Assembly: GCF_024626475.1 (NCBI RefSeq)
Contig: NZ_JANKHH010000004.1
Span: 372,001-436,000 of the forward strand
DNA: 64,000 nucleotides
Origin: Parerythrobacter lacustris
GTDB lineage: Bacteria; Pseudomonadota; Alphaproteobacteria; Sphingomonadales; Sphingomonadaceae
Direction of reading: 5' to 3'
Within the stretch, counting starts at the first letter, position 1. Every line of letters starts with the position of its first letter. The notes under the pieces are model-generated. The model worked only from the letters and a program-made list of their open reading frames with translations. It had not been told where the DNA came from and ran no database searches. Made by a program: the position numbers and the translations under genes. Positions 1 through 64,000 of the stretch are shown here, piece after piece.

Positions 1-582
1 CTGCGCGGCCCGCGTTCGGGCGTGATCCTGTGGAACGACGAGGAGCTGACCAAACCGATCAACATGGCGGTGTTCCCCGGCATGCAGGGCGGCCCGCTGT
101 TGCATATCGTCGCCGCCAAGGCGGTCGCCTTCCGCGAGGCGCTGCGACCCGAGTTCAGGGCCTATGCCAGCAGCGTGGTCGAGAATGCCCGTGCGCTGGC
201 CGCAAGCCTCGAGGAAAACGGCCTGCGGATCGTCTCGGGCGGGACGGACAACCATTCGATGCTGGTCGACCTCACCGCGAAGGATGTGACCGGCAAGGCG
301 GCCGAAGCCGGGCTCGACCGCGCCTGGCTGACCTGCAACAAGAACGGCATCCCTTACGACACGCGGAGCCCGTTTGTGACCAGCGGGATCCGCCTCGGCA
401 CGCCGGCGGGCACCACGCGCGGCTTCGGCCCGGCCGAATTCCGCAAAGTCGGCAAGCTGATCGCCGAAGTGGTCGATGGCATGGCAAGCAACGGCCCCGA
501 GGGCGATGCGCAGGTCGAGGAAAGCGTGCGCCGCCGCGTGAGCGATCTTTGCGCCGATTTCCCGGTCTATCCCGGCAGGTAG
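1..582 (+). CDS. glyA: Serine hydroxymethyltransferase, C-terminal part
   Basis: The gene enters from the left edge; 193 residues of the C-terminal part are present and the start lies outside the window. The enzyme is PLP-dependent and cytosolic, interconverting serine plus tetrahydrofolate with glycine plus methylene-tetrahydrofolate. The window opens with LRGPRSG, which in this family follows directly after the PLP-binding lysine. It is followed by [11 protein letters not shown] and the C-terminal domain with [14 protein letters not shown], which are typical family signatures. nrdR starts 9 bp downstream on the same strand, so the two are probably co-transcribed. Family assignment is secure. 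Confidence 0.96.
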
Positions 583-591
583 GCACACACG

Positions 592-1056
592 ATGCGATGC
601 CCCTTCTGCGCGCATGACGACAGCCAGGTAAAGGACAGCCGCCCGACCGAGGACAACGCCTCGATCCGGCGGCGGCGCCAATGCTCCAGCTGCGGTGCGC
701 GCTTCACCACCTTCGAGCGGGTTCAGCTGCGCGAAGTCACAATCGTCAAATCGGGCGATCGGCGCGAGCCGTTCGACCGCCGCAAGCTCGAACAGTCGGT
801 CTCGCTCGCCTGCCGCAAGCGCGATGTGGCGCAGGAACGGATCGACCAGCTCGTCTCCGGCATCCAGCGCCAGATCGAGACGACAGGCGAACCGGAGGTC
901 GCCTCCTCGCGCATCGGCGAGCTGGTGATGGACGGGCTGCGGCAGATCGACAGCGTCGCCTACATCCGCTTCGCCAGCGTCTATCGCGACTTCAGCGAGG
1001 CGCGCGATTTCGAGGAATTCGCCAGCACGGTGCAGGAAGCGGCCACCAAGAACTGA
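592..1056 (+). CDS. nrdR: Transcriptional repressor NrdR
   Basis: The 154-residue length is usual for NrdR, the ATP/dATP-sensing repressor of ribonucleotide reductase genes. The N-terminus has the zinc ribbon (Cys3, Cys6, Cys31, Cys34) around an Arg-rich stretch RRRRQC, followed by the ATP-cone domain from about residue 49 to 139. The start follows the glyA stop by 9 bp. Its TGA overlaps the ATG of the next ORF by one base (TGATG), which suggests translational coupling. In alphaproteobacteria glyA-nrdR is a common neighbourhood (known); no NrdR box was sought in other genes here. Confidence 0.96.
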
Positions 1057-2345
1057 TGGCGTTCTGGACTTACATGCTGCGCTGCGCCGACGGGAGCTAC
1101 TTCCTCGGGCATACCGACGAGCTGGACGACCGGATCGCGCAGCATCAATCCGGCGCGCTGGGTGGCTACACGGCGACACGACTTCCGGTCGAGCTGGTAT
1201 GGTCCGACCCGTTCGAGACCCGCGAAGAGGCGTTCGATGCAGAGCGCAAGATCAAAGGCTGGTCGCGCGCGAAGAAGGAAGCGCTGGTCCGGGGCGACTG
1301 GGCAGCGATCCAGCGTCTGTCGAAGCGGGGCGTCCTTCGAGACGCTCGGACTGACGTCCTCGCTCCTCAGGATGAGCGGGCTCGAGACGCTCGGACTGAC
1401 GTCCTCGCTCCTCAGGATGAGCGGGCTCGAGACGCTCGGAGCGATGTCCGCGCTCCTCGGGATGAGCGGGCCCTATCAACTCCCGCTCATCCTGAGGAGC
1501 CGAAGTCGCAGTCTGAGGCGTCTCGAAGGAAGGTTTCGGCCCATCCCCATCCCGCTCATCCTGAGGAGCCGAAGACGCAGTCTGAGGCGTCTCGAAGGAC
1601 CGACCCGCCAAACGACCGAAAGCCTATTATCATCCTCGTCCGTCCCCAACTGGGCGAGAATATCGGCAAGACGGCCCGCGCCATGCTCAATTTCGGGCTC
1701 ACCGAACTGCGGATCGTAAACCCGCGCGACGGGTGGCCCAACCCCGATGCCGGGCCTTCCGCCTCGGGGGCCGACATCGTGCTTGACCGGGCGCAGGTGT
1801 TCGCAACCACTGCCGACGCGGTGGCCGACTGCTCCCACATCTACGCCACAACGGTCCGCAAACGCGGCGTGACCAAACCGGTCGTCACACCCGAGCAGGC
1901 TGCGCGAGACATCGTCACCGCGCAAGGGCGCAGCGCGATCCTGTTCGGTGCCGAGCGCTCGGGGCTCGAAACCGAGGACGTCGCGCTCGCACGGGCGGTC
2001 CTTACCGTGCCGGTGAATCCGGAATTCAGCTCGCTAAACCTCGCGCAAGCGGTGATCCTGTGCGCCTACGAGTGGTCGAAGACCCAGGTGGGCTCGGGCG
2101 ATCTGGTGCAACCGACGGAGGAAGACCTGCTCCCACCCGCACCGCAGGCAGAGCTTGAAGGGCTGGTTGCGCATTTCGAGCGTCTGCTCGAGCCGAAGGG
2201 ATACTTTTTTCCGGAGGACCGCGCTGAGGCAAGCAGGCGAACCCTGCGCAACGTGCTGACCAAACCGGGCTGGAACCACCTCGAAGTCCGCACCTTGCGC
2301 GGCGTCCTGTCATCACTTGATCGCTCCACGCGGAGGGGGAACTAA
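1056..2345 (+). CDS. GIY-YIG domain fused through repeats to a TrmJ-type tRNA methyltransferase
   Basis: One uninterrupted ORF of 429 codons holds two domains normally encoded separately. Residues 1-90 are a small GIY-YIG nuclease domain (YMLRCADGSYFLGHTD, the conserved Arg in DDRI, and a Glu in the AERKIKG region). Residues about 93-181 are translated palindromic repeats, including 15-residue units such as ARDARTDVLAPQDER. From about residue 190 to the end is a SpoU/TrmH-fold enzyme of the TrmJ family (LVRPQLGENIGKTARAML, LFGAERSGLE, NPEFSSLNLAQAV), which 2'-O-methylates tRNA position 32. No in-frame ATG, GTG or TTG was found just before the methyltransferase domain, so it is either made as a fusion or starts at an unusual codon such as the ATT near 1626. 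The ATG overlaps the nrdR stop. Domain calls are firm; the fused product is inferred. Confidence 0.8.
   Translation: MAFWTYMLRCADGSYFLGHTDELDDRIAQHQSGALGGYTATRLPVELVWSDPFETREEAFDAERKIKGWSRAKKEALVRGDWAAIQRLSKRGVLRDARTDVLAPQDERARDARTDVLAPQDERARDARSDVRAPRDERALSTPAHPEEPKSQSEASRRKVSAHPHPAHPEEPKTQSEASRRTDPPNDRKPIIILVRPQLGENIGKTARAMLNFGLTELRIVNPRDGWPNPDAGPSASGADIVLDRAQVFATTADAVADCSHIYATTVRKRGVTKPVVTPEQAARDIVTAQGRSAILFGAERSGLETEDVALARAVLTVPVNPEFSSLNLAQAVILCAYEWSKTQVGSGDLVQPTEEDLLPPAPQAELEGLVAHFERLLEPKGYFFPEDRAEASRRTLRNVLTKPGWNHLEVRTLRGVLSSLDRSTRRGN
1334..1599. repeat. Cluster of five palindromic repeat units, three direct then two inverted
   Basis: Units run at 1334-1380, 1381-1425 and 1426-1470 (each ending CTCAGGATGAGCGGG or close to it). 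Two inverted units follow at 1482-1530 and 1551-1599 (starting CCCGCTCATCCTGAGGAG and ending CGTCTCGAAGGA). Two of the direct units are exactly 45 bp, that is 15 codons. The same family occurs at 8214-8331 between queA and the cyclophilin gene. Here the cluster lies inside an open reading frame and contains no stop in that frame. Confidence 0.9.
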
Positions 2346-2416
2346 TAATCCTCGACAAGCAAGGAGCGTGCGATTAGCCACTTGATACAACCCCCTGTTT
2401 CTCCGGAGAATCTTCG

Positions 2417-2665
2417 ATGCTCTATGCCCTTACTGCACTTCTTATGGTCGCAAATCCCGTCGAAGCGACGAGCGAGGGAAACGCGCAATCCGGAGAGGTA
2501 GAAGGACAGGGCCCACAGCTGACCGTGGAGGCCGAAAAGGCACCGGCTGCTCCCAAACTGCAGTGTCGCAACGTTCAGGAAGTCGGTTCACGCCAGAGCA
2601 AACGCGTGTGCCTGACGAAGGAGCAATGGCGCGACTTCAACCGCAATAGCACGCGCGAAGACTGA
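2417..2665 (+). CDS. Small secreted protein, function unknown
   Basis: This 82-residue protein starts with a likely signal peptide (about residues 1-17, ending NPVEA). An acidic low-complexity stretch follows, then a C-terminal segment with two cysteines (QCRNVQEVGSRQSKRVCL) that could form a disulfide in the periplasm. A purine-rich CCGGAGAA lies upstream of the ATG. It stands between the methyltransferase ORF and the convergent chorismate mutase gene. I do not recognise a named family; the export prediction is the only functional statement I can support. Confidence 0.7.
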   Translation: MLYALTALLMVANPVEATSEGNAQSGEVEGQGPQLTVEAEKAPAAPKLQCRNVQEVGSRQSKRVCLTKEQWRDFNRNSTRED

Positions 2666-2674
2666 GCCGCCGGC

Positions 2675-2986
2675 TCAATTGCGTAGGCGATCCCACTCGT
2701 CCATCTCGTAGGCGATGGAAGTTTCGACCAGAAGTTCCCAGATTTTCGCTATCCGATCGGATGGTAATGCCCGGTTTTGTGCGTCGTGGCGTACCGCCTC
2801 GATTACTGCGGCCTTGCGTTCTTCGTCGCGCACGGCACCGCGATCCGGTTTGATGCGGGCAGCAGCGCGCATGTAACCGAACCTCCGATCCAGCAGGTCC
2901 ATGATCTGCCGGTCGGTGGCGTCGACGCCGCGCCGCACATCGGCCATGTCGCGGCACTCGTCCGGTACCTTGAAGCTTTCATCCAT
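2675..2986 (-). CDS. Chorismate mutase, AroQ type
   Basis: The 103-residue, all-helical protein resembles monofunctional AroQ chorismate mutases, which convert chorismate to prephenate for phenylalanine and tyrosine synthesis. Supporting segments are the N-terminal helix with VRRGVDATDRQIMDLLDRR, the following FGYMRAAARIK, and an R-DEER-A motif (VRDEERKAAV). It converges with the small secreted protein gene (stops 9 bp apart). The related isochorismate-pyruvate lyase fold cannot be excluded from sequence alone, but chorismate mutase is the better fit in this housekeeping setting. Confidence 0.85.
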   Translation of the reverse strand: MDESFKVPDECRDMADVRRGVDATDRQIMDLLDRRFGYMRAAARIKPDRGAVRDEERKAAVIEAVRHDAQNRALPSDRIAKIWELLVETSIAYEMDEWDRLRN

Positions 2987-3052
2987 CCGCGCGCCTTTGC
3001 CGCCTCGTCCCGTATTTGTCGAGTGCCCTTCCCCGCTTGAATCCCAGGCTGC

Positions 3053-3080
3053 TTGACGGGAAGCCCATTCCTGCTATTGG
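3053..3080 (+). promoter_or_regulatory. Candidate sigma-70 promoter for rpsD
   Basis: TTGACG (3053-3058) and TATTGG (3075-3080) are separated by 16 bp, giving a start near 3087. The same TTGACG-N16/17 pattern appears before ilvB and before the tRNA-Glu pair. Confidence 0.6.
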
Positions 3081-3086
3081 CGCGCC

Positions 3087-3209
3087 TTCGCGAATTGGCC
3101 CCGTATCCCGGTGAAGCGGTGGCCGCGCTGGAGAGAATTGCTCCTGCGGTGCGATACCGGGTTGAAGCGCCACCACAGGGGTGGCGATAGCAAATCGAAG
3201 GACACGACT
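3087..3209 (+). promoter_or_regulatory. Long 5' leader of rpsD, possible autoregulatory structure
   Basis: About 120 nt separate the inferred start of transcription from the rpsD ATG. The stretch holds complementary segments (GGTGGC near 3118 and GCCACC near 3169) and two similar CCGG-GAAGCG blocks. S4 represses its own mRNA through such leaders in other bacteria; a similar role here is inference only. Confidence 0.35.
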
Positions 3210-3824
3210 ATGTCGAAGCGCAAGAGCGCCAAGTACAAACTCGACCGCCGGATGGGTGAAAACATCTGGGGTCGTCCCAATTCCCCGGTCAACAAGCGTT
3301 CCTACGGCCCCGGCCAGCACGGCCAGCGCCGCAAGGGCAAGACCTCGGACTTCGGCCTCCAGCTGCGCGCCAAGCAGAAGCTCAAGGGCTACTATGGCGA
3401 CGTGACCGAGAAGCAGTTCAAGGCAACCTACCAGCAGGCATCGAAGATGAAGGGCGATACGTCGCAGAACCTCATCGGCCTGCTCGAGCGCCGCCTCGAC
3501 ATGCTGGTCTACCGTGCCAAGTTCGCGCCGACCATCTTCGCCGCGCGCCAGATCGTCAGCCACGGCCACATCCGCGTCAACGGTGTGAAGTGCAACATCG
3601 CGAGCCGCCGGATCGACGTGGGCGACGTGATTTCGCTGGGTGACAAGGCGAAGGAAATGGCACTGGTGATCGAAGCGCAGAGCCTGCCCGAGCGCGACAT
3701 TCCCGACTACGTCTCGACCGACGGCAACGACAAGGTGACCTTCACCCGCGTGCCGAAGCTCGACGAAGTGCCCTACCCGGTCACGATGGAACCGAACCTG
3801 GTCGTCGAATTCTATTCGCGCTGA
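3210..3824 (+). CDS. rpsD: 30S ribosomal protein S4
   Basis: S4 is a primary 16S rRNA-binding protein that nucleates assembly of the 30S body. The product is 204 residues, the normal length. It begins [20 protein letters not shown], and the S4 RNA-binding domain lies around residues 93-155 ([27 protein letters not shown]). The reading frame is open further upstream (from 3111), but ATG 3210 matches the family N-terminus, with GAAGGA before it. The gene stands alone behind its own promoter and is followed by a clear terminator. Confidence 0.98.
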
Positions 3825-3846
3825 TCCGGTTTCGGAACGACATTCG

Positions 3847-3874
3847 AAGGGCGGTCCTGCGGGGCCGCCCTTTT
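3847..3874 (+). terminator. Rho-independent terminator of rpsD
   Basis: The arms AAGGGCGG (3847-3854) and CCGCCCTT (3865-3872) enclose a ten-base loop and run into TTTT, 23 bp after the rpsD stop. Confidence 0.85.
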
Positions 3875-3943
3875 CGATTCAATTCACCGCATTTTCAGTG
3901 GGTTGGCCGGAACTGGCGGGTGGGTGAAACATTGTTTCGCCAT

Positions 3944-4102
3944 ATGCCGAGATATCGATTCATCACGCCGCACCGCCGCGGCAAGTGGTACCCCAGTTTG
4001 CAAGAAGCCCAACGATTTGCCAGCGCGATCGGCGCCGGATTTCTCGACCCTGCAGGCAGGTTTGTATTCTATCGCGGAACGGTGCTCGAGATCGGCGACT
4101 AA
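3944..4102 (+). CDS. Small basic hypothetical protein
   Basis: An ORF of 52 codons begins [18 protein letters not shown] and ends [15 protein letters not shown]. An in-frame ATG at 3920 would add 8 residues. The sequence is rich in Arg, Phe and Tyr, has no membrane segment or signal peptide, and is not low-complexity, so it reads like a real small protein. It converges with tgt, and the two stop codons overlap by four bases (4099-4102). No function can be assigned. Confidence 0.5.
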
Positions 4103-5226
4103 CCGAAGTAGTCCCGCCTAAACGCCGCTGCGAACGCCGCAAACCGCTGCTCCGCAATCGCATCGCGCATCGCCGCCATCAGTTGCTGGTAGAACGCGAT
4201 GTTGTGTTCGGTCATCAACATCGCGCCAAGTATCTCGCCGGCCTTGACCAGGTGGTGCAGATAGGCGCGGCTGTAGGTGGCGCAGGTCGGACAGGTGCAG
4301 CGCGAGTCGAGCGGCTCCTGGTCCTCTGCGAAGCGCGCGTTGCGCAGGTTGAGCGGGCCGTGCCAGGTGAAGGCCTGCCCATTGCGGCCCGAACGACTGG
4401 GCAGCACGCAATCGAACATATCGACGCCGCGCATCACAGCGCCGACCAGATCGTCGGGCTTGCCGACCCCCATCAGGTAGCGCGGCCTGTCCTGCGGCAA
4501 CTGGCCGGGCGCGAAATCGAGCGTGGCGAACATCGCCTCCTGCCCCTCGCCCACCGCAAGCCCGCCGATGGCATAGCCGTCGAATCCGATCTCGGTCAGC
4601 TTCCCCGCACTCTCCGCCCGCAGACCCTCGTCGAGCGCACCCTGCTGGATACCGAACAGCGCGGCACGGCTGGCATGCTCCCCGCCGCTGTCGAACGCGT
4701 CGCGGCTGCGTTTGGCCCAGCGCATCGACATCTCCATGCTCTTCGCGATCTCCTCGCGCGGTTGGTCGGCGCGCGGGCATTCGTCGAACGCCATCACGAT
4801 GTCGGAGCCGAGCAGGCGCTGGATTTCCATGCTGCGCTCGGGCGTGAGCATGTGCTTCGATCCGTCGATGTGGCTGCGGAATTCGACGCCATGCTCGGTC
4901 AGCTTGCGCAGGTCGGAGAGACTCATCACCTGATAACCGCCGCTGTCGGTCAGGATCGGGCGATGCCAGTTCATGAATTTGTGCAGCCCGCCGAGCCGTG
5001 CAACTCGCTCCGCCCCGGGGCGCAACATCAGGTGGTATGTGTTGCCGAGGATGATGTCCGCGCCCGTTGCGCGCACACTCTCGGGCTTCATCGCCTTGAC
5101 CGTCGCCGCCGTGCCGACCGGCATGAAAGCGGGTGTGCGAATCTCGCCGCGCTGCATGTGGATCGTGCCGGTGCGGGCCTTGCCATCGGTGGCGTGGATT
5201 TCGAAGGAGAAGCGGTCGGCGGTCAT
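4099..5226 (-). CDS. tgt: Queuine tRNA-ribosyltransferase (TGT)
   Basis: TGT exchanges guanine-34 of Asp, Asn, His and Tyr tRNAs for preQ1, the step before queA, which lies 2 kb away on the same strand. The product is 375 residues. The catalytic motifs [10 protein letters not shown] (general base Asp) and [12 protein letters not shown] (nucleophile Asp) are visible. So is the zinc site CTCPTC with the downstream His in AYLHHL. The ORF is open to 5283, but the ATG at 5226 ([10 protein letters not shown]) gives the family N-terminus. Confidence 0.97.
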
Positions 5227-5276
5227 GGGCTCGCCCCATAAACGGGTTTGGGTCAGAGTCGACCACAACCGTCGTA

Positions 5277-5352
5277 AACCCACCCCAACCCCTCCCTTGA
5301 GGGAGGGGCAGCGAGACTTGCGAGCTTGCTCGCTAGTCGCAGCGGGGTGGGC
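5277..5352. repeat. Intergenic palindromic repeat (CCCCTCCC type)
   Basis: A perfect hairpin CCCCTCCC-TTGA-GGGAGGGG (5289-5308) is embedded in outer arms CCACCCC and GGGGTGG. This is a GC-rich repeat of the kind scattered between genes in sphingomonads. It lies between tgt and the ABC permease gene and may help end or stabilise transcripts. Confidence 0.75.
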
Positions 5353-5376
5353 TTGCGGCGCCGCAGCTTACGCGCG

Positions 5377-6144
5377 TCACGCGCGCAGGCGCCAGCCCGT
5401 CCTGAAAATGTAAGCGATGATCGCAACGCACACCGCGAGGAAACCCAGCGTCAGCCCGAGCGAGACGCCGATCGATACGTCTGACTGGCCATAGAAGGTC
5501 CAGCGCAGCCCGTTGACCAGATAGACGATCGGGTTTGCCAAAGCGATCTTGTCCCACGGGCTCGGCAGCATGTCGATCGAGTAAAAGGTACCGCCGAGGA
5601 AGGTCAGCGGGGTGAGGATCAGCATCGGGATGATCCCAAGCTTCTCGAAATTGTCTGCCCAGATGCCGAGAATGAAACCGAACAGGCTGAACGCCGATGC
5701 GACCAGCATGATGTAGAGCAGCGCCCAGAATGGATGGACGATGGTGTAGTCGACGAACAGCATCGCGGTCGTAAGGATGATCGCGGCGAGGATCAGGCTC
5801 TTGGTCGCCGCGGCCCCTACGAAGCCGACGAGAGTTTCTGCCACGCCGACAGGTGCGGATAGCAGCTCATAGATCGTGCCGGTGAAGCGCGGCATGTAGA
5901 TCCCGAAGCTCGAATTCGAGGTCGTCTCCCCCAGCAGGGTGAGCATCAACAGGCCGGGGATGATGAAGGCGGCGTAGTCCACCCCGCCGAGATCGGGCAT
6001 CCGCCCGCCGATCGCTGCGCCGAAGACGATGAAATAGAGCGAGGTGGTGAGCACCGGCGAGAGCACTGACTGGAACGCAGTGCGCAGGAAGCGCATCAGT
6101 TCCCGCGTGTAGATCGACCAGGCGGATCGTGCATTGAAGCTCAT
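5377..6144 (-). CDS. ABC-2 type transporter, permease subunit
   Basis: The product is a 255-residue inner-membrane protein with about six hydrophobic segments and the ABC-2 permease fold. Recognisable parts are FQSVLSPVLTTSLYFIVFG near the N-terminus and LTPLTFLGGTFYSIDMLP before the last segments. With the overlapping ATPase gene it forms an exporter. The substrate is unknown; related pairs (YadG/YadH type) have been linked to drug or polysaccharide export. ATG 6144 overlaps the ATPase stop as ATGA, so the two are translationally coupled; the longer frame to 6312 is the overlap with the upstream gene. Confidence 0.92.
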   Translation of the reverse strand: MSFNARSAWSIYTRELMRFLRTAFQSVLSPVLTTSLYFIVFGAAIGGRMPDLGGVDYAAFIIPGLLMLTLLGETTSNSSFGIYMPRFTGTIYELLSAPVGVAETLVGFVGAAATKSLILAAIILTTAMLFVDYTIVHPFWALLYIMLVASAFSLFGFILGIWADNFEKLGIIPMLILTPLTFLGGTFYSIDMLPSPWDKIALANPIVYLVNGLRWTFYGQSDVSIGVSLGLTLGFLAVCVAIIAYIFRTGWRLRA

Positions 6145-7088
6145 GCCGCGCCCTCCACTTCCTGTTCCTCGACAAGGTCGACGAAAATGTCCTCGAGAGA
6201 AGAATCGTGGATGTCGATCCCGGTGTAGTCGATCCCGGCCCGCACCAGCGCCTTGGTCAGCTCGGCCACTTCCGCCTTGCCCTTGCCGGTACCGTCCCCG
6301 CCGCGATAGCAAATCGAGGTTCCGCCGTTCTCGAGACTGACCGTCAAGGCGGCGAGCGCGGCGGGAAGCTCGGCCAGCGGCTGCGCGAGGGTGATGACCG
6401 CCTCGGTCCGGCCAAGGCGCTTCATCATCGCGGCCTTGTCGTCGACCATCAGGATGCGGCCCTTGCGGATGATGCCCACACGGTCAGCCATTTCCTCGGC
6501 TTCCTCGATGTAATGAGTGGTCAGGATGATCGTCACCCCGCGCTCGCGCATCGCCCCGATCAGCCGCCACATGTCGCGCCGCAGTTCGACATCGACCCCG
6601 GCGGTCGGCTCGTCGAGAAACAGGAGGTCGGGTTCGTGGGCCAGCGCCTTGGCGATCAGCACGCGGCGCTTCATCCCGCCCGACAGCGTCATGATCCGGT
6701 CCTTGCGCTTCTCCCACAGGCTGAGCGAGCGCAGGACCTGTTCGATATGCGCCGGGTTCGGTGCCAGGCCGAACAGCCCGCGCGAATAAGCGACCGCGCG
6801 CTCCACCGGTTCGAACATGTCGGTCGAAAGCTCCTGCGGCACCAGCCCGATCCGTGCGCGCGCCCTGCGCCAGTCGGTAGCCATATCGTGGCCGAAGGCA
6901 CGCATGATTCCGGCGGTGGGGCGGACCAGGCCGCACACCGCGCCGATCAGCGTCGTCTTGCCGGCACCGTTCGGACCGAGCAGCGCGAAAATCTCGCCCT
7001 TGTTGATCGTGAGATCGACATCGTCGAGCGCTACCAGCCCGCTGGCATAGCGCTTGGTCAGGCCGGAAATCTCGAGAATGGCTGTCAT
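6141..7088 (-). CDS. ABC-2 type transporter, ATP-binding subunit
   Basis: The 315-residue cytoplasmic ATPase powers the neighbouring permease. It shows Walker A GPNGAGKTT (around residue 39), a Q-loop VPQE, signature LSGGMKRR, Walker B LLFLDEPTAG and the switch His in TTHYIEEAE. A C-terminal region of about 90 residues follows the nucleotide-binding domain, as in YadG/CcmA-like exporters. It is the first gene of the two-gene unit, with queA ending 60 bp upstream. Substrate cannot be told from sequence. Confidence 0.94.
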   Translation of the reverse strand: MTAILEISGLTKRYASGLVALDDVDLTINKGEIFALLGPNGAGKTTLIGAVCGLVRPTAGIMRAFGHDMATDWRRARARIGLVPQELSTDMFEPVERAVAYSRGLFGLAPNPAHIEQVLRSLSLWEKRKDRIMTLSGGMKRRVLIAKALAHEPDLLFLDEPTAGVDVELRRDMWRLIGAMRERGVTIILTTHYIEEAEEMADRVGIIRKGRILMVDDKAAMMKRLGRTEAVITLAQPLAELPAALAALTVSLENGGTSICYRGGDGTGKGKAEVAELTKALVRAGIDYTGIDIHDSSLEDIFVDLVEEQEVEGAA

Positions 7089-7148
7089 TTCGCCTCCATG
7101 GCACTGCGCCGGACGGACGTATCTAGCTATTGCGTTTCCGTTTGCAAC

Positions 7149-8186
7149 TTAGGCCGGTTCGGGAAGCAGCAAACTCGAATCGCCATAGCTGTAGAACCGG
7201 TACTCATGCTCGATCGCATGGGCATAGGCCTCGAGCATCCGTTCGCGGCCCATCAGGGCGCTGACCAGCATGAACAGCGTTGATTTGGGCAGGTGGAAAT
7301 TTGTCATCAGCCCGTCAATCCCGTTGAAGCGATAGCCGGGGGTGATGAAAATCGCGGTGTCGCCTTCGAAAGGGTGAATGACGCGGTCTTCGTCGGCAGC
7401 GCTTTCGAGCAGGCGCAGGCTGGTGGTGCCTACGGCGAGAATGCGATGGCCGTCACGCCGTGCTGCATTCAGGCGCTCGGCAGTCGCGGGTTCGATCCGG
7501 CCCCACTCGGCGTGCATCGCGTGGTCCTGCGTATCGTCGGCCTTGACCGGCAGGAAGGTCCCGGCCCCGACATGGAGCGTCAGCGTCTCGCGCCGGATGC
7601 CTGCCGCATCGAGCGCGTCGAGCAGGCCCTGCGTGAAGTGCAGCGAAGCGGTCGGCGCGGCAACGGCGCCGTCTTTCTCGGCGAAGATCGTCTGATAATC
7701 CTCGCGGTCGCGCGCATCGGTCGGCCGCTTGCCCGCGATATAGGGCGGGAGCGGCATTTGCCCTGCGCGTTCGAGCAGGACCTCGACCGGTTCCTGCCCC
7801 TCGAACGCCAGCGTAAAGCTGCCATCGGCATGGCGTTCCTCGGCAATGGCGCTGACATCGTCCGCAAACTCGATCCGGTCGCCTTCGCGCAGCCGCTTGG
7901 CGTTGCGGATGAAGGCCTGCCAGCGGCGCAGGTCGATTCGCTTGTGCAGTGTCGCCCCGATCCGTGCCTCTCCGCGCCTTCCCTCGAGCTGAGCCGGGAT
8001 CACCCGTGTATCGTTGAACACCAGCACATCGCCCGCGCGCAGCAATTGCGGCAGGTCGCGCACTGTCCGGTCGGCGAAGGGCTGGCTACCCTCGACCAGC
8101 AGCATCCGCGCCGAATCGCGCGGGACGGCGGGACGCAGGGCAATCCGCTCGGGCGGTAGGTCGAAATCGAACAGGTCGACGCGCAT
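7149..8186 (-). CDS. queA: S-adenosylmethionine:tRNA ribosyltransferase-isomerase
   Basis: QueA transfers the ribosyl part of SAM to preQ1-34 in tRNA to give epoxyqueuosine, the step after TGT. The protein is 345 residues, of usual length, starting [19 protein letters not shown]. Family signatures include [30 protein letters not shown] and [18 protein letters not shown]. tgt and queA are on the same strand but separated by the ABC pair. A palindromic repeat lies just upstream of the start. Confidence 0.97.
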
Positions 8187-8213
8187 GGGGTTGGGGTCCT
8201 TCGCGCCTCAGGC

Positions 8214-8331
8214 CCTTCGAGACGCTCGGGCGAAGCCCTCGCTCCTCAGGGTGAGCGGAATTCTTGAATACACTCCAGCACTCCGCTCATCCTGAGGAGG
8301 GCGAAGGCTTTGCCTGAGCCCGTCTCGAAGG
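8214..8331. repeat. Palindromic repeat, same family as the cluster at 1334-1599
   Basis: An arm beginning CCTTCGAGACGCTCGGG and ending CTCAGGGTGAGCGGA (8214-8258) faces an inverted arm from TCCGCTCATCCTGAGGAG (8282) to CGTCTCGAAGG (8331). It fills most of the 179-bp gap between queA and the cyclophilin gene, where it is not coding. Confidence 0.88.
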
Positions 8332-8365
8332 ACAATCTGCCTCACAAGCTGAGGGCAATGCCGCT

Positions 8366-9049
8366 TCAATTCCCCGTCGAAGCGTTGAGCATGTCGAGGG
8401 TGATCGGTGCATCCTCATCCACCGGTGCGGCGCCCGGTGCCGGCACCGGCTTGTTGTCCGACGCGATCGAGGCCTGGAGAATCCGCGTGGGATTGGTCGG
8501 CGGCTCGCCCCGGTTGATCGCATCCACCGCGTCCATCCCGGCGATCACCCGCCCGAAATTGGTGTAGGTCTTGTCGAGCCCGAAGCGCGGCATGAAGGTG
8601 ATGAAGAACTGGCTGTTGGCGCTGTCTTCCGCCGTCGCGCGCGCCATCGACACCGTTCCGCGCAGGTGCGGCATCGGGTTGAACTCCTGCTTCAGGTCGG
8701 GGAGCGGCGAGCCGCCCTGCCCGGTCCCGGTCGGATCGCCGGTTTGCGCCATGAAGCCTTCGATCACCCGGTGGAAAATGATCCCGTCGTAGAACCCCTG
8801 CCGGGTGAGCGTCTTGATCCGCTCGACATGGTTGGGTGCCCAATTCGGCATCAGGCGGATTGCCACGCGCTTGCCGTTCGACAGGTCGAGCAGCAGGATG
8901 TTCTCGCGATCCGCCGTGGCGTCGAAGTTCACTCGGTCGTAGACGCGGGGCTGTTCGGCGGGAGCGTTCTCCGCCTCCTGCGCCGCAACGGCAACCGGGG
9001 AAAGCGCCAGCGAAGCAAGCGCCGTGGCAGCGAACAGTCGTGCAATCAT
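8366..9049 (-). CDS. Exported cyclophilin-type peptidyl-prolyl isomerase
   Basis: The 227-residue protein begins with a signal peptide (about residues 1-23, cleavage near VAVAA-Q). A cyclophilin domain follows with FHRVIEGFMAQTGDPTGTG, the catalytic Arg and Phe region, and SQFFITFMPRFGLD. Cyclophilins speed cis-trans isomerisation of proline peptide bonds; the signal places this one in the periplasm. The C-terminal tail of about 35 residues after the domain is acidic and Pro-rich. ATG 9049 was chosen because it gives the signal peptide; the much longer upstream frame is a shadow over coaD. Confidence 0.94.
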   Translation of the reverse strand: MIARLFAATALASLALSPVAVAAQEAENAPAEQPRVYDRVNFDATADRENILLLDLSNGKRVAIRLMPNWAPNHVERIKTLTRQGFYDGIIFHRVIEGFMAQTGDPTGTGQGGSPLPDLKQEFNPMPHLRGTVSMARATAEDSANSQFFITFMPRFGLDKTYTNFGRVIAGMDAVDAINRGEPPTNPTRILQASIASDNKPVPAPGAAPVDEDAPITLDMLNASTGN

Positions 9050-9150
9050 GGTAATTCCGTAGCCTTCAATCGTGTGCGTTGCGTCTAGCCAAGCGCGGCT
9101 TGCGACACAATGAATGTTCGCGCCGGCAATGTTCGCGCTGCGAGCGGGGA

Positions 9151-9663
9151 TCAGTAATCGCCGAGGCGCCCGATCTTCTCGACCCGGGCGATTACATCCT
9201 CGCACACCGGCGCGCTGACGAAAGGCGAAATGTCCCCGCCGAACAGGGCGATTTCCTTGACCAGCTTGGACGCGATCGGCTGGAGCGAAACATCGGCCAT
9301 CAGGAACACCGTCTCGATCGTGTGGTCGAGCTGCTGGTTCATCCCCGCCATCTGGTATTCGTACTCGAAGTCGGCCACCGCGCGGAGCCCGCGGATCAGG
9401 ACATTTGCCCCCATCTTCTGGGCAAACTTGACCAGCAGCGCATTGAACCCGACGACTTCGGCGTTCGCGATACCCATCGCCACGATCTCCCGCTCGACCA
9501 TCGCGAAGCGTTCTTCGGTGGTGAACATCGGGTTCTTCGACGGATTGGTGGTGACCCCGATGATCAGCCGGTCGGCCAGCTTCGCCCCGCGCCGGATGAT
9601 ATCCGCATGGCCCAGCGTGATCGGGTCGAAGGTGCCGGGGTAGATGCCTATGCGTTCGCTCAT
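9151..9663 (-). CDS. coaD: Phosphopantetheine adenylyltransferase
   Basis: CoaD makes dephospho-CoA from phosphopantetheine and ATP, the penultimate step of CoA synthesis. The 170-residue protein has the nucleotidyltransferase motif GTFDPITLGH (residues about 9-18). It also has IIGVTTNPSKNPMFT and the FEYEYQMAGMN segment typical of the family. Its ATG overlaps the TAA of ispA by one base (TAATG), so it is translated as the third gene of an xseB-ispA-coaD unit. Confidence 0.97.
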   Translation of the reverse strand: MSERIGIYPGTFDPITLGHADIIRRGAKLADRLIIGVTTNPSKNPMFTTEERFAMVEREIVAMGIANAEVVGFNALLVKFAQKMGANVLIRGLRAVADFEYEYQMAGMNQQLDHTIETVFLMADVSLQPIASKLVKEIALFGGDISPFVSAPVCEDVIARVEKIGRLGDY

Positions 9664-10571
9664 TACCGGTCCCTCTCGACGATGTACCGCGCCAAGGCGC
9701 GCAGCAGGTCCGCCTCGCTGCCGTGCGAGGCAAGGTGGCCGACCGCCTGCTCGACCAGCGCCCGCGCCTGTTCGCGGGCGGGTTCGACCCCCATCAAAGC
9801 GACGAAAGTCTGCTTGCCCTGCCCCTCGTCCTTGCGCAGCGCCTTGCCCGCCTTGTCGGCATCGCCCTCGACATCGAGCAGGTCGTCGGCGATCTGGAAT
9901 GCGAGGCCGATATCGCGTGCGTATGCCCGCAGGTGCCCCCTGCCCTCTTGCGGCACGCGACCGAGGATCGCACCCATCTCGACCGATGCGGCCAGCAGCG
10001 CGCCGGTCTTGAGCTGTTGCAGCCGTGTGATGGTGTGGAGATCGTAATCCTCCGCGCCCGACTCCATATCCATCATCTGGCCGCCGGCCATCCCGTCCTT
10101 CCCGCTCGCGATGGCGAGCGTCGCGATCAGCTCGGAGCGGATGAAGGGATCGGCGCTGATGTCGGTGCTTGAGAGAATCTCGAAGGCGAGCGCATGGAGC
10201 GAGTCGCCCGCAAGCACCGCGGTCGCCTCGTCGAACTGCTTGTGCAGTGTCGGCTTGCCGTGGCGCAGATCGTCATCGTCCATGCACGGCAAATCGTCGT
10301 GGATCAACGAATAGACATGGATTGCCTCGATTGCGCATCCGGCGCGCACTGCCGCCTCCCGGTCCACACCATACAGGTCTGCGGTGGCGGTGAGCAGCAG
10401 CGGCCGCACACGCTTGCCGCCGCCGATCGCGGCGTAGCGCATGGCCTCGACCAGCCGGGCGCGCGAATCCGCCGGAACCGGGAGTAAGGCATCAAACGCC
10501 GCATCCACTTCGCCTTGAATGCGTTTGAGCCCGGTCTTGAGCAGCGAATCCGGAAGGCTCGTCACCCCCAT
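9663..10571 (-). CDS. ispA: Farnesyl diphosphate synthase
   Basis: This short-chain trans-prenyl synthase condenses IPP with DMAPP and GPP to farnesyl diphosphate for quinones, carotenoids and undecaprenyl phosphate. The 302-residue product has the first Asp-rich motif in LIHDDLPCMDDDD (about residues 83-95), which is the bacterial form with two extra residues. The second motif is FQIADDLLD. It starts at ATG 10571, three bases after the xseB stop, and overlaps coaD. The ispA-xseB pairing is conserved in many proteobacteria. Confidence 0.96.
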   Translation of the reverse strand: MGVTSLPDSLLKTGLKRIQGEVDAAFDALLPVPADSRARLVEAMRYAAIGGGKRVRPLLLTATADLYGVDREAAVRAGCAIEAIHVYSLIHDDLPCMDDDDLRHGKPTLHKQFDEATAVLAGDSLHALAFEILSSTDISADPFIRSELIATLAIASGKDGMAGGQMMDMESGAEDYDLHTITRLQQLKTGALLAASVEMGAILGRVPQEGRGHLRAYARDIGLAFQIADDLLDVEGDADKAGKALRKDEGQGKQTFVALMGVEPAREQARALVEQAVGHLASHGSEADLLRALARYIVERDR

Positions 10572-10573
10572 GG

Positions 10574-10825
10574 TCAGCCGTCCGCGTCGAGCGGCACGGT
10601 GCCCTGCGCCGAGCCGTCGGGGCCCTGCACGATCTTCTCGATCCGCGCCTGCGCCGCGTCCAGCCGCTTCTGGCAATGCTGCCGCAGGGCCTCGCCCCGT
10701 TCGTAGAGATCGATCGACGCATCGAGCGGCACTTCGCCGCTCTCAAGCTGCCTGACCACCTGCTCGAGCGCGCGCAGCGCGTCTTCGAAGCTCATTGCCG
10801 AAATTTCGGGATTTGCGTCCGCCAT
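10574..10825 (-). CDS. xseB: Exodeoxyribonuclease VII small subunit
   Basis: The 83-residue helical protein carries the family signature SFEDALRALEQVVRQLESGE and DLYERGEALRQHCQKRL. It is the small subunit of ExoVII, which degrades single-stranded DNA in both directions together with XseA, which is not in this window. ATG 10825 is preferred; an ATG four codons upstream (10837) is also possible. It is the first gene of the xseB-ispA-coaD unit and divergent from the DUF2177 gene. Confidence 0.94.
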   Translation of the reverse strand: MADANPEISAMSFEDALRALEQVVRQLESGEVPLDASIDLYERGEALRQHCQKRLDAAQARIEKIVQGPDGSAQGTVPLDADG

Positions 10826-10887
10826 GGTGACGAGCATTGACCGCGCGCCCCGCCTTGGTCAAGCAGCGCAGCAAGGGAGACACGCCG

Positions 10888-11289
10888 ATGAAGTGGATTA
10901 TCGCCTATGCAGCCGCCGCGATCAGCTTCGGCGTGCTCGATTCGATCTGGCTGCGGTGGGCGGCAACCAATCTCTACAAGCCGGTGATCGGCGAGATCAT
11001 GACCGACAGCTTCCGCGTGGCTCCGGCCCTGGCGTTCTATGTGATCTACATCGCGGGCATGGTCTATTTCGCGATTCGCCCCGGCCTCGCCTCAGGGCAA
11101 GTGATGCAGGCGGTGCTGAACGGTGCGCTGCTGGGCGGGTTGTGTTACGCGACCTTCGACCTGACCAGCCAGGCCGTCATGAAGGTGTGGGCAACGCATG
11201 TCAGTGTCGCTGATATCGCATGGGGCGCTTTCGCAACGGCAGTTGCCAGCGGGGTCGCCTGCTGGATAACACTCAAATTCGCGTCGTAA
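10888..11289 (+). CDS. DUF2177 family membrane protein
   Basis: The 133-residue protein has four hydrophobic segments and DUF2177 features: an N-terminal helix with the polar FGVLDSIWLRW pair of charges, a second helix FYVIYIAGMVYFAI, and a third with GGLCYATFDLTSQAVMK. Function is unknown in the family. GGGAGA precedes ATG 10888 at good spacing, which argues against the longer frame from 10837. It is followed 25 bp later by another membrane protein gene on the same strand. Confidence 0.85.
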   Translation: MKWIIAYAAAAISFGVLDSIWLRWAATNLYKPVIGEIMTDSFRVAPALAFYVIYIAGMVYFAIRPGLASGQVMQAVLNGALLGGLCYATFDLTSQAVMKVWATHVSVADIAWGAFATAVASGVACWITLKFAS

Positions 11290-11314
11290 GAGCGCATCTC
11301 GGGGGGCAAGAGGA

Positions 11315-11995
11315 ATGTTCATAGGGCACTGGGCACCGGCATTCGCCGCCGCAGCGGTGAGCAAGGATTCGCCCAAGCTGGCGACGCTGTTCATCGGCGC
11401 ACAGCTGGTCGACTGGGTCTTCATGGTGCTGGGGCTGGTCGGGCTGGAGAAGGTGCGGATCGAACCCGGCTTCACCGTGATGAGCCCGCTCGATCTCTAC
11501 CATATGCCCTTCACCCACAGTCTGGTGGGGTCGCTGATCTGGGCGCTGGTGTTCGCCTTCATCGTTATGGTTGGTCGGCGCAACGCGGGTGCGGCGATTA
11601 TTGCCGGAATGGTGGTCCTCTCCCACTGGGTGCTCGATTGGCTGGTTCACGCGCCCGACCTGACGATTGCCGGGGGCGAAACGAAGCTGGGTCTCGGTCT
11701 GTGGAACTACCCCTATGTGGTCATCCCGCTCGAACTGGCGTTGGTGATCGGGTCGTTCATCTACTACGTGCGGCGCACAAGGGGCCCGATGGGCCCACCA
11801 TTCGTGCTGCTGTTCGTGATGCTCTGCCTGCAGGCGTTCAACTGGTTCGGGCCGGCACCTTCACCGAACCCGACGGTGTTCTTCATCATGGGTCTGGTCG
11901 CGTTCGGGATCGTCACTCTGCTGGCAAAATGGGTCGGTGATACGCGGTGGCATAAGAGCAAGGTAGGGCTGGCGGTTCCGAGTACCTATCGCTAG
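11315..11995 (+). CDS. Membrane protein resembling membrane-bound metal-dependent hydrolases
   Basis: The 226-residue protein has about six membrane segments. His residues in GHWAPAFA, the PFTHSLVGS motif and [10 protein letters not shown] resemble the YdjM/DUF457-type putative metal-dependent hydrolases, whose histidines are thought to bind metal. It follows the DUF2177 gene by 25 bp and ends 10 bp before purL, so it may share their transcript. No substrate is known; the hydrolase label rests on conserved histidines only. Confidence 0.72.
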
Positions 11996-12005
11996 ACGCG
12001 CGCGC

Positions 12006-14195
12006 ATGGCAGCAAGCGCAGAATCGATCACCCCTGATGTCGTCGAACAACACGGCCTCAGCCCCGAGGAGTACGAGCGGGTGCTCCACGCGCTCGGCCG
12101 CGAGCCGAACCTGGTCGAACTCGGCATTTTCTCGGTCATGTGGTCGGAACACTGCTCCTACAAGAGCTCGCGGCTGCACCTCAAGAAGCTTCCGACCGAG
12201 GCGCCGTGGGTGATCTGCGGCCCGGGCGAGAACGCCGGGGTGATCGACATCGGTGACGGGCAGGCGGCGATCTTCAAAATGGAGAGCCACAACCACCCAA
12301 GCTACATCGAACCCTATCAGGGCGCGGCTACCGGGGTGGGCGGAATCCTGCGCGATGTGTTCACCATGGGCGCGCGCCCGGTGGCGAATGCCAATGCGCT
12401 GCGGTTCGGGCGGCCCGAGCACCCGAAAATGCAGCATCTGGTCAAGGGCGTGGTCGCGGGCATCGGCGGCTACGGCAATTGCGTCGGCGTCCCGACGGTG
12501 GCGGGGGAAACCAATTTCCACCCGGCCTATAACGGCAATATTCTGGTAAACGCGATGACCGTAGGCGTCGCCGATGCCGACAAGATATTCTACTCTGCCG
12601 CCACCGGCGTGGGCAATCCGATCGTCTATGTCGGCAGCAAGACCGGTCGCGACGGCATCCATGGCGCGACCATGGCGAGCGCCGATTTCGGTGAGGATGC
12701 CGATGCCAAGCGCCCCACGGTGCAGGTGGGGGATCCCTTCACCGAAAAGCTCCTGATCGAGGCCTGCCTCGAACTGATGGCGACCGATGCCATCGTCGCG
12801 ATCCAGGATATGGGCGCGGCGGGACTGACCAGTTCCAGCGTCGAGATGGCGACCAATGGCAAGGCGGGAATCAGGCTCGACATGAACATGGTCCCATGCC
12901 GCGAAGAGGGCATGACGCCATACGAAATGATGCTGAGCGAGAGTCAGGAGCGGATGCTCATGGTGCTCAAGCCCGGTAAGGAGCCGATGGCCGAAGCGAT
13001 TTTCCGCAAGTGGGAACTCGACTTTGCGGTCATCGGCGAAGTGACCGACACCCGCCACATGGTCCTCGAATGGAACGGCGAGGTCGTGTGCGATATTCCG
13101 CTGGGGCCGCTGGCGGAAGACGCGCCGCTCTATGACCGGCCCTATCTCTCGAAAGAGGAATACAAGAGCTGGGCGCAGGTCAAACCGCTGGGCGAAGTGC
13201 CGGAAAGCTCCGATATCGGTGCAGATCTGCTCAGGCTGATGGCCAGTCCCAACCTCGCCAGCAAGCGCTGGATTACCGAGCAGTATGACAGCCAGGTCGG
13301 CGCGGATACGCTCCAGACCGGCGGCGATGCGGGTGTGGTGCGGGTGCATGGCACGCAAAAAGCGCTGGCGATCACCACCGACTGCACCCCGCGCTTTGTC
13401 TATGCCGATCCCTACGAAGGCGGCAAACAGGCCATCGCCGAGGCCTACCGCAATCTCTGTGCCGTGGGCGCACGGCCGCTCGCAGTGACCAACTGCCTCA
13501 ACTTCGCCAATCCGCAGCGCCCCGAGATCATGGCGCAGCTGGTCCACGCGCTCGAGGGCATGGGCGATGCCTGCCGCGCGCTCGATTTCCCCATCGTGAG
13601 CGGCAACGTCAGCCTCTACAACGAGAGCAAGGCGACCGGAGGTGGCAGCGCGATCCTGCCGACACCTGCCATTGGCGGGGTCGGCATCATCGAGGACTAT
13701 ACCACGATGATGACGATGGGGTTCAAGGCTGCGGGCGAGCATATCGCGGTTATCGGGCCGAACTATCCCGAACTCGGACAGTCGCAGTGGCTGCGCACGA
13801 TCCACGGACGCGAGGATGGCGACCCGCCACATGTCGACCTCGCCGACGAGAAGCTCAACGGCGAGATCGTCCGCCGCCTGATCGCCGAGGGCAAGGTCAC
13901 CGCCGTGCACGATATATCGGATGGCGGCCTCGCCGTCGCGCTGGCGGAAATGGCGCTCGCCAGCGGCATCGGCGCGACCATCGATGCGATGACGACCGAA
14001 TTCGCATTCAACGAAAGCCAGGCGCGCTACATTGTGACCTATCGCAATAAAGGCGACCTCGACCGGGCCGAGGTGCCGTTCGCGCGTATCGGCGTAACCG
14101 GCGGCGATGCGCTGACAATTGGCAGCAGCGCGGCAAGTATCGCCTCCCTGCGCGACGCCCACGCCAGTTTCTTCCGCGACTGGATGGAGGGGTAA
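12006..14195 (+). CDS. purL: Phosphoribosylformylglycinamidine synthase subunit PurL
   Basis: PurL amidates FGAR to FGAM in purine synthesis, working with PurS and PurQ, which are not in this window. The product is 729 residues, the small-PurL form lacking the glutaminase domain. Visible signatures are [16 protein letters not shown], the Mg-ATP region [30 protein letters not shown], and in the second half [11 protein letters not shown] and [16 protein letters not shown]. The ATG lies 10 bp after the preceding membrane protein. A 762-codon antisense frame exists but is a shadow. Confidence 0.97.
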
Positions 14196-14221
14196 GCCCA
14201 CTCCGTCGGCCCGCCCCGTCC

Positions 14222-14322
14222 GTCACCCTGAACTTGTTTCAGGGTCCATCTGGCCACCCGCTCATACGCCGCGTTTGACTGAGCCCGTCGAGAAATAGAC
14301 CCTGAAACAAGTTCAGGGTGAC
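14222..14322. repeat. Inverted repeat after purL (CCCTGAACTTGTTTCAGGG type)
   Basis: Perfect 25-bp arms lie at 14222-14246 and 14298-14322 (GTCACCCTGAAC... and its complement), each arm itself partly self-complementary around TTGT. Related copies sit at 20843-20931 and 23856-23947. Located in the 195-bp gap after purL. Confidence 0.9.
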
Positions 14323-14390
14323 CTATGCTTTCAGCAGCGCCTTGTAGCAGGCGCTCGACTGTCATCCTCCCATGGTGCATGGGTACCGGC

Positions 14391-14798
14391 ATGACTTCCG
14401 CCTATTCCGGCACCCCGCTGGCCAAGAAGCTCAGCCTGCGCGACGGGCTTAGAGTATGGTTCCACGCCATGCCCGACAGCGTGCAGGAAGAGATCGGCGA
14501 CTACGCGCTCGACCTGCATTTCGTCGCCGATCCCGCCGAGGGGATCGACGCCGCGCATGTCTTCGTTACCCAGCGCGCCGAACTCGAAGCGCTGCTCGCT
14601 CAGCTGCGCCGCCAGATCGCCAAGGACGGGCAAATCTGGGTCAGCTGGCCCAAGAAGGCCTCGAAAGTGCCGACCGACATCACCGAAGACACAATTCGCG
14701 AGGTCTGCCTACCGATAGGGCTGGTCGATACCAAAGTCTGTGCGGTGGACGAGACGTGGTCCGGCCTCAAACTGGTGATCCGCAAGGAACTGCGCTGA
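14391..14798 (+). CDS. DUF3052-like protein
   Basis: The 135-residue cytosolic protein begins MTSAYSGTPLAKKLSLRDG. It has the LDLHFVADP and GQIWVSWPKKASKVPTDIT segments typical of DUF3052, a family of unknown function. The pattern VDTKVCAVDETWSGLKLVIR closes the protein. The start was placed at ATG 14391; the open frame upstream runs into the palindromic repeat and is not expected to be coding. It converges with coq4, stops 3 bp apart. Confidence 0.8.
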   Translation: MTSAYSGTPLAKKLSLRDGLRVWFHAMPDSVQEEIGDYALDLHFVADPAEGIDAAHVFVTQRAELEALLAQLRRQIAKDGQIWVSWPKKASKVPTDITEDTIREVCLPIGLVDTKVCAVDETWSGLKLVIRKELR

Positions 14799-14801
14799 GG
14801 A

Positions 14802-15593
14802 TTACGCCGCCAGCGCGAGACGCTCTTCGAGCAAGCCGTACTGCGGATTGAGCTCGCGAAACAGTTCCACACAGCGCCGGTAGGCACGCGGCGTGCCGAG
14901 ATCGAGCCGCGCGCGAACCTCATCGATGTCATCCGGCAGCATCGCCAGCAGATCCTGGTGCGCCAGCTTTTTCGCCTCGCGACCAAGCCTGCGCCCTTCG
15001 CGGATCGCGGCATCGACCGGCTCTCGCAGACCGCTTTCCTGCTTGGTCTTGCGCGCGCCGAGCAGCGCGATGAACAACACGCCCGGGTTGTGGTTCTGCT
15101 CGTAACTGAAACCGAGCAGGCACAGCTCGCCCAAGGGATCGCGGCCATAGCCGGTCAGGACATGGAACAGGTCGTGCGTATCGCGCAGCCGCTCGACATA
15201 CCATTCGTAGAGATCGTCGAAGCGCTCTTCCCTGGGTTTGAACTTGTGGCTTTCCGCCACCAGCCCGGCAGCCGTCAGGCCTTCGCGTTCCATGAAATCC
15301 ACGTAATGCCGCGCGAGCGAATTGGGCGCGCAATGGGCCCAGCGGGCATGATCGTCGAGCGAGGTGACGAGGTCCTCATCGCGCTGCATCAAGTGCCGCG
15401 CCTCGTCAGTCGCCACGAACGCTTTCATCTGGCGCAGGCTCTTGCGGCCCTTCAGCGCTTCGATGATGTGGAACACCTGCTCGGTGTCTTCCTTGTCCTT
15501 CACCAGTCTGCCGAAGTGGTGCAGCGCCTTGAGCGGCCGGAACCCGGTCACCTTGCGTTCCGGATGCACCACAGGCTTTCCTGCCATCGCCAT
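14802..15593 (-). CDS. Coq4 family ubiquinone biosynthesis protein
   Basis: The 263-residue protein carries the Coq4 metal-binding signature DTHDLFHVLTGYGRD followed by a Glu about a dozen residues later (GELCLLGFSYEQNHN). Coq4 supports ubiquinone synthesis; recent work ascribes an oxidative decarboxylation role to the eukaryotic protein, and bacterial members are usually only annotated by homology. ATG 15593 (MAMAGKPVVH) has GGAG upstream; a start 39 bp further out is possible. It is divergent from the nitroreductase gene. Confidence 0.88.
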   Translation of the reverse strand: MAMAGKPVVHPERKVTGFRPLKALHHFGRLVKDKEDTEQVFHIIEALKGRKSLRQMKAFVATDEARHLMQRDEDLVTSLDDHARWAHCAPNSLARHYVDFMEREGLTAAGLVAESHKFKPREERFDDLYEWYVERLRDTHDLFHVLTGYGRDPLGELCLLGFSYEQNHNPGVLFIALLGARKTKQESGLREPVDAAIREGRRLGREAKKLAHQDLLAMLPDDIDEVRARLDLGTPRAYRRCVELFRELNPQYGLLEERLALAA

Positions 15594-15709
15594 TTGACAA
15601 AACTCCGCACACCAACCGATTGCAGGCTGCAACCTACTTACAGAGTTGTCAATAACCGGTAACCGAATCGGCTTTCCTCATCCCCGCGAAAGCGCGATAG
15701 CGTGACTCC

Positions 15710-16396
15710 ATGAAAGACCACGAAACCCTATCCTACGCGCTTCCCCAGATGAGCGACGACGAGCGTATAGCGGGGGCGGAGGCCTTTCGCGACCGGATGG
15801 CGAGCCGCCGGACCTGTCGCTACTTCACCGACGAACCGGTGCCGCGCGAAGTGATCGAAGCGGCGATCGAGGCAGCGGGCGCCGCGCCCAACGGGGCCAA
15901 CCACCAGCCGTGGCATTTCTCGGTGGTTTCATCGCCGGAGAAGAAGCGCGCGATCCGCCTCGCCGCCGAAGAGGAAGAGAAGCGCTTTTACGGCGAAGAC
16001 GGCGGCGCGGCGAAAGCAAGCGCGGAATGGCTAGATGCGCTCGCCCCGATCGGGACCGACGCCGAAAAGCCGTTCCTCGAGACCGCGCCCTGGCTGATCG
16101 TGGTCTTCGCCCAGCGCAAGGGCGGGATCGAGGAAGACGGCAAGAGGCAGAACTACTACGTCAATGAAAGCGTCGGGATTGCATGCGGCATGCTACTTTC
16201 GGCATTGCATGAGGCCGGGGTGGCAACGTTGACCCACACCCCAAGCCCGATGGGCTTCCTGCGCGATCTGTGCGGCCGGCCCGAACACGAAAAGCCGCTG
16301 ATGATCGTCGTCGCGGGCCTCCCGGCCGCAGATGCGCGGGTCCCGGTCTATGCGACACGCAAGAAGCCGCTTTCGATGATTTCCAGCTGGCTTTAG
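15710..16396 (+). CDS. Nitroreductase family flavoprotein
   Basis: The 228-residue protein has the FMN-binding nitroreductase layout: RRTCRYFTDEPVP near residue 30, APNGANHQPWHFSVV, then NYYVNESVGIACGMLLSAL and GVATLTHTPSPMGFL. Such enzymes reduce nitro compounds, quinones or, in iodotyrosine deiodinase-like members, halogenated phenols using NAD(P)H; the substrate cannot be read here. The spacing of the FMN motifs is closest to the BluB/IYD-like branch. It is monocistronic, ending before a palindromic repeat. Confidence 0.88.
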   Translation: MKDHETLSYALPQMSDDERIAGAEAFRDRMASRRTCRYFTDEPVPREVIEAAIEAAGAAPNGANHQPWHFSVVSSPEKKRAIRLAAEEEEKRFYGEDGGAAKASAEWLDALAPIGTDAEKPFLETAPWLIVVFAQRKGGIEEDGKRQNYYVNESVGIACGMLLSALHEAGVATLTHTPSPMGFLRDLCGRPEHEKPLMIVVAGLPAADARVPVYATRKKPLSMISSWL

Positions 16397-16412
16397 GCTC
16401 TGGCTCTTCCCC

Positions 16413-16500
16413 TGTCATTCCCGCGAACGGGGGAATCCATTGCGTAACGCGGGAAGGTAGTGAAACCTGGCCCTGGAGCCCCGCCTTCGCGGGGATGACT
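16413..16500. repeat. Palindromic repeat (GTCATTCCCGCGAA type)
   Basis: Left part GTCATTCCCGCGAACGGGGG (16414) and right part GCCCCGCCTTCGCGGGGATG (ends 16498) are each hairpins and together form an imperfect inverted repeat. It fills the gap between the convergent nitroreductase and serB genes, where it may act as a bidirectional terminator. Confidence 0.75.
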
Positions 16501-16511
16501 AGGCTTCGAGA

Positions 16512-17384
16512 TCATTCGAGTGGCGATATTTCCATCAGCCTGAGGATGGCACTCAGGTCGCTGCACTCGATCACCCCGTTGGCGGCGGATCGTGCTTTCG
16601 GCTTGGCGTGATAGGCGAAGCCGTAATCGGCCGCTTCGAGCATCGGGATATCGTTCGCCCCGTCACCCGTGGCGAGCGATACCGCCCCCTCCCCCGCGGC
16701 ACCCACTTCCTCAAGCAGCACTTGCTTCTTCACCGCGCTATCAACCATTGGGCCGATCAAGCCGCCGGTGAGCTTACCGCCATGGACCGCGAGCCGGTTG
16801 CCGACCACGCGCTCGAAGCCCAGCCATTCGGCCACCGGATCGGCGAAATGATGGAAGCCGCCGGTCACCAGCACGGTCTTGCATCCGGCGGCGTTCAGAG
16901 ATCGGACCAGTTGCTCGGCACCCGCCATCGGCCTGATCCTTTCGGCGAGACAGGTGGCGATGGTGCTTTCGTCCAGCTCGGCAAGCAGGCCCACCCGTTC
17001 CCGCAGCGCGCTTTCGAAGTCCAGCTCGCCTTGCATCGCGCGCTCGGTGATCGCGGCAACATGGTCCTTCAATCCGGCGAAATCGGCCAGCTCGTCGATG
17101 CATTCCTGCCCGATCATGGTCGAATCCATGTCCGACACGAACACCTGCGGAATGACGATCTCGCGCGTGCTGACGAGCAGGTCGCACGGCGCGAAGACGT
17201 CGTCGATAATCGCGCGAAGCCGCGACGGATCGCCTTCGGGCAGCGCGAACTGCAAGACGTCGTCGCAAAAATCGAGCATCTGCACCTTGGCGAGCTTCAT
17301 CCCCGCCGCCTCGATCGCCGCAACTGACCGGTCGACGCGCGTTTCAAGTCCCGCCGGGTCTGCTATCAGCCGCGCGATGAGCAC
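16512..17384 (-). CDS. serB: Phosphoserine phosphatase
   Basis: SerB dephosphorylates phosphoserine, the last step of serine synthesis. The 290-residue protein has an N-terminal regulatory part of about 80 residues. The HAD domain follows with [18 protein letters not shown] (motif I, DxDxT), [10 protein letters not shown] (motif II) and [17 protein letters not shown] (motif III). The start codon is GTG at 17384, and its first 8 bases overlap the 5' end of the divergent miaA gene. The next in-frame ATG is well inside the conserved N-terminus, so GTG is preferred. Confidence 0.95.
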
Positions 17385-18345
17385 TGCGGGATCTCCTGGA
17401 AAGCCATTCGGTCATGGCGGCAAGCCGCCGCTCGCGCTCATCGCAGGGCCGACCGCGAGCGGCAAGAGCGATCTGGCGGTGCGGCTGGCAAAGGCGCTGG
17501 TCGCGCGCGGGCAACCGGCGGAGATCGTCAACGCCGACAGCGCGCAGGTCTATGCCGACCTGCAGGTGCTGAGCGCGCGGCCAAGCGAAGAGGAGATGGC
17601 GGGTATCCCGCATCACCTGTTCGGCGCATGGGACGGCGCAATCTCGTGCTCCGCCGCTGACTGGGCGAACGCTGCAAGGGCGGCGATTGCGCAGCTGCAC
17701 GAAGCGGGCACGGTCCCGGTGCTGGTCGGCGGAACCGGCCTCTACATGCGCACTTTGCTCAATGGTATCGCACCGATACCCGCCATCGATCCCCAGGTCC
17801 GCGAGCAGGTGCGCGCCCTGCCCCAGCCCGAGGCCCGCGCCGCGCTCGAGACGGAGGACCCCGAAGCGGCAACGAAGCTGGCTCCGGCGGACACCACTCG
17901 CACTGCACGCGCGCTCGAGGTGGTCCGCTCGACCGGATTGCCGATTGCGCATTGGCAAGCGCAGACCACGGGGGGGATCGGTGGCGGGATTGCGCTGCAT
18001 CCGGTCGTCATGCTGCCGGATCGTGAATGGCTTTACGAACGGTGCGACCAGCGCTTCGCCATGATGCTCGAACAAGGCGCAGTGGAGGAAGTCGAAGCGC
18101 TGCTCGCCGGAAACCTCGACCCCGCCCTGCCCGTCATGCGTGCCATCGGCGTGCGCGAGATCGCGGCATGGCTGCAAGGCAAGCTTTCGCGCGATGAAAT
18201 GATCGCTGCTGGACAGCTTGCCACACGGCAATATGCCAAGCGCCAATACACCTGGTTCCGCAACCAGTCGCCCGACGACTGGCAGCATGTGGAATCCAAA
18301 AATTGTGATATAGATATCTATTTTGAAAGTTTGTTACGTTTTTAG
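17377..18345 (+). CDS. miaA: tRNA dimethylallyltransferase
   Basis: MiaA adds a dimethylallyl group to A37 of tRNAs reading UNN codons. The 322-residue product has the P-loop [16 protein letters not shown], the [11 protein letters not shown] substrate loop, [11 protein letters not shown] and the closing [15 protein letters not shown]. The last 17 codons are strikingly AT-rich compared with the rest of the gene. The ATG at 17377 overlaps the serB GTG region by 8 bp, so each promoter must lie within the other's coding sequence. Confidence 0.96.
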
Positions 18346-18348
18346 TCC

Positions 18349-18376
18349 TTGACGCATAATTTTAAGTTGGTATTGC
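18349..18376 (+). promoter_or_regulatory. Candidate promoter of the ilvB-ilvH-ilvC group
   Basis: TTGACG (18349-18354), 16-bp spacer, TATTGC (18371-18376), beginning 4 bp after the miaA stop in AT-rich sequence. Transcription would start about 18384, just before the hairpin at 18391. Confidence 0.55.
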
Positions 18377-18390
18377 GGGGGCGTACGAAG

Positions 18391-18426
18391 GCCCGGCGCA
18401 TGTCCCCTGCGCCGGGCTATTGTTTT
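18391..18426 (+). terminator. Terminator-like hairpin just before ilvB, possible attenuator
   Basis: A perfect 10-bp stem GCCCGGCGCA/TGCGCCGGGC (18391-18400, 18408-18417) with a 7-base loop is followed by TATTGTTTT, then directly by the ilvB ribosome binding site GGAGG at 18427. It can end miaA transcripts. Because it lies downstream of the candidate ilvB promoter it could also attenuate ilvB. No branched-chain-rich leader peptide fits in the short leader. Confidence 0.65.
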
Positions 18427-18436
18427 GGAGGATGAC

Positions 18437-20194
18437 GTGTCAGAGCGCAGCGGCGCAGCAATCCTGGTTGAATGCCTGGTCGAACAAGGCGTGGAATTCG
18501 TTTTCGGCTACCCCGGCGGGGCGGTGCTGCCGATCTACGACGAGCTGTTCGGCGACGCGCAGGGCCCCGGGCGGATCCGGCATATCCTCGTCCGGCACGA
18601 GGCCGGCGCTGCGCATGCAGCGGAAGGCTATGCCCGCTCGACCGGAAAGCCCGGTGTGGTCCTCGTCACCAGCGGCCCGGGCGCGACCAACGCGGTCACT
18701 GGTATCGCCGACGCGTATATGGACTCGATCCCGATGGTGGTGATCACCGGACAGGTACCGACCGCGCTGATCGGTACCGACGCGTTCCAGGAAGCAGACA
18801 CGGTCGGCATCACGCGCCACTGCACCAAGCACAACTACCTCGTGAAGGATCCGGACGATCTCGCCGCGACCATCTCCGAGGCGTTCCGTATCGCCACCAG
18901 TGGCCGCCCCGGCCCGGTGCTGGTCGACATACCCAAGGATGTGCAAATCGCGGTTGCCGACCCGGACAAGGCGGGCCGGCGCGAACTCGCCTCGCACCGC
19001 TATCAGCCGCGCACCGAAGGCCGGGAGGAGAAGATCGCCCAAGCCATCGAGATGATCGCGGCTGCCGAGCGCCCGGTGTTCTACACCGGCGGCGGGGTGA
19101 TCAATGCCGGGCCGGAGGCGAGCCGCCTGCTGCGCGAATTACAGCGGCTGACCGGCGCCCCGCTCACCAGCACGCTGATGGGTCTGGGTGCATTTCCGTG
19201 CGATCATCCCGACTGGCTCGGCATGCTCGGCATGCACGGCACCTTCGAAGCCAATATGGCGATGAACAAGGCCGATCTGATCATTGCCGTCGGCGCGCGG
19301 TTCGACGACCGGGTGACCGGACGGCTCGACGCCTTCGCGCCGGGCGCAAAGAAGATCCACATCGATATCGACCGCGCAAGCATCAACAAGATCGTGCCGG
19401 TCGAACTCGGCATCGTCGGCGATTGCGGAACCGTGCTGCGCCAGCTGGTCGAGGCATGGGGCGACCGCAGCCCGCGCGATATCAGCGAATGGCAGGCGCG
19501 GATAATGGGCTGGCGCGCGCGCGAAAGCCTCGCTTATCCCGAGAAGGGCGACGCGCTGATGCCGCAGAAGGCGGTCGAGCGGCTGTTCGCGCTGACCCGC
19601 GACCGCAACCCGATCATCAGCACCGAAGTCGGCCAGCACCAGATGTGGGCGGCGCAGTATTTCGGCTTCCGCGATCCCAACAAGTGGCTGACCAGCGGCG
19701 GGCTCGGCACGATGGGCTACGGCCTGCCCGCCGCGATCGGCGCGCAGCTCGGCAATCCGGACGATCTGGTGATCGACATCGCGGGCGAAGCGAGCATCCA
19801 GATGAACATCCAGGAACTCGGCACCGCGAGCCAGTATCGCCTGCCGGTCAAGGTGTTCATCCTCAACAACGAGTACATGGGCATGGTCCGCCAGTGGCAG
19901 CAGCTGACCTATGAAAGCCGCTATTCGAACAGCTATTCCGACAGCTTGCCCGATTTCGTCAAGCTGGCGGAAGCTTACGGCTGGAAGGGAATCAGGATCG
20001 AGGACGAAAGCCAGCTCGATGCGGGGATCGAAGCGATGCTGGCGCATGATGGCCCGGTGATGGTCGACTGCCTCGTTTCGAAGGAGGCCAACTGCTACCC
20101 CATGATCCCGAGCGGCGCAGCGCATACCGACATGCTGCTCTACGGCGACGAGGTCGCCGGAACGATGGACGACGAAGCGAAGGCGCTGGTGTGA
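18437..20194 (+). CDS. ilvB: Acetolactate synthase large subunit
   Basis: This TPP- and FAD-dependent enzyme makes acetolactate or acetohydroxybutyrate, the first common step to valine, leucine and isoleucine. It is 585 residues with the N-terminal [17 protein letters not shown], the catalytic Glu region [36 protein letters not shown], and the TPP/Mg site [18 protein letters not shown] 18437 is taken as start because GGAGG stands 5 bases before it; a TTG at 18425 lies within that ribosome binding site. ilvH follows after a palindromic repeat. Confidence 0.95.
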
Positions 20195-20215
20195 TGGGCA
20201 AGTATTCGCGCGTGG

Positions 20216-20287
20216 CCTTCGACAGGCTCATGCTGAACGGTTCTTTTTGCTTTCGCCTACCCCCGTTCGCCCTGAGCCTGTCGAAGG
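20216..20287. repeat. Palindromic repeat between ilvB and ilvH
   Basis: The arms CCTTCGACAGGCTCA.. (20216-20240) and ..CTGAGCCTGTCGAAGG (20263-20287) flank a T-rich loop. This is the CTTCGACAGGCTCAG-type repeat widespread in proteobacterial intergenic regions. It sits inside a presumed operon, between two subunits of one enzyme. Confidence 0.85.
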
Positions 20288-20306
20288 GCATTCACGAGGT
20301 TGCAAC

Positions 20307-20822
20307 ATGAAAATCACCAAGGCCCATGCCGAGCGTCACGTGCTCGCAGTCACTGTCGACAACGAGCCCGGCATCCTCGCCAAGATCACCGGGCTGTTCA
20401 CCGCGCGCGGCTACAACATCGACAGCCTGACCGTGGCCGACATCACCGAAGATCACGCGATCAGCCGGATCACCATCGTCACCAACGGCCCGCCCGAGGT
20501 GATCGACCAGATCCACGCCCAACTTGAGCGGCTGGTGCCGGTGCACAAGGTCACCGACCTCAGTGAAGCCGGCCCGCATGTCGAGCGCGAGTTGGCGCTG
20601 GTCAAGGTCGCCGGGACGGGCGAGAAGCGGGTCGAGGCGCTGCGCCTCGCCGATATCTTCCGCGCCCGCCCGGTCGACACGACGACGGAAAGTTTCATCT
20701 TCGAAATCACCGGCCCGCCCGACAAGGTCGACAGCTTCATCGCGCTGATGCGCGAGCTCGGGTTGGTCGAGGTCGGCCGCACCGGGATCGTCGGCATGAT
20801 GCGCGGGCCGGAGGGGGTCTAG
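20307..20822 (+). CDS. ilvH: Acetolactate synthase small (regulatory) subunit
   Basis: The 171-residue protein has the N-terminal ACT domain (HVLAVTVDNEPGILAKITGL, FTARGYNIDSLTV) and the C-terminal small-subunit domain. It binds IlvB and confers feedback inhibition by valine. ATG 20307 gives the family start MKITKAHAERH; the open frame upstream is the palindromic repeat. It is separated from ilvB by 112 bp and from ilvC by 131 bp, both gaps filled by palindromic repeats. Confidence 0.96.
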   Translation: MKITKAHAERHVLAVTVDNEPGILAKITGLFTARGYNIDSLTVADITEDHAISRITIVTNGPPEVIDQIHAQLERLVPVHKVTDLSEAGPHVERELALVKVAGTGEKRVEALRLADIFRARPVDTTTESFIFEITGPPDKVDSFIALMRELGLVEVGRTGIVGMMRGPEGV

Positions 20823-20842
20823 GGCTACCCATAGAAATTCCA

Positions 20843-21973
<1,131 letters not shown>

Positions 21974-22001
21974 CCTTCTTCGCCATACCGGAGCACCCAC
22001 G

Positions 22002-22643
22002 ATGATCAGGAAAGCCTTCGCCCTAGCCCTTGCCGGAAGCACCTTGGTGGCGGTCTCGTCGATTTCCGCGCAGGAGGCCGGGGTGCCGGGCGCGGCGGAC
22101 ATCTCCCGCGTCACCGCCGGGCGTTATGCGATCGACGCGAACCACACGCAGGTCGGTTGGCGGGTCAGCCATTTCGGCTTCAACGACTATCTCGGCCTGT
22201 TCGGCGAGGTCACCGGCACGATGGAACTCGACCCGGCAAATGTCGAGGCGGCGAAGTTCGACATCACGATCCCGATCACCTCGGTTGCTGTGTCGAGCGC
22301 AGGGTTGAAGGATCACCTGCTGCGCGCCGGGAAGGACGGTGCGGCTCCGGATTTCTTCGGGCCCGCCCCCGCTTCGGCCCGCTTCGTCTCGACCAATGTC
22401 CGCCGCACGGGAGACACCTCCGCGCTGGTGACCGGGCAGCTGACGATGAACGGCAAGACCGGCCCGGTCGCTATCCTCGTCGATTTCACCGGGGCGGGCC
22501 TGAACCCGATGAACAAGAAGGCGACGGTGGGTTTCGAGGGAACCACGGTGATCGACCGAACCCAGTGGGGAGTCGGTTACGGGGTTCCGGCCATCGGGCG
22601 TGACGTCGAGCTCAACACCAGCGTGGCGTTCGAAAAGCAATGA
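22002..22643 (+). CDS. YceI family periplasmic protein
   Basis: The 213-residue protein has a signal peptide of about 23 residues (cleavage near SISA-QEA). A YceI lipocalin-like barrel follows with YAIDANHTQVGWRVSHFGF, the IPITSVAV strand, and TVIDRTQWGVGYGVPAIG near the end. YceI proteins bind isoprenoid-type lipids in the periplasm; the ligand here is unknown. It lies 28 bp after ilvC on the same strand, with the next gene 43 bp on. Confidence 0.9.
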   Translation: MIRKAFALALAGSTLVAVSSISAQEAGVPGAADISRVTAGRYAIDANHTQVGWRVSHFGFNDYLGLFGEVTGTMELDPANVEAAKFDITIPITSVAVSSAGLKDHLLRAGKDGAAPDFFGPAPASARFVSTNVRRTGDTSALVTGQLTMNGKTGPVAILVDFTGAGLNPMNKKATVGFEGTTVIDRTQWGVGYGVPAIGRDVELNTSVAFEKQ

Positions 22644-22686
22644 GCGAGCAGGGCTGGCGGTGCCGGTCCGTGCACTTCGGCACACA

Positions 22687-23835
22687 ATGCGGCTGAGCGA
22701 CTGCCACAATATCGAGGATTTCCGGCGGTTGGCGAAGGCGCGCCTGCCATGGCCGGTGTTCGACTATATCGACGGCGCAGCAGATGACGAGCGGACCAAG
22801 GCGCGCAACACTGCCGCCTTCGGCGATGCTGATCTGGTGCCCGACGTGCTCGCGGGCGTCGCGGAAATCGACACCGGTTGCACCATCATGGGCCGCAAGA
22901 GCGCGCTACCGCTGGTGCTCAGCCCGACAGCGGTGCAGAGGGCCTTCCACCATCAGGGCGAGACCGCCGTAGCGAAGGCGGCGGAAAAGTTCGGGCTGTG
23001 GTTCGGCATCTCCAGCCTCGCCACCCGCAGCATCGAGGAGATCGCCGCGCTGACCAGCGGGCCGAAGCTATTCCAGCTCTATGTCCACAAGGACAAGGGG
23101 CTCAACCGGTCTATGATTGAACGCTGCCAGGCGGCGAAGTTCGATGCGCTGGCGCTGACGGTGGACACGATCGTTTCGGGCAAGCGCGAGCGGTGCCTGC
23201 GATCCGGCTTCACCACCCCGCCCCGCTTCTCGCCCAGCGCGGTGTGGAGCTACGCCACCCGCCCGCGCTGGACGCTCGATTACCTGCTGCGGGAAAGATT
23301 CCGCCTGCCCAATCTCGACACCCATGTCAGCGAAGGCAGCGGCAAGGCCGTGAGCATTGCCGAGTATTTCAACACCATGCTCGACACCTCGATGGATTGG
23401 GACACAGCCGCGCGGATCCGGCAGGACTGGGGCGGCACCTTCTGCCTCAAGGGCGTGATGAGCGCCGCCGATGCGCGCCGCGCGGTCGCAATCGGGGCGG
23501 ATGCGATCATGATCTCGAACCACGGCGGGCGGCAACTCGATGGCAGCCGCGCGCCGTTCGACCAGCTGCGCGAGATCGTCGACGCGGTCGGCGGCGAGAT
23601 CGAGATCATCTGCGACGGCGGAGTCCGGCGCGGGACGCATGTGCTCAAGAGCCTGTGCGCAGGCGCAACGGCGGCGAGCGGGGGCAGGCTGTATCTTTAT
23701 GCGCTGGCCGCAGCGGGGCAGGAAGGCGTGGAACGCGCGATCGGCATCTTGAAGGACGAAATCGAGCGCGGAATGCGGCTGATGGGGGTGACAAGGGTCG
23801 ACCAGCTCACCTCCAACCGTCTGCGCTGGCGCTAG
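22687..23835 (+). CDS. FMN-dependent alpha-hydroxy acid dehydrogenase (lactate dehydrogenase type)
   Basis: The 382-residue protein belongs to the LldD/glycolate oxidase family, which oxidises L-2-hydroxy acids using FMN. It shows the N-terminal PWPVFDYIDGAADDE and SPTAVQRAFHHQGE. The FMN/substrate core is ISNHGGRQLDG, with the catalytic His and Arg, followed by ICDGGVRRGTHVLKSL. Near the end SGGRLYLYALAAAGQEGV replaces the more usual IGRPYLYGL. Start ATG 22687 fits the family; upstream the frame overlaps yceI. The acceptor (respiratory chain or oxygen) is not decidable. Confidence 0.9.
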   Translation: MRLSDCHNIEDFRRLAKARLPWPVFDYIDGAADDERTKARNTAAFGDADLVPDVLAGVAEIDTGCTIMGRKSALPLVLSPTAVQRAFHHQGETAVAKAAEKFGLWFGISSLATRSIEEIAALTSGPKLFQLYVHKDKGLNRSMIERCQAAKFDALALTVDTIVSGKRERCLRSGFTTPPRFSPSAVWSYATRPRWTLDYLLRERFRLPNLDTHVSEGSGKAVSIAEYFNTMLDTSMDWDTAARIRQDWGGTFCLKGVMSAADARRAVAIGADAIMISNHGGRQLDGSRAPFDQLREIVDAVGGEIEIICDGGVRRGTHVLKSLCAGATAASGGRLYLYALAAAGQEGVERAIGILKDEIERGMRLMGVTRVDQLTSNRLRWR

Positions 23836-23855
23836 CTCTCTCTATCTACAGACCC

Positions 23856-23947
23856 CGTCATGCTGAACTCGTTTCAGCATCCATCTCGCCAACCACTCTG
23901 CGCTGAGCAATTGGAGAAATGGACCCTGAAACAAGTTCAGGGTGACG
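23856..23947. repeat. Inverted repeat overlapping the 3' end of the epoxide hydrolase gene
   Basis: The left part CGTCATGCTGAACTCGTTTC faces the right part ATGGACCCTGAAACAAGTTC...GGTGACG. It is of the same family as 14222-14322. The right arm includes the stop codon and last codons of the minus-strand epoxide hydrolase gene. Confidence 0.87.
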
Positions 23948-25085
23948 AATGAGGTGAGGTCTGGAGAACCTTTCCAAAACACGCCCGCAGCTCGCCTGCA
24001 AACAGCTCCGGCTGCTCCCACGCGGCGAAGTGGCCGCCTTTGGGCATGTCGTTCCAGTAGACGAGGTTGGTGTAGCGCCGCTCGGCCCATTTGCGCGGGG
24101 CGGGGATGATTTCCTTGGGGAAGGCGCTGGCCCCCGCCGGGATGGACACCTCGCCCTCGCCGAATTTGGCGAGACTTTCCCAATAGAGCCGCGCCGCCGA
24201 GGCACCCGTCGCAGGCAGCCAGTAGAGCATGACGTTGTCAAGGATCGCGTCCTTGCTCAGCGCATCAAATGGTGATCCGGCATTGTCGGTCCAGGCATGC
24301 ATCTTCTCGAAGATCCAGCCCGCGAGGCCGACCGGGGAATCGACCAGCCCGTAGCCTACCGTCTGCGGGCGGGTGCTCTGCTGCTTCGAATAGCCCGAGT
24401 CCCACTCCTGATAATACTGCAGCGCCTGTAGCGCTTTGACCTCCTCCGGCGACGGATTGGCGAGATCATCCGGCCCCGGCCGCCCGATCGGCATGTTGAC
24501 GTGGATGCCCAGACAACCTTCAGGGGCCTGTGCGCCGATGACGGTCGTGACGGCCGAGCCCCAGTCGCCGCCCTGCGCGACCCAGCGCGTGTAACTGAGG
24601 CGGCGCATCAGTTCGGCCCAGGCGGTCGCGATCTTTTCAACGCCCCATCCGGTCTGCGCAGGTTTGCCCGAAAAGCCGAAGCCGGGCAGCGAAGGGATGA
24701 CGAGGTGGAACGCCTGCTCACCATCTCCCGGTTCGGTCAGAAGCGGGATAACCTCGAAGAACTCGCGCACCGATCCCGGCCAGCCATGGGTGAGGACCAG
24801 CGGCAAGGCGTCATCCCGCGACGAGCGGACATGGAGGAAGTGGATGTCCAGCCCGTCGATCTCGGTCTCGAACTGGCCGAAGGCGTTGAGCCGCGCCTCG
24901 CAGGCGCGCCAGTCGTAGCCATTGCGCCAATAGGCAACCAGGTCCTGCAGCGCGGCCAGCGGCGTGCCCTGCGACCAGTCGCCGACCGGCTCGGCCTCGG
25001 GCCAGCGGGCGTCGTCGATCTTGCGATGAAGGCGCTCGATTTCCGCCTGCGGGATGTCGAGCACGAAGGGCCGGATCGCGCTCAT
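23937..25085 (-). CDS. Epoxide hydrolase (EHN domain plus alpha/beta hydrolase)
   Basis: The 382-residue protein resembles microsomal-type epoxide hydrolases. An N-terminal EHN domain (residues about 4-110, with RWPEAEPVGDWSQGTPL) precedes an alpha/beta hydrolase with the oxyanion segment THGWPGSVREFFEVIP. The nucleophile Asp lies in AQGGDWGSAV and the catalytic His in KGGHFAAWEQPELF. The final residues and the TGA come from the palindromic repeat, so the natural C-terminus has probably been replaced or extended. Its ATG overlaps the thioesterase stop (ATGA). Confidence 0.9.
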   Translation of the reverse strand: MSAIRPFVLDIPQAEIERLHRKIDDARWPEAEPVGDWSQGTPLAALQDLVAYWRNGYDWRACEARLNAFGQFETEIDGLDIHFLHVRSSRDDALPLVLTHGWPGSVREFFEVIPLLTEPGDGEQAFHLVIPSLPGFGFSGKPAQTGWGVEKIATAWAELMRRLSYTRWVAQGGDWGSAVTTVIGAQAPEGCLGIHVNMPIGRPGPDDLANPSPEEVKALQALQYYQEWDSGYSKQQSTRPQTVGYGLVDSPVGLAGWIFEKMHAWTDNAGSPFDALSKDAILDNVMLYWLPATGASAARLYWESLAKFGEGEVSIPAGASAFPKEIIPAPRKWAERRYTNLVYWNDMPKGGHFAAWEQPELFAGELRACFGKVLQTSPHSSP

Positions 25086-25513
25086 CCGCGTGCGTCCTTG
25101 GAGGCCTGCTCTACCCTGTTCCGGTCCATCAGCATGATCGTGCTCGTCCCCTTCGCCAACACGTTGCCCTGCGCATCCATCAGATGCCCCTCGTAGAAGC
25201 CGGTCCGCCGCCCGTTGCGTTCCGCCCAGCCCTCAGCGATCACCAGGCCGGGCCGGACGGGCGCGAAAAAGCTGACCTTGAGTTCCAATGACATCGGCAC
25301 CACCTGCGGCCCGTTGAGCGCGATCGAGGCATGCGCCATCGCGGCGTCGATCCAGCCGGTGACGAAGCCGCCCTGCACCACCCCGCCCGAATGGCACTGC
25401 TCGGGCTTCGCCTCATATTCGAGCGTCGCCCTGCCCTGCGGGTCCATCGTGACGACGCGGACCAGACCCATGGTGCGGTAGAGTGCGTCGAAGGCATCGT
25501 TCGGTTCGGACAT
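25082..25513 (-). CDS. Hotdog-fold thioesterase (PaaI-like)
   Basis: The 143-residue protein has the PaaI-type signature CHSGGVVQGGFVTGWIDAAM and the strand region VPMSLELKVSFFAPVRPG. Such enzymes hydrolyse acyl-CoA thioesters in the cytosol; the acyl group is unknown. ATG 25513 (MSEPNDAFDAL) has a purine-rich GAGGC upstream. It is the first gene of a two-gene unit, coupled by ATGA overlap to the epoxide hydrolase. Confidence 0.88.
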   Translation of the reverse strand: MSEPNDAFDALYRTMGLVRVVTMDPQGRATLEYEAKPEQCHSGGVVQGGFVTGWIDAAMAHASIALNGPQVVPMSLELKVSFFAPVRPGLVIAEGWAERNGRRTGFYEGHLMDAQGNVLAKGTSTIMLMDRNRVEQASKDARG

Positions 25514-25680
25514 CGGGCCTCGCTTCGATTGGAAGTCGGACCCAGCGATGCCCCGCCCGGAAGCACAAGGCAAGCACCCGCGCATCGGGCCCTGCCCCGG
25601 TGCGTCACGCTTGTGTCATGAAGTTGAAACGCTGGTCGCGTTGGAGCGCGCCAGCTTCAACTGTCACGATGGTCCGCCCC

Positions 25681-26097
25681 ATGCGCAAACTCCTCGCCCT
25701 CACCGCTCCCGCGCTCCTGCTCGCCGCCTGCGGCCAGACCGCCGAAGAGGCCGACACGGCGGAGGATTTTGCCGCACGCGTCAATGGCACCGCTCCGCAG
25801 GGTGCGGTTCCGGAGGGGAACCTGCCCGGCAAGCCCAAGCCGCCCAAGCCAAGCCCGACATGGGCCGATGCCGCGCTGACGCCCGACATGGCCAATTGCG
25901 GTGCGGACAAGGTCGCGCCCTTCCTCGGTCAGCCGGACAATGCGCAGACCCGCAAGGCAATCGTCGAGGCACTCGGCGGCGCGGCGAACCTCCGTTTCGT
26001 CACACCGGGCAACGAGGTCGAGCCCGATGCCCGGTCGAAACGGCTCAATGTGATGATCGATATCACCGGAACCATCCGCACCGCGCGCTGCGGCTAG
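25681..26097 (+). CDS. Lipoprotein of the peptidase inhibitor I78 family
   Basis: The 138-residue product has a lipoprotein signal with lipobox LLAAC (Cys17). A Pro/Lys-rich linker with PKPPKPSP follows, then an I78-type domain starting NCGADKVAPFLGQP and ending RLNVMIDITGTIRTARCG. The two cysteines are conserved in the family. I78 proteins inhibit serine proteases such as elastase in characterised fungal members; bacterial ones are assigned by homology. ATG 25669 would add four residues. Confidence 0.82.
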   Translation: MRKLLALTAPALLLAACGQTAEEADTAEDFAARVNGTAPQGAVPEGNLPGKPKPPKPSPTWADAALTPDMANCGADKVAPFLGQPDNAQTRKAIVEALGGAANLRFVTPGNEVEPDARSKRLNVMIDITGTIRTARCG

Positions 26098-26155
26098 CGA
26101 CATTCCGGGCAATTGCGCCTTGCGTTCGGCGCAAGAATCGGCAATGCCACCGGCC

Positions 26156-26206
26156 ATGTCACGTAACGAACTGCTTGTTCTACGACTTACACGCCCCTGG
26201 GCGTGA
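26156..26206 (+). CDS. leuL: Leucine-rich leader peptide of leuA
   Basis: A 16-codon ORF reads MSRNELLVLRLTRPWA and ends 83 bp before leuA. Four of the 16 codons are leucine, clustered as CTG CTT GTT CTA CGA CTT. CTT and CTA are scarce in this GC-rich genome, as expected where ribosome stalling should report low leucyl-tRNA. The ribosome binding site is weak. Leu-rich leaders before leuA are known in alphaproteobacteria; the assignment here is by position and composition. Confidence 0.7.
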   Translation: MSRNELLVLRLTRPWA

Positions 26207-26245
26207 CATGACGCGTGCCCCCTCGGCGCGCGATGCGCACAGGGG
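26191..26245 (+). promoter_or_regulatory. Alternative hairpins of the leuA attenuator region
   Basis: AGGGG (26241-26245) can pair with CCCCT at 26219-26223, enclosing a GCGC/GCGC stem, or with CCCCT at 26194-26198 inside the leader peptide. A further hairpin ACGCC/GGCGT (26191-26195, 26200-26204) covers the leader's last codons. These pairings exclude one another, as attenuation needs. No clear U-run follows, so the switch could act on translation or through a weak terminator. Confidence 0.45.
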
Positions 26246-26289
26246 ATAACCGCCGTACCAGCAGCTTCCTTCGTTTCGAGACCCATCCC

Positions 26290-27969
26290 ATGACCATGCT
26301 CCGCGATCCTTCGATCAAGTATCGCCCCTTCCCCCAAGTGCCGTTGCCGGATCGCCAATGGCCCAGCCGCACGATTACCGCCCCGCCACGCTGGCTCAGC
26401 ACCGATCTGCGCGACGGCAACCAGTCGATCATCGACCCGATGGATGCGGTGAAGAAGAACCGCTTCTTCGACCTTCTGGTCGAGATCGGCGTGAAGGAGA
26501 TCGAAGTCGGCTTCCCCAGCGCGGGCGCGACCGAATTCGACTTCATCGCCGGGCTCGTGCGCTCGGGCCGCGTTCCCGACGATGTGACGGTGCAAGTGCT
26601 GACCCAGAGCCGCGAGGACCTGATCCGCACCAGCTTCGAAAGTCTCGAAGGCGCGAAGCGGGCGATCGTCCATCTCTACAACGCGGTCAGCCCGGCGTGG
26701 CGCGACATCGTGTTCCGCATGAGCAAGGACGAGGTGCGCGCCATCGCGGTCGCCGGCGCGAAACTGATGCGCGACGAAGCGGCAAAGCGCCCCGAGACGG
26801 AGTGGCAATTTCAGTATTCGCCCGAAACCTTCTCGACCGCCGAGCTCGATTTCAGCGTTTCGGTGTGCGAGGCGGTGATGGAGGTGCTCCAGCCGACGCC
26901 AGAACACCCCATCATCCTCAACCTGCCCGCCACGGTCGAGGCGGCAACGCCCAATATCTACGCCGACCAGATCGAGTATTTCTGCCGCAACCTGCCGGGC
27001 CGCGAGAGCGCAGTGATCAGCTTGCACACCCATAACGATCGCGGGACCGGCGTGGCGGCAGCGGAACTCGGGCTGATGGCGGGGGCCGACCGGGTCGAAG
27101 GCTGCCTGTTCGGCAATGGCGAGCGGACCGGCAATTGCTGCCTCGTGACGATGGCGCTCAACCTCTACACGCAAGGGGTCGATCCCGGCCTCGATTTCTC
27201 CGATCTCGACCGGGTGATCGAGACGGTCGAATTCTGCAACCAGATCCCGGTCCACCAGCGCCATCCCTATGGCGGCGAACTGGTCTACACCGCCTTTTCC
27301 GGCAGCCACCAGGACGCGATCAAGAAGGGCTTCGAAGCCCACGCGCGGCAGAACGACGATCTCTGGCGCGTTCCCTACCTGCCGATCGACCCGGCGGACC
27401 TCGGTCGCAGCTACGAGGCGGTGATCCGGGTCAATTCGCAGAGCGGCAAAGGCGGTTTCGCCTGGGTGCTGGAGCAGGATCAGGGGCTCAAGCTGCCGAA
27501 AAAGATGCAGGCCGACTTCAGCCCGCATGTCCAGCGTGTGGCCGACGAACTGGGTCGCGAACTCAATGCGGCGGACATCTGGGAGACGTTCAGACAAGCC
27601 TATCACGTCCAGACGCACCCCAAGCATTTGCAGCTGGTCGATTACGAGGAAAGCCGCGCAGCCGACGGCACCCGCATCTTCACCGGCAAGATCGCGGTCG
27701 ACGGGGTCGAGCAGAGCGTCAGCGGGCGCGGCAACGGGCTGATCTCCTCGGTGATCGGCACCTTGCGGGAGGCCTTCGGGGTCGAGATCGAAGTCGCCGA
27801 CTACACCGAACACGCACTCGGCACCGGCACCGACGCCCGCGCCGCCGCCTATCTCGAATGCCGCGACGCGAACGGGCGGACGATCTGGGGCTGCGGCATC
27901 GACGAAGACGTCGCGACTGCGAGTGTCAGGGCAGTGCTGAGCGCGGCGAATTCGGCGGTTGCGCGATAG
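26290..27969 (+). CDS. leuA: 2-isopropylmalate synthase
   Basis: LeuA condenses acetyl-CoA with 2-oxoisovalerate, committing carbon to leucine. At 559 residues it is the long form with the C-terminal LeuA dimer/regulatory domain that binds leucine. Motifs are [16 protein letters not shown] (metal-binding Asp), [20 protein letters not shown] (metal His pair) and [15 protein letters not shown] 26290 ([14 protein letters not shown]) fits the family better than the upstream ATG at 26215. It is preceded by a leader peptide region, so leucine-sensing attenuation is likely. Confidence 0.96.
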
Positions 27970-28188
27970 AGCAACTTATCCGTTTCCTACAGCCGTCGCC
28001 TTGGGCATGATGCGGCGTTGCGGAGAGACGATGCAGGTGCGCGGCGCAGCGCAGGCTTGGAAGGTGACACATATGCGCGGCCCGGATCGATTATCCGCTT
28101 GATACAATAACGCAAATTTACCCATCTGCGCATGAACGAACATTGGCTTCGGTGCAACTTTGAGGCCGGAAAGCGGGAGAGAAAAAGC

Positions 28189-29238
28189 ATGACCACAACG
28201 CCTGAACCGATTCTCGAACCCGATCTGCCGATCATCGACCCGCACCATCATTTGTGGGACCTGCGGGCGATGCTGCCGATGCTGCAGGAACCGCATCATG
28301 ACTTCATCGCGGCGCTGGTCGATGCGGCATATTACACCTTCGATGCGCTGCACGCCGATACCCAGTCGGGCCACAATGTCATCGGCACCTGCTTCATGGA
28401 GTGCGGCGCGTTCTACAACCCGGCCTATGGCGAGGCGAAGAAGGTGGTCGGCGAGGTCGAATTCGTCGACGGGGTCGCGGCGCAGGGGGCGAGCGGGCTC
28501 TATGGCAACTACCGGCCGTGTCATGCGATCATCGGCCATGCCGACCTGACCCTGGGCGGCGGCGCGCGGCCGGTGCTCGAAGCGCTGATGGCGGCGAGCG
28601 GGCGGTTCAGGGGGATCCGGCACCAGGGTGCGTGGGACGCCGACCCGGCGGTGCTCGGCGCGCCGTTCCATGCCCCTGCGGAGCTTTATCGCGATGCGAC
28701 CTTCCGCGAAGGCTTCCGGCATGTCGGAGAGCTGGGGCTGACTTTCGACGCGTGGATTCTCGAACCGCAGATCGGCGATGTGACCGATCTCGCCCGTGCC
28801 TTCCCCGACCAGCCCATCGTGCTCGACCATTGCGGCACCCCGCTCAACATCGCGAGCTATCGCGGGACGCTCCATGCGAACTTCGATCGCTGGCGGCGCA
28901 GCATTCACGACCTCGCGGAATGCGAAAACGTCTCGGTCAAGCTCGGCGGGCTGGCGATGGCGTTCTGTGGCCTGCCCGAGGACGGACCTGCCAAGGGCCA
29001 TGGATCGGAGCATCTCGCCGCGCTGTGGCGGCCCTATATCGAGACCTGCATCGAGGCCTTCGGGCCAAGCCGTGCGATGTTCGAAAGCAACTATCCGGTC
29101 GACCGCTGGGGTGCGAGCTATCCGGTGCTGTGGAACGCTTTCAAGCGGATCACGCAGCATCACTCGGCAGACGAAAAGGCGGCGCTCTATTCCGGAAATG
29201 CCGCACGGTTCTACGGTATCGAGGATCTCCTTCCGTAA
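28189..29238 (+). CDS. Amidohydrolase 2 family protein
   Basis: The 349-residue TIM-barrel protein starts with DPHHHLWDL, the metal-binding HxH of amidohydrolase-related lactonases and decarboxylases. It continues with the conserved PIVLDHCGTPLN and the late FESNYPVDRWG containing the catalytic Asp-like residue. Similar proteins hydrolyse lactones such as fuconolactone. The substrate is unknown. ATG 28189 follows GGGAGAG; the longer frame from 28132 lacks a good site. The preceding 219 bp hold nothing I recognise. Confidence 0.82.
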   Translation: MTTTPEPILEPDLPIIDPHHHLWDLRAMLPMLQEPHHDFIAALVDAAYYTFDALHADTQSGHNVIGTCFMECGAFYNPAYGEAKKVVGEVEFVDGVAAQGASGLYGNYRPCHAIIGHADLTLGGGARPVLEALMAASGRFRGIRHQGAWDADPAVLGAPFHAPAELYRDATFREGFRHVGELGLTFDAWILEPQIGDVTDLARAFPDQPIVLDHCGTPLNIASYRGTLHANFDRWRRSIHDLAECENVSVKLGGLAMAFCGLPEDGPAKGHGSEHLAALWRPYIETCIEAFGPSRAMFESNYPVDRWGASYPVLWNAFKRITQHHSADEKAALYSGNAARFYGIEDLLP

Positions 29239-29314
29239 CGTCAGTCTCGACAGCGCCCGCAACGCTGCATAGGCACTGATCGAGTTTCGGATTGCCACGG
29301 AGTTTGCCCGCCTT

Positions 29315-30286
29315 ATGCCGACCACCCTGCCCGCTCCGTTCGACCGCCTGCGCCTGCCGATCATCGGCTCGCCGCTGTTCATCATCTCGGGGCCGGACCT
29401 CGTCATCGCGCAGTGCAAGGCAGGGATCATCGGATCGTTTCCGGCATTGAACGCGCGGCCCTCGGGCGTCCTCGACGAATGGCTCCACCGGATCACCGAG
29501 GAACTGGCGGCGCACAACCGCGACAATCCCGACCGCCCTGCGGCACCCTATGCGGTCAACCAGATCGTCCACAAGTCGAACGACCGGCTGGAGGAAGACA
29601 TGGAGGTCTGCGCCAAGTGGCAGGTGCCAATGGTCATCACCTCGCTCGGCGCGCGCGAGGACATTTTCAGCGCCGTCAGCGGATGGGGCGGGATCACGCT
29701 GCACGATGTGATCAACGACCGGTTTGCGCGCAAGGCGATCGAAAAGGGCGCGACCGGGCTAATCCCCGTGGCCGCCGGCGCCGGCGGCCATGCCGGCGTG
29801 CAGTCACCCTTCGCGCTGATGCAGGAAATCCGCAGCTGGTTCGACGGGCTGGTCGCGCTGTCAGGTTCGATCGCGCATGGCCGATCGGTACTGGCAGCGC
29901 AGGCAATGGGAGCGGACTTCGCCTATATCGGATCGCCCTGGATCGCGACGGTCGAGGCCAATGCCGACCAGGCCTACAAGGACGAGATCGTCGCCAGCAA
30001 CGCGGCGGATATCGTCTATTCCAACCTCTTCACCGGGGTGCACGGGAACTACCTGCGCGGATCGATCGTCAAGGCCGGGCTTGACCCCGAGAACCTGCCG
30101 GTGAGCGACCCGAGCAAGATGAACTTCGGCAGCGGCGGCAACACCAAGGCCAAAGCGTGGAAGGATATCTGGGGCTCTGGCCAGGGCGTGGGCATGGTCA
30201 AGGCGGTAGATACCGTGGCCGACCGGGTCGCGCGGCTGGAGGAGGAATACCGCGCTGCAAAGGAGGAGCTTGCCGCCAAGTCGTAG
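29315..30286 (+). CDS. Nitronate monooxygenase family protein
   Basis: The 323-residue FMN-dependent TIM-barrel protein matches the 2-nitropropane dioxygenase/NMO family. The N-terminal LPIIGSPLFIISGPDLVI, the PYAVNQIVHKSN segment, and the phosphate/FMN loop AAGAGGHAGVQSPFALM with its catalytic-region His are visible. The family oxidises nitronates such as propionate-3-nitronate, protecting metabolism; some members are enoyl reductases instead. It lies 76 bp after the amidohydrolase and converges with the next gene (stops 4 bp apart). Confidence 0.88.
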   Translation: MPTTLPAPFDRLRLPIIGSPLFIISGPDLVIAQCKAGIIGSFPALNARPSGVLDEWLHRITEELAAHNRDNPDRPAAPYAVNQIVHKSNDRLEEDMEVCAKWQVPMVITSLGAREDIFSAVSGWGGITLHDVINDRFARKAIEKGATGLIPVAAGAGGHAGVQSPFALMQEIRSWFDGLVALSGSIAHGRSVLAAQAMGADFAYIGSPWIATVEANADQAYKDEIVASNAADIVYSNLFTGVHGNYLRGSIVKAGLDPENLPVSDPSKMNFGSGGNTKAKAWKDIWGSGQGVGMVKAVDTVADRVARLEEEYRAAKEELAAKS

Positions 30287-30290
30287 CAGG

Positions 30291-31154
30291 TCACCCTCGC
30301 CGGGCGCGGACGAAGCGGCCATTCGCGGACGGCTCGAGCCGGATCTGGCCGCCATCGGGCGCGGTCACGGCCTCGACTTTCTCCAGCCGCCCTGCAAGTG
30401 CGAGGTGGCCGGCAAGGATCGCTGCGACCGGTACCGCCTCCTCGGCATTCCACGGCAGCGGCGGTTCGAGACGCAACTCCTGACCGGTAAAATGCGCGAG
30501 GCCGGTGCTCTGGATCGCGCCGTCGAGCGATCGGTTGAATGCAATCAGGCTCAGCGTCGGAAAGGCGCTGCGGTCGACCCATTGGCGAATGCTTGCGCGA
30601 AAGACTTCGGCCCCGACGGCCAGCATCGCCGGGGGCCAGACGAAGGCGCGGCACTGAGGCAGCGCCGCCCCAAGAATCTGCCCGCATTCCATCCAGCCGC
30701 GCACGATCGGCAGCACCGAGTGCCCCGCCGCGACATGCGGCCCGAGCCTGAGCACGACCGATTCGTGATCCGCCAGCCCATCCTCATGACCGCAACCGAG
30801 CATGGATCGCCAGATCGGCGGCTTCGCCGCTGGCCCGTCCGCCAACCCCATCAGGTCAAAGGTCAAAGAACCCGACTGCAATTCGACACCGGCCATCCCG
30901 CTCGCATCCAGAGCCGGAAGCGGAAAGCAGACCCGGGGCGTGGCATGCTCGCACAAGGCTGCCTCCAACGCCGCATGCGTCGGCCTTTCCCCGGGCGCGT
31001 ACAGCAGATGGAGGCCGACCGGCTCCTGCGATGTCAGATCATCTGCACGGTTGGCGATGGCCGCGCACTCCTTCCCTCGTCCTCGTGGTACACTTGGCGC
31101 GAATCGCTGCGCAGGTCGAGTCCCGGAAAAAGCAATGATCCGAACCGGATGCAC
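30291..31154 (-). CDS. Conserved-looking protein of unknown function
   Basis: I do not recognise a family. The ORF of 287 codons from GTG 31154 has a basic N-terminal stretch, then balanced, non-repetitive sequence with FTGQELRLEPPLPWNAEEA and several Trp- and Gly-rich turns (IVRGWMECGQ). No signal peptide or clear membrane helix is seen. AGGG stands before the GTG. The start follows the flavodoxin-like gene's stop by 5 bp, so both are probably one unit. The first 30 residues could be untranslated if a downstream start is used. Confidence 0.6.
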   Translation of the reverse strand: MHPVRIIAFSGTRPAQRFAPSVPRGRGKECAAIANRADDLTSQEPVGLHLLYAPGERPTHAALEAALCEHATPRVCFPLPALDASGMAGVELQSGSLTFDLMGLADGPAAKPPIWRSMLGCGHEDGLADHESVVLRLGPHVAAGHSVLPIVRGWMECGQILGAALPQCRAFVWPPAMLAVGAEVFRASIRQWVDRSAFPTLSLIAFNRSLDGAIQSTGLAHFTGQELRLEPPLPWNAEEAVPVAAILAGHLALAGRLEKVEAVTAPDGGQIRLEPSANGRFVRARRG

Positions 31155-31159
31155 TTGCC

Positions 31160-31651
31160 CTAAAAGATACCCATCCGGATGCCTTCAGCAAGGCCGGCAC
31201 CGAGTTCCCGTGCAGCGTGCAGCTGCTCGCGGTTCAAGATCTTGGGCGCGAGGATGGCCTCCGGTGTCTGCGCCTCGGTATTGACGATCAGCGGGTCGGC
31301 CACCCGCCGCAATCGCCAGCCTTTCGCGATCCGATCGATCTGCCTCTGCGCACCCTCACCGTCCGAACCGGCCGCGATCGCGGTGGCATAGGGCCGTCCT
31401 ACGATCCGGCCCAGCACCGGATAGTAGCAGCGGTCGAACATCTCCTTCATCTCGCCGGAGATGCTGGCGAGGTTTTCGGGGCAGACGAACAGATAGCCTG
31501 GCGCGCTTAGCATGTCGCCGGGCTCGACATCGGCCGCACGTGCGAGGCGGGCCGTCTCCCCTGCCCCTTCAACCGCTGCGGTAGCAAGCGCTTCACTGGC
31601 CCCTGTCCGGCTATGCCAAACGATCAAAAGTCTGCCTTGTGCAGTGCTCAT
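31160..31651 (-). CDS. Flavodoxin-like / NAD(P)H-dependent FMN reductase-like protein
   Basis: The 163-residue protein begins with a strand and phosphate loop LLIVWHSRTGASEALA, typical of flavodoxin-fold proteins binding FMN. It continues with the GYLFVCPENLASISGEMKEM segment seen in WrbA- and reductase-like members. It probably transfers electrons in the cytosol; partner and substrate are unknown. It is upstream of, and likely co-transcribed with, the unknown protein, and is divergent from recJ (81 bp gap). Confidence 0.8.
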   Translation of the reverse strand: MSTAQGRLLIVWHSRTGASEALATAAVEGAGETARLARAADVEPGDMLSAPGYLFVCPENLASISGEMKEMFDRCYYPVLGRIVGRPYATAIAAGSDGEGAQRQIDRIAKGWRLRRVADPLIVNTEAQTPEAILAPKILNREQLHAARELGAGLAEGIRMGIF

Positions 31652-31732
31652 AGCTCACAGGTCCGCTGCCAGATGTCGATTGTCAATCGCTGCGGCCTTT
31701 CAGTGGACCATCCGGCGGTGTACTAACCTGCG

Positions 31733-33520
31733 ATGGCATCGCGCACCCAATCCCCGGTCTTTGGAATCACCCACTCGCTTTCCGGCAAGGCATGGCACTG
31801 GCGCGGCGGCAACATGGACCTTGGCGATGGACCGGCGGACGGCCTCGACGACATCGTCACCCAGCTGCTGCTGGCGCGCGGGGTTGCGCGGGACGATCTC
31901 GATCGCCAGCGAAACCCGACCTTGCGTGGCTTCCTGCCCGACCCTTCGCTGTTCCGCGATATGGACCATGCAGCCGAGCGGATTGCACAGGCTGTCCTCT
32001 CCGGCGAGAAGATGACGATCTACGGCGACTACGACGTGGACGGCGCGACCAGCGCAGCACTGCTTGTTCGACTGCTGCGCATGCTCGGAACGCAAGCCCA
32101 CTATTACATCCCCGACCGCCTGCTCGAAGGCTACGGGCCGAGCGGGGAAGCCCTAGTCCGTCTGGCCGATCAGGGATCGACGCTGATCGTGACCGTCGAT
32201 TGCGGCGCGATGGCGTTCGAGGCGCTCCAGATGGCGCATGACGCGGGCGTGGACGTGATCGTAGTCGATCACCACAAGTGCGCCGCCGAGCTTCCCAGGG
32301 CGGCCGCGCTGGTCAATCCGAACCGGCTCGACGAGGCGGACGAAGCTGCGGCGCACGGCCATCTGGCTGCGGTCGGGGTTGCGTTCCTGCTCGGCGTGGC
32401 ACTGATCCGGACCCTGCGCGAGCGGAAATATTTCGACACCCGGCAGGAACCGGAGTTGCGTTCGCTGCTCGACCTCGTCGCGCTTGGCACCGTAGCGGAT
32501 GTCGCGCAATTGCACGGGCTGAACCGGGCTTTCGTGGCACAGGGCCTGAAGGTGATGGCGAAGCGCGACAACATCGGCATGGCGGCACTCATCGATGCAA
32601 GCCGGTTGAAGCGCGCCCCGGTCTGCAGCGACCTCGGCTTCGCGCTCGGTCCGCGCATCAATGCAGGCGGGCGCGTGGGCGAATCGACGCTGGGCGTGCG
32701 ATTGCTGACCACCGAGGACCCCGAAGAAGCGCGGCAGATCGCCGCTCAACTCTCTACGCTCAATGAAGAACGTCGCGCGATCGAGGCAGCGGTGCAGGAG
32801 GCCGCCGAAGAGCAGATCACCCAGCAGCACAACCGCTCTGTCGCAGTGCTCTCGGGTACGGGTTGGCACCCCGGCGTGATCGGGATCGTCGCCGGGCGCA
32901 TCAAGGAGAAAACTGGAAAGCCTTCGCTGGTGATCGCGCTCGACGCGGAAACGGGTCAAGGCAAGGGTTCGGGCCGCTCTATCGCTGGGGTCGACCTCGG
33001 CGCTGCAATCATCGCCGCGCGCGAGGCTGGCATGTTGGTCGCGGGCGGAGGGCACGCGATGGCGGCAGGCCTCACGATCGATGTTGATCGCCTCGATGAA
33101 TTTTCCGATTGGCTCGAAGACAGATTGGCGAAGGCGGTATCGAGCGCTCGCGGCCTGCAGGCGCTCAAACTCGACCTTGCGGTGGCGCCGCGCGGCCTTT
33201 CGCCGCAACTGGTCGAGACGCTTGAGCTGGCGGGTCCCTACGGGGTTGGCTGGCCGGGCCCGAAAATTGCCGTGGGGCCGGTCCGTCTGATCAAGTGCGA
33301 TATCGTCGGGACCGATCATCTGCGCCTGGTCGTCAGCGGAGATGACGGCGGTTCGCTGAAGGCGATCGCTTTCAGGTCCGCCGAGACCGATTGGGGGCAG
33401 GCATTGCTGCACGGCGCGCGGGGCCGGAAGCTATGGCTCGCAGGCCGGGCAAAGATCGACGACTGGGGCGCAAGACCGGCCGCCGAATTGCATCTCGAGG
33501 ATGCGGCCTGGGCGGACTGA
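31733..33520 (+). CDS. recJ: Single-stranded-DNA-specific exonuclease RecJ
   Basis: RecJ is the 5'-3' single-strand exonuclease of RecF-pathway recombination and mismatch repair. The 595-residue protein has DHH-family motifs: YGDYDVDGATSAALL, TVDCGAMA, and VVDHHKCAAELP with the DHH triad. The later DHHA1 region holds GSGRSIAGVDLGAAI and AGGGHAMAAGLTI. The ATG at 31733 gives the full N-terminus. It is monocistronic and is followed by the tRNA-Glu promoter. Confidence 0.96.
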   Translation: MASRTQSPVFGITHSLSGKAWHWRGGNMDLGDGPADGLDDIVTQLLLARGVARDDLDRQRNPTLRGFLPDPSLFRDMDHAAERIAQAVLSGEKMTIYGDYDVDGATSAALLVRLLRMLGTQAHYYIPDRLLEGYGPSGEALVRLADQGSTLIVTVDCGAMAFEALQMAHDAGVDVIVVDHHKCAAELPRAAALVNPNRLDEADEAAAHGHLAAVGVAFLLGVALIRTLRERKYFDTRQEPELRSLLDLVALGTVADVAQLHGLNRAFVAQGLKVMAKRDNIGMAALIDASRLKRAPVCSDLGFALGPRINAGGRVGESTLGVRLLTTEDPEEARQIAAQLSTLNEERRAIEAAVQEAAEEQITQQHNRSVAVLSGTGWHPGVIGIVAGRIKEKTGKPSLVIALDAETGQGKGSGRSIAGVDLGAAIIAAREAGMLVAGGGHAMAAGLTIDVDRLDEFSDWLEDRLAKAVSSARGLQALKLDLAVAPRGLSPQLVETLELAGPYGVGWPGPKIAVGPVRLIKCDIVGTDHLRLVVSGDDGGSLKAIAFRSAETDWGQALLHGARGRKLWLAGRAKIDDWGARPAAELHLEDAAWAD

Positions 33521-33541
33521 TCCGAAAAGCCGCGACGAGGC

Positions 33542-33570
33542 TTGACGCGGGCAGCCTGCGCCCCTAATTG
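33542..33570 (+). promoter_or_regulatory. Candidate promoter of the tRNA-Glu pair
   Basis: TTGACG (33542-33547), 17-bp spacer, TAATTG (33565-33570), 31 bp before the first tRNA. No second promoter is seen in the 44 bp between the two tRNA genes, so they are probably one transcript. Confidence 0.6.
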
Positions 33571-33601
33571 CGCCGCCACGCCACCGACCCGGCAACGGGA
33601 T

Positions 33602-33676
33602 GGCCCCTTCGTCTAGCGGTTAGGACGCGGCCCTTTCACGGCTGAAACACGGGTTCGATTCCCGTAGGGGTCACCA
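33602..33676 (+). tRNA. tRNA-Glu (anticodon TTC)
   Basis: The 75-nt cloverleaf has acceptor arms GGCCCCT/AGGGGTC, anticodon loop CTTTCAC with TTC, T-arm ACGGGTTCGATTCCCGT and an encoded 3' CCA. It is identical to the second copy 44 bp downstream. Confidence 0.97.
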
Positions 33677-33720
33677 TCGGTGGCGTTGCCGTTTCCGCTG
33701 CCCACGCGCGCGCGACAGAT

Positions 33721-33795
33721 GGCCCCTTCGTCTAGCGGTTAGGACGCGGCCCTTTCACGGCTGAAACACGGGTTCGATTCCCGTAGGGGTCACCA
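33721..33795 (+). tRNA. tRNA-Glu (anticodon TTC), second copy
   Basis: This is an exact 75-nt duplicate of the tRNA at 33602, including the encoded CCA. The spacer between the copies is unrelated sequence. No terminator hairpin is obvious before phoR, which begins 70 bp later. Confidence 0.97.
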
Positions 33796-33865
33796 CTTCC
33801 ACCTGTCGAAAAAGTTTGGCCGCAGCGGTAGAACGCTGCCCAATCGGTGGCTAAGGACATGCCCG

Positions 33866-35059
33866 ATGCAAAAGCGCGGTGCCTTCCCCTGGGCCGGGTC
33901 GATCCTGGCAGTCGCTACCTGCGTGACCATTTACTGGACGACCGGTCAGTTCATGCTCTCCGCTGCGGCGTTGATCGTCTGGCTCTGCACCCTGTGGCTG
34001 GCATATTGGACTCCGCCCGAAATCCAGCGGGTGACCGAAGTGGAAGCTTATGATGTCCAGCGGGTCTCGCGGCTGATCGAAAATTCCGGCGCGCCCATCT
34101 TGGTCACCAGCCGTAACCGGATCATCGTCGCCAACCAGATGGCCCGCAAGGTGCTCGGTGCCCATGTTATCGAGCAGGATGCCCGCGTCGCCTTTCGCCA
34201 GCCCGAAGCGATCGCCCTGATCGATCAGCGCGCGACCGGGCGGGCGCGGATCCGCGGGGTCGCCCGGCGGCGCGATGTATGGCTGTTCAATCGCCAGCAG
34301 CTGGACGACGATCTCGCGGTAATCGAACTGATCAACCAGACCGCAGAGGAAGACATCAGCCGCGCGCATACGGATTTCGTCGCGAATGCCAGTCACGAAC
34401 TGCGCACCCCGCTCGCTTCGATCATCGGGTATGTCGAGACCCTGCTTGAAGGTGAGCCTCCTGCAACGCCGGAGATCCGGCAGAAATTCCTCGGCACCAT
34501 CCTGAATGAGGCGAACAGGCTGCAGGGCCTGGTCAGCGACCTGATGTCGCTCTCGCGTATCGAGGCCGAAAAGCATGACCGGCCTCAGGAAATCGTTCTC
34601 CTCAAACCGTTGATCGAAAAGGCGTCGATGGATGCCGCGGGGCTGGAGCGGCAGCCCCGGCTCGACTTTCAACTGGATGCCGATCCCACGGTATCGGGCG
34701 ATCCGCGGCAGCTGGAACAACTGGTCCGCAATCTGGTCGACAACGCATTGAAATACGGCGATCCCGCCAAGCCTGTCACGATCGCGCTGAGCACGACCGA
34801 CAATCAGGAAGCCAAGCTGGCGGTAATCGATCGAGGCGATGGGATCGCGAAGGAACACCTGCCGCATCTCACCCGCCGCTTTTACCGGACCGATCCAGGG
34901 AGGAGCCGGGCGTCGGGCGGCACAGGCCTCGGGCTAGCCATCGTCAAGCACATCGTGGAGCGCCACGCAGGGCGGCTCGACATCACCAGCCAGCAGGGTC
35001 AGGGAAGCACCTTCACCGTTCGCATCCCGCTCAACGAGGTTTCGCCCGAGAACGTGTAA
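33866..35059 (+). CDS. phoR: Phosphate regulon sensor histidine kinase PhoR
   Basis: The 397-residue inner-membrane kinase has two N-terminal hydrophobic segments (residues about 9-50). A PAS-like region (APILVTSRNRIIVANQMA) and the HisKA motif NASHELRTPLASI (phospho-His177) follow. The ATPase domain shows LVDNALKYGD, DRGDGIAKEHLPHL and SGGTGLGLAIVKH. It is the first gene of a phoR-pstCAB-phoU-phoB cluster and would phosphorylate the PhoB encoded at the other end when phosphate is scarce. Confidence 0.94.
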   Translation: MQKRGAFPWAGSILAVATCVTIYWTTGQFMLSAAALIVWLCTLWLAYWTPPEIQRVTEVEAYDVQRVSRLIENSGAPILVTSRNRIIVANQMARKVLGAHVIEQDARVAFRQPEAIALIDQRATGRARIRGVARRRDVWLFNRQQLDDDLAVIELINQTAEEDISRAHTDFVANASHELRTPLASIIGYVETLLEGEPPATPEIRQKFLGTILNEANRLQGLVSDLMSLSRIEAEKHDRPQEIVLLKPLIEKASMDAAGLERQPRLDFQLDADPTVSGDPRQLEQLVRNLVDNALKYGDPAKPVTIALSTTDNQEAKLAVIDRGDGIAKEHLPHLTRRFYRTDPGRSRASGGTGLGLAIVKHIVERHAGRLDITSQQGQGSTFTVRIPLNEVSPENV

Positions 35060-35064
35060 TATTT

Positions 35065-35082
35065 GCGTCACAAAACTTCCAC
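35065..35082 (+). promoter_or_regulatory. Candidate Pho box before pstC
   Basis: GCGTCAC-AAAA-CTTCCAC resembles two CTGTCAT/C half-sites spaced by 4 bases (5 of 7 matches each) in the 167-bp gap between phoR and pstC. The match is partial. Confidence 0.35.
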
Positions 35083-35226
35083 AGGGGACTTCTAGGTGGC
35101 TATGGCCCTTCCCAAGATTCGCCTGCAACAGCGATCCAACCCAATTCGGACAGACCGACCTTGCAACAGACGGCAATCATGACTGCACCAGCGCCCGGCG
35201 CTTGCGGCTACGGCGCGGAGGCCTGA

Positions 35227-36612
35227 TTGTCGGGTCCGATCCTGTTCCTTCTTGCACTGGGGCTGGGGCTGGCGGGCTGGATCGCCGGTCGCGCGCGCGC
35301 ATGGGCGTTTCGCAAATCGGTCCCGGATGGGCGGCTCGCATCGTTGCCGAACTATCATGCGTGGTACGTCGCCTTGTGGATTGCCGTTCCGGTTGCGCTG
35401 TTCGCCGTAGTATGGTCCGCCACTGCACCTTCGCTCATCCTGCAGTCGGTACTTTCGACGCCCGAAGCTTCGCAGCTGCCGGCATTCGGGTTCCAGCGCG
35501 ACAATATCCTACGCGAGGCGCAAGCCGTGGCCTCCGGGGCAGCCCCTGCCGTATTCAATGAAGCCGCAAAACCGCTGATCGAGCCGTTCCGTGAGGCAAT
35601 GGCACGGTACAATCTGATGGGTTTTGCCGCTGCGCTGGTGATCGCATTCCTTGCCGGTGCTTTTGCCTATCTCCGGCTCAAGCCCGATTTCGCTGCCCGC
35701 ACGCGCGTCGAACGGGCGGTGATGTTCGCCCTGCTTCTGGCCTCGCTCGTCGCCATTCTAACCACGCTGGGCATCGTCGCCAGCCTGGTGTTCGAGACCG
35801 TGCGGTTCTTCGGAATGGTCAACCCGATCGACTTCCTGTTCGGGACGCAGTGGAATCCGGACCCGATGAGCGGCGCGGATAATCCCGATGCATCGCGCTA
35901 TGGGGCCATCCCGCTGTTCTGGGGCACCATCTTCATCGGCGCGATCATTGCCATGATCGTCGCGATCCCGCTGGGGTTGATGAGCGCGATCTACCTCACC
36001 CAATATGCCGATCCGCGGCTTCGCAAGTGGCTGAAGCCCGCGCTCGAGATCCTCGCAGGTGTACCGACCGTGGTCTACGGCTATTTCGCCGCGCTGACCG
36101 TCGCCCCGATGATCCGCGATCTCGCGCAATCGGTCGGGATCGAAGGGGCGTCGAGCGAAAGCGCGCTCGCTGCGGGGATCGTCATGGGGGTGATGATCAT
36201 CCCGTTCGTTTCATCGATGGCAGACGATTCGATCGCCGCAGTGCCCTCGGCGATGCGCGACGGAAGCCTGGCGATGGGCGCTACACGGTCGGAAACGATC
36301 AAGCGCGTGCTCATCCCCGCGGCCCTTCCGGGCATCGTGGCCGGCATCATGCTCGCCATCAGCCGCGCGATCGGCGAAACGATGATCGTGGTGATGGCCG
36401 CCTCAACCGCCGCCAATCTCTCGGCCAACCCGTTTGATTCGATGACCACGGTAACCGTGCAGATCGTCGCCATGCTGACCGGCGAGGCAAGCACCGAGCA
36501 CCACACCACACTGAGCGCCTTCGCCCTCGGCTTCGTGCTGTTCCTCGTCACCCTCGCGCTCAACTTCATCGCACTGCGTGTCGTGAGGAGGTTCCGCGAA
36601 GCCTATGAGTGA
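35227..36612 (+). CDS. pstC: Phosphate ABC transporter permease PstC
   Basis: PstC is one of the two membrane subunits of the high-affinity phosphate importer. The 461-residue form has a long N-terminal extension (membrane segments near residues 1-20, 50-75 and 130-150). The binding-protein-dependent permease domain follows from about residue 230, with LEILAGVPTVVYGYFAA and the EAA-loop region AMGATRSETIKRVLIPAALPG. The start is TTG 35227, with GGAGG five bases before it. It overlaps pstA by 8 bp. Confidence 0.93.
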   Translation: MSGPILFLLALGLGLAGWIAGRARAWAFRKSVPDGRLASLPNYHAWYVALWIAVPVALFAVVWSATAPSLILQSVLSTPEASQLPAFGFQRDNILREAQAVASGAAPAVFNEAAKPLIEPFREAMARYNLMGFAAALVIAFLAGAFAYLRLKPDFAARTRVERAVMFALLLASLVAILTTLGIVASLVFETVRFFGMVNPIDFLFGTQWNPDPMSGADNPDASRYGAIPLFWGTIFIGAIIAMIVAIPLGLMSAIYLTQYADPRLRKWLKPALEILAGVPTVVYGYFAALTVAPMIRDLAQSVGIEGASSESALAAGIVMGVMIIPFVSSMADDSIAAVPSAMRDGSLAMGATRSETIKRVLIPAALPGIVAGIMLAISRAIGETMIVVMAASTAANLSANPFDSMTTVTVQIVAMLTGEASTEHHTTLSAFALGFVLFLVTLALNFIALRVVRRFREAYE

Positions 36613-37855
36613 GCGTACGCCCCCTACCCGCACACCGGCTTTCGAGGCGCGTCTGCGCAAGCGCTACGCGTCCGAGCGGCGGTTCAAGCTGCTCGGCCTT
36701 GGCGCTATCCTGTTCTCGGTCGGGGTCTTGGCGATCCTCCTTGTCAACATGGCATCGAACGGCATCGGCGGCTTTCAGCGGACCGAACTCGCGGTGCCGA
36801 TCGACCTCGCCCAGAGCGGAATCGCTGCCGATCCGCTTGCCATGGCGCAGCCGGGGGCGATCCAGAGCCTCGAAGCCCAAGGGCTGCCCGAAGTCGTCGC
36901 CATGAGTGCCGAACAGGCGCTCGGTCCGAAGGGCGCAGAGGAACTCAATGCGAGCGCCTGGCGCGAAGTGGCGGAGGCGCTGGTCGACGATCCGTCGCTC
37001 GCCACCCGGTCAGAAACGTTCTGGCTTCCGGCAACCCGCGGGCTTGCTGCGGCGCACGTGGGCGGAGGCTCACCAGAGTTGCAATCCGTCGCCCAGGAAC
37101 TCGCGGCCTCGGGCAAGATCGAGCGCAATTTCGATGGGGGGTTCCTGACCCGCTCAGATGCAACCGATCCGCAGGCCGTCGGCATTTGGGGCGCGCTCAA
37201 GGGGTCGATGCTGACAATGATCGTCACCCTGCTGCTGGCCTTTCCGATCGGGGTGATGACCGCGCTCTACCTCGAAGAATACGCGCCGCGGAACCGCTGG
37301 ACCGATGCAATCGAACTGTCGATCAACAACCTTGCGGCGGTCCCCTCGATCATCTTCGGTCTGCTGGGCCTTGCCGTTTTCCTGTTCCTGTTCCCCAGCC
37401 TGCGTTCCGCTCCGATCATCGGCGGCATGACGCTCGCCCTGATGACCATGCCGGTGATCGTCATCTCCGGGCGCAATGCAATCAAGGCGGTGCCGCCATC
37501 GATCCGCGATGGCGCGCTGGCGATCGGCGCATCGCCGATTCAGGTCGTGTTCCACCACGTCCTCCCGCTGGCCCTGCCCGGCATCCTGACCGGGACCATC
37601 ATCGGCATGGCGCGCGCTTTGGGTGAAACCGCGCCGCTGCTGATGATCGGCATGCGCGCCTTCGTCGCCACGCCGCCCGATGGATTCACTTCGCCTGCCA
37701 CGGTCCTGCCGATGCAGATTTTCCTGTGGTCGGACGAAATCGATCGCGGCTTCGTCGAACGGACATCTGCCGCTATCATCGTGCTTCTGCTGTTCCTCCT
37801 CGCGATGAACGGCCTCGCCATCTACCTGCGCAACAAGTTCGAGAAAACCTGGTGA
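36605..37855 (+). CDS. pstA: Phosphate ABC transporter permease PstA
   Basis: The 416-residue second permease subunit has an N-terminal transmembrane helix and a periplasmic extension of about 150 residues (DUF3333-like). The transport domain carries [36 protein letters not shown] and the EAA loop [24 protein letters not shown] 36605 overlaps the pstC end by 8 bp and its TGA overlaps the pstB GTG, so translation of the whole set is coupled. No pstS phosphate-binding protein gene is in this window. Confidence 0.94.
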
Positions 37856-38640
37856 CCCGAGTCCACGACAACCTTGAACCGGCCGAAGCCAAGATGGCGG
37901 CGAACCACGTGTCCGTTTTTTACGGCGACAAGGCGGCGATCGACGACGTCTCGATCGAGATCCCCAACGAATATGTCACCGCCTTCATCGGCCCCTCGGG
38001 TTGCGGCAAATCGACCTTCCTGCGCTCGCTCAACCGGATGAACGACACCATCCCCTCGGCCCGGGTCGAAGGCGAGATTACCCTCGACGGGGAAGATATC
38101 TACAAATCCGGAATGGATGTCGTGCAACTGCGCGCGCGGGTCGGCATGGTGTTCCAGAAGCCGAACCCGTTTCCCAAGTCGATCTACGAAAACATCGCCT
38201 ACGGCCCCAAGATCCACGGTCTGGCAAGCGGCAAGGCGGAACTCGACGAGATCGTCGAGCAATCGCTCCGCCGTGCGGGGCTGTGGGAAGAAGTGAAGGA
38301 TCGGCTCGAAGACAGCGGTACGGCCCTTTCGGGCGGGCAGCAGCAACGCCTGTGCATCGCGCGCGCGATCGCGGTCGATCCCGAGGTGATCCTGATGGAC
38401 GAGCCCTGCTCCGCGCTCGATCCGATCGCCACTGCAAAGATCGAGGAACTGATCGACGAGATCAGCGGACGCTATGCGATCGTGATCGTCACCCACTCGA
38501 TGCAGCAAGCCGCACGCGTTTCGCAGCGGACGGCCTTCTTCCACCTCGGAAAGATCGTGGAATATGGTCGCACTTCTGACATATTCACGACCCCGCTCGA
38601 GCAGCGGACCCAGGATTACATTACAGGACGGTACGGTTGA
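37852..38640 (+). CDS. pstB: Phosphate ABC transporter ATP-binding protein PstB
   Basis: The 262-residue ATPase drives PstCA and takes part in signalling phosphate status to PhoR through PhoU. It shows Walker [39 protein letters not shown], signature [14 protein letters not shown] and Walker [15 protein letters not shown] 37852 overlaps the pstA stop (GTGA) and is preferred; an ATG lies 14 codons further on at 37894. The stop overlaps the phoU ATG (TGATG). Confidence 0.96.
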
Positions 38641-39311
38641 TGTCGGAACATACAGTCAAAGCCTTCGACGAGGACATCACCCGGCTGCGCGGCCTGATCG
38701 CGGAGATGGGCGGCTTGGCCGAACTGTCGATCCAGGAGGCGCTCGACGCGATGATCCGCGGTGACGACGAGCTGGCCGAGGGCGTTATCCTGCGCGACAA
38801 GAAGATCGACGCGATCGAGGCCGAGGTCGACAAGCTGGCCGTCCGCATCATCGCATTGCGTGCGCCGATGGCGGACGATCTGCGCGAAGTTATCGCCGCG
38901 CTCAAGATCGCCGGGGTGGTCGAGCGGATCGGCGACTATTCGAAAAACATCGCCAAGCGCGTCGGCAAGATCGAGGGTCGTGGCACTTTCGAGCCGCTCA
39001 CCCTGCTTCCCGCGATGGGCGAGATCGCGGCCGAGATGGTGCATGATGTGCTGACCGCCTACGCCGCGCGCGATCCCGTCCTGGCGAGGGAGGTGATCGC
39101 CACCGATGAGAAGGTCGATGCGTTCTACAACAGCATTTTCCGCAACGTCGTCAGCTATATGGTCGAGAATCCGAAACTGATTTCGAGCGCGGCGCAGCTG
39201 CTGTTCGTGGCCCGTAACATTGAGCGCATCGGCGACCATGCCACCAACGTAGCCGAAATGGTGCATTTCGCCGCTACGGGTTATTACCCTCCCGACGAAG
39301 ACTCGGCGTGA
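38640..39311 (+). CDS. phoU: Phosphate signalling complex protein PhoU
   Basis: The 223-residue protein is made of two similar three-helix bundles, the PhoU repeat. The two metal-binding helices read EGVILRDKKIDAIEAEVD and AREVIATDEKVDAFYN, and each bundle ends with a VVERIGDY or NIERIGDHATNVAE helix. PhoU keeps PhoR inactive when phosphate is plentiful. ATG 38640 overlaps the pstB stop by one base; a TTG at 38637 is less likely. Confidence 0.96.
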   Translation: MSEHTVKAFDEDITRLRGLIAEMGGLAELSIQEALDAMIRGDDELAEGVILRDKKIDAIEAEVDKLAVRIIALRAPMADDLREVIAALKIAGVVERIGDYSKNIAKRVGKIEGRGTFEPLTLLPAMGEIAAEMVHDVLTAYAARDPVLAREVIATDEKVDAFYNSIFRNVVSYMVENPKLISSAAQLLFVARNIERIGDHATNVAEMVHFAATGYYPPDEDSA

Positions 39312-39325
39312 CATTTTCTTGTCGT
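39308..39325 (+). promoter_or_regulatory. Weak candidate Pho box before phoB
   Basis: GTGACAT-TTTC-TTGTCGT overlaps the phoU stop, 56 bp before phoB, with 5 of 7 matches to CTGTCAT in each half. Offered as a possibility for separate phoB autoregulation. Confidence 0.25.
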
Positions 39326-39381
39326 GAAGCCGTAACAATACTGGTGCGGTAAGGGGTCGAACGAATCGAGGCCCGCACGTC

Positions 39382-40071
39382 ATGCCCAATGCCAAACTCC
39401 TGCTTGTCGAAGACGATCCGGCACTGTCGGAATTGCTCGAATTTCGCTTCGCCAACGAGGGCTACGACGTTCGTGTGACTGCGGATGGCGACGAAGCGCT
39501 GGTCCTCGCGGCGGAGGATGTCCCCGATCTAATCATCCTAGACTGGATGATCGAAGGCACCAGCGGCATCGAGGTGTGCCGCCGCCTACGCCGCGCGAAG
39601 GAAACCGCGCATGTGCCGATTATCATGCTCACCGCGCGCGAGGCGGAGGATGACCGTATCCGCGGGCTCGAAACCGGGGCCGACGATTACCTGACCAAGC
39701 CGTTCAGCCCGCGCGAACTGCTCGCGCGCGTCGCCGCTGTGATGCGGCGTATCCGCCCTGCTCTCGCCGGCGAATCGATCGAGGTCGGCGATATCCGGCT
39801 CGACCCGGTGGCGCATAAGGTCGAACGGCGCGGTCGTACGCTCCAGCTCGGCCCGACCGAGTACCGCCTGCTCAAGTTCTTCATGGAGAGCCCCGGCCGG
39901 GTGTTCAGCCGCAACCAGCTGCTCGACGGAGTATGGGGCACCGGCAGCGATATCGAACTGCGCACCGTCGATGTCCATATCCGCCGCCTGCGCAAGGCGA
40001 TCGAGATGGACGGCGCGAAGGATCCGATCCGCACCGTGCGTTCGGCCGGCTACGCGCTCGAGAATGCCTGA
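39382..40071 (+). CDS. phoB: Phosphate regulon response regulator PhoB
   Basis: The 229-residue OmpR-type regulator has a receiver domain (LLVEDDPALSELLEFRF, phospho-acceptor Asp in LIILDWMIEG, Lys in DDYLTKPFSPRELLARV). The winged-helix DNA-binding domain shows LQLGPTEYRLLKFFMESPG and TVDVHIRRLRKAIE. It activates Pho-box promoters after phosphorylation by PhoR. It closes the cluster, with 70 bp separating it from phoU, and converges with the extensin-like gene (3 bp). Confidence 0.96.
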   Translation: MPNAKLLLVEDDPALSELLEFRFANEGYDVRVTADGDEALVLAAEDVPDLIILDWMIEGTSGIEVCRRLRRAKETAHVPIIMLTAREAEDDRIRGLETGADDYLTKPFSPRELLARVAAVMRRIRPALAGESIEVGDIRLDPVAHKVERRGRTLQLGPTEYRLLKFFMESPGRVFSRNQLLDGVWGTGSDIELRTVDVHIRRLRKAIEMDGAKDPIRTVRSAGYALENA

Positions 40072-40074
40072 AAT

Positions 40075-40770
40075 CTAGCGGCAGACCCCGCCGATCCCGC
40101 GCTGCTCCTGATCGAGGTGCAGGTGGTCGGCATGCGCGGCGTTGTAGTCGGGCGACAGGACGGTGCCGAAGCTCTCGCAGGCGCTATCCCGCACCTGTTG
40201 GAGGAAACGCGCCTTTTCTGCATCGCCCACCCAATCGCCCAGCACACCGATGCGGGTTCCGTCGGCAAGGACGAAGGCCGAAATGTCGATCGCATTGCCC
40301 GTGGCGTGCTGGCTCCACGGCCCGTCGTCGCGGCCATAGAGGCGGCGGCAGCTATAGGCACCGAAATGTTCGATACTCTCGACGGGTTGGGCGAAGATTT
40401 TCTCCGCCGCGGGCTGCACGCCGTTTTGCAACCACAGCTCGAACGCAGCGGCTACGGCGCAGGTCGTGGGCGGTTGCGCGGGGGCTAGCGGAGACTGCGC
40501 CAGCACGGTGCGATCGGTCCGACCGCATGCGCCTTCGCCTGCAGGATCGAGCACTGTAAAGGCGATCTCGCTCCGTTCCAGCACCGCCCGACATTGCACC
40601 GGATTATCGCGCAAGTCAGCGATCTTGCCTGACGTCGCCCATCCAGGCGGGTCGCGCAAATCGAGCGGAGCCCAGGGGTTGTGGCCGGGGTTGTCGCGCA
40701 GCCAAGCTTGCGCTGCGAGACCCAGCCCCATTATCGCCAATAGAGCAAGGGCCGCCCGGTCCCGGCGCAT
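40075..40770 (-). CDS. Extensin-like family protein
   Basis: The 231-residue protein has one N-terminal hydrophobic segment (ALALLAIMGLGLAAQAWL), so it is exported or membrane-anchored. An extensin-like domain of the peptidase M15-related type follows with SWFAYSCR-like HFGAYSCRRLYG, WSQHATGNAIDISAFVL and AAHADHLHLD. The SxHxxGxAxD pattern and the final His suggest a zinc peptidase fold acting on cell wall peptides, though function is unproven. ATG 40770 starts the hydrophobic segment; the open frame upstream overlaps dnaE2. Confidence 0.85.
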   Translation of the reverse strand: MRRDRAALALLAIMGLGLAAQAWLRDNPGHNPWAPLDLRDPPGWATSGKIADLRDNPVQCRAVLERSEIAFTVLDPAGEGACGRTDRTVLAQSPLAPAQPPTTCAVAAAFELWLQNGVQPAAEKIFAQPVESIEHFGAYSCRRLYGRDDGPWSQHATGNAIDISAFVLADGTRIGVLGDWVGDAEKARFLQQVRDSACESFGTVLSPDYNAAHADHLHLDQEQRGIGGVCR

Positions 40771-40808
40771 CGGTCCGATACCGCGCGCAATGGTCCAGCG
40801 GCCGTCGC

Positions 40809-43800
40809 TCAATGGAAGTCCCGCGATTTCGGGATGATCCGCACGTCGCGCGGATGGCCCTGGTGATAGCCGCATTCGCGATTGCCCGGCGGCGGCTCCT
40901 GCCATGGCTCGACCGGTCGGTAAGGATCGTCGCTGCCCTCGCGCAGATCGTCGCGCGGATTGGTCTTGCCCGAGGGTAGCGGCGAATTGACATGATCCGC
41001 CCGGGCCAGCGGCGCGTCGAGCATATCCTCCGACAGGCGGTAGAGTTCGTGGCTCGCATCGGTCATGTGCTGGGCGATGACGTGGATCACCTCGTCGTCG
41101 TACTCGACCCTTCCGCGAACCTCCATCAGGCGTGAACCCATCACCACACGACGTTGTTTTTCCTTGAGATCGGGCCAGACCACGAGGTTGATCACCCCGG
41201 TCTCATCCTCCAGCGTGATGAAGCACACGCCCTTGGCGCTGCCGGGCCGCTGGCGGATCAGCACCACCCCGGCCACCTGCACCGTCGAGCGGAACTTGCG
41301 ATCCCGCAGGTCGCAGGCGCGCACGAATCCGCGCTCGGCCAGCGCCGGGCGCAGGAACGCCATCGGATGCGCCTTCAGGCTGAGCCGGGTGGTCTGGTAA
41401 TCGGTGACAACCTCTTCGCTGAGCGGCATGGCTGGGAGCATGGTGGGCTTACGCTCGGCCCCCTCTTCGCGTTCCTGCGCGGCGCGGAACAGCGGCAGGT
41501 CGGGCGCGGAAACGAGGCTGCGCGCATCCCACAGGGCTTGACGGCGCGACAGCCCCAGGGAGCCGAAACAGTCTGCGCTGGCGAGCCGTTCGACATGCGC
41601 AGGCCCGATGCCCGCACGATCTCGCAGCGTCATGACGTCATCGAAAAATCCCTGATTTTCGCGGCTTTCTATCAACCGGGCGGCAACATGTTCGGGCAAG
41701 CCATCGACCTGCCGCAGGCCGAGCCGTAGGGCAATGTGCTTGTCCTGCCGCCCTTTGTCATATTCACGCGGAGACGCGGAGACGCGGAGGGAAGAAGATG
41801 GGGCGCTCGCAAAGGCGCAAAGGCGCGAAGAAGGCATGCATGCGGCGAAGCCGCCTACCCATTCGGTAGATGCTTCAATCCGTGCTGTTGCCGCTTCGCG
41901 GCAGAATTCCTTTGCGCCTTTGCGCCTTTGCGAGCGTGAAAATCTCCGCGTCTCCGCGTCTCCACGTGAATCCACAACTTCCAGCGTGCAATCCCACTGC
42001 GAATGATTGACATCGACCGGCAGCACCGTGACCCCATGCTCGCGCGCATCACGCACGATCTGCGCCGGGGCATAGAAGCCCATCGGCTGCGAATTGAGCA
42101 GCGCACAGCCGAACGCCGCCGGGAAATGGCATTTGAGCCAGCTGCTGACGTAGACGAGATGCGCGAAGCTCGCCGCGTGGCTTTCGGGGAAGCCGTATTC
42201 GCCGAACCCCCGGATCTGGTTGAAGCAGCGCTGCGCAAACTCGCGGTCGTAGCCGCGGTCGACCATCCGTTCGACCATCATGTCCTGCAGTTCGTCGACC
42301 ATCCCGCGGCTGCGGAAGGTCGCCATCGCCTTGCGCAGCCGGTTCGCCTCGAGGCTGGAGAACTTCGCCGCATCGAGCGCGATCTTCATCGCCTGTTCCT
42401 GGAAGATCGGCACGCCCAGGGTGCGCTCGAGAATGCTGCTGAGCTCGTCGGGCGGGCCGTGTTCCGGGCTTGGTGCCGGGATGATAACTTTCTCCGCCCC
42501 GCGGCGGCGCTTGAGATAAGGATGGACCATGTCGCCCTGGATCGGACCGGGGCGGACAATCGCGACCTGGATCACAAGATCGTAGAATTCCCGCGGCCGG
42601 AGCCTCGGGAGCATGTTCATCTGCGCGCGGCTCTCGACCTGGAATACGCCGAGCGAATCTCCCTTGCGCAGCATGGCGTAAGTCTCCGGGTCCTCGCGCG
42701 GGACACTGGCCAGCTCGAGCCGCCTTTCGTGATGAATTTCAAGCAGATCGAGGCATTTCCTGATGCAGGTCAGCATGCCGAGCGCAAGCACATCGACCTT
42801 GAGGATGCCCAGCGCCTCGATATCGTCCTTGTCCCATTCGATGAAGCTGCGATCGGCCATCGCCCCGTTGCCGATCGGCACGGTTTCGGTCAGCGCGCCT
42901 TCGGTGAGGATGAAACCACCGACATGCTGCGACAGATGGCGCGGCATTCCAATCATTTGCTCGGTCAGCTTGAGAACCCGGCGCAGGTGCGGATCGGTCA
43001 CGTCCATGCCGGTTTCGGCGACATGCGCCTCGCCGATCTCGCGCCCCCACCCGCCCCACACCGTCTTGGCGAGCGCGCTGGTCACATCCTCGCTCAGCCC
43101 CATCGCCTTGCCGACCTCGCGGATTGCCATGCGCGGGCGGTAATGGATCACCGTGGCGCACAGCCCGGCGCGGTGGCGGCCGTATTTGCGATAGAGGTAC
43201 TGGATCACCTCTTCGCGCCGTTCGTGCTCGAAATCGACGTCGATATCGGGCGGCTCCTTGCGTTCCTCCGAGATGAAGCGGTCGAACAGCAGCGCGTGCT
43301 TGGCCGGATCGACGCTGGTGATGCCGAGGCAATAGCAGACCGCCGAATTGGCCGCGCTCCCCCTCCCCTGGCACAGGATCGGCGGATCCTGCCCGCGCGC
43401 GAAATCGACGATATCCTTGATGGTGAGGAAATAGCGCGCGAGATCGAGCTTGGCGATCAGCGCGAGCTCGCGCACCAGCGTCGCCTGCACGCTTTCCGGC
43501 ACGCCCGAGGGATAGCGCCCCTGCGCGCCTTCGAAAGTAGACTTTTCAAGGAATTGCTGCGGCGTCATGCCGTCGGGGTAGATTTCCTCGGGGTATTCGT
43601 AGCGCAGTTCCTCGAGATCGAAGTCGCAACCATCGGCGACTGCGCGCGCCGCCGCGATGGCATGGGGCCAGCGTTCGAACAGGCGGCACATCGTCTCGGG
43701 CGATTTGAGGTAACGCTCGCCATTGCCGTGCAGCAGGTGCCCTGCCTTCGCCACGGTTGTCTTGTGGCGGATCGCGGTCATGACATCCTGCAGCGGGCGG

Positions 43801-44738
43801 CGCTGGGGCGTGTGGTAGTGGACATCGTTGGTGGCGAGCAGCGAGAGGCCGTTGGCCTTCGCCAGTGCGTCGAGCCGGTCGATCCGGGCGATATCGTCCC
43901 CGCTGTGGAGATAGCTCGCGGCCAGATGGCGCAGCGTGGGAAGCTGCGCTGTGAGATGGAGGAGGATTTCCGGAAACTTCGCCGTCAGGCTGGTTGTTTC
44001 ACGCGGAGACGCGGAGACGCGGAGATTTTCACGCTCGCAAAGGCGCAAAGGCGCAAAGGAATTCTGCCGCGAAGCGGCAACAGCACGGATTGAAGCATCT
44101 ACCGAATGGGTAGGCGGCTTCGCCGCATGCATGCCTTCTTCGCGCCTTTGCGCCTTTGCGAGCGCCCCATCTTCTTCACTCCGCGTCTCCGCGTCTCCGC
44201 GTGAAGCCTTCAGTGGAAACGGCACAACATTGCTCGGCACCGCGATGGTGAACCGCTGTTCCAGATCGCGCGGCGGTAGCAGGATCAGCTGCACATCCTC
44301 GGCATGGTCGGCCAGCATCGCCAGCGAGATGTCGCATGTGCCCTTCTCTTGCCATTCGCCGTCGAGCGTCTGCATCCGCCCGGCCGAGATCAGGCGGCAC
44401 AGGCACCCGTAGGCCGCGCGGTTCTTCGGATAGGCGAGGAAGGCCAGGCCCTCGACTGTCTCTATTCTGCAGCCGATAAGCGGTTTCAATTTCAGCGTTT
44501 TCGCCTCGGTATGAAGACGCACGACCCCGGCCATGGTGTTGGCATCGGCGATCCCGATCGAGTCATAGCCGAGCGCCCGCGCGGTCATCGCCAGATCGAC
44601 CGCATCGCTCGCCCCGCGCAGGAAGCTGAAGCAGCTGACCACCCCCAGCTCGACGAAAGGCGCGCGCGGAGGGGGATCGATCAGATCGGGATCGAGTTCG
44701 ATCCGGCGTTTGTCTGGCGTAAGCGGGGCTTCGGGCAT
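40809..44738 (-). CDS. dnaE2: Error-prone DNA polymerase DnaE2 (ImuC) with two repeat-encoded insertions
   Basis: The 1309-residue C-family polymerase does SOS mutagenic lesion bypass with ImuA and ImuB. Its PHP domain is degenerate (ELGVVSCFSFLRGAS in place of the usual LHxHS). Catalytic aspartates lie in PDIDVDFEHERR and LKVDVLALGML, and a C-terminal OB domain has GVCFITLEDETGVINLVV. Residues 179-247 and 924-992 are encoded by inverted copies of the same 208-bp repeat, and both fall in variable loops. Without them the protein would be about 1171 residues, near family length. There is no frameshift or stop. The start is one base after the udgX stop, so it is the last gene of the radical SAM-udgX-dnaE2 unit. 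Confidence 0.93.
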   Translation of the reverse strand: MPEAPLTPDKRRIELDPDLIDPPPRAPFVELGVVSCFSFLRGASDAVDLAMTARALGYDSIGIADANTMAGVVRLHTEAKTLKLKPLIGCRIETVEGLAFLAYPKNRAAYGCLCRLISAGRMQTLDGEWQEKGTCDISLAMLADHAEDVQLILLPPRDLEQRFTIAVPSNVVPFPLKASRGDAETRSEEDGALAKAQRREEGMHAAKPPTHSVDASIRAVAASRQNSFAPLRLCERENLRVSASPRETTSLTAKFPEILLHLTAQLPTLRHLAASYLHSGDDIARIDRLDALAKANGLSLLATNDVHYHTPQRRPLQDVMTAIRHKTTVAKAGHLLHGNGERYLKSPETMCRLFERWPHAIAAARAVADGCDFDLEELRYEYPEEIYPDGMTPQQFLEKSTFEGAQGRYPSGVPESVQATLVRELALIAKLDLARYFLTIKDIVDFARGQDPPILCQGRGSAANSAVCYCLGITSVDPAKHALLFDRFISEERKEPPDIDVDFEHERREEVIQYLYRKYGRHRAGLCATVIHYRPRMAIREVGKAMGLSEDVTSALAKTVWGGWGREIGEAHVAETGMDVTDPHLRRVLKLTEQMIGMPRHLSQHVGGFILTEGALTETVPIGNGAMADRSFIEWDKDDIEALGILKVDVLALGMLTCIRKCLDLLEIHHERRLELASVPREDPETYAMLRKGDSLGVFQVESRAQMNMLPRLRPREFYDLVIQVAIVRPGPIQGDMVHPYLKRRRGAEKVIIPAPSPEHGPPDELSSILERTLGVPIFQEQAMKIALDAAKFSSLEANRLRKAMATFRSRGMVDELQDMMVERMVDRGYDREFAQRCFNQIRGFGEYGFPESHAASFAHLVYVSSWLKCHFPAAFGCALLNSQPMGFYAPAQIVRDAREHGVTVLPVDVNHSQWDCTLEVVDSRGDAETRRFSRSQRRKGAKEFCREAATARIEASTEWVGGFAACMPSSRLCAFASAPSSSLRVSASPREYDKGRQDKHIALRLGLRQVDGLPEHVAARLIESRENQGFFDDVMTLRDRAGIGPAHVERLASADCFGSLGLSRRQALWDARSLVSAPDLPLFRAAQEREEGAERKPTMLPAMPLSEEVVTDYQTTRLSLKAHPMAFLRPALAERGFVRACDLRDRKFRSTVQVAGVVLIRQRPGSAKGVCFITLEDETGVINLVVWPDLKEKQRRVVMGSRLMEVRGRVEYDDEVIHVIAQHMTDASHELYRLSEDMLDAPLARADHVNSPLPSGKTNPRDDLREGSDDPYRPVEPWQEPPPGNRECGYHQGHPRDVRIIPKSRDFH
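41763..41970. repeat. 208-bp nested inverted-repeat element, copy B, in frame in dnaE2
   Basis: Terminal 26-bp arms at 41763-41788 and 41945-41970 match with one mismatch. Subterminal arms CGCTCGCAAAGGCGCAAAGG.. and their complement, and two small central hairpins (GCGGC-GAA-GCCGC type), lie inside. Apart from two bases it is the exact reverse complement of copy A. On the dnaE2 strand it encodes residues 924-992 (SRGDAETRRFSRSQ ... SLRVSASPRE). Confidence 0.95.
43998..44205. repeat. 208-bp nested inverted-repeat element, copy A, in frame in dnaE2
   Basis: Perfect 26-bp terminal inverted repeats occupy 43998-44023 and 44180-44205, with 23-bp subterminal arms at 44032-44054 and 44142-44164. 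Read on the dnaE2 strand it encodes residues 179-247 (SRGDAETRSEEDG ... NLRVSASPRE). Because the ends are inverted repeats, both orientations begin SRGDAETR and end SASPRE. Confidence 0.95.
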
Positions 44739-44739
44739 C

Positions 44740-46206
44740 TCACGCCGCCAGTTCCCGCATCCGGCTGCGGACCGCAGCAAGATCGCGCGCGAAGAGTTCC
44801 GCCTGTTGCTCTGCCGCATCGCCGTCGAGCCGCAGCAGGTAGGAAGGGTGCGCGGTGATCCACAGCTCGCTGCCATCCTCCAGCGTGGTCGGCGTGCCGC
44901 GCGCCTTCGAAATACTCACCGTCTTGCCGAGCAGGCCGCGCGCCGCGCTCGCGCCCAGGGCGAGCACCAGCTTCGGCTGCACCAGCCTGCGTTCGCTCTC
45001 GAGCCACCAGCGGCAGGTGTCGATTTCCTTCGCGGTCGGCGACTGGTGCAATCGCCGCTTGCCGCCCTGAACGATCCTGGGGACGAATTTGAAGTGCTTG
45101 ACCGCATTGGTCAGATAGGCCGCACTGCGGTCGATCCCCGCGCGCGCGAGGTGCCGATCGAGCAGCTGCCCGGCCGGGCCGACGAACGGCCGCCCCTCGA
45201 CATCCTCCTGGTCGCCCGGCTGCTCGCCGACGATCATCAGCCCCGCATCGCGTGGCCCTTCGCCCATCACCGCGCGGGTGCACAGCTCGCCGATCGGGCA
45301 CAGGCGGCATTGCGCGATCCCGCTCTCCACCTGGTCGAGCGTTTCGGGGGGCGGCAAGGTCTCGCGGCTGCCGGTCGCGACCATCTGCGATTCGCGCCTC
45401 TGCGCGCCCGCGACCAGTTCGGGGATCAGCGCCGCCTCGGGCATGTTGGCCCAGTATTTCTTCGGCATTTCCTTCAGCATCGCGCCGACCTTGAGCCGCG
45501 CAGGATTGAAGATCGAGGCATAGTATTTGCGCCACAGATCCTCGGCCGGATCGCCGCTCGGCGCGTCGGACCGTTCGGCCGGCGGGCCTTCGGACAGCAC
45601 TTTCGTATCCCAGTGCAGGCAGCCCCGGGGCGTCAGGATCGACCATTTCATATTGGCGAAGCGGCGGATGAAGAAGCCTGCGTTGGCGCGCACGATATGA
45701 TGGTCGGGCTCGAACCATGCGACATAGTGCTCGCCCGCTTCCTCCTCGTCGCTTTCGACCAGGCGGAAACGGACGAAGGCGTGCATCTTGTGGCTATCGC
45801 GCCGCACGTTCTTGTCGAGCTCCTCCGCCCGGCGCACGTCGGGATCGCTCTTGTCCTCCATCAGCCGCGGGTTGGCCTGCAACCGCCACAGCAGGCGGTA
45901 GAGCAGCGCGAACCGCTCGGGATCGGAATGGAGCGCGGCGTTCTTCGCCACCGCGAGGAAGCGGCGGCTGGCCCGCACCGGCACCGTATCGCGCGGCGGA
46001 AGCGGCAGACGCTGTGCTCCGCGGGAGGGGCCGTCCTGCGCGAACAGGTCCGACGTGCCGCCGGGTTCGATCCACGCCACCCGGTCGGGCGGAACGTCGC
46101 ACTGCACCAGCTGGCGCGCGCGTTCGCGCCAGAAGTCGAAATCGTCCGGCTCGGGCAGATGCACCGCGTAATAGGCACCGAGCGTGACGTTCTGCATGGC
46201 GGTCAT
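44740..46206 (-). CDS. UdgX-type uracil-DNA glycosylase with N-terminal DUF4130 domain
   Basis: The 488-residue protein is a two-domain fusion. Residues 1 to about 260 form a DUF4130-type domain (LLYRLLWRLQANPRLM, FIRRFANMKWSIL). The C-terminal domain is a family-4-like uracil-DNA glycosylase with iron-sulfur cysteines (QCRLCPIGELCTRA), motif GEQPGDQEDVEGRPFVGP and the UdgX loop GGKRRLHQSP. In the characterised mycobacterial UdgX the His of this loop bonds covalently to uracil-DNA. A role in repair of deaminated or damaged DNA during SOS is inferred from its place between the radical SAM gene and dnaE2. Confidence 0.92.
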   Translation of the reverse strand: MTAMQNVTLGAYYAVHLPEPDDFDFWRERARQLVQCDVPPDRVAWIEPGGTSDLFAQDGPSRGAQRLPLPPRDTVPVRASRRFLAVAKNAALHSDPERFALLYRLLWRLQANPRLMEDKSDPDVRRAEELDKNVRRDSHKMHAFVRFRLVESDEEEAGEHYVAWFEPDHHIVRANAGFFIRRFANMKWSILTPRGCLHWDTKVLSEGPPAERSDAPSGDPAEDLWRKYYASIFNPARLKVGAMLKEMPKKYWANMPEAALIPELVAGAQRRESQMVATGSRETLPPPETLDQVESGIAQCRLCPIGELCTRAVMGEGPRDAGLMIVGEQPGDQEDVEGRPFVGPAGQLLDRHLARAGIDRSAAYLTNAVKHFKFVPRIVQGGKRRLHQSPTAKEIDTCRWWLESERRLVQPKLVLALGASAARGLLGKTVSISKARGTPTTLEDGSELWITAHPSYLLRLDGDAAEQQAELFARDLAAVRSRMRELAA

Positions 46207-46226
46207 ACGCTGCTCTGGGAGAAGGG

Positions 46227-46434
46227 TTCACGCGGAGACGCGGAGATGCGGAGTTTTTTGCGCTCGCAAAGGCGCAAAGGCGCAAAGAAGTTCGACCGCA
46301 AAGCGGCCATATCTCCTCTCGAAACTTCACCAGAATGAGGAAGCGGCTTCGCCGTATGCGTGCATTCTTCGCGCCTTTGCGCCTTTGCGAGCGAAACCCC
46401 TCTTTTCCTCCGCGTCTCCGCGTCTCCGCGCGAT
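46227..46434. repeat. 208-bp nested inverted-repeat element, copy C, between udgX and the radical SAM gene
   Basis: It has the same length and layout as copies A and B, and the same orientation as A. It is diverged in the centre and in the arms (for example GATGCGG and GCGCGAT changes). It fills nearly all of the 238-bp intergenic gap. On the minus strand it is still open in one frame and translates to a recognisable relative of the copy A peptide; the plus-strand frame has a stop. Confidence 0.93.
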
Positions 46435-46444
46435 CCCCACCCGC

Positions 46445-47701
46445 TCATGCCGCGAACAGCTCCAGCTGTTCCTGTTTCGGTGCAAGCAGGCGGCGCAGGT
46501 CCGCGCGGTCGGTCAGCAGGGTCGGACGCCAGTCGGTGGTGCAGATGAACGGGCGGACCTTGGCGATCGACTGGGTCAGCCGCGCGACGTCGTCCAGCCG
46601 CAGCGAATGATGACGTCGTGCCGCAATGATCCGGTTTACCGCCGTGACGCCAAGCCCCGGCACGCGCAGCAATTGTTCGCGGCTGGCGCGGTTGACGTCG
46701 AGCGGGAAGCTGTCGCGGAACTTGAGCGCCCAGGCGAGCTTGGGATCGATGTCGAGCGGCAGCATGCCGTCATCCCCCGCCGCCTGCATGACTTCGCCCG
46801 GCTGGTAGCCGTAAAACCGCATCAGCCAGTCCGACTGGTAGAGCCGGTGCTCGCGAATCAGCGGCGGGCGCTTCAATGGCAATACCGCGCTGGCATCGGG
46901 GATCGGCGAGAAGGCGGAGTAATAGACCCGCCGCAGCCGGAAGCCGTCATACAGCCGGCTCGCCTTGCCGACGATATCGGCGTCGCTCGCCCCGTCCGCG
47001 CCGACGATCATCTGGGTCGACTGACCCGCCGGGGCGAAGCGCGGGGCGTGGCGGAACCGCTTCTTCGCATCCTTCGCCTCGACGATGTCGGCCTTGGTCT
47101 TCGCCATCGCGCCTTCGATCTGGCGCGCGCTCTTGTCGGGCGCGAGGCGGGTCAGCCCGCTGTCGGTCGGCAGCTCGACATTGATCGAGACCCGGTCGGC
47201 ATAGAGCCCCGCCTGATAGACCAGTTCCGGGTCCGCCTCGGGGATGGTCTTGAGATGGATATAGCCGCGGAAATCGTATTCCTCGCGCAGGATGCGCGCG
47301 GTCTCTACCAGCTGCTCCATCGTGTGGTTCGAGCTCTTGACGATGCCCGAGGAGAGGAACAGCCCCTCGATATAGTTGCGGCGGTAGAAGGCGATGGTGA
47401 GATCGGCCACCTCCTGCGGGCTGAACCGGGCACGGCGCACGTTCGAGCTCTTGCGGTTGATGCAGTAATGGCAGTCGAACACGCAGTGGTTGGTCAGCAG
47501 GATCTTGAGCAGGCTGATGCACCGCCCGTCGGGCGCATAGGCATGGCAGATGCCCATCCCCTCGGTCGAGCCGATGCCGCCCCTGCCCTTTGGTCCACCC
47601 AGCGAGTTCTTCTTCGCCGTGCCGGACGATGCGCAGGAGGCATCGTATTTCGCCGCATCGGCCAGGATGCCGAGCTTCTCTATCGTCGATAACTGACCCA
47701 T
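46445..47701 (-). CDS. Putative DNA modification/repair radical SAM protein
   Basis: The 418-residue protein has the radical SAM cluster motif in TNHCVFDCHYCINRKSSN (CxxxCxxC). It ends with a helix-hairpin-helix DNA-binding motif, VNRASREQLLRVPGLG. It matches the family annotated as a putative DNA repair radical SAM protein (TIGR03916 type), which is known to accompany DUF4130/UDG proteins, as here. The reaction is unknown. ATG 47701 (MGQLSTIEKLGILAD) is preceded by a LexA box, making it the first gene of the SOS unit with udgX and dnaE2. Confidence 0.9.
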   Translation of the reverse strand: MGQLSTIEKLGILADAAKYDASCASSGTAKKNSLGGPKGRGGIGSTEGMGICHAYAPDGRCISLLKILLTNHCVFDCHYCINRKSSNVRRARFSPQEVADLTIAFYRRNYIEGLFLSSGIVKSSNHTMEQLVETARILREEYDFRGYIHLKTIPEADPELVYQAGLYADRVSINVELPTDSGLTRLAPDKSARQIEGAMAKTKADIVEAKDAKKRFRHAPRFAPAGQSTQMIVGADGASDADIVGKASRLYDGFRLRRVYYSAFSPIPDASAVLPLKRPPLIREHRLYQSDWLMRFYGYQPGEVMQAAGDDGMLPLDIDPKLAWALKFRDSFPLDVNRASREQLLRVPGLGVTAVNRIIAARRHHSLRLDDVARLTQSIAKVRPFICTTDWRPTLLTDRADLRRLLAPKQEQLELFAA

Positions 47702-47703
47702 TT

Positions 47704-47718
47704 GTTCTTTATATGTTC
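47704..47718 (-). promoter_or_regulatory. LexA box of the radical SAM-udgX-dnaE2 unit
   Basis: GTTC-TTTATAT-GTTC is an exact alphaproteobacterial SOS operator (GTTC-N7-GTTC). It lies two bases before the ATG. Read on the minus strand a TATAAA sequence inside the box could be the -10 element, which would place the transcript start at or next to the start codon. Confidence 0.88.
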
Positions 47719-47840
47719 CTGCTGCTGATTCCGCCAGCTTTTTCGCGCGCAGACACCGCTCTCGCACGAGTGGCAGCGATTGACGGAACGCTCGCGCGTC
47801 ACCCGCATTCCAAAGGGACAAACAAGATCCAGGAGACACC

Positions 47841-48668
47841 ATGCCCAATTTCATGACCCGCGACGGCACTTCCATACGCTACAAGGAACTGGGCGAAGGC
47901 CGACCCGTCATCCTGATTCACGGATGGCCGCTTTCCGGCGACAGCTGGGACGCAGTCATGATGGCTCTGGCCGACAATGACATGCGTGCCGTCGCCTACG
48001 ACCGCCGCGGTTTCGGGCGCAGCGACCATGCCCCGTCCGGTTATGATTACGATACCTTCAGCGACGATCTGGCAGACCTGATTGGCTATCTCGAGCTGAC
48101 CGACAACATCGGCGTGGCCGGCTTCTCCATGGGGGGCGGCGAGATCGCTCGCTATATGAGCCGTCATGGCGGAAAGGGAGTGACCGCTGCGGCGCTGATC
48201 AGTTCGGTGGTGCCCTACATGCTAAAGACGGACGACAATCCGGATGGCGTGCCGCAAGAGACCTTCGACACGATGACGAAAGGTATGAAAGACGATTTTC
48301 GCGCCTTCTTCACCGGCTTCTTCGAGGATTTTTACGGTGTCGGCGGACCGGGCACCCAAGTCTCCGAGGAGGAGCGTCACTGGGCATGGCTGACCGCGAT
48401 GAAGAGCTCGCAATACGCAACACTGCAATCGGCAGCCGCCTTTGCATCTACCGACTTCCGACCGGACTTGCCGCATTTCAAAGTTCCGACGCTGGTGGTC
48501 CATGGCACGAACGACCAGACCGTGCCGATCGACGCTACGGGTCGCGCCGTGGCCGAGCAGGTCGAAGGCGCTACTTTGATCGAATACGAGGACGAGCCGC
48601 ACGCCGTTTTCGCAACGGTCACGGATCGGCTGGCTGACGATCTGGTAGATTTCTTCTCCAACAACTGA
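47841..48668 (+). CDS. Alpha/beta hydrolase, non-heme chloroperoxidase-like
   Basis: The 275-residue protein has the classic order of alpha/beta hydrolase motifs. These are the oxyanion region LIHGWPLSGDSWD, AYDRRGFGRSDHA, nucleophile elbow GFSMGGGE, catalytic Asp in VVHGTNDQTVPID and catalytic His in EDEPHAVFA. It is closest to cofactor-free haloperoxidase/perhydrolase-type esterases; the physiological substrate is unknown. AGGAGA precedes the ATG. It stands alone between the two divergent-oriented SOS units and shows no SOS link of its own beyond sharing the intergenic region with a LexA box. Confidence 0.87.
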   Translation: MPNFMTRDGTSIRYKELGEGRPVILIHGWPLSGDSWDAVMMALADNDMRAVAYDRRGFGRSDHAPSGYDYDTFSDDLADLIGYLELTDNIGVAGFSMGGGEIARYMSRHGGKGVTAAALISSVVPYMLKTDDNPDGVPQETFDTMTKGMKDDFRAFFTGFFEDFYGVGGPGTQVSEEERHWAWLTAMKSSQYATLQSAAAFASTDFRPDLPHFKVPTLVVHGTNDQTVPIDATGRAVAEQVEGATLIEYEDEPHAVFATVTDRLADDLVDFFSNN

Positions 48669-48680
48669 TGGTTCGGAAGC

Positions 48681-48711
48681 ACAAGGCGCGCTTCAACGAG
48701 GCGCGCCTTGT
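48681..48711. terminator. Hairpin between the convergent hydrolase and imuB genes
   Basis: An 11-bp perfect stem ACAAGGCGCGC/GCGCGCCTTGT encloses a nine-base loop in the 46-bp gap. No strong U-run follows on either strand, so termination strength is uncertain. Confidence 0.6.
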
Positions 48712-48714
48712 CCG

Positions 48715-50319
48715 TCAAGCGCACAGCCCCTGCAGGAACCATTCGGGCAGGCCGCCGCGCCCGTCGCCGATCAGGCCGTGGCGGTAGATCCAGTAGCGCC
48801 GCCCCTCCCCGTCCTCGATCCGGTAATAGTCGCGCAGGCGGACGGTCGATTTCTCGCGCCACCATTCGGGCGCGATGCGCTCCGGCCCTTCGACCCGCGC
48901 CACATCATGCACCTGGCCGCGCCAGCGGAAGCGCTGCGGATAGCCGTCGGGGGTGGCGTAGAGCACCGTGATCGGTTCGGCCCGGTCGAGCAGCTTGAGC
49001 GGACGGGCGTGAAAGCGAAGCTCTTCCTGGCTTGCGGGTTCGGGGGCCATGACCGGCTGCCAGCGTTGTGCGCGCTCGGGTATGTGGCTGGCGAAGGGCA
49101 TCGGGCGCGATATCGCTCTCGCCCCGAGCCGCACCGACAGCCGGTCGACCAGGGCCGAAAGCGAGGTGCCATGCCGCTCCGCCGCCGCCTCGACATCGGC
49201 CTGTTCCAGCGCCAGCGGCTCGGCCCAGCTGGCGCGCAGGCGCACCGTCTCGATCCCGAAACCGGCGTCGATACCGTCGAGCTTGGCGGCGAACAGGCGG
49301 CAGATATGCGCCGGATCGCGGGTCGCGGCAGAGAGTTCGAGCGCGCGCACGGCAACCTCCCCGTCGACCCGCCACAGGCCGAGTTCGAGCCGCCGCGCGC
49401 CCTTCGCCTGCGCTTCGAGCTCGCGCGCCATATCCTCCGCCAGATCGGCCAGCACCTGATCGAGCAGTTCGCGATGCCGGATCGGTTCGAGCAGGCGGCG
49501 CTGCACCAGCGGTGCCTGTTGCGGGACGACCGGAACCAGCGGCTCGGGCACCCGGCCGAGCAACTGATCCATCCGGATCAGCGGGTTGGCGGCGGGCGAA
49601 CGGCGATTGCGGAAACGGCGGTGGAGCGCGTCGCGCCCGACCGTCCCCAGTTCGCCCAGGCGCTTGAGGCCGAGTCGGCGCAGCACCGTCAGCACATCGT
49701 CGTCGAGCCGCAATGCCGCGACCGGCAGGCCGGACAGGCGCATCTCCGCATCGTCATCCGGGGCGAGGATCGCCCGCTCCGGCCCGAAGTGCGACAGCGC
49801 CCAGGCCGCACCCGCCGTCGGGGCGATCGCGAGCCGCACCGTCAGGTCGCGCGCGGCAAAGGCCGCCTGCATGTCCGTCAGCAGCCTCTCCTCTCCGCCG
49901 AACAGATGGGCGACCGCGCTGACATCGACCAGCACCCCGTCGGGCGGGTCGAGCGCGCTCCACGGCCCCCAGCGCTGCGCCCACAGCGCGGTCTTCTCGA
50001 GGAAATCGAGATCGCCTGCCGGATCCGATGGGGCGACCCTGATCGCGGGGCACAGCGTGCGCGCATCGGCCAGCATCATGCCCCGCTGCGCCCCTGCGGA
50101 GAGACCGGCATCGTTCGCCGCCTCGATTCGCGGGCCGTGGGCGGTCTCGACGATCAGCGCGGTCGGCTCGGCATCGCCCCCCTCGCCGCGCGCGCAGCCT
50201 GCGCTAGCCCGCCAGCGATCGACCGCCAGCCGCGAAAGCCAGGCCGACAGGATGCGGCGCGGCTGAGCGGTCGACCGGGCGGCTGGCGAGGCGGTCGGCG
50301 GTGAGGACATCTCCGTCAT
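48715..50319 (-). CDS. imuB: ImuB, catalytically inactive Y-family polymerase of the SOS mutasome
   Basis: The 534-residue protein has Y-family polymerase architecture (PPDGVLVDVSAVAHLFGGEE, MDQLLGRVPEPLVP). It lacks the usual catalytic acidic pair, as known for ImuB, which acts as an adaptor linking DnaE2 to the sliding clamp. The C-terminal segment ends with EWWREKSTVRLRDYYRIED and WFLQGLCA, typical of the family. The gene overlaps imuA by 116 bp; ATG 50319 or 50310 may start it. It is separated from dnaE2 by 4 kb, unlike the compact imuA-imuB-dnaE2 cassette. Confidence 0.92.
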   Translation of the reverse strand: MTEMSSPPTASPAARSTAQPRRILSAWLSRLAVDRWRASAGCARGEGGDAEPTALIVETAHGPRIEAANDAGLSAGAQRGMMLADARTLCPAIRVAPSDPAGDLDFLEKTALWAQRWGPWSALDPPDGVLVDVSAVAHLFGGEERLLTDMQAAFAARDLTVRLAIAPTAGAAWALSHFGPERAILAPDDDAEMRLSGLPVAALRLDDDVLTVLRRLGLKRLGELGTVGRDALHRRFRNRRSPAANPLIRMDQLLGRVPEPLVPVVPQQAPLVQRRLLEPIRHRELLDQVLADLAEDMARELEAQAKGARRLELGLWRVDGEVAVRALELSAATRDPAHICRLFAAKLDGIDAGFGIETVRLRASWAEPLALEQADVEAAAERHGTSLSALVDRLSVRLGARAISRPMPFASHIPERAQRWQPVMAPEPASQEELRFHARPLKLLDRAEPITVLYATPDGYPQRFRWRGQVHDVARVEGPERIAPEWWREKSTVRLRDYYRIEDGEGRRYWIYRHGLIGDGRGGLPEWFLQGLCA

Positions 50320-51010
50320 CGCTTATGGTCCATTTTCCGGGAGGATGGCTGCGGGCGCGGAACAGTTCGGCCTGCCAGCGCGGTGCACCGGGGGCCTGCG
50401 TGTTCCATTGCGGCGGGCGCGAAGGCGCAGGGCGAACCTCCCACCGCATCCGCGCGGAGGAGAGATCGCGCGCGGCATCGAGCCTTACCAGCCACAGCGG
50501 GACCCCGTGCTTCTCCGCCGTCAGGCTGAGCCGGCGCGAGGCGGTGAAATCGAGCGCCTTGGGATTGCCCGCCAGTTCGCCGATCACGCAGGCCACCTCG
50601 CGGCAGCGCAGCCCTTCCTCCAGCGCAAACAGCAGGTCCTGCGGCTTCTCCGCCAGCACATGGACCAGCCGGTGCTGCACCGCCTGCGGCAGACCGGGCC
50701 GATAGGGCCGCCCGCCGAGCCGCGCCGCCGCCCGGTCCTGCACCCACAATATCGCGCGGCGGTCTTCCGCCTCGGCCACCTCCCCCGCCGCCTGCGAGCG
50801 CAATTCGTCGAGCGCTAGCGACAGCGCCAGCGCGGACCCGACGGCATCGCGCCCGCTGGAGAAGACCTCGCTGTGCCGTGCGAACCGCCCCTGCGCGGCC
50901 AAACCGGGCTTCCAGCCCTTGCTGCGCACGGCGGACAGCGCCGCCACATCGGCAGCCGCCACGGGCGCAGTGGGATAGGAAGAGGTTGGAGGCATGGCGG
51001 AACGACTCAT
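50204..51010 (-). CDS. imuA: ImuA, RecA-like accessory protein of the SOS mutasome
   Basis: The 268-residue protein matches the ImuA/SulA-like group related to RecA but without an intact Walker A motif. It shows LALDELRSQAAGEVA, AILWVQDRAAARLGGRPY, and the RLSLTAEKHGVPLWLVRLDA region. ImuA works with ImuB and DnaE2 in induced mutagenesis. ATG 51010 lies two bases from a LexA box; a second ATG at 50995 is possible. imuB starts inside its last 116 bp. Confidence 0.9.
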   Translation of the reverse strand: MSRSAMPPTSSYPTAPVAAADVAALSAVRSKGWKPGLAAQGRFARHSEVFSSGRDAVGSALALSLALDELRSQAAGEVAEAEDRRAILWVQDRAAARLGGRPYRPGLPQAVQHRLVHVLAEKPQDLLFALEEGLRCREVACVIGELAGNPKALDFTASRRLSLTAEKHGVPLWLVRLDAARDLSSARMRWEVRPAPSRPPQWNTQAPGAPRWQAELFRARSHPPGKWTISDDGDVLTADRLASRPVDRSAAPHPVGLAFAAGGRSLAG

Positions 51011-51012
51011 AT

Positions 51013-51027
51013 GTTCCGCTTATGTTC
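51013..51027 (-). promoter_or_regulatory. LexA box of imuA-imuB
   Basis: GTTC-CGCTTAT-GTTC, an exact GTTC-N7-GTTC operator, ends two bases before the imuA ATG. On the minus strand TTGCAA-N17-CATAAG overlaps it and would start transcription at about the start codon. The geometry is the same as at 47704-47718. Confidence 0.88.
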
Positions 51028-51135
51028 TATATTTCGTCAGGTTGCAATTCATCGCGCTGCGCTTTGTCCCGGCGCAGATGCCGGAACAGTCCTCATCGTG
51101 GGAGGTTGCAGAAGTACAACCCAAGGAGACCCCAA

Positions 51136-51618
51136 ATGACCCATCACGCCACCCCCAACGAACTGAAGCAGACATTCTGGCGCTCGCTGGCGGATTCGCC
51201 GTTCCTGTTCCTTCAACTCGACGGACGCTCGGACACTTCGGTGCCGATGTCCGCCCAGCTCGACAAGGATGCCAACAGCGCGATCTGGTTCTTCACCCAG
51301 AAGAACAGCAGCTTCGCCCAGCTCGGCGCCGTGACTGCAAGCTTCGCCGACAAGGGCCACGACCTCTTCGCCCGGTTCACCGGCACGCTTTCGGTCGAGA
51401 CGAGCCAGGAGCGGTTCGAGCAGCTGTGGAACAACTTCGTCGCCGCGTGGTACGATGGCGGCAAGGAGGATCCCGACATCCTGTTCCTGCGCATGGACCT
51501 CGGCGATGCCGAAATCTGGAGCGGCGACCTGGGCCTGCTCACCACCGCCAAGATGGCGTTGGGAATGACTGTCCACGACGAGGCGGAAAAACAGCACGCC
51601 GACGCCGTCCCGCTCTGA
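51136..51618 (+). CDS. Pyridoxamine 5'-phosphate oxidase-fold protein (general stress protein type)
   Basis: The 160-residue protein has a split-barrel FMN-binding fold like general stress protein 26: FLFLQLDGRSDTSVPMSAQ, AIWFFTQKNSSFAQL and the later LWNNFVAAWYDGGKEDPDILFLRM. Such proteins bind flavin or related cofactors; the reaction is unknown. AAGGAGA precedes ATG 51136; the longer frame from 50878 overlaps imuA. A strong terminator follows. Confidence 0.87.
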   Translation: MTHHATPNELKQTFWRSLADSPFLFLQLDGRSDTSVPMSAQLDKDANSAIWFFTQKNSSFAQLGAVTASFADKGHDLFARFTGTLSVETSQERFEQLWNNFVAAWYDGGKEDPDILFLRMDLGDAEIWSGDLGLLTTAKMALGMTVHDEAEKQHADAVPL

Positions 51619-51651
51619 CCGAACTTAGGAATAAAACCGACGTGCAACGAA

Positions 51652-51679
51652 AAAGGGCCGCCCCATCGGGCGGCCCTTT
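51652..51679 (+). terminator. Terminator between the PPOX-fold gene and the convergent permease gene
   Basis: A 12-bp perfect stem AAAGGGCCGCCC/GGGCGGCCCTTT with a four-base loop, flanked by an A-run on the left and T-rich sequence on the right, suits termination in both directions. Confidence 0.88.
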
Positions 51680-51701
51680 CATCTTCGACTGATGCTTGTC
51701 G

Positions 51702-53279
51702 TCAGTTCTTCGGTTCGTCGATCGGCAGCATGGTTTCATGCCCTGCGACGTCATCGACCACTTCGACGATGCCGCGCCCGAGGTGGCTGCGACCCCGCCC
51801 ATAGGCGAAGTAGAACACCGCCCCGATCGCCGTCCACACCGGCAAGACGATCATCGCGTCGAACGGCAGGTTGAAGAACAGGAACAGGCAACCGGCAATC
51901 GTCAGCGGGCCGACGATGATCAGGCCGGGCACCCGGAACGGACGCTCGCGGTTCGGCTCCCTGCTGCGCAGCAGCATGACCGCGATCGCCACCATGAAGA
52001 ACGCATACAGCGTCCCGGCATTGGCGATATCCGCCAGGGCACCGACCGGAAGGAAAGCGGCCGCAATAGCCACGACAACGCCGGTGATCGCCGTAACGAT
52101 ATAGGGCGTCTTCCACTTCGGGTGCACCGCAGCCAGCTTCTCCGGCAGCAGGCCGTCGCGCGCCATCACGAAGAAGATGCGGGTCTGGCCGAACAGCAGG
52201 ATCAGAATGACCGACGGCAGCGCCAGGAACGCTGCAATGCCGAGCATGTTGCCCACGCCGGAGAACCCGATCTGGCGCAGCACATGGGCCAGCGCCTCAT
52301 TCGAACACACCAGCTGTCCGGCGTATTCGGGCATGGCGCACTGGCGTGCGAGCTCTTCCGAACCGGCGGGGAACGGAATGCCGTTCGGCCCCATGATCGG
52401 CTGCCCACCGATGGTGCCCACAGCACCCGCAGCGACGAGGATGTAGAAAATGGTGCAGATCAACAGCGAGCCGACTAGGCCGATCGGCACGTTGCGTTGC
52501 GGGTTCTTGGTCTCTTCCGCCGCAGTGGAAACGGCGTCGAAGCCGACATAGGCGAAGAAAATCGTCGCCGCCGCGCCGACCGCACCGATGCCGCTGCCGA
52601 AACCGCCGAAGATCCCGGCAGGAAGGAACGGATTGAACTTGTCCGGATCGAAGTATGCACTGGTCAAAGTGAGGCCGATGAAGGCGGTAAGAGCGGTAAT
52701 CTTGATCGCTACCAGCACGGCATTGACCCGGGCGCTTTCGGTCGTGCCAATCATCAGCAACCAGGTAACCAGCAGCGCAATCACCAGCGCGGGGAGATTG
52801 ATCAGCCCGCCCTCGGCCCCGCCTAACGCCAGCGGCCCGGCACTGAGCCAGGCAGGCAGACTGAAACCGAAAAATTCGTTCAATATCGTCCCGGTAAAAT
52901 ACCCCGACCATCCGACCGACACGGCTGAAGCCGCGATCGCGTATTCCAGCACCAGCGCCCAGCCGACCGTCCAAGCGAGAAACTCGCCCATCGTAGCATA
53001 ACTATAGGTGTAGGCAGAGCCCGCGACCGGGATCATGGCAGCGATTTCGGCATAGCACAGCGCGGCGACGATGCAGACCGCGCCGGCGATGACGAAGGCC
53101 AGCATCAGACCCGGCCCGGCCTTTTGCGCGCCGGCCGAAGTCAAAACGAAAATGCCGGTACCGATGATGCAGCCGATGCCGAACAAGGTCAGCTGCACCG
53201 CACCGAGCGAGCGGTGCAGCGACTTCTTCTGCGCCGTCGCCAGAATGGCGTCCAGCGGCTTGATCCTGTCAAGGAACAT
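51702..53279 (-). CDS. APC family amino acid permease
   Basis: The 525-residue inner-membrane protein has about 12 to 14 hydrophobic segments and the APC signature near the start, LTLFGIGCIIGTGIFVLTS. AAMIPVAGSAYTYSYATMGEF and FFAYVGFDAVSTAAEETKNP follow. It is closest to cationic amino acid transporter-like permeases; the substrate is unproven. A loop of about 45 residues with two cysteines (RQCAMPEYAGQLVCS) lies between late segments. ATG 53279 starts MFLDRIKPLDAIL with AGAGGGA upstream. Confidence 0.92.
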   Translation of the reverse strand: MFLDRIKPLDAILATAQKKSLHRSLGAVQLTLFGIGCIIGTGIFVLTSAGAQKAGPGLMLAFVIAGAVCIVAALCYAEIAAMIPVAGSAYTYSYATMGEFLAWTVGWALVLEYAIAASAVSVGWSGYFTGTILNEFFGFSLPAWLSAGPLALGGAEGGLINLPALVIALLVTWLLMIGTTESARVNAVLVAIKITALTAFIGLTLTSAYFDPDKFNPFLPAGIFGGFGSGIGAVGAAATIFFAYVGFDAVSTAAEETKNPQRNVPIGLVGSLLICTIFYILVAAGAVGTIGGQPIMGPNGIPFPAGSEELARQCAMPEYAGQLVCSNEALAHVLRQIGFSGVGNMLGIAAFLALPSVILILLFGQTRIFFVMARDGLLPEKLAAVHPKWKTPYIVTAITGVVVAIAAAFLPVGALADIANAGTLYAFFMVAIAVMLLRSREPNRERPFRVPGLIIVGPLTIAGCLFLFFNLPFDAMIVLPVWTAIGAVFYFAYGRGRSHLGRGIVEVVDDVAGHETMLPIDEPKN

Positions 53280-53414
53280 CAAGATTTCCCTCTCTTGTTC
53301 GCACGGGCCCCAACCCGTGCGTCGAATGGCGTTGCACGCTAACGCAAGCCCACGCCAATACAAGGCAGAAACTCGGGGTTTCCCCGTTTACTGCCAGCGT
53401 CTAGACCCTCGCCC

Positions 53415-54284
53415 ATGTCCACTACCTTCCAGCTCGACACGTCGACCAGCCGCGCGAATCCCACCCCCGCTCCGATGAAGCGGCTGACGGTACCGATGAT
53501 CCGCCGCCGCAAGGTCGACGGGGTCACGGCAGAACCGCTGGTCATGCTGACCGCCTATACCGCACGCCAGGCGCAGTTGCTCGATGCGCATTGCGACATC
53601 CTGCTTGTGGGGGATTCGCTGGGCCAGGTGATCTACGGGCTGCCGTCCACTATTCCCGTCACCTTGCGGATGATGGCCGATCATGCAGCGGCAGTCGTGC
53701 GCGGGAGTTACCATTCGGTCGTGGTCGTCGATATGCCCTTCGGCAGCTACGAAGCCTCGAAAGAGCAGGCATTCGAAAGCGCGAGCCTCCTGCTCAAGGA
53801 AAGCGGCGCGGCGGCGGTGAAGCTCGAAGGGGGCGAAGCGATGGCCGAGACGGTCGCATTCCTCAACCGGCGCGGCATTCCCGTGATGGGGCATGTCGGG
53901 CTGACCCCGCAAGCGGTCAACGTGCTGGGTGGCTATGCCGCCCGAGGTCGCAGCGGTGCGGAGGCCGACAAGATCGTGTCCGATGCCAAGGCGCTCGACG
54001 AAGCGGGTGCCTTCGCCATCGTGATCGAAGGGGTGGTCGAGCCGATCGCCATTGCCGCGACCGAAAGCGTCGCATGTCCCACCATCGGCATTGGGGCCTC
54101 CGCGAGATGCGACGGGCAGGTTCTTGTGACCGAAGACATGCTCGGCATGTTCGACCGGGTGCCGCGCTTCGTGAAGAAATACGAGGACATCGCGGCGGTG
54201 ATCGAAAACACGGTCAAGCGCTATGCCGCGGAGGTTCGGGATCGGTCTTTCCCGGGCGAAGAGCAGACTTACCAGCCCAAGTGA
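53415..54284 (+). CDS. panB: 3-methyl-2-oxobutanoate hydroxymethyltransferase
   Basis: PanB adds a hydroxymethyl group from methylene-tetrahydrofolate to 2-oxoisovalerate to give ketopantoate for pantothenate and CoA. The 289-residue protein shows [29 protein letters not shown] (metal-binding Asp region, split here), [20 protein letters not shown] and the catalytic Glu in [11 protein letters not shown]. No panC is adjacent. The substrate comes from the valine branch served by the ilv genes in this window. Confidence 0.95.
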
Positions 54285-54352
54285 CCGATCAGCCGCTTGC
54301 CGATTGCGCACTATCGCTTTAGCGGCGTGCGCCTGAACAAGCGGACCCTACC

Positions 54353-55396
54353 ATGACCACCATCACCCGATTCTACGGCTTTTCGATCATTTTCACCGTC
54401 ATCTGCCTCGCGCTCGGCGCGTGGTACGGGTGGGAAAGTACGCAGACCGTCGGCGGTACGCTCGCGATGCTGTGGATCATCGTGGTGCTCTCGGTGCTCG
54501 AGATTTCGCTCAGCTTCGACAATGCGGTGGTCAACGCCTCGGTGCTGAAGGAGATGGACGAGGTGTGGCAGCGCCGCTTCCTGACCTGGGGCATTGCTTT
54601 CGCGGTGTTCGGCATGCGGATCGTCTTTCCGTTGGCGATCGTCGCCATAGCGGCCGGGCTCGGGCCGATCGAGACCATCAATCTGTCGCTCAACGATCCC
54701 AAGGAATACGAGCGCATCGTCAGTTCAGCCCATGTCGGGATCGCGGGCTTCGGCGGGGCCTTCCTCGCGATGGTGGGCCTCAAGTTCTTCTTCGATCAGG
54801 AGAAGGACATTCACTGGATTTCGGTGATCGAACGCTATCTCGCCCGATTCGCTGCCTTGCCCGCCGCCGAGATCGCGATCCTGCTGCTGATCCTGTGGGG
54901 TGTGTCATCTCTGCTTACCCCCGACGAGGCGCTCACTTTTCTCGTTGCTGGCATCCTCGGCCTCGTCACCTTCATCGCGGTCGAGGGCATCAGCACGATC
55001 CTCGAAATGCGCGAGGAAGCCGCACGCCTGCAAGGCGCGGTCGTGCGCAGCGGCCTCGGCGGGTTCCTCTACCTCAACATCCTCGATGCTTCGTTCAGCT
55101 TCGACGGCGTTATCGGGGCCTTTGCGCTGTCGAACAACATGGTGGTGATCGCCCTCGGCTTGTCGATCGGCGCGATGTTTGTCCGCTCGATGACGATCCA
55201 TCTGGTGCGTCAGGGCACCCTCGCCCAGTACCGGTTCCTCGAGCACGGCGCGTTCTGGGCGATCATCGCCTTGGGCGCGATCATGCTCGTCTCGGCCAAG
55301 TTCCATATCCCCGAGACGATCACTGGCCTGATTGGCGCGGTGCTGATCGGCTTCTCGCTGTGGTGGTCGGTCCGCTACAACCGTAACGCCAGCTAG
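54353..55396 (+). CDS. TerC/DUF475 family membrane protein
   Basis: The 347-residue protein has about nine membrane segments. The duplicated acidic motifs of the TerC/DUF475 group are seen: ISLSFDNAVVNASVLK (about residue 53) and LDASFSFDGVIGAFALSNN. Related proteins export manganese or confer tellurite resistance, so metal efflux is likely but unproven. It follows panB by 68 bp. Its stop overlaps the convergent BASS transporter's stop by 4 bp. Confidence 0.88.
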   Translation: MTTITRFYGFSIIFTVICLALGAWYGWESTQTVGGTLAMLWIIVVLSVLEISLSFDNAVVNASVLKEMDEVWQRRFLTWGIAFAVFGMRIVFPLAIVAIAAGLGPIETINLSLNDPKEYERIVSSAHVGIAGFGGAFLAMVGLKFFFDQEKDIHWISVIERYLARFAALPAAEIAILLLILWGVSSLLTPDEALTFLVAGILGLVTFIAVEGISTILEMREEAARLQGAVVRSGLGGFLYLNILDASFSFDGVIGAFALSNNMVVIALGLSIGAMFVRSMTIHLVRQGTLAQYRFLEHGAFWAIIALGAIMLVSAKFHIPETITGLIGAVLIGFSLWWSVRYNRNAS

Positions 55397-56355
55397 CCGC
55401 TATCGGCCGCGAGACGCAAAGAGACCGGAGCCGCGATGACCAGCTGTAACAGGTGGTATAGCAGCAGCGGCGCGATAACGAACCCGGCAGCCTCCGGCGG
55501 GATCAGCAACGCCGCCAGCGGCGCACCAATGGCGATGCTCTTTTGCGATCCGGCAAACAGGAAGGCGATTCGATCCGCCGTCGGAAGACGGAGCAAGCCA
55601 CTTGCCAGCCAGCTTCCCCAATGCCCGAAGGCAAGGAACAGCGCGGTAAATCCGCCCAGCCCGGCCCATGATCCGGGTGAAATCTTACTGCCGATACCCT
55701 GTTCAACCGCCCCCGAGCTTGCGACATAGACGGCCAATGCGATCACCACGCGATCGAGCCATACAAGGCGGCTGCGTTGCCGGTCGATCCAGCCTCGGGT
55801 CCAGTCCTGGACGGCCATCCCGATCACCAGGGGCAGAACCAACAGCAGGGCGATCCGCATTATCGTATCGGAGCCGACATCCGGCACCGCCCCACCCCCG
55901 AGCATGGCAAACAGCGGCGCGGTGATAAACACGCCCGCAACATTGAGCAGAGCCGCACCAATCACTGCGAGGGCGGCATTCCCGTTGGCGAGCAGCGTGT
56001 AGGATGTCGCCGACTGCACGGTCGACGGCAGGGTACCAAGATAGAGGAACCCCAGCGATATCAGCGGCGGCACGATTCCGTAGGAGAGCTTCGCAATGGC
56101 CAGGCCTGCCAGGGCCATCACTCCGAAAACCCAGAGGAATAGCGGGAGGAAATAGCCCAGCCGTGCGAATCCCTGCAAAATCTGCTGTCGTTCGATCCGC
56201 AGCCCGTTGACAAGGAAAAGCAGGAATATGCCACCGCTCGATACCAGCCGGGACAGCTCAAGCCATTCGTCCACGGCCGGGAAAAGCGCCGCGAGCGCGA
56301 TGGCGAGTATGAGCAAGCGCACCATAGGATCGAACAAGGCAGCGACGCGAGCCAT
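55393..56355 (-). CDS. Bile acid:sodium symporter (BASS) family transporter
   Basis: The 320-residue membrane protein has about 9 to 10 hydrophobic segments. It shows the family's crossover region GFLYLGTLPSTVQSATSYTL and FLFAGSQKSIAIGAPLAALL. It belongs to the YfeH-like branch (SBF-like, DUF4137-type), whose substrates are poorly known organic anions. A Trp/Asp-rich loop near DWTRGWIDRQRSRL is cytoplasmic or periplasmic. Start at ATG 56355; another Met lies 10 codons on. Confidence 0.87.
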   Translation of the reverse strand: MARVAALFDPMVRLLILAIALAALFPAVDEWLELSRLVSSGGIFLLFLVNGLRIERQQILQGFARLGYFLPLFLWVFGVMALAGLAIAKLSYGIVPPLISLGFLYLGTLPSTVQSATSYTLLANGNAALAVIGAALLNVAGVFITAPLFAMLGGGAVPDVGSDTIMRIALLLVLPLVIGMAVQDWTRGWIDRQRSRLVWLDRVVIALAVYVASSGAVEQGIGSKISPGSWAGLGGFTALFLAFGHWGSWLASGLLRLPTADRIAFLFAGSQKSIAIGAPLAALLIPPEAAGFVIAPLLLYHLLQLVIAAPVSLRLAADSG

Positions 56356-56413
56356 CCGCCGTGCATTGCCTCTCCGACGGGTCGATGTCGAGAGACGGGA
56401 TGCGAACCCCGAT

Positions 56414-58195
56414 TCAGTTTTGCTCCAGAATGCGCACTTTGGCTTCGGCTAAGGCGACGAGATCATCATCGTAGCCCGCCGCGCGATAGGCCTGCGCGAG
56501 GATGCTGGCGCTGGCAGGGTGCATCGGTTGCAGATCGTGAGCGATCTCGGCAAGCCGAACTGCCAGATCGGTTTCCCCGCTTTCAAGTGCGGCCTTCGCC
56601 CTCACCGCGAGCACTTGCGGATCACGCGCCGCGCCGAATGCGATGACAAGGTCGCAGTATTCTGCTGCCGCCCGCCAGTCGCCCATGCGCGCATGGTGCA
56701 TCGCCAGAAGCGTCATGGCTTCGACGTTCCCCGGCTCGCCTTGCGCGAACCCAGCGAGGAGCACCACCGCATCGCGCTGTTTGCCTTGACCCGACAGCAC
56801 CGACGCCAGCTTGAACGTCAGAGGCCAGGGGCGGCGAATCTGCAATGCTTGGAGATAGGCTTTTTCAGCCGCAGCCAACCGTTTTGCCGAAGTTTCGGTA
56901 TCTCCAACCAGCACCAGGGCGTCGCCTGATCCGGGGAACCGACGGGCAAAGCTACGCGCAGCCTCGGTTGCGGCCTCGCTGCGACCGGCGGTCAAAGCCG
57001 CGCGGGTAAGGGCTGGCACCCCCGTGCCACCTTCGTCGGCGCGCATTCGCGCGGTTTCCAGTGTCGTTGCGCTGCGTATGACCGAAAACTCCGGACGGTT
57101 TTGCCTTGCTGCCAGATCCAGCAGTGGCCCTGCCCGTTCGCGATCGCCGAGCGCCTCGAGCGAGCGCGCCATCAGCGTTTGCAGATAAGGCGAAGCCGAA
57201 GCGCGCGCGGCATCGGCCTGGAAGCGATAGGCCAGCTCCTTGTCATTCCGGCCCAGCACCAGTGCCCGCGCCAGCAACGGGACGACGCGACGATTGTCCG
57301 GCTGAAGCGTCGCGAGCCGGTCGAGCATCTGGGCCGCGCTCGAGTAGTTGCCGCGTTCCATGTCGATCAGCGCCAGTAGCAACATTGCCCCGGGCACCTC
57401 GCTCTCGACCTGCCCGCTGCGCTGGAGCAGCGTCAGCGCCAGATCGTAATTCCCGGCCCGCGCCGCAAGTACTGCCTGCAAATAGTAAGCCCGTCGGTTG
57501 GCAGGATCGACGGTGCTCAAGTGCCTGACAGCGGCAAGCATATCCCGTGCCCGGCCCAGTTCGCCCAGCGTGGCCGCATAGTCGCCCAGCAAAGCAGGAT
57601 CGTTGGGCGCGACATCGAGGGCGCGCTCGAACCACGGCAACGCGGCGAGCGAGCCATCCACGTCGCGCACCAGCTGTGCGCGAAAGCGGAGCGCCAGCGG
57701 GTTCTCCGGGCCGAGTTCAACGGCGCGCTCTGCCGCCTGGATCGCTTGAGCCTGCTCACCGCCGCGATAGCGCAGCCTTCCGATGTCGACCCACAATTCC
57801 GGCGCTTCGCCGCCCGCAGCAAGCGCCCGGTCGAACGCCTGGCCAGCAGCAGGGAGGTTGCCCGATTCCATCTCGAGCCGGCCGAGCATATGGTTTCCAT
57901 GGGCGCGCGTCCGAGGCGAAAAGTCCTGCTTGCCGAGCCACTCGCGGGCTTCGGCGAAGCGCCCTTGCGCCAGATTGGCCTCGCCGAGATATGCAGCTAC
58001 GTCGCGCGGGTCCGTGCCCGTTTCGATCATCGCGCGCAATTGCACCTCCGCGGAGATACCGTCGCCGCGCGCTAGCGCAGATCGCACACTGTCGAGCGGA
58101 CCCTGCACAGGCGCGGACTCACCGCACCCGAACAGCGCCAATGCGCACAGTCCGGCGAGCAACCACCGGAAGCGGAGTTCAGGCCTGAAGGTCAT
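56414..58195 (-). CDS. prsT: TPR lipoprotein PrsT of the exosortase/PEP-CTERM system
   Basis: The 593-residue protein has a lipoprotein signal (lipobox LFGCGES, Cys24). The rest consists of tetratricopeptide-like helical repeats rich in Ala and Leu (for example AGQAFDRALAAGGEAPELWVD, shortened here). It matches the PEP-CTERM system TPR lipoprotein, found with PrsK and PrsR. It is thought to act in exopolysaccharide assembly or export at the envelope. The ATG lies inside the last 17 bp of prsR. Confidence 0.88.
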   Translation of the reverse strand: MTFRPELRFRWLLAGLCALALFGCGESAPVQGPLDSVRSALARGDGISAEVQLRAMIETGTDPRDVAAYLGEANLAQGRFAEAREWLGKQDFSPRTRAHGNHMLGRLEMESGNLPAAGQAFDRALAAGGEAPELWVDIGRLRYRGGEQAQAIQAAERAVELGPENPLALRFRAQLVRDVDGSLAALPWFERALDVAPNDPALLGDYAATLGELGRARDMLAAVRHLSTVDPANRRAYYLQAVLAARAGNYDLALTLLQRSGQVESEVPGAMLLLALIDMERGNYSSAAQMLDRLATLQPDNRRVVPLLARALVLGRNDKELAYRFQADAARASASPYLQTLMARSLEALGDRERAGPLLDLAARQNRPEFSVIRSATTLETARMRADEGGTGVPALTRAALTAGRSEAATEAARSFARRFPGSGDALVLVGDTETSAKRLAAAEKAYLQALQIRRPWPLTFKLASVLSGQGKQRDAVVLLAGFAQGEPGNVEAMTLLAMHHARMGDWRAAAEYCDLVIAFGAARDPQVLAVRAKAALESGETDLAVRLAEIAHDLQPMHPASASILAQAYRAAGYDDDLVALAEAKVRILEQN

Positions 58196-59543
58196 ACTGT
58201 TTCAGCAGATCATACAAGGTGGGCCGGCTGATCCCCAGCAACTTGGCCGATTGCGATATGTTGCCGTCACTGCGCGCGAGCGCATGGCGGATCACCTTAC
58301 GATCGACCTGTTCGCGCGCGCTCTTGAGGTTGAGCGCTGCGTCGCCCTCGCCCTTGCCCGTGTCGAGATCAAGATCGACCACACCGATCATCTTGCCCTC
58401 GGCCATTATGACCGCGCGTTTGATTCGGTTCTCGAGCTCGCGCACATTGCCGTGCCATGGCCAGCTGTCGATTGCGGCCAGCGCATCGGGGGCAAGGCCC
58501 TTCACCTGGGGATTCATTTCGGCCGAGAACCGGTTGAGGAAATGCTTCGCCAGCAAGGTCGCATCGCCCGGACGCTCCGCAAGGCTCGGGATCTTCACCA
58601 CAATCTCGGCGAGACGGTAGAACAGGTCCTCACGGAAGCGATGATCCGCGATCATCGCCTCGAGATCCTGATGCGTGGCGCAAACAATCCGCGTATCCAC
58701 CGCAATCGCCTTGCGCCCGCCGATGCGCTCGATTGTCCGCTCTTGCAGGAACCGCAGCAGTTTGACTTGAAGCGACAGCGGGATGTCGCCGACTTCATCG
58801 AGGAAGAGGGTACCACCGTGAGCCAGTTCGATCTTGCCCTCGCTGGTCCTCACGGCTCCGGTGAAGGCTCCCTTTTCGTGTCCGAACAATTCGCTCTCGA
58901 GCAGGTTTTCCGGGATCGCCGCGCAGTTGATCGCGACGAAGGCTCCATCGCGTCGGTCGCTCGCGTCGTGGAGTCCGCGGGCGAGCAATTCCTTGCCCGT
59001 TCCACTGGCACCGAGAAGCATCACCGAGACCTTGGTATTGGCAACCCGTTCGATCGTCCGGGCGACCTTGAGCATTTCTGGTGCGGTGGTGATGAGGCCG
59101 CGAATGGCCGTCTGGTCAGCCGCCACCCGATTGGCCAGCCGCCGGTTTTCGGCTTCGATCTGGTGCAGATTGAACGCCCGCCTGACGATCAGCCCGAGCG
59201 TATCGATATCAACCGGCTTCTGGTAGAAATCATACGCCCCGTGTTGGATCGCCCGCAGCGCACTGTCGCGCGCGCCGTGACCGGACGCGACGATGACCTT
59301 GGTATCCGGCTTTAGGCTCATGATCTCGCCGAGTACCGCAAAGCCCTCGGTCGTGCCGTCCGGGTCAGGCGGCAGGCCGAGATCCAGCGTCACCACGGCC
59401 GGCTCCTCCGATCGCACGGCAGCGATCGCCGATGCGCGATCTCCGACAATCGTCACGTCGAAGTCCTCATAGGCCCATTTGAGCTGGGCCTGCAGGCCCT
59501 CGTCGTCCTCGACGATAAGGAGTTTGGGTTTGCTCTCTGCCAT
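58179..59543 (-). CDS. prsR: Sigma-54-dependent response regulator PrsR
   Basis: The 454-residue NtrC-type activator has a receiver domain (KLLIVEDDEGLQAQLKW, Asp in VVTLDLGLPPD). The AAA+ domain shows GASGTGKELLARGLHD and the sigma-54 contact motif GAFTGA, and Walker B is GTLFLDEVGDIPLS. A Fis-type HTH lies at the end (NISQSAKLLGISRPTLYDLL). With PrsK it forms the two-component system of PEP-CTERM/exosortase loci. Its ATG overlaps the prsK stop (TAATG), and prsT starts inside its 3' end. Confidence 0.93.
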   Translation of the reverse strand: MAESKPKLLIVEDDEGLQAQLKWAYEDFDVTIVGDRASAIAAVRSEEPAVVTLDLGLPPDPDGTTEGFAVLGEIMSLKPDTKVIVASGHGARDSALRAIQHGAYDFYQKPVDIDTLGLIVRRAFNLHQIEAENRRLANRVAADQTAIRGLITTAPEMLKVARTIERVANTKVSVMLLGASGTGKELLARGLHDASDRRDGAFVAINCAAIPENLLESELFGHEKGAFTGAVRTSEGKIELAHGGTLFLDEVGDIPLSLQVKLLRFLQERTIERIGGRKAIAVDTRIVCATHQDLEAMIADHRFREDLFYRLAEIVVKIPSLAERPGDATLLAKHFLNRFSAEMNPQVKGLAPDALAAIDSWPWHGNVRELENRIKRAVIMAEGKMIGVVDLDLDTGKGEGDAALNLKSAREQVDRKVIRHALARSDGNISQSAKLLGISRPTLYDLLKQYDLQA

Positions 59544-61660
59544 TATGCCACCTTCGCGGGACTGGTTGCGATTTCCGGTGTCTCGCTTTCGTGTTCGGGG
59601 ACGGGGAAGGTAATGGAGAAGCGCGTGCCAAGACCTTCGCGCGAATCCACGTCGAGGTTGCCTCCCATCGCCCGGACGAGCTCGCGGGCTTCGAAAGCAC
59701 CGATCCCGAAGCCATTCGCCTTGGACGATACGAACGGCGTGAACAGCCCGTTGCGGATGAACTCCGGACTCATTCCCTGCCCGGAATCGACCAGTTCGAT
59801 CCGCGCGATCTTCGCGTCGGCCGTGACATTGAGATAGACCGGGCTGTCCGCCGCACTTGCGTCGACGGAATTCTGCACCAGGTGGACCAGCGCCTGTTCC
59901 AGATTTTCCGCATCGGCCAGGACCGTGGCCGCATCCCGGTTGATGACCGCGACGTTGTGCACGCCGGCGAAGCGGGCAGCCGTCCGATCTGCGATCTCGG
60001 CGAGTTGGACATGCGCCCGCTGGTCCGACCCGCTGGCTCCATAGCGATTGAGCCGGGCGATCAGCGTGTTGAGCTTCTCCGCACTCTTGCGGAGCGTCAC
60101 CAGCATGTCTGCCCTGAAGGCGGGGTTGTCGGCGTGCCGTTCGGCGTTGCGCGACAGGAGCGATAGCTGGCTCGCAAGATTCTTCACGTCGTGCATCACG
60201 AACGCGATCCGGCGGTTGAACTCGTCGAACCGTGCCGCATCCATCAGCGTCTGCTGTACCGACTGCTCGGCCAGATAACTTGCCAGCTGTTGCCCGACCA
60301 CGCGCAACAGGTCGAAGTCTTCCCAGTCGAGGCTGCGTGGCTCCGGCGGTCGGGCCAGCACGATGATGCCGGTCAAACGGTCGAAATGCAGCAGCGGGAC
60401 GATCGCCCATGCCTTGCTGTGTTCCAGCAGCCATTGCGGAACGAACGTCATCTCGCCGTGCTGGTCCCTGCCCGCCCGAACGTCATCGGCGTCGATGATG
60501 AAGGTGCGGTCTTCGAGCAGCTTCGTCAGGCCGCCCGGGATGGAGCCGGCGGGCACCTCGATTTCCTTCCACCGCCAGCGGGCCGCCAGTTCGAGCGCGC
60601 CCCGGTCGTCGCGAAGGAACAACAGGCCGCTCGGGCTGTCGGTGATGTCCGCCATCGCCTTGATCGCGCGCTCCTGCAGCGACTGGTCGGCATCGTCGCT
60701 CCGACCGATTGTCTGGGTGAAGCGCAACCATTCGGACCGGTAATCGTAGCGGTGCTGGAACAGGTGCTTTACAGCGGTAACCCGCAGCCACCCGCGCAGC
60801 CGCGGCGATGGCAGCCACAGAATCGCGACGACGCTTGCAGCAAAGGTGAAACCCACCTGCGCCAGTCGGCCGACATTGCCGCCCAGCAGGGTCAGCGACT
60901 GCGCGATCCCGATCATCAGAACGAGGTAGGCGCCGATGACTAGGAGGGAGAGAGTCTGGAATGCAACCGTACGCGAAGGGCGCAGCCGCATGGAGGCTGC
61001 GCCACTGGTCGCGCCGATTGCCAGCGGGACCGCCGCGAGGGCAACCACCAGCCCGCGCATGGCGAGCAATTCATACGGATAGGTCTGACCGAGATAGGCG
61101 ACCGTGTAGACGTTGAGGTCGAACGCCCACAGCGCAGCCAGCGCCGCCGTGGTCCACCGCAAGACCTGCCGCACCGGCTGGGCGGCACCGACATAGAGAT
61201 TGTGCAGCAGGACCAGCGAGCCGACCGCGACGAGCACGCGGAACATCGCCATCACTTGCAACACGAGAAGCTGGAGGTCCGCCGTCAGCGCATAACTCGC
61301 CGCAATAGCGAGGAGTGCAAGTTGCAGCAATTCCACGAAGCATAGAGCATAGACGACGGGCCGGATCGGCTTCATGCTCTGGTGCCGACCGTCATTGGCG
61401 AACAGGCGGAAGATCAGGTAGATCCACGTCAGGTTGCGTCCGGTTTCGACTGCCGCAGTCAGGCTGGCCGTCGGGCCCAGGGCAGCGTGCACGACGCACC
61501 AGCCCGCAGTGGCCGCCAAGGCGCCCAGCAACGGTGCCCGGTCGACCCTTTCGCGATCGCCGCGTTTGAAGACCCACACGATCGCGACACCGCACACCGC
61601 TGCGCCCGCAAGGTGCATCGCAAAGGACAGCAGAAGCCAGATATCAGGGACGTTTTCCAT
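59543..61660 (-). CDS. prsK: Membrane sensor histidine kinase PrsK
   Basis: The 705-residue kinase has an N-terminal region of about eight to nine membrane segments (residues about 5-290) and a GAF domain (SPSGLLFLRDDRGALELAA). The dimerisation helix has the phospho-acceptor His in FVMHDVKNLASQLSLLS. The ATPase domain follows (HLVQNSVDAS, DSGQGMSPEFI, NGFGIGAFEARELV). This layout is typical of the XrtA/PEP-CTERM histidine kinase PrsK. ATG 61660 overlaps the sugar transferase stop, so the four genes to prsT are one unit. The signal sensed is unknown. Confidence 0.93.
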   Translation of the reverse strand: MENVPDIWLLLSFAMHLAGAAVCGVAIVWVFKRGDRERVDRAPLLGALAATAGWCVVHAALGPTASLTAAVETGRNLTWIYLIFRLFANDGRHQSMKPIRPVVYALCFVELLQLALLAIAASYALTADLQLLVLQVMAMFRVLVAVGSLVLLHNLYVGAAQPVRQVLRWTTAALAALWAFDLNVYTVAYLGQTYPYELLAMRGLVVALAAVPLAIGATSGAASMRLRPSRTVAFQTLSLLVIGAYLVLMIGIAQSLTLLGGNVGRLAQVGFTFAASVVAILWLPSPRLRGWLRVTAVKHLFQHRYDYRSEWLRFTQTIGRSDDADQSLQERAIKAMADITDSPSGLLFLRDDRGALELAARWRWKEIEVPAGSIPGGLTKLLEDRTFIIDADDVRAGRDQHGEMTFVPQWLLEHSKAWAIVPLLHFDRLTGIIVLARPPEPRSLDWEDFDLLRVVGQQLASYLAEQSVQQTLMDAARFDEFNRRIAFVMHDVKNLASQLSLLSRNAERHADNPAFRADMLVTLRKSAEKLNTLIARLNRYGASGSDQRAHVQLAEIADRTAARFAGVHNVAVINRDAATVLADAENLEQALVHLVQNSVDASAADSPVYLNVTADAKIARIELVDSGQGMSPEFIRNGLFTPFVSSKANGFGIGAFEARELVRAMGGNLDVDSREGLGTRFSITFPVPEHESETPEIATSPAKVA

Positions 61661-63045
61661 CACCGCGCACCATCCGGCCACAGCACGACGCGCAGGGTCT
61701 GGAGCAGGATCAGCAGGTCGAGAAAAGGGGTGTAGTTCTTAGCGTAATAGAGATCGTATTCCAGCTTGTGGCGCGAATCCTCGATGCTTGCGCCATAGGG
61801 ATAGTTGATCTGTGCCCAGCCGGTGATGCCCGGTTTCACCATGTGGCGCTCGGCATAATAGGGCAGGTGCTCCTCGAGATCGGCGACGAACTTGGGGACT
61901 TCCGGACGGGGGCCGACAAAGCTCATTTCCCCCTTCAGCACCGACCAGGTCTGCGGCAGTTCGTCGATCCGCACCTTGCGGATAAAGCGGCCGAGACGGG
62001 TGATGCGGGGGTCGTCCTTTTCCGCCCATTTCGCCCCGTCCTTTTCCGCATCGGTGCGCATGGACCGAAGCTTCAGGACATCGAACGGCTGGCCATAGAG
62101 ACCGACCCGTTGCTGGCGGAAGAATGCAGGCCCCTTGCTGTCGAGCTTCACCAGGATCGCGAACAGGGCAATCACCGGGGCCGTTAGGGTCAGGAGCAGG
62201 CCACTGGCGATAACGTCGAACAAGCGCTTGGCCGCGCTCGAAACCATCCGCCCCGAAGAGAACCCGTCGGAGAAGATCAACCAGCTCGGATTGACCGAAT
62301 CGAGATCGACGCGCCCGGTCTCGCGCTCCATAAAGCTGCTGAAATCGTTGACATGGACGCCCATGGTCTTGATCCGCAACAGGTCCTTGAGCGGCAGCGC
62401 ATTGCGCCGCTCTTCCAGCGCTAGCACGACTTCGCTGGCGGACAGATTGTCGACGAAGCGCCCAAGGTCGTGGATCGCATCGCGCGAAATCGCCTCCTCC
62501 ACTTCGCGCGCCACCTCGCTCATCGCGACATAGGATACGATCGCAAAACCCGAGCCAGGGCGTTCCGCGAGGTCCTTGAGGCGCTTGGCACGCAGGCCTG
62601 CGCCAAGCACGACTACACGTCGGCGAAAGGCCGAGCTGCCGATAAAAGCTCCGATCAAGGTTCTGGCGAAGATCAGTATCGCGACGGTCAGGACCATCGC
62701 GTAAACCAGGGTGGAGCGCCAGAATGTCGCTCCGGGGATCAGGAAATCGATGACCGAAACGGCAATGATGCCAAGGCTCACCGCAACCAGAAGGCGGGCG
62801 CAAGCGAAGCGAAGCGAACGCAGCGCATCACTGCCGTACACGCCCACTGCAATCATTGCGGTCCATACGATGAGAGCAAAGCCGATGAGCGGAACCCACC
62901 GTTCCGAGATCACGCCGGGATCCATCCCGATTTGCGAGGCGCGCAGCTGCCACGCCCCCTCGCCCGCCACGAACAGCAAGGCGAAGTCGACCAGACCGAG
63001 CAGAACCACTGCATGCGGGATATAGTGTTTGAACAGGCGGATCAT
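61660..63045 (-). CDS. Exopolysaccharide sugar transferase of the exosortase locus (TIGR03013-like)
   Basis: The 461-residue protein has five N-terminal membrane segments, a nucleotide-binding-like middle part (RRVVVLGAGLRAKRLKDL), and a C-terminal bacterial sugar transferase domain. That domain has RLFDVIASGLLLTLTAPV, FFRQQRVGLYGQPFDVLKLR and the catalytic Asp-Glu/PRPE region SFVGPRPEVPKF. Such enzymes transfer a sugar-phosphate to undecaprenyl phosphate to begin a repeat unit. It is the first gene of the prsK-prsR-prsT unit, consistent with exosortase-linked polysaccharide synthesis. Confidence 0.9.
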   Translation of the reverse strand: MIRLFKHYIPHAVVLLGLVDFALLFVAGEGAWQLRASQIGMDPGVISERWVPLIGFALIVWTAMIAVGVYGSDALRSLRFACARLLVAVSLGIIAVSVIDFLIPGATFWRSTLVYAMVLTVAILIFARTLIGAFIGSSAFRRRVVVLGAGLRAKRLKDLAERPGSGFAIVSYVAMSEVAREVEEAISRDAIHDLGRFVDNLSASEVVLALEERRNALPLKDLLRIKTMGVHVNDFSSFMERETGRVDLDSVNPSWLIFSDGFSSGRMVSSAAKRLFDVIASGLLLTLTAPVIALFAILVKLDSKGPAFFRQQRVGLYGQPFDVLKLRSMRTDAEKDGAKWAEKDDPRITRLGRFIRKVRIDELPQTWSVLKGEMSFVGPRPEVPKFVADLEEHLPYYAERHMVKPGITGWAQINYPYGASIEDSRHKLEYDLYYAKNYTPFLDLLILLQTLRVVLWPDGAR

Positions 63046-63124
63046 CTGGTTCCGGTCCGGAAAATTCCCATCACTCGAGGGACCGGCTTACGGATCAGGT
63101 GTGAAATGTCGGTAAATTTTACAA

Positions 63125-63158
63125 CGAACCCCCGGGGCCGCTCGGCACCGGGGGTTCG
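63125..63158 (-). terminator. Terminator after the small membrane protein gene
   Basis: An 11-bp perfect stem CGAACCCCCGG/CCGGGGGTTCG is followed on the minus strand by GTTGTAAAATTT, 28 bp after the stop at 63187. Confidence 0.75.
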
Positions 63159-63186
63159 CTTGTGACGGGTTTGCCTTTGCCGGCGA

Positions 63187-63474
63187 TCAGTTGTTGGTCA
63201 CATCGTCGGCAACATCCTGCGCGGCATCGCCGACCTTTTCAGCGGCGTTGCCCACATCATTGGCCGCATCGGCGATGGCGGTGTCCTTCGCCATTTCGGC
63301 CCCGCCAAGCTGGTTGAATACCAGCAGTCCGCCGACCACTGCGATCAGCAGGACCACAAGGAATATCCACTTTCCACCTCCACCGCCGCGGCGCTCGCCA
63401 TCGGTGTAGACGGTGGTGCGGGTATGGGTGCTGCCATCGGGCGTTTCGGTAATCGTGGTGCGTTCTTCGGTCAT
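63187..63474 (-). CDS. Small single-span membrane protein
   Basis: The 95-residue product has a polar Thr-rich N-terminus, a GGGGG linker and one membrane helix (about residues 36-55, WIFLVVLLIAVVGGLLVF). An Ala/Asp/Val-rich amphipathic tail (IADAANDVGNAAEKVGDAAQ, about 30 residues) follows. The tail resembles apolipoprotein- or LEA-like helices. I do not recognise a named family. It has its own terminator and is separated from the ScfR-like gene by 68 bp. Confidence 0.75.
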   Translation of the reverse strand: MTEERTTITETPDGSTHTRTTVYTDGERRGGGGGKWIFLVVLLIAVVGGLLVFNQLGGAEMAKDTAIADAANDVGNAAEKVGDAAQDVADDVTNN

Positions 63475-63542
63475 ATGCCTTCTCCCTGCGTGATGCAGAC
63501 CACAACCCGCGCAATGGGCGATCGGTTCCGATCCCGATCTTA

Positions 63543-64000
63543 TCAGCTTGAAAAATCGAAAGGAGTGACCCCGCGCATCGCCCGGTCGAAGCGCAGCAGC
63601 GCCCCCTTCGGAGGGAGCGACCTCTGGCGACAGTCACCACGAAAGCAGCGGGCGCAACCCAGCCCGATCGGCTGAGCATCCTCCGTCCTGAGCGACAGGC
63701 TGCGCGCCTGGGCCAGATTTGACGCCAGTTTGGCTTCGATCCCGAGGATGATCGCGAAGCGCGCATCGCCGGTCGTGCCGCTACCGTCTACCGCGCGCGC
63801 AATTGTCAGCCAGTGGCCGATTCCGCTCGAGCGGCTTTCGACCTCGACCGCCTGAACGCAGATCGTGCCGGATCGCTCGAAAGCCTGGTGCACGATCCAG
63901 AGGGGACAGCTGGTCTCGCCTTCGAGCAGGAGCGTCCCGCTGGCACCCGCGAGCCGCTTTGAAAACTGCCCCGCACGGTCCACCCGCGCCATGAAAAAGG
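63543..64000 (-). CDS. ScfR-type (short-chain fatty acyl) transcriptional regulator, C-terminal part
   Basis: The gene continues past the right edge; 151 C-terminal residues are present. The reading frame is open through the Met at 63992 (preceded by Phe-Phe), so this Met is internal. The sequence matches the C-terminal domain of ScfR/DUF2083 regulators: a SCPLWIVHQAF segment, GLGCARCFRGDCRQRSLPP with four cysteines, and RGVTPFDFSS at the end. These XRE-type regulators control short-chain acyl-CoA metabolism, such as glyoxylate or methylcitrate cycles. Confidence 0.85.
   Translation of the reverse strand, partial: FFMARVDRAGQFSKRLAGASGTLLLEGETSCPLWIVHQAFERSGTICVQAVEVESRSSGIGHWLTIARAVDGSGTTGDARFAIILGIEAKLASNLAQARSLSLRTEDAQPIGLGCARCFRGDCRQRSLPPKGALLRFDRAMRGVTPFDFSS

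Follow-up and report, generated by a model that had tools for sequence, protein, structure and literature searches.

Genes and features of the dnaE2 locus

A stretch of 64,000 nucleotides from Parerythrobacter lacustris (the window) was analysed, in which genes for a radical-SAM putative DNA repair protein, a UdgX-family uracil-DNA binding protein and the error-prone polymerase DnaE2 lie together with three palindromic elements of 208 bp (Table 1). The DnaE2 product scores 1366.6 bits against the family model NF004225, for which the cut-off is 939, and carries the catalytic-region motifs PPDIDVDF (residue 496) and KVDVLAL (residue 647). A GTTC-N7-GTTC sequence, a possible LexA box of the alphaproteobacterial form, is found just before the likely start of the unit; three matches to this pattern occur in the window versus 1.55 expected by chance, a signal that is weak alone. 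For dnaE2 minus its inserts, dN/dS equals 0.085 and 0.154 in comparison with the genes of two same-genus genomes (dS about 1.0 and 0.6) and 0.086 between these two genes, all values being rough given the dS range of 0.6 to 1.05. As judged from these ratios, purifying selection acts on the remainder of dnaE2, a measure that is uninformative on the time after a recent insertion.

Table 1. Positions of genes, palindromic elements and their arms within the window
Feature	Coordinates	Strand	Remarks
dnaE2, error-prone DNA polymerase III alpha, 1309 aa, two in-frame palindromic inserts	40809..44738	-	NF004225
208-bp palindromic element, inverted relative to the 43998..44205 copy	41763..41970	.	about residues 924-992 of DnaE2, before helix-hairpin-helix domain
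208-bp palindromic element	43998..44205	.	about residues 179-247 of DnaE2, variable stretch after PHP domain match
Left outer arm, ACGCGGAG octamers	43998..44024	.	pairs with 44179-44205
Inner arm, CGCAAAGG octamers	44033..44058	.	pairs with 44138-44163
Outer arm pairs, other copies	41763-41789/41944-41970 and 46227-46253/46408-46434
Inner arm pairs, other copies	41805-41830/41910-41935 and 46262-46287/46367-46392
UdgX-family uracil-DNA binding protein fused to TIGR03915 domain	44740..46206	-	TIGR03914, TIGR03915; upstream of dnaE2, same direction
Third 208-bp element	46227..46434	.	fills most of the UdgX-family / radical-SAM intergenic gap
Radical-SAM putative DNA repair protein	46445..47875	-	TIGR03916; likely start Met59 at 47701
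GTTC-N7-GTTC, candidate LexA box	47704..47718	+	just before likely start of the unit

Structure and reading frame of the 208-bp elements

An earlier note on this DNA had described three elements of exactly 208 bp with 26-bp terminal inverted repeats, a second inverted pair and small central hairpins, and a re-check of the sequence agreed on the coordinates and length of all three. The outer arms consist of three ACGCGGAG octamers opposite their complement and pair at 26/27, 27/27 and 24/27 bases in the three copies. Inside them are inner arms of 26 bp and, in the centre, short GCGGCGAAGCCGC-like hairpins; the ends of the element read TTCACG...CGTGAA. The two copies within dnaE2 are identical at 206 of 208 positions and have opposite orientations. 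The third copy, which is intergenic, is ~81% identical (169/208 in comparison with the first). When folded as a single strand, one of the dnaE2 copies reaches -91.7 kcal/mol versus -45.4 (sd 3.5) for 200 shuffles (z -13.4). Across the family the arm consensus is a tandem octamer of about NCRCNNAG, and the 208-bp elements have terminal inverted arms of such octamers.

Both dnaE2 copies are read through with the frame unbroken over the full length of the protein, and the claim that the element is open on both strands proved true, with exactly one open frame per strand for each copy (stops per frame 2,0,1 / 2,0,1 and 2,0,1 / 3,0,1). The earlier note had also drawn attention to the common codon phase of the two insertions. 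The phase is indeed identical but is forced, because each strand of the two copies offers a single open frame; as a targeting signal it was rejected, since it says nothing in favour of target choice. The inserts are probably translated within DnaE2, and the polymerase activity is probably retained despite them.

Insertion into dnaE2 and recurrent landing loops

In an alignment with close relatives, a comparison that the earlier note had proposed, both segments are missing from the DnaE2 proteins of the two same-genus genomes (G001 and G002), with the core about 90% identical. The suggestion that the segments are ancient conserved parts of DnaE2 without repeat character is refuted as stated by these relatives, and the data support two events in which a repeat element turned into coding sequence of dnaE2. 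At the second spot, both same-genus genes have six codons (DAATDC, by-eye reading) that are missing from P. lacustris, so the insertion there seems to have been accompanied or succeeded by a small loss. A search with the element DNA in 59 genomes including the source gave matches in four, namely the source, G022 and G028 with clear matches and G045 with one weak single match; elements built on different octamers, for instance those of G034 (a member of another genus), escape such a search.

The placement of both insertions in variable loops was borne out by the alignment of 30 DnaE2 proteins, where the two insert sites coincide with the two spots of longest insertion and extra residues occur in 15 and 16 of the 30 rows, respectively. 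Spot 1 follows the PHP domain match. Spot 2 corresponds to the junction of finger and helix-hairpin-helix, between residues 819 and 833 of the solved Pol III alpha chain 5fku, which we take to be that of E. coli. Six other genera have repeat-like inserts of other kinds at the two spots, likewise in frame, and the loops are therefore recurrent landing places. For instance, both spots of G034 are occupied by different palindromes, and in each insert the GCAGAGAC arms resemble those of that genome's own gene for the GxxExxY nuclease described below. A PGLDPGS-type palindrome occupies spot 1 in G004 and G008, with a related one in G027, and a repeat of the CGTCATTCCCGCG... type occupies spot 2 in G016 (L033). 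Strict patterns applied to all retrieved loci found the PGLDPGS-type unit twice (once outside dnaE2 loci) and the CGTCATTCCCGCG-type unit four times (three outside dnaE2 loci, including one in the source genome, L187), with no hits for either reversed control. Both types are putative repeats, a reading that leans partly on PMC3733652. Further stretches at spot 2 of G027 and G007 look palindromic by eye. With several kinds of insert in two loops across six other genera, DnaE2 would represent a natural assay for protein loops that accept repeat DNA.

Elements elsewhere in the genome

The genome-wide count that the earlier note had called for combined BLAST with arm patterns and put the number of elements in the source genome at 22 or more, 4 with a GxxExxY gene and 18 without one; this is a lower bound, as copies with short arms may be missed, and it includes one locus (C10:23k) with a single clear arm. 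From the frames around the elements, 16 of the 18 gene-less copies are read as intergenic, and the in-gene copies are the two of dnaE2 only. A candidate third in-gene copy (C1:224k) turned out to be intergenic, the gene with a thiamine-monophosphate-synthase domain stopping at its edge.

Nine element sites were queried in the relatives and seven could be aligned; for each of the seven, one relative or more has an empty site. The flanking genes often nearly abut at the empty sites, and some relatives have other sequence there; for instance, at C8:120k a plain empty site is found in G034 only, and G001 has an arm-free stretch of ~650 bp of different sequence. The seven aligned sites showed no target-site duplication, with the relatives too diverged at the edges. 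Gene-less and gene-bearing elements have only their arms in common, their interiors being different.

GxxExxY genes bracketed by arms of the same kind

Inverted octamer arms bracket all four TIGR04256/PF13366 (GxxExxY) genes of the source genome, and the arrangement recurs widely. When one genome per species was scanned, 76 of the 80 best GxxExxY loci had an arm on either side (0/3680 in the random control). The corresponding numbers were 34/40 in an order-wide sample, a set without a control for this test, and 19/30 in a distant proteobacterial family (control 9/2156), where the arm units are spaced 8, 9 or 10 bp by eye. A score-based arm test placed 66/80 best loci above the 99% mark of 1444 controls, 34/40 order-wide genes above that of 1466 controls from other loci, and 19/30 loci of the distant family above that of 296 controls. 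Among GxxExxY genes on plasmid records, most of which (7/8) come from other phyla, both arms pass the strict test in 1/8. By eye, arms are seen on both sides in the Sphingomonas and Bernardetia plasmid records, and a short inverted repeat in that of Treponema. Spread of GxxExxY by plasmids was rejected, since only 8 of 72,556 plasmid records carry the gene.

Strict arms are present at 67 of the 80 loci, and there the left arm covaries with the right, the two agreeing at 14.31 of 15 bases versus 12.92 for shuffled partners (reached in 0/5000 shuffles). Arm similarity also tracks the similarity of GxxExxY with FabG controlled (partial correlation 0.20, reached by 10/999 permutations), while that of FabG with GxxExxY controlled is 0.006 (460/999 permutations; 53 loci in both cases). 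These correlations indicate that the arm sequence is following the GxxExxY protein rather than the neighbouring FabG.

Of the 80 gene-bearing elements, fabD and fabG enclose at least 46, and a second gene pair encloses another 12. Both fabD and fabG are annotated next to the GxxExxY gene in the examined record, and the identity of GxxExxY follows that of FabG (rho 0.44, 61 loci). Gene-bearing elements thus look mostly resident, as far as gene order and identities indicate. In G028 the GxxExxY gene lies beside an element, outside its arms. The fabD-fabG interval of G001 holds another open frame, with arms absent.

Of 197 Sphingomonadales genomes, 35 have GxxExxY and 162 lack it; the triple-octamer pattern was detected in 30 of the former and 23 of the latter. 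After subtraction of four hits per gene copy, at least two remain in 15/35 versus 14/162 genomes (p 5e-6), kinship being ignored in both comparisons. Five of the 35 gene-bearing genomes lack any triple-octamer match, and several arm-rich genomes are without the gene (G280, G410 and G003 with 27, 25 and 14 matches, respectively). A genome-specific match between the arms of gene-bearing and gene-less copies was weak, being equalled by 8 of 120 permutations over five genomes, and was rejected.

The GxxExxY protein

The GxxExxY protein (PF13366, 132.4 bits) is a minimal core of 117 residues, in which D62, E72 and K74 are invariant in 35 sequences. The Pfam match, the D...ExK signature and the predicted fold (pLDDT 94.1) characterise it as a PD-(D/E)XK nuclease. 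The best structural match of the model is Cas4 SSO0001 (Z 9.7, Foldseek E 1.1e-3), followed by a restriction-endonuclease-like protein (Z 8.4) and by Holliday junction resolvases (Z 7.2 and below, where values under 8 are not decisive for fold matches). No match reaches E 0.001 in Foldseek, and no solved structure is related by sequence at E up to 1. Defence-system profiles gave weak Cas4 and RT-associated PDDEXK matches only. The 50 matches listed by VIA-align include no named transposase, which has no weight against a likeness to transposases. Such PD-(D/E)XK nucleases act on ends, branches or hairpins, activities that would suit a palindromic substrate.

The Y1 transposase (PF01797) of the RAYT family has no match in the source genome, and RAYT/IS200 was rejected as the mobiliser there. 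In 11 other element-bearing genomes this transposase is absent from seven and present in four.

Relation to known repeat systems

In-frame palindromic inserts are known in Rickettsia and, as REPs, in repair genes; a different repeat family is involved here. The earlier note had likened the elements to the Rickettsia type, an assignment that did not hold: they belong instead to the repeat family associated with the GxxExxY nuclease, whose arms bracket the gene. Rickettsia palindromic elements (RPE) of about 150 bp are, according to the available part of PMC10969869, inserted in frame in protein genes, and the dnaE2 copies are likewise in-frame insertions in which a palindrome is read as an extra protein segment. 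However, RPE differ in sequence and host group, and they are reported in many genes, whereas among the 18 gene-less copies found of the 208-bp family only those in dnaE2 are in-gene. According to the accessible sections of PMC3733652 (2013), CGTC repeats occur mostly in alphaproteobacteria and those of R. conorii RPE end in CGTC; the 208-bp elements end in TTCACGCGG and have no CGTC at one end in the sense of that paper.

The same accessible sections of PMC3733652 (2013) describe REPs within repair genes and REP-tagged proteins that include dnaE2-encoded error-prone polymerases. The earlier note knew of no described case in a SOS polymerase of this group, but repeats inside DnaE2 thus have a precedent. 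There is also a likeness to the REP/RAYT system (REPtron, CGTC REPs), in which a gene is likewise flanked by the repeat it supposedly mobilises and many copies are dispersed. In contrast, the REP/RAYT gene codes for a tyrosine transposase, whereas we find a PD-(D/E)XK nuclease, arms of tandem octamers and no Y1 transposase in the source.

MITE-type features are also present, the elements being short, gene-less, mostly intergenic and bounded by terminal inverted repeats that are common to a longer gene-bearing element. Unlike MITEs, they have nested double arms and internal hairpins in place of a gene remnant. No target duplication was visible at the seven aligned sites with their diverged edges, and a search for the Y1 family gave no recognised transposase partner; the ends of the elements match the flanks of the GxxExxY gene. 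Cas4 and Holliday-junction-resolvase nucleases share the predicted fold and, for Cas4, weak profile matches with GxxExxY, which differs from them in being a minimal core flanked by octamer arms. Among the literature matches listed, drawn from sources other than subscription journals and preprints, none linked GxxExxY to repeats. GxxExxY is mentioned, in the part of the source available, in a passage on reverse transcriptases.

Proposed mechanism and alternatives

We read the 208-bp elements as probable non-autonomous repeats of a REP-RAYT-like system centred on GxxExxY, and estimate at roughly 0.6 the probability that they are its gene-less hairpin repeats, copied with the help of GxxExxY and surviving in loops of dnaE2. 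The elements would be gene-less members of a hairpin-forming mobile repeat family with tandem-octamer arms, and the resident nuclease gene would be flanked by arms of the same kind. The target that GxxExxY recognises is most likely the arms or the folded hairpin, and the enzyme most likely promotes copying of the repeat to new sites. RAYT transposases supposedly act likewise on REPs, and it is the RAYT/REP-like combination of a stable gene with the repeat at its sides and dispersed copies from which we propose this spread. The surviving insertions lie mostly between genes. The two dnaE2 copies would have survived because they landed in flexible loops and in the single open frame of each strand, by which the polymerase would have gained ~69 residues twice, with its function apparently kept.

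Several observations count against a GxxExxY-driven spread: the arm-rich genomes without the gene and the 5/35 gene-bearing genomes without a triple arm, the lack of a visible target duplication, the restriction of similarity to the arms, the weak genome-by-genome match (8/120), the mostly fixed gene-bearing sites, the single plasmid record in eight with both arms, the G028 gene beside an element, and the Y1 transposase in 4/11 other element-bearing genomes. A broader claim, that mobile repeats of a class not described before have GxxExxY as their enzyme, in which a Cas4-/resolvase-like nuclease would work on arm units of 8 to 10 bp and spread palindromes, sometimes into genes such as dnaE2, is put forward tentatively, with the odds slightly against it. 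The link between palindrome and nuclease would provide a testable function for a family named by its motif only, and would put GxxExxY forward as the enzyme that may mobilise repeats of a type present in about a quarter of the sampled Sphingomonadales genomes (53/197).

Ordinary MITEs moved in trans by another transposase, with GxxExxY as a passenger between the arms, are an unlikely though serious alternative. We know of no transposase function for this nuclease, some arm-rich genomes do without it, and gene-bearing elements mostly stay at fixed sites, all of which speaks for this alternative; however, the link between arms and gene recurs at 76/80, 34/40 and 19/30 loci, the arms track the GxxExxY protein, and the RAYT/IS200 family, the only one represented in our search (by Y1), is absent from the source genome.

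It is rather improbable that the palindromes are not regularly mobile but are selected DNA or RNA structures (terminators, mRNA stabilisers or nuclease targets) that recombination spreads on rare occasions and on which GxxExxY acts as a hairpin nuclease in a housekeeping role. The very stable fold (z -13.4), the covarying arms and the intergenic position of 16/18 gene-less copies agree with selected structures. On the other hand, the copies are dispersed and their sites are empty in relatives, and the element DNA is unmatched in 55 of the 58 other genomes (by a search blind to other octamers); emptiness and missing matches together argue for spread within the source lineage, and the coding inserts of dnaE2 require insertion.

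A recombination switch, in which the 2-kb dnaE2 core flips between the inverted copies and so turns the mutagenic polymerase off and on, is very unlikely: recombination or conversion would maintain the 206/208 identity of two opposite copies in one gene, but recent duplication accounts for it equally well, and the next closest copy, the third, is also nearby, in keeping with local spread. An old, conserved origin of both segments within DnaE2 is scarcely credible, since the repeat-derived inserts of G034 at the same two spots, despite similar flanks at spot 1, differ in their arms and, by eye, in their interiors, the same-genus genomes and other aligned relatives lack the segments, and a near copy of the unit lies outside the gene. 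At spot 1 the residues adjacent to the insert in the source are similar to those in G034 (VPFP ... RETTSLTA), and this loop may therefore hold an older insertion, common to both, that later turned over.

Recurrent locations of GxxExxY elements

The interval between fabD and fabG holds a GxxExxY nuclease gene flanked by inverted tandem octamer arms in many sphingomonads, including the source genome, locus L259 and many of the 80 best-matching loci (L077-L156) from a scan of one genome per species. Among the genomes compared, this interval is empty in the same-genus genome G002 and in G034, G027, G008 and G004, whereas it is occupied in P. lacustris (G000). In the second same-genus genome, G001, the open frame found at this place differs from the GxxExxY gene and lacks octamer arms, so the location also takes other insertions. 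A second repeated location, between another pair of genes that we take to be saccharopine dehydrogenase-like and carboxynorspermidine decarboxylase-like, accounts for 12 of the same 80 best loci.

Coordinates of elements, arms and boxes
Feature	Location	Remark
GxxExxY gene with octamer arms	G000 C9:128837-129289 (L016)	between fabD and fabG
Other open frame	G001:C1:2126100-2127100 (L300)	between fabD and fabG; roughly 190 residues
Octamer arm	G000 C10:23900-23980 (L191)	upstream of a gene start, presumably of ssb
GxxExxY gene	L141 3852-4199	variant arms
GxxExxY gene with arms	L153 10001-10351	Verrucomicrobia-labelled metagenome assembly
GTTC-N7-GTTC box	window 47704-47718	in the dnaE2 unit, immediately ahead of the point where its radical-SAM gene probably starts
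GTTC-N7-GTTC box	window 51013-51027	

Arm variation and distribution

At L141 the left and right arms deviate alike from the consensus, with the octamer AG changed to CG, and this change is matched between the two flanks of the gene. In the Fusobacteria and Prevotella plasmids (L254 and L258), the GxxExxY gene has, by eye, similar stretches on its two sides in direct rather than inverted orientation.

Four genomes (G280, G410, G003 and G022) carry some or many octamer arms, yet have no TIGR04256 match; these arms may be relics or a sign of another mobilising enzyme. The arm-flanked gene of L153, whose assembly bears a Verrucomicrobia label, closely resembles the sphingomonad ones, which perhaps reflects transfer or mis-binning.

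Further insertion spots in DnaE2

The alignment of 30 DnaE2 proteins revealed two more insertion spots, after window residues 1028 and 1258, where some relatives have long inserts of up to 69 and up to 42 residues, respectively.
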